Of a stretch of DNA of 6,333 nucleotides, positions 1-6,333 are shown piece by piece (the stretch's first letter is position 1; each line of letters begins with the position of its first letter). The position numbers were made by a program, and so were the translations under genes. Location of the stretch: assembly GCA_001799195.1 (NCBI GenBank), contig MGSU01000268.1, positions 1 to 6,333 of the forward strand, given 5' to 3'. Origin of the DNA: Deltaproteobacteria bacterium RIFOXYA12_FULL_61_11 (GTDB lineage Bacteria > Bdellovibrionota_F > JAHFAK01 > YA12-FULL-61-11). The notes beneath the pieces are model-generated. The model made no database searches. It was not told where the DNA came from and saw nothing but the letters and a program-made list of their open reading frames with translations.

Positions 1-104
1 CGGACCGAGCAGCCGAATTGAGGCTGGAGGTCGCCGCGGGCCGTTGTCCGCACTGCTGGACTCCCTGCGAGGCCTATCTGGCCATCCTCGGGAATCTGTC
101 ATGA
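1..104 (+). CDS. 3' end of a radical SAM/SPASM-type protein (partial, enters from left edge)
   Basis: The frame starting at base 3 is open from the window edge to the TGA at 102-104 and encodes about 33 residues ending CPHCWTPCEAYLAILGNLS. The C-x2-C-W-x2-C arrangement (Cys codons at 45, 54 and 66), close to the C-terminus, is the typical last iron-sulfur ligand group of radical SAM proteins with a SPASM or twitch domain. The same spacing, with Trp in the same place, occurs at the end of the radical SAM gene at 1626-2573. The stop overlaps the next gene's ATG as ATGA, so the two genes are probably co-transcribed and translationally coupled. Only the tail is visible: the catalytic CxxxCxxC motif and the substrate class lie outside the window. 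The assignment therefore rests on one motif plus context. Confidence 0.7.
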   Translation, partial: DRAAELRLEVAAGRCPHCWTPCEAYLAILGNLS

Positions 105-1612
105 TAAGGCCCTCAACGGCCCGGCTCCTGCTTGTACCAGCCCTGCTGCTCGCGGGAATAACCCTGCTCGGCCCCTTCTTCCTGGGCCGAGACCTCTTGA
201 CCGTGGTTCCCTTGACCATGCTGGAGCGTCTGCAGGCCCTCGAACACCACCTCATCGGAGGCGGCGGCTGGCCGTTCGACGTCCCCGCGTTGGCCGGGGT
301 GCTGTGCTTGCAGGTGTTTCCGCGTTGGCCCCACGCCCCCTTCGTGCTCGGGATGCCGCTCTTGCTCCTCCTGGTCTATTTCGGCAGGAAGCAGGTGGCC
401 GCTCTTGGCCGCGTGCCCACCACGCCGCTGCTGTTCGTCTCCCTCGCCCTGACCACCCCCGGGGTATTGGCCCTGTTCCAACAGGCTGGTCCCGAGAGCT
501 TCAGCGCGGTGGTCTTCGCCGCCCTGGTGCTGCTGTGCCGGTCTCCGTTCTCTCCAGGCCGTCTGGTTGCCGCTCTGGCCTGCCTCGCCCTGGCCTCCGG
601 ACTGCAGCCCTTCGCCGTGGTCGCGTGCGCAGCGATCCTTGGCCTGGCTGGCGCGACAACTGGTCGGGCCCTCGCGCTGCGGACCCTGGGCTTCGTCTTC
701 CTCGCCCTCACCAGTCTCGTGGTAGTAGTGCAGCAGTCCTCGTTCCTCGGGGATCCGCACCTCACGGAACTCTTCTCGCAAGAGAGCGGGGCGTGGCCGA
801 CCTCCGGCCTCTCTCCCGGTTGGTACCTGCTCGGCCCGTTCCTCGCCCTCTGGCATACCCTCGGACCCGGGCTCGTGGTCCTCTTGTTGGCGGGTCTCTG
901 GCCTGAACGGGGGCGCGGCCTCGATCTGCGCGTCTGGCGTCCCCTGGCGCTCTGGTTCGCGACCCTTCTCCCGTTCTATGCCCTTGGCCTCGGCAGCGGC
1001 CACCATGCCCAGGCCCTCGCCGTGCTGCTCGTGCCCGCGTGCATGTCCTACCTGGACAAACCCGGTGTTCGTTACCGCAGAATAGCCGTGGCCGTGCTCC
1101 TCGTTCACGCCGTACTCCTCCTCCTGGCCCTGCGGCCGCAGGGTCCACCGCTCCTCGGGGTCTTCCCCGAGCGCCGCGCCCGCGAGGTCCTGCTCGGTTA
1201 CCTCCCGAGCCGCCAACCCGGTCTCGACCTCTCGGTCGACCTAGAGCCGCTCCTCAGGGGGTTCCCCTCTCCCGGCGGAGGCAACATCGCCCTGCTCGGC
1301 TGCGGACCCGTCGACGGCCTTGCCGTGGAACTGCTGCGCTACCTTCTGCAGCGTCAAGCTCCTCCGGGGCTCGCTATTGTCCATGCTCTTGATTTCTCAC
1401 CGGATAGCGGCGACATCGACCTCTTCGCCTCGCTTCCACCAGGCTTCGCGACCCGCGCCCTCCTGGTCACTCCGAACTGGGACTGGGGAGCTGGCGCGGA
1501 GTTGCGGCAGCGCTGTCGCGAGATCGTCGACGGCCCGGGGACCTCTGCAGAAGTCCCGCTGGTCGTGGAGAGCCTGGGTCTGGGCCTCGAGGTTATTACC
1601 GTCTCGCCCTGA
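101..1612 (+). CDS. Polytopic membrane protein, GT-C glycosyltransferase-like shape, with soluble C-terminal domain
   Basis: A 503-residue inner-membrane protein. Hydrophobic segments lie roughly at residues 8-28, 79-95, 108-128, 133-147, 154-184 (perhaps two), 193-210, 240-264, 279-296, 302-317 and 327-345. Residues 346-503 form a mostly soluble tail containing a strand-and-glycine stretch (NIALLGCGPVDG, about 395-406). A long first loop after helix 1 and a late helix of the form HHAQALAVLLVPA recall GT-C (GT39/GT83-like) enzymes, which use polyprenyl-phosphate sugars. However, the usual acidic pair after helix 1 is not clear (only Asp31 is suggestive), so the activity is unproven. The frame stays open upstream to the window edge through a TTG at 44. 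The ATG at 101 is preferred because it overlaps the upstream stop as ATGA and begins directly with the first helix. It converges on the minus-strand operon with 13 bases between stops. Confidence 0.75.
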   Translation: MIRPSTARLLLVPALLLAGITLLGPFFLGRDLLTVVPLTMLERLQALEHHLIGGGGWPFDVPALAGVLCLQVFPRWPHAPFVLGMPLLLLLVYFGRKQVAALGRVPTTPLLFVSLALTTPGVLALFQQAGPESFSAVVFAALVLLCRSPFSPGRLVAALACLALASGLQPFAVVACAAILGLAGATTGRALALRTLGFVFLALTSLVVVVQQSSFLGDPHLTELFSQESGAWPTSGLSPGWYLLGPFLALWHTLGPGLVVLLLAGLWPERGRGLDLRVWRPLALWFATLLPFYALGLGSGHHAQALAVLLVPACMSYLDKPGVRYRRIAVAVLLVHAVLLLLALRPQGPPLLGVFPERRAREVLLGYLPSRQPGLDLSVDLEPLLRGFPSPGGGNIALLGCGPVDGLAVELLRYLLQRQAPPGLAIVHALDFSPDSGDIDLFASLPPGFATRALLVTPNWDWGAGAELRQRCREIVDGPGTSAEVPLVVESLGLGLEVITVSP

Positions 1613-1625
1613 AGCGAGCGTACTA

Positions 1626-2573
1626 TCAACCCAACACGCGCCGCAGCAGGGTTTGGGGCAACCATCCCCCGTAGCGGGAGAGACCCAGGTCGAACCCGCG
1701 TTGGCAGCGCAACCAGCAGCCGTTGCAGGTCCAGGCTGCCCTCCGGAGTTCCCTGGCCCGGGGAGCGTTCCAGATCAAGTCGAACCGTCGCTCGCGGACG
1801 TTGCCGAGGACTGCCTCGGGACGCTTCTTGCAGAGCCGCACCGAACCGTCCGGATAGATCGTGGTCACGTAGCGCACGCTGGTGCAGGGCAGGGAGACCT
1901 TTCCGGCCAACCAGCGATCGTACAGAGCGGCGAAGGGTTGCAAGCCCTCTTGTACACCGAGCGGGGCCTCGGGAAAGGGGGCCCCGAGGTAGGACACCTG
2001 GGAATACACGTTGTGTTCCACCCGAACTCCGTGCTCCCGGGCGAAGCGCTCGACGAAGTGGAGATCCGCGGGTCTGCTCCGGCTGGAGAGGGTCTGGTTG
2101 AGGACGACCTCGGTCAGACCGCGCGCCGAGGCCAGGAGCTTCTCGAGGGCTCCGAGGTCGCTGCCGCTGCGCAGTTCCTCGTTGCGCTCCGGCGGACCAT
2201 CCAAGGAGAGTATGAGCCGGCGCAACTTGTGTCTCCTGACCGCTCGGAGGACCAGCTCGGGCAGGGAGGCGTTGCTGAACAGGACCACCGGCCTGCCGTC
2301 GAGCAGGTCGAGCAGTTGCTCGTGCTGGGAATAGAGGAAGAACTCGCCGCCCTCGAGGATGAAGGTCGCTCCGGCTAAGCTCGCCGCGGGCAGCACGTTG
2401 CGGGCCAGGAACTCGAGTTCGAGTTCGCCGCCGGGTTGCTCCCAGGACCGGCAGTGGCGGCAACGCAGGTTGCACGCGAGCGTGGGGAGGATCCAACAGA
2501 AGAGGACCCTTCCACGCGCCAGAGTGCGGAGATCATGAGCCGAGGGCAGAGGTGCTGCGAGCGGCAAGCGCAT
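1626..2573 (-). CDS. Radical SAM protein with C-terminal SPASM/twitch-type domain
   Basis: A 315-residue protein. The radical SAM 4Fe-4S motif CNLRCRHC is at residues 34-41 (Cys34, Cys38, Cys41), and a GGE motif, typical of SAM binding, is at 75-77. ILSLDGPP at 121-128 is a standard core strand of the TIM-barrel. Auxiliary-cluster cysteines follow the SPASM order: Cys230, Cys248 after YPDGSVRLC, then CNGCWLRC (283, 286, 290). LGNVRE...W between them is also typical. Enzymes of this kind use SAM to make a 5'-deoxyadenosyl radical and often modify peptides or small molecules; the substrate is not evident. The ATG at 2573 has a GGGAG ribosome site at 2580-2584 and is the only standard start before the cluster motif, which implies a 41-bp overlap with the end of the upstream cobalamin-type gene. 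It is the last gene of the minus operon. No peptide-like precursor gene is visible beside it. Confidence 0.9.
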   Translation of the reverse strand: MRLPLAAPLPSAHDLRTLARGRVLFCWILPTLACNLRCRHCRSWEQPGGELELEFLARNVLPAASLAGATFILEGGEFFLYSQHEQLLDLLDGRPVVLFSNASLPELVLRAVRRHKLRRLILSLDGPPERNEELRSGSDLGALEKLLASARGLTEVVLNQTLSSRSRPADLHFVERFAREHGVRVEHNVYSQVSYLGAPFPEAPLGVQEGLQPFAALYDRWLAGKVSLPCTSVRYVTTIYPDGSVRLCKKRPEAVLGNVRERRFDLIWNAPRARELRRAAWTCNGCWLRCQRGFDLGLSRYGGWLPQTLLRRVLG

Positions 2574-4020
2574 GGGCGGCTCCCGTGAGGATCCGTGCCG
2601 ACAACCCCGGTCCGAGTACCTGCCCGAGGTTGAGCAGGAAGAGGGTGCTCAGTGCCTGATGGAGGTCCTTGGCCCGCACGTCGGCCGTGAAATTGGCCCC
2701 GCCGAGGCGGCCATTGGCAAGGTCCTCGTAGAAGCGCCCCCAGGCGGTGAAATCCGAGGGGGGACGCCAACCGTCCTTGACCAACCTGGCCAGGAGCGGC
2801 GTGCCCGGGACCGGACGGAAGAGGTGAGGATAGAAGCTCACGCCCATCCTCCTGCCAAGTCCCCGGCGGCCGCGTAAGGCCAGCCGTCGGCACAAGGTAA
2901 GGGTTTCGGCGAGGTCGGCCCTGGTCTCGCCCGGTTGGAGCAACATCAAGTTGAAGGACACCGAGAGCCCGTGGTCGGCCGCGGCTTCGATAAAGCGTTC
3001 GACCCGCGAGAGCTTCCCGAGCTTGGGAATGGCCGCGAGTTGACGGACCGAGCCGGTTTCGAGGCCGGTGTAGAGGAAGCTGCAGCCCGCTTCGGCCAGG
3101 AGGGCCAGGGTTTTGTCACTGACCCCCACCGTCGTCCCGGTCCAGAAAGGGAACTTCCGGCGCGAGGCGATGAGGCCCGTGAGCAAGTCCTGCAACCGTT
3201 CCTCCTGCCCCCCGACATTGGCGTCGAGGAAATAGAGCCGGGTTGCCGCGCCCTGCGGCACCATACCCGCAAGGTGGTCGATTTCCTCGAGGATCCGCGC
3301 AACCGGCCGGTAGCGCCAGACGACCCGTCGTTCGAACCCGCTGAGGTAACAGAAATCGCACAGGTGGGGACAACCTCGGGAGAATTCGATCCCGATGGAA
3401 CGATACTCGGCCAGATCCACCAACTCGTGCTTGGGCACGGGCAACTGTCCGAGGTCCCCGACCTGGGCCGGTGGGGTGAGCACCACTGAACCGTCCCGAC
3501 GGTAGCAGACCCCTTCGGCGGGCATGGCCGCATTCCTTCCGGCGAGATGGTCGAGGACCTGCGGCAGGACCAGGTCCACCTCGCCACGGCACACCACGTC
3601 GGCGCAGGTGGTGAGCAACGAGCGCTCCGGGTCCAATCCGACGTGGACCCCTCCCAACACGACGGCCGCCCGGAGTCGGGCCTTCCAGGCCTTCGCCTTG
3701 CGCTCGATCCAGAGCAGATTGCCCCCGCCGGGACAGGCGAAACCCAGGACCTCGGGACGCCAGGCGAGCACGTCGGCCTCGAGGTCGCGGAGCAGGAAGT
3801 TGAAGATACGCACCTGATGGGTCGAAGCAAGCATGGTACCGAGCTGCACGAGGTTGCTCGGGTAGAAATCGAAATCGACCAGGCCGAAGCGCCGTACCAA
3901 GGGATAGATCCAGGGGTTCCAGAACGGCCGCCCCCGGGCCAGGTCGTGAAGAAAGCGGAAGGCGCTATTCGAACCCGGTCCTGCCGAGGTCAAGGGCGGC
4001 ATGATCAGGGCGACTCTCAT
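2533..4020 (-). CDS. B12-binding-domain radical SAM enzyme
   Basis: A 495-residue protein with the layout of the cobalamin-dependent radical SAM class. The N-terminal domain (about 1-180) begins MRVALIMPP and carries VLGGVH at 121-126 and CRGEVD at 144-149, the strand-loop signatures of B12-binding domains. No classical DxHxxG motif is present, which is common in this class. SRGCPHLCDFC gives Cys217, Cys221 and Cys224 as ligands of the SAM cluster. Further family marks are YTGLETGS at 317-324, LQPGETRADL at 361-370 and PVPGTPL at 403-409. Relatives are methylases or ring- and chain-modifying enzymes; this one's substrate is unknown. The start is secure: AGGAG (4027-4031) lies six bases before the ATG, and ATG overlaps the glycosyltransferase stop as ATGA. 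It is the middle gene of the operon, translationally coupled on its 5' side and overlapping the next gene by 41 bp. Confidence 0.92.
   Translation of the reverse strand: MRVALIMPPLTSAGPGSNSAFRFLHDLARGRPFWNPWIYPLVRRFGLVDFDFYPSNLVQLGTMLASTHQVRIFNFLLRDLEADVLAWRPEVLGFACPGGGNLLWIERKAKAWKARLRAAVVLGGVHVGLDPERSLLTTCADVVCRGEVDLVLPQVLDHLAGRNAAMPAEGVCYRRDGSVVLTPPAQVGDLGQLPVPKHELVDLAEYRSIGIEFSRGCPHLCDFCYLSGFERRVVWRYRPVARILEEIDHLAGMVPQGAATRLYFLDANVGGQEERLQDLLTGLIASRRKFPFWTGTTVGVSDKTLALLAEAGCSFLYTGLETGSVRQLAAIPKLGKLSRVERFIEAAADHGLSVSFNLMLLQPGETRADLAETLTLCRRLALRGRRGLGRRMGVSFYPHLFRPVPGTPLLARLVKDGWRPPSDFTAWGRFYEDLANGRLGGANFTADVRAKDLHQALSTLFLLNLGQVLGPGLSARILTGAAHALAARSTSALGS
2580..2584 (-). promoter_or_regulatory. 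Ribosome binding site deciding the start of the SPASM radical SAM gene
   Basis: GGGAG on the minus strand, six bases before the ATG at 2573. It lies inside the last codons of the upstream gene and supports the overlapping start rather than a later one, since no ATG, GTG or TTG follows in frame before the CNLRC motif. Confidence 0.65.
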
Positions 4021-4706
4021 CGCATGCTCCTGGTCGGACCTGCTCCAGGCCCAGGTTGTAAAAGCCGACGGCCGAGGAGCACCGTCAGGCTCACGAGCTC
4101 GGGTAAACCATAGCGAGAGCCGGGGGGCGAAGCATCGAGGAGTTCGACCTGCGCGAGCCGCAGACCCCCAAGACGGGGGATGAGCGCTGGCAGACCTCCG
4201 CTCTCTCTCGCAAGGTCGAGGGCCTTCCCGGAGAGGAGTTTGGGTCCCCCGAGGTCGCGCAACCAGCGCCGCGCGCGGAGCGAACAGAGCAGATTGAAAC
4301 CCACGCTGCCCACCCTTCGCAGCGGACCGGTACGGCGTCCCCGGCGCGACCCGAAGACCAGCTCGGCGCCGCGTTCGGCCTCGGCTAAGAACAGAGGTAG
4401 GTTGTCCACCGCCCAGGCTTGGTCGTCGTCGAACACGGCCACCCGTTCGCCAAGCGTGAGTTCTAGGCCGGCCTGGATGGCCGCGTGTTGGCCGCGTCGC
4501 TGGTCGAAGCGCACCAACCTGACGAAGGACATGGTACTAGCGAGTTCGTCGAGAACGCGCCGGGTAGGTGAGGCGCTGGCGTCATCAATCAGGATCAGCT
4601 CGCAGCTCGCGACCAAAGGGCCTAGCCTGGCCACCCGTTCGCATAACGCCACAATCCCAGTTCCTCCATCCCTCACCGGCACCACCACGCTGAGGTCCAT
4701 CCTCAC
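4017..4706 (-). CDS. Family 2 glycosyltransferase, polyprenyl-phosphate-sugar synthase type
   Basis: A 229-residue GT-A-fold enzyme. The nucleotide-sugar strand LSVVVPVRDGG is at 5-15, LILIDDASASPT at 37-48 (Asp41, Asp42), RRGQHAAIQAGL at 70-81, the metal-binding DDD at 93-95, and FGSRRGRR at 118-125. The late PPGSRYGLPEL at 194-204 matches the G-x-S/R-K/R-Y element of dolichol-phosphate-mannose synthase and ArnC-like enzymes. These move a sugar from a nucleotide donor onto a membrane polyprenyl phosphate. Unlike ArnC it has no clear C-terminal pair of membrane helices, only a modest hydrophobic stretch at about 201-216, so it would be cytoplasmic or peripheral. Starts are GTG at 4706 or ATG at 4700 (MDLSVV); the ATG gives a more typical N-terminus, and a stop at 4737-4739 blocks longer forms. 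It is the first gene of the minus operon. Its product could feed the GT-C-shaped protein at 101-1612, by inference. Confidence 0.88.
   Translation of the reverse strand: MRMDLSVVVPVRDGGTGIVALCERVARLGPLVASCELILIDDASASPTRRVLDELASTMSFVRLVRFDQRRGQHAAIQAGLELTLGERVAVFDDDQAWAVDNLPLFLAEAERGAELVFGSRRGRRTGPLRRVGSVGFNLLCSLRARRWLRDLGGPKLLSGKALDLARESGGLPALIPRLGGLRLAQVELLDASPPGSRYGLPELVSLTVLLGRRLLQPGPGAGPTRSMR
4027..4031 (-). promoter_or_regulatory. Ribosome binding site of the B12 radical SAM gene
   Basis: AGGAG on the minus strand, six bases upstream of the ATG at 4020 and inside the glycosyltransferase 3' end. With the ATGA stop/start overlap it indicates re-initiation by ribosomes finishing the upstream gene. 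Confidence 0.7.
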
Positions 4707-4738
4707 CCAACCCCCGTCGCCCCACGCACCGAATGGTC

Positions 4739-4767
4739 AGCATATCCGGCCGGACCGAGTTCGTCCA
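4739..4767 (-). promoter_or_regulatory. Weak sigma70-like promoter candidate for the minus operon
   Basis: On the minus strand, TGGACG (4767-4762) and TATGCT (4744-4739) are separated by 17 bases, and each matches four of six consensus bases. The expected transcript start is about 25-30 bases before the glycosyltransferase start. A perfect 10-bp palindrome TCCGGCCGGA (4745-4754) fills the spacer next to the -10 box and could be an operator. In GC-rich DNA such matches arise by chance, so this is only a candidate. Confidence 0.3.
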
Positions 4768-4800
4768 CCTGGAGCTTCTTGTCGTGGTACCTTCAATGTG

Positions 4801-4946
4801 CAGCAACGGTAGGTCTGCATCCCTGCCGCCATCACCGTTGCTTTCTGCATCCTGCAGCAACGGTAGGTCGGCATCCCTGCCGCCACCACCGTTGCTTTCT
4901 GCATCCTGCAGCAACGGTAGGTCGGCATCCCTGCCGCCACCACCGT
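4801..4946. repeat. Tandem 54-bp repeat, 2.7 copies, each full copy an imperfect hairpin (REP-like)
   Basis: Copies begin at 4801, 4855 and 4909. Copies 1 and 2 differ at two of 54 positions (4816/4870 and 4832/4886). Copy 3 matches copy 2 for 38 bases and then stops at 4946. Within a unit, AGCAACGGT pairs with ACCGTTGCT (9 bp; 4802-4810 with 4834-4842, and 4856-4864 with 4888-4896). Inside that, GG/CC and CGGCA/TGCCG close a TCCC tetraloop. The second full copy folds best; copy 1 has one mismatch in the inner stem, and copy 3 has lost part of its right outer arm. The structure resembles dispersed palindromic (REP/RAYT-type) elements, but no transposase is present. It could act on mRNA stability, on transcription into the neighbouring operon, or be a relic. 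Confidence 0.9.
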
Positions 4947-4953
4947 CACGTCG

Positions 4954-4973
4954 AAAAAAGAAGGACCCTTCTT
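4954..4973 (-). terminator. Hairpin plus T-run on the minus strand, terminator-like
   Basis: Read on the minus strand, AAGAAG and CTTCTT (six pairs) enclose the loop GGTC and are followed by a run of six T in total, the first two shared with the stem. The form is that of an intrinsic terminator, but the stem is short and AT-rich. No minus-strand gene is seen upstream of it; it could stop antisense reading coming out of the AT-rich island before the repeat block. Confidence 0.3.
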
Positions 4974-5012
4974 CCAGGTCAGCTCTTTGGTGATGTGCGA
5001 GGAAGGCCTTGG

Positions 5013-5063
5013 TGCGTCTATTTTCTCGCGTGGGGCTTCCTTGCTTGCCGTCAATTAGACGCA
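5013..5063. repeat. Spaced 8-bp inverted repeat
   Basis: TGCGTCTA (5013-5020) and TAGACGCA (5056-5063) are exact inverted copies separated by 35 bases. They lie just before the composition change. A regulator site or a mobile-element end are both possible, and chance is not excluded. Confidence 0.35.
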
Positions 5064-5108
5064 ATGATAACCTTGCCCGCATGGAGAGGGTTGTGATGAG
5101 GGATGCGT

Positions 5109-5127
5109 GTGGAAACAGCGTGGAAAC
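5109..5127 (+). promoter_or_regulatory. Direct repeat GTGGAAAC x2, 11-bp period
   Basis: GTGGAAAC occurs at 5109-5116 and 5120-5127, so the two copies sit one helical turn apart. They lie 42-60 bases before the lipoprotein ATG, where an activator or repressor site would be expected. No good promoter boxes are visible beside it. Confidence 0.35.
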
Positions 5128-5150
5128 CGAGTCCGACCCTTTTGTTTGTT

Positions 5151-5160
5151 AGGAGTAGGA
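5151..5160 (+). promoter_or_regulatory. Ribosome binding site of the lipoprotein gene
   Basis: AGGAGTAGGA contains AGGAG 13 bases and AGGA 8 bases before the ATG at 5169. This supports that start over the internal ATG at 5196, which has no comparable site. Confidence 0.6.
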
Positions 5161-5168
5161 ATTAGTAT

Positions 5169-5762
5169 ATGCTCATAAAAACACTTGAAATTGAAATGTA
5201 TATCATATTATTCATTCTGTTATCTGGGTGCAAATACTTCACTTCCGAGGGAACTCATGTTGATGCAGGTATTTCCTTTTTGCTTTCAGTATCTGTGTAT
5301 GACAATGATAACGATCAGCCTCTGAAGAATTATGATATACATTTTATCGATCTTGGAATTAATCCAACTATTAAAAAGCAAAGAGAAGTACGATCCATTA
5401 TTGATGATACTCCTAGTTTTCAATTAATGTGTTCGTTTACCTATATGTTTGGATATATTAAAGAACAAATTGATACTAGCAAAAAAGATGAATTTGTTAT
5501 TGAAATACAAAAATTTGGTTTTTTACCAAGAAAGATCCATATTGCATTGACTGAATTAAAAAAAATACATGCATACAATCCACACATTGAGAGTACAGGT
5601 CCGTTCTATTTCGTAAATCTCGGAAAAATAACATTAATCAAAGACAATGCAATCAATATTATACAACCCAACAAAGATAATAATCAATTCCAACAATGTA
5701 CAGAATATACATTGGAATGGCAGTTTAATAGTCTCCCTATTGTTCCTGATGCAACAGAATAA
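5169..5762 (+). CDS. Predicted lipoprotein with a beta-sandwich-like domain, function unknown
   Basis: A 197-residue protein from AT-rich DNA. Residues 10-20 are hydrophobic and end in the lipobox LSGC, so Cys21 is the likely lipidated residue and the mature protein would be anchored to a membrane and face outward. The n-region is odd, with Glu7 and Glu9 beside Lys4. A shorter start at residue 10 (ATG 5196) removes the acids but leaves no basic residue and lacks a ribosome site. The body alternates short strands: SVSVYDNDNDQPLKNYDIHFID (residues 40-61), then FVIEIQKFGFLPRKIHIAL (109-127). These resemble the start and end of a carboxypeptidase-regulatory-like or Ig-like sandwich (V-x-V-x-D...PL-x-N/G...; GF-x-P/R-x-I-x-I). 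This is shape recognition, not a family match. A later stretch, 144-197, ends in EYTLEWQF. No enzyme motif is visible. The next plus-strand gene is 142 bases downstream. Confidence 0.8.
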   Translation: MLIKTLEIEMYIILFILLSGCKYFTSEGTHVDAGISFLLSVSVYDNDNDQPLKNYDIHFIDLGINPTIKKQREVRSIIDDTPSFQLMCSFTYMFGYIKEQIDTSKKDEFVIEIQKFGFLPRKIHIALTELKKIHAYNPHIESTGPFYFVNLGKITLIKDNAINIIQPNKDNNQFQQCTEYTLEWQFNSLPIVPDATE

Positions 5763-5848
5763 TGTTACACACATATTTCTATTTCATGAGTTTAATCAAC
5801 AACATCAGTTGTCTAATGCGGTACACATTGTTAGTGGAAGATTCTAGT

Positions 5849-5860
5849 GGAATCGATTCC
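5849..5860. promoter_or_regulatory. 12-bp perfect palindrome, operator candidate
   Basis: GGAATCGATTCC reads the same on both strands and lies 44 bases before the ATG at 5905, in the 142-base gap after the lipoprotein gene. Its symmetry and place suit a dimeric regulator. No clear promoter boxes accompany it. Confidence 0.35.
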
Positions 5861-5904
5861 GGAAACATCCGTTCGAACCCGAGTTCATATGGTGCACAAT
5901 CATC

Positions 5905-6318
5905 ATGAATACACTATGGCGAATAATCGCGGGAATGATTATCGGTCCCGTGGTGATAAATATAATAATAATATTGATATATTATCTATTTCAGCAAAGT
6001 GCATTGGATGATGGCCAAGCATTGTTGGTTGTAATTATCCCTATTCTTCCTGGAATGCTACTTGGCGTGTGCACAATGTGTCTTGGAAGAACCCCCAAAA
6101 CCAAGTTGGACTTTATTCTATCGCGGCTCTTCCCACTGTGTCCTCAGCACTGCGATAATGCCGTCCGTATACTGGGGAAAAGCATGGAAAGCACGTCGCG
6201 ACCCACAAACCCTCGCCTTTCGGGCGCACCTCTCCCGTCCTCGCGCGGCGCTGAAAAGACGGCCGAGATCCTGGCTCAGTCTTTTTGCGATGCGTCGGCG
6301 TGGCGGCAGGGAGTCTGA
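5905..6318 (+). CDS. Small two-helix membrane protein whose frame runs on into GC-rich DNA (probable 3' fusion or truncation)
   Basis: The 137-codon frame has two parts. Residues 1-70 are AT-rich and encode two membrane helices (about 7-29 and 39-61) joined by a short acidic loop (ALDDGQ), then a basic GRTPKTK end. This is the usual form of bacterial inner-membrane proteins of some 70-80 residues. From about residue 71 (base 6115) the DNA becomes GC-rich and the protein turns Ser/Pro/Arg-rich without secondary-structure pattern. The second half is probably not native sequence but a run-on frame across a junction. The ATG at 5905 has no strong ribosome site (GGTG at 5891-5894 at best). The function is unknown; it could be an accessory partner of the lipoprotein upstream. 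The N-terminal part is more certain than the end. Confidence 0.5.
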   Translation: MNTLWRIIAGMIIGPVVINIIIILIYYLFQQSALDDGQALLVVIIPILPGMLLGVCTMCLGRTPKTKLDFILSRLFPLCPQHCDNAVRILGKSMESTSRPTNPRLSGAPLPSSRGAEKTAEILAQSFCDASAWRQGV

Positions 6319-6333
6319 CCTCCACGCGCCGGA
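6115..6333. other. GC-rich segment right of the island, no supported gene of its own
   Basis: Composition returns to GC-rich near 6115. Besides the run-on of the small membrane protein, a frame from ATG 6158 stays open to the window edge (MPSVYWGKAWKARR...), but it is Arg-rich and has no ribosome site. A minus-strand frame (6113-6325) is equally unconvincing. A terminator-like hairpin lies at 6254-6286. Imperfect inverted arms (6296-6303 with 6322-6331) lie at the end. What follows beyond the edge would decide whether a gene starts here. Confidence 0.4.
6254..6286 (+). terminator. Rho-independent terminator candidate
   Basis: AAAAGAC (6254-6260) pairs with GTCTTTT (6279-6285). An inner GCC/GGC can close the loop, and the right arm ends in five T. 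It could end plus-strand transcription from the AT-rich island genes, but it lies before the nominal stop at 6318, which also argues that the last codons of that frame are not native. Confidence 0.35.

Follow-up and report, generated by a model that had tools for sequence, protein, structure and literature searches.

A lineage-specific cluster of radical SAM and glycosyltransferase genes, and its possible role in tailoring a lipid-linked sugar

We have analyzed a 6,333 bp stretch of DNA, termed here the window, in which five closely packed genes (1-4706) bring together radical SAM enzymes, a family 2 glycosyltransferase (GT2) and a membrane protein. The cluster is real, coherent and lineage-specific, and it is one case of a pairing of radical SAM and glycosyltransferase genes that is frequent in its own genome; its gene content, the coupling of the genes and the families of the proteins B, C and D are observed directly. 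The reading of the cluster as a pathway is partly supported. We tentatively favor the view that it would provide radical tailoring of a lipid-borne sugar, or of one in a growing surface glycan.

Results

Five genes are tightly packed on two facing strands

The window is an entire contig (C268), with positions 1 and 6333 at the contig ends. It comes from a metagenome-assembled genome of 4.64 Mb in 342 contigs, with an estimated completeness of 87%. Genes X and A lie on the forward strand, and B, C and D face them on the reverse strand, with a gap of 13 bp between the convergent ends of A and B. The stop codon of X and the start codon of A overlap in the sequence ATGA (101-104, + strand), as do the stop of D and the start of C (4017-4020, - strand), and the end of C runs over the start of B by 41 bp (2533-2573, - strand). 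The list of open reading frames had a lower limit of 60 amino acids and thus omitted X, which was recovered by a six-frame motif scan. Between them, the list and the scan account for all five of the coupled genes in the preliminary description, and the three overlaps that it reported are read directly from the DNA.

Two proteins with SPASM-type tails

The contig begins inside X, of which only the 3' end remains (1-104, + strand), apparently encoding the C-terminal tail of a radical SAM protein of the SPASM type. Its reading frame (frame 3, positions 3-104) encodes DRAAELRLEVAAGRCPHCWTPCEAYLAILGNLS, closed by a TGA stop at 102-104. The tail, CPHCWTPCEAYL, is 50% identical over 30 amino acids to the C-terminus of a 357 amino acid protein from another genome (G036), with a phmmer E value of 1e-5 against a set of open reading frames. 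X is classed as a probable radical SAM protein from its last 33 residues, the sole part present on the contig. The G036 protein contains the CX3CX2C motif, and missed the Pfam cut-offs for both Radical_SAM (24.7 bits, cut-off 29.5) and SPASM (21.1 bits, cut-off 21.5).

B (1626-2573, - strand) encodes a 315 amino acid radical SAM protein with a SPASM domain, both matched above their Pfam cut-offs. The Radical_SAM match (PF04055; E = 4e-8, 34.0 bits, cut-off 29.5) includes the core motif CNLRCRHC, of the form CX3CX2C, and that to SPASM (PF13186) has E = 2.4e-10 and 41 bits (cut-off 21.5). The tail contains five cysteines, at residues 230, 248, 283, 286 and 290. B can be aligned over its full length with the G036 protein at 26% identity, including a TLLRR end common to both, and so B, X and the G036 protein look like members of one loose subfamily. 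The C-x2-C-W-x2-C spacing with its tryptophan, which had been noted as shared by two SPASM-type tails, is located in X (CPHCWTPC, 45-68, + strand) and B (CNGCWLRC, 1704-1727, - strand); these are the only two occurrences in the six frames of the window. The sole match of B among genome contigs, in a Mycobacterium (L032), was rejected as spurious, comprising 23 residues inside an ABC-transporter gene.

A B12-binding radical SAM protein

C (2533-4020, - strand) encodes a 495 amino acid radical SAM protein with an N-terminal domain of the B12-binding type. Both domains exceed their Pfam cut-offs; Radical_SAM (PF04055) is found with E = 7e-18 and 65.8 bits (cut-off 29.5) and the core motif CPHLCDFC, preceded by B12-binding (PF02310) with E = 4e-9 and 36.8 bits (cut-off 32.1). 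These domains, and a model that fits the structures of B12-binding radical SAM enzymes, bear out the earlier assignment of a cobalamin-type enzyme. With C, the claim of three radical SAM proteins in the cluster holds, B and C being recognized by Pfam and X, as a probable member, by its tail of 33 residues. The cobalamin motif DxHxxG is absent from C, and only two of 25 aligned relatives contain the pattern, outside the B12 domain. Many radical SAM proteins of the B12-binding type lack DxHxxG, so that its absence is not decisive for the use of cobalamin.

The AlphaFold2 model of C, calculated from an alignment with 25 relatives taken from the fetched loci, has a pLDDT of 84. The closest solved structure is that of AprD4 (Z = 29.5 over 405 residues, 24% identity), followed by MgmA (Z = 28.2). 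AprD4 acts on a sugar, and a sugar substrate for C is thereby plausible, though no more than that, since the structures that come next have proteins, small molecules and nucleotides as their substrates. Many B12-binding radical SAM families of NCBIfam score against C, the best being ApyD (111 bits) and then HpnJ (75 bits), with a ladderane family at 57 bits, and none comes near its equivalog cut-off. C thus scores alike against RiPP, lipid, hopanoid and other families, and the fold leaves the substrate unfixed. No homolog of C above 33% identity was found in about 290 genomes, where the matches at 33% were partial; a second set of 385 genomes, largely overlapping the first, gave nothing closer, nor did the genomes of the phyla of G036 and G219. 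Plasmids gave general matches to B12-binding radical SAM proteins at less than 30% identity.

A glycosyltransferase related to polyprenyl-phosphate sugar synthases

D (4017-4700, - strand) encodes a 227 amino acid family 2 glycosyltransferase, matching Glycos_transf_2 (PF00535) with E = 2.7e-17 and 63.6 bits and containing FDDD, a metal motif of the DxD type. Its longest frame opens at a GTG at 4706. The start is probably the ATG at 4700, because the sequence GGGTGAGG, resembling a ribosome-binding site, stands before it. Among proteins of the PDB the best sequence match is ArnC (2e-9), followed by the GtrB-like Sll0501, PglI and dolichol-phosphate-mannose synthase, and an ArnC-like GT2 encoded elsewhere in its own genome can be aligned with D over 205 residues. 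Comparison with NCBIfam gave MftF as the best family (47.6 bits, cut-off 280). No transmembrane helix is predicted in D, and the C-terminal membrane helices of the ArnC and GtrB type are missing. Soluble polyprenyl-phosphate sugar transferases, such as DPM1, do exist. The description of D as a polyprenyl-sugar synthase therefore stands in part: its closest relatives are of that kind and it is a GT2 with an FDDD motif, but it lacks the membrane helix.

A membrane protein of nine predicted helices

A (101-1612, + strand) encodes a 503 amino acid protein in which hydropathy analysis predicts about nine transmembrane helices, followed by a C-terminal soluble alpha/beta domain. It has no match in Pfam, NCBIfam or the PDB, and no homolog in 290 genomes; a single-sequence AlphaFold2 prediction was uninformative (pLDDT 45). 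The preliminary description called this protein GT-C-shaped. There are nine transmembrane segments, but none of the tests run lends support to that description. Against a custom GT-C hidden Markov model the score of A equaled those of shuffled sequences, in a test that two held-out GT-C candidates likewise failed, and no relation to GT-C proteins emerged when A was compared with them pairwise or by profile, with hhalign powerless here in that a likely GT-C control failed too. To call A a GT-C protein is thus a guess, made from its overall shape and its neighbors.

Radical SAM and glycosyltransferase genes are frequently paired in the same genome

The genome contains 135 radical SAM domains in its 4.64 Mb, compared with 15 in the sole other genome of the same class (2.2 Mb). 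Seventy of the 135 have another within 3 kb, where 21.5 would be expected. Glycosyltransferase genes are also found close to them. Of the 31 GT2 genes, ten have a radical SAM domain no more than 2 kb away, one of the ten being the GT2 of the window's own pair; 3.2 would be expected (P about 0.0005), in a simulation that kept the observed clustering of radical SAM domains and ignored contig ends. The probabilities for the other distances, which were tried together with this one, are 0.0015 at 1.2 kb and 0.0085 at 3 kb. Uniform placement gives a modest excess at 3 kb, with 10 observed against 5.6 expected.

Individual loci show the same association. On contig C71 an ArnC-like GT2 gene is joined by an ATGA overlap to a B12-binding radical SAM gene, beyond which lies an asparagine-synthase-like amidotransferase gene of the exosortase/polysaccharide type. 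On C139 (L112:1255-3834) a single reading frame encodes first an HpnJ-like B12-binding radical SAM protein (207 bits) and then a GT2 domain (98 bits), which are thus fused. Proteins of the GT-C class confirmed by Pfam (PMT_2 type, above cut-off) adjoin radical SAM genes on C271, C298 and C119; on the last of these (L094), two radical SAM genes of the B12 type lie between membrane proteins, one a clear PMT_2 GT-C and the other a weak match. A cluster on C336 (11000-30000; L064) contains about seven radical SAM genes, one of them related to TrsS and to the tetraether lipid synthase Tes. Also present there are a membrane protein that is likely to be a GT-C and a gene resembling those of FAD amine oxidases. 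Given the excess of GT2 neighbors, the C71 locus, the C139 fusion and the GT-C neighbors, the window is one example of an arrangement that recurs in this genome. An open frame of 1,107 codons on C280 (L058:2-3325) contains two separate radical SAM domains.

The families, and not these genes, recur in other genomes

An orthologous cluster, with the five genes in the order of the window, was not found in the sets of genomes searched (about 290, and an overlapping set of 385); the preliminary description had proposed a search for co-occurrence of the five families in that order, and the order was not seen elsewhere. Just one other genome of the same class was included in the sample of relatives, the remainder being related at the level of the domain, so that close orthologs would not be expected. 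As no orthologous cluster was found, conservation of the cluster rests on families, and not on these particular genes.

The most informative locus comes from a genome unrelated to that of the window (G025, contig C115), and was fetched for its protein of the G036 type, resembling B and X, rather than for its neighbors. There, a tight operon on one strand encodes a SPASM-like radical SAM protein, a GT2, a B12-binding radical SAM protein and a GT-C; the genes are 19 and 12 bp apart at two junctions and overlap by 28 bp at another. The GT-C is TMEM260-like (PF11028, 1.3e-42), and the SPASM-like protein is matched by Radical_SAM, with no score for SPASM. The operon sits in a polysaccharide locus, with further glycosyltransferases and another B12-binding radical SAM gene downstream. 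This uncharacterized operon has the same families as the window in a tight arrangement. It differs in lying on one strand, in its gene order, and in being non-orthologous, with its GT2 and GT-C belonging to other subfamilies.

Other loci are more varied. In G058 two SPASM radical SAM genes lie between GT2 genes, together with an LPG_synthase_TM protein and several GT-C genes of the PMT type. The X-like gene of G036 is near a B12-binding radical SAM gene, two carbamoyltransferase genes and a gene for a 9-TM protein. A locus in G045, fetched in the same manner as that of G025, has a different context without recognized glycosyltransferases. Where general homologs of B were taken without selection, 5 of 20 loci had a GT2 neighbor and 3 of 20 a B12-binding radical SAM neighbor, compared with 2 and 0 of 20 control stretches. 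In the literature on radical SAM enzymes with polysaccharide clusters, or on SPASM-glycosyltransferase clusters, we found no description that matches the window.

Discussion

The preliminary description suggested a dedicated modification pathway. The part of this that is best supported is that a glycan or a lipid-linked sugar is modified, for which the G025 operon and the pairing of the gene families within the genome provide the evidence; these particular genes were not found elsewhere. In the pathway that we tentatively favor, we infer the substrate, the reactions, the order of the steps and the role of A as follows. Working at the inner face of the membrane, D would take the sugar from a nucleotide sugar and attach it to a membrane lipid, which is probably polyprenyl phosphate. 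C and B, whose translation is coupled to that of D, would then make a radical change to the sugar or the lipid, with C-methylation, deoxygenation or ring rearrangement as candidate reactions for C, and oxidation, epimerization or bond formation for B. A, coupled to X in the facing transcript, may carry out a membrane step on the product, possibly the transfer of the sugar to an acceptor. The ATGA overlaps of X with A and of D with C, and the 41 bp overlap of C with B, indicate coupling and are consistent with this scheme. Against a single pathway, A and the D-C-B unit are on facing strands, an arrangement that does not require joint expression. Genes for a flippase, a sugar-nucleotide enzyme or an acceptor are absent from the contig, and the carrier, transporter or peptide precursor that the preliminary description proposed to seek among the neighbors is not visible because the contig ends.

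Elements of this scheme can be seen in known systems. In hopanoid biosynthesis HpnI and HpnJ act in turn, the glycosyltransferase placing a sugar on the lipid and the B12-type radical SAM enzyme turning that sugar into a cyclitol ether (PMC12583986); HpnJ is listed with the small number of B12 enzymes that do not methylate (PMC13142503). The HpnI/HpnK/HpnJ pathway thus resembles that proposed for the window in its order of action, and C matches HpnJ weakly. However, C reaches 75 of the 577.6 bits required for that family (TIGR03471), D has no match to HpnI, and the window has the extra SPASM enzymes B and X. No match to squalene-hopene cyclase (PF13243) was found in the 87% complete genome, and membership of a hopanoid cluster is unsupported. 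AprD4, the best structural match of C, is a radical SAM diol dehydratase of the apramycin pathway that acts on a sugar ring, removing a hydroxyl group from paromamine (PMC5461906). Here MgmA is close behind in the structural comparison, C scores 53 bits against an NCBIfam cut-off of 500, and the genes of the window do not include an AprD3-type reductase that could serve as a partner. ArnC and ArnT offer a third comparison, with ArnC the best sequence match of D and A, if it is a GT-C, in the place of ArnT. The differences are that D lacks the C-terminal membrane helices, that A has no sequence link to GT-C proteins, and that radical SAM enzymes stand in for the formyl and deformyl steps.

The same enzymes could act instead in a RiPP pathway, or one leading to a peptide-derived cofactor, in which D adds a sugar to a short precursor that is also modified by B, C and X, on the model of mycofactocin. 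SPASM and B12-binding radical SAM enzymes are common as RiPP maturases, and the best NCBIfam matches of C and D are ApyD (111 bits) and MftF (48 bits), but these scores lie far below the family cut-offs of 750 and 280 bits. Membership of a mycofactocin system is not indicated, with 47.6 of 280 bits for D against MftF and 17.3 of 265 bits for B against MftC. The 13 bp gap and three overlaps leave no space for a precursor between the five genes, which makes a RiPP pathway less likely, and matches to known families of precursors or transporters were absent. A precursor might still lie beyond the contig end that cuts X. On balance we consider this pathway unlikely. The tailoring of a membrane lipid of hopanoid, ladderane or tetraether type, in which D would make the head group of a glycolipid while B and C work on its hydrocarbon part, would fit the matches of C to HpnJ (75 bits) and to the ladderane family (57 bits), and the genome does contain the Tes/TrsS-like protein within its cluster of seven radical SAM genes on C336. 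Yet every one of these matches is far below its equivalog cut-off, squalene-hopene cyclase was not found in a genome that is 87% complete, and the window has no isoprenoid or fatty-acid gene; this reading appears doubtful.

It might also be that there is no common pathway, and that unrelated transcripts, X-A and D-C-B, have met by chance in a genome rich in radical SAM genes. With 135 such domains, of which 70 have a neighbor of the same kind at 3 kb or less, encounters of this kind could arise, A is convergent to B, and the test of unselected neighborhoods was weak (GT2 at 5 of 20 loci against 2 of 20). But the overlaps of start and stop codons speak against chance within each unit, GT2 and radical SAM genes adjoin each other above the level of chance, and the G025 operon has the same set of families. 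We judge a purely fortuitous arrangement to be quite improbable.

The scheme might be extended. This isolated lineage may use an expanded set of radical SAM enzymes, a good many of which have a glycosyltransferase as local partner, to produce more than one kind of radical-modified glycan or lipid-linked sugar, with the window as one module and A as a new family of membrane sugar transferase. This is speculative, and we hold it with little confidence.

Few radical SAM enzymes that act on carbohydrates have been characterized, most of them from antibiotic clusters. Radical SAM genes that lie beside glycosyltransferase genes, or are fused to them, would be a source of enzymes for the C-methylation, deoxygenation and ring rearrangement of sugars, and a genome such as this one could reveal a little-studied layer of bacterial glycan chemistry, to which the link is genomic only. 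The pairing across the genome is of more interest than the cluster itself.

Other features of the contig

Beyond the cluster, the window is AT-rich between 5160 and 6090 (about 28-34% GC, the rest of the contig being near 66%), which could reflect either horizontal acquisition or a chimeric join. An open reading frame for a lipoprotein-like protein (5169-5762, with the motif ILLSGC), without a Pfam match, lies inside this stretch. Dispersed repeats border it at 4845-5150 and 6095-6333, and have about 50 partial copies in the genome. Some of these copies are located at contig ends, and the repeats may thus account for the fragmentation of the genome. A tandem repeat of 54 nucleotides is found upstream of D (4799-4946), in 2.7 copies that are 97% alike.
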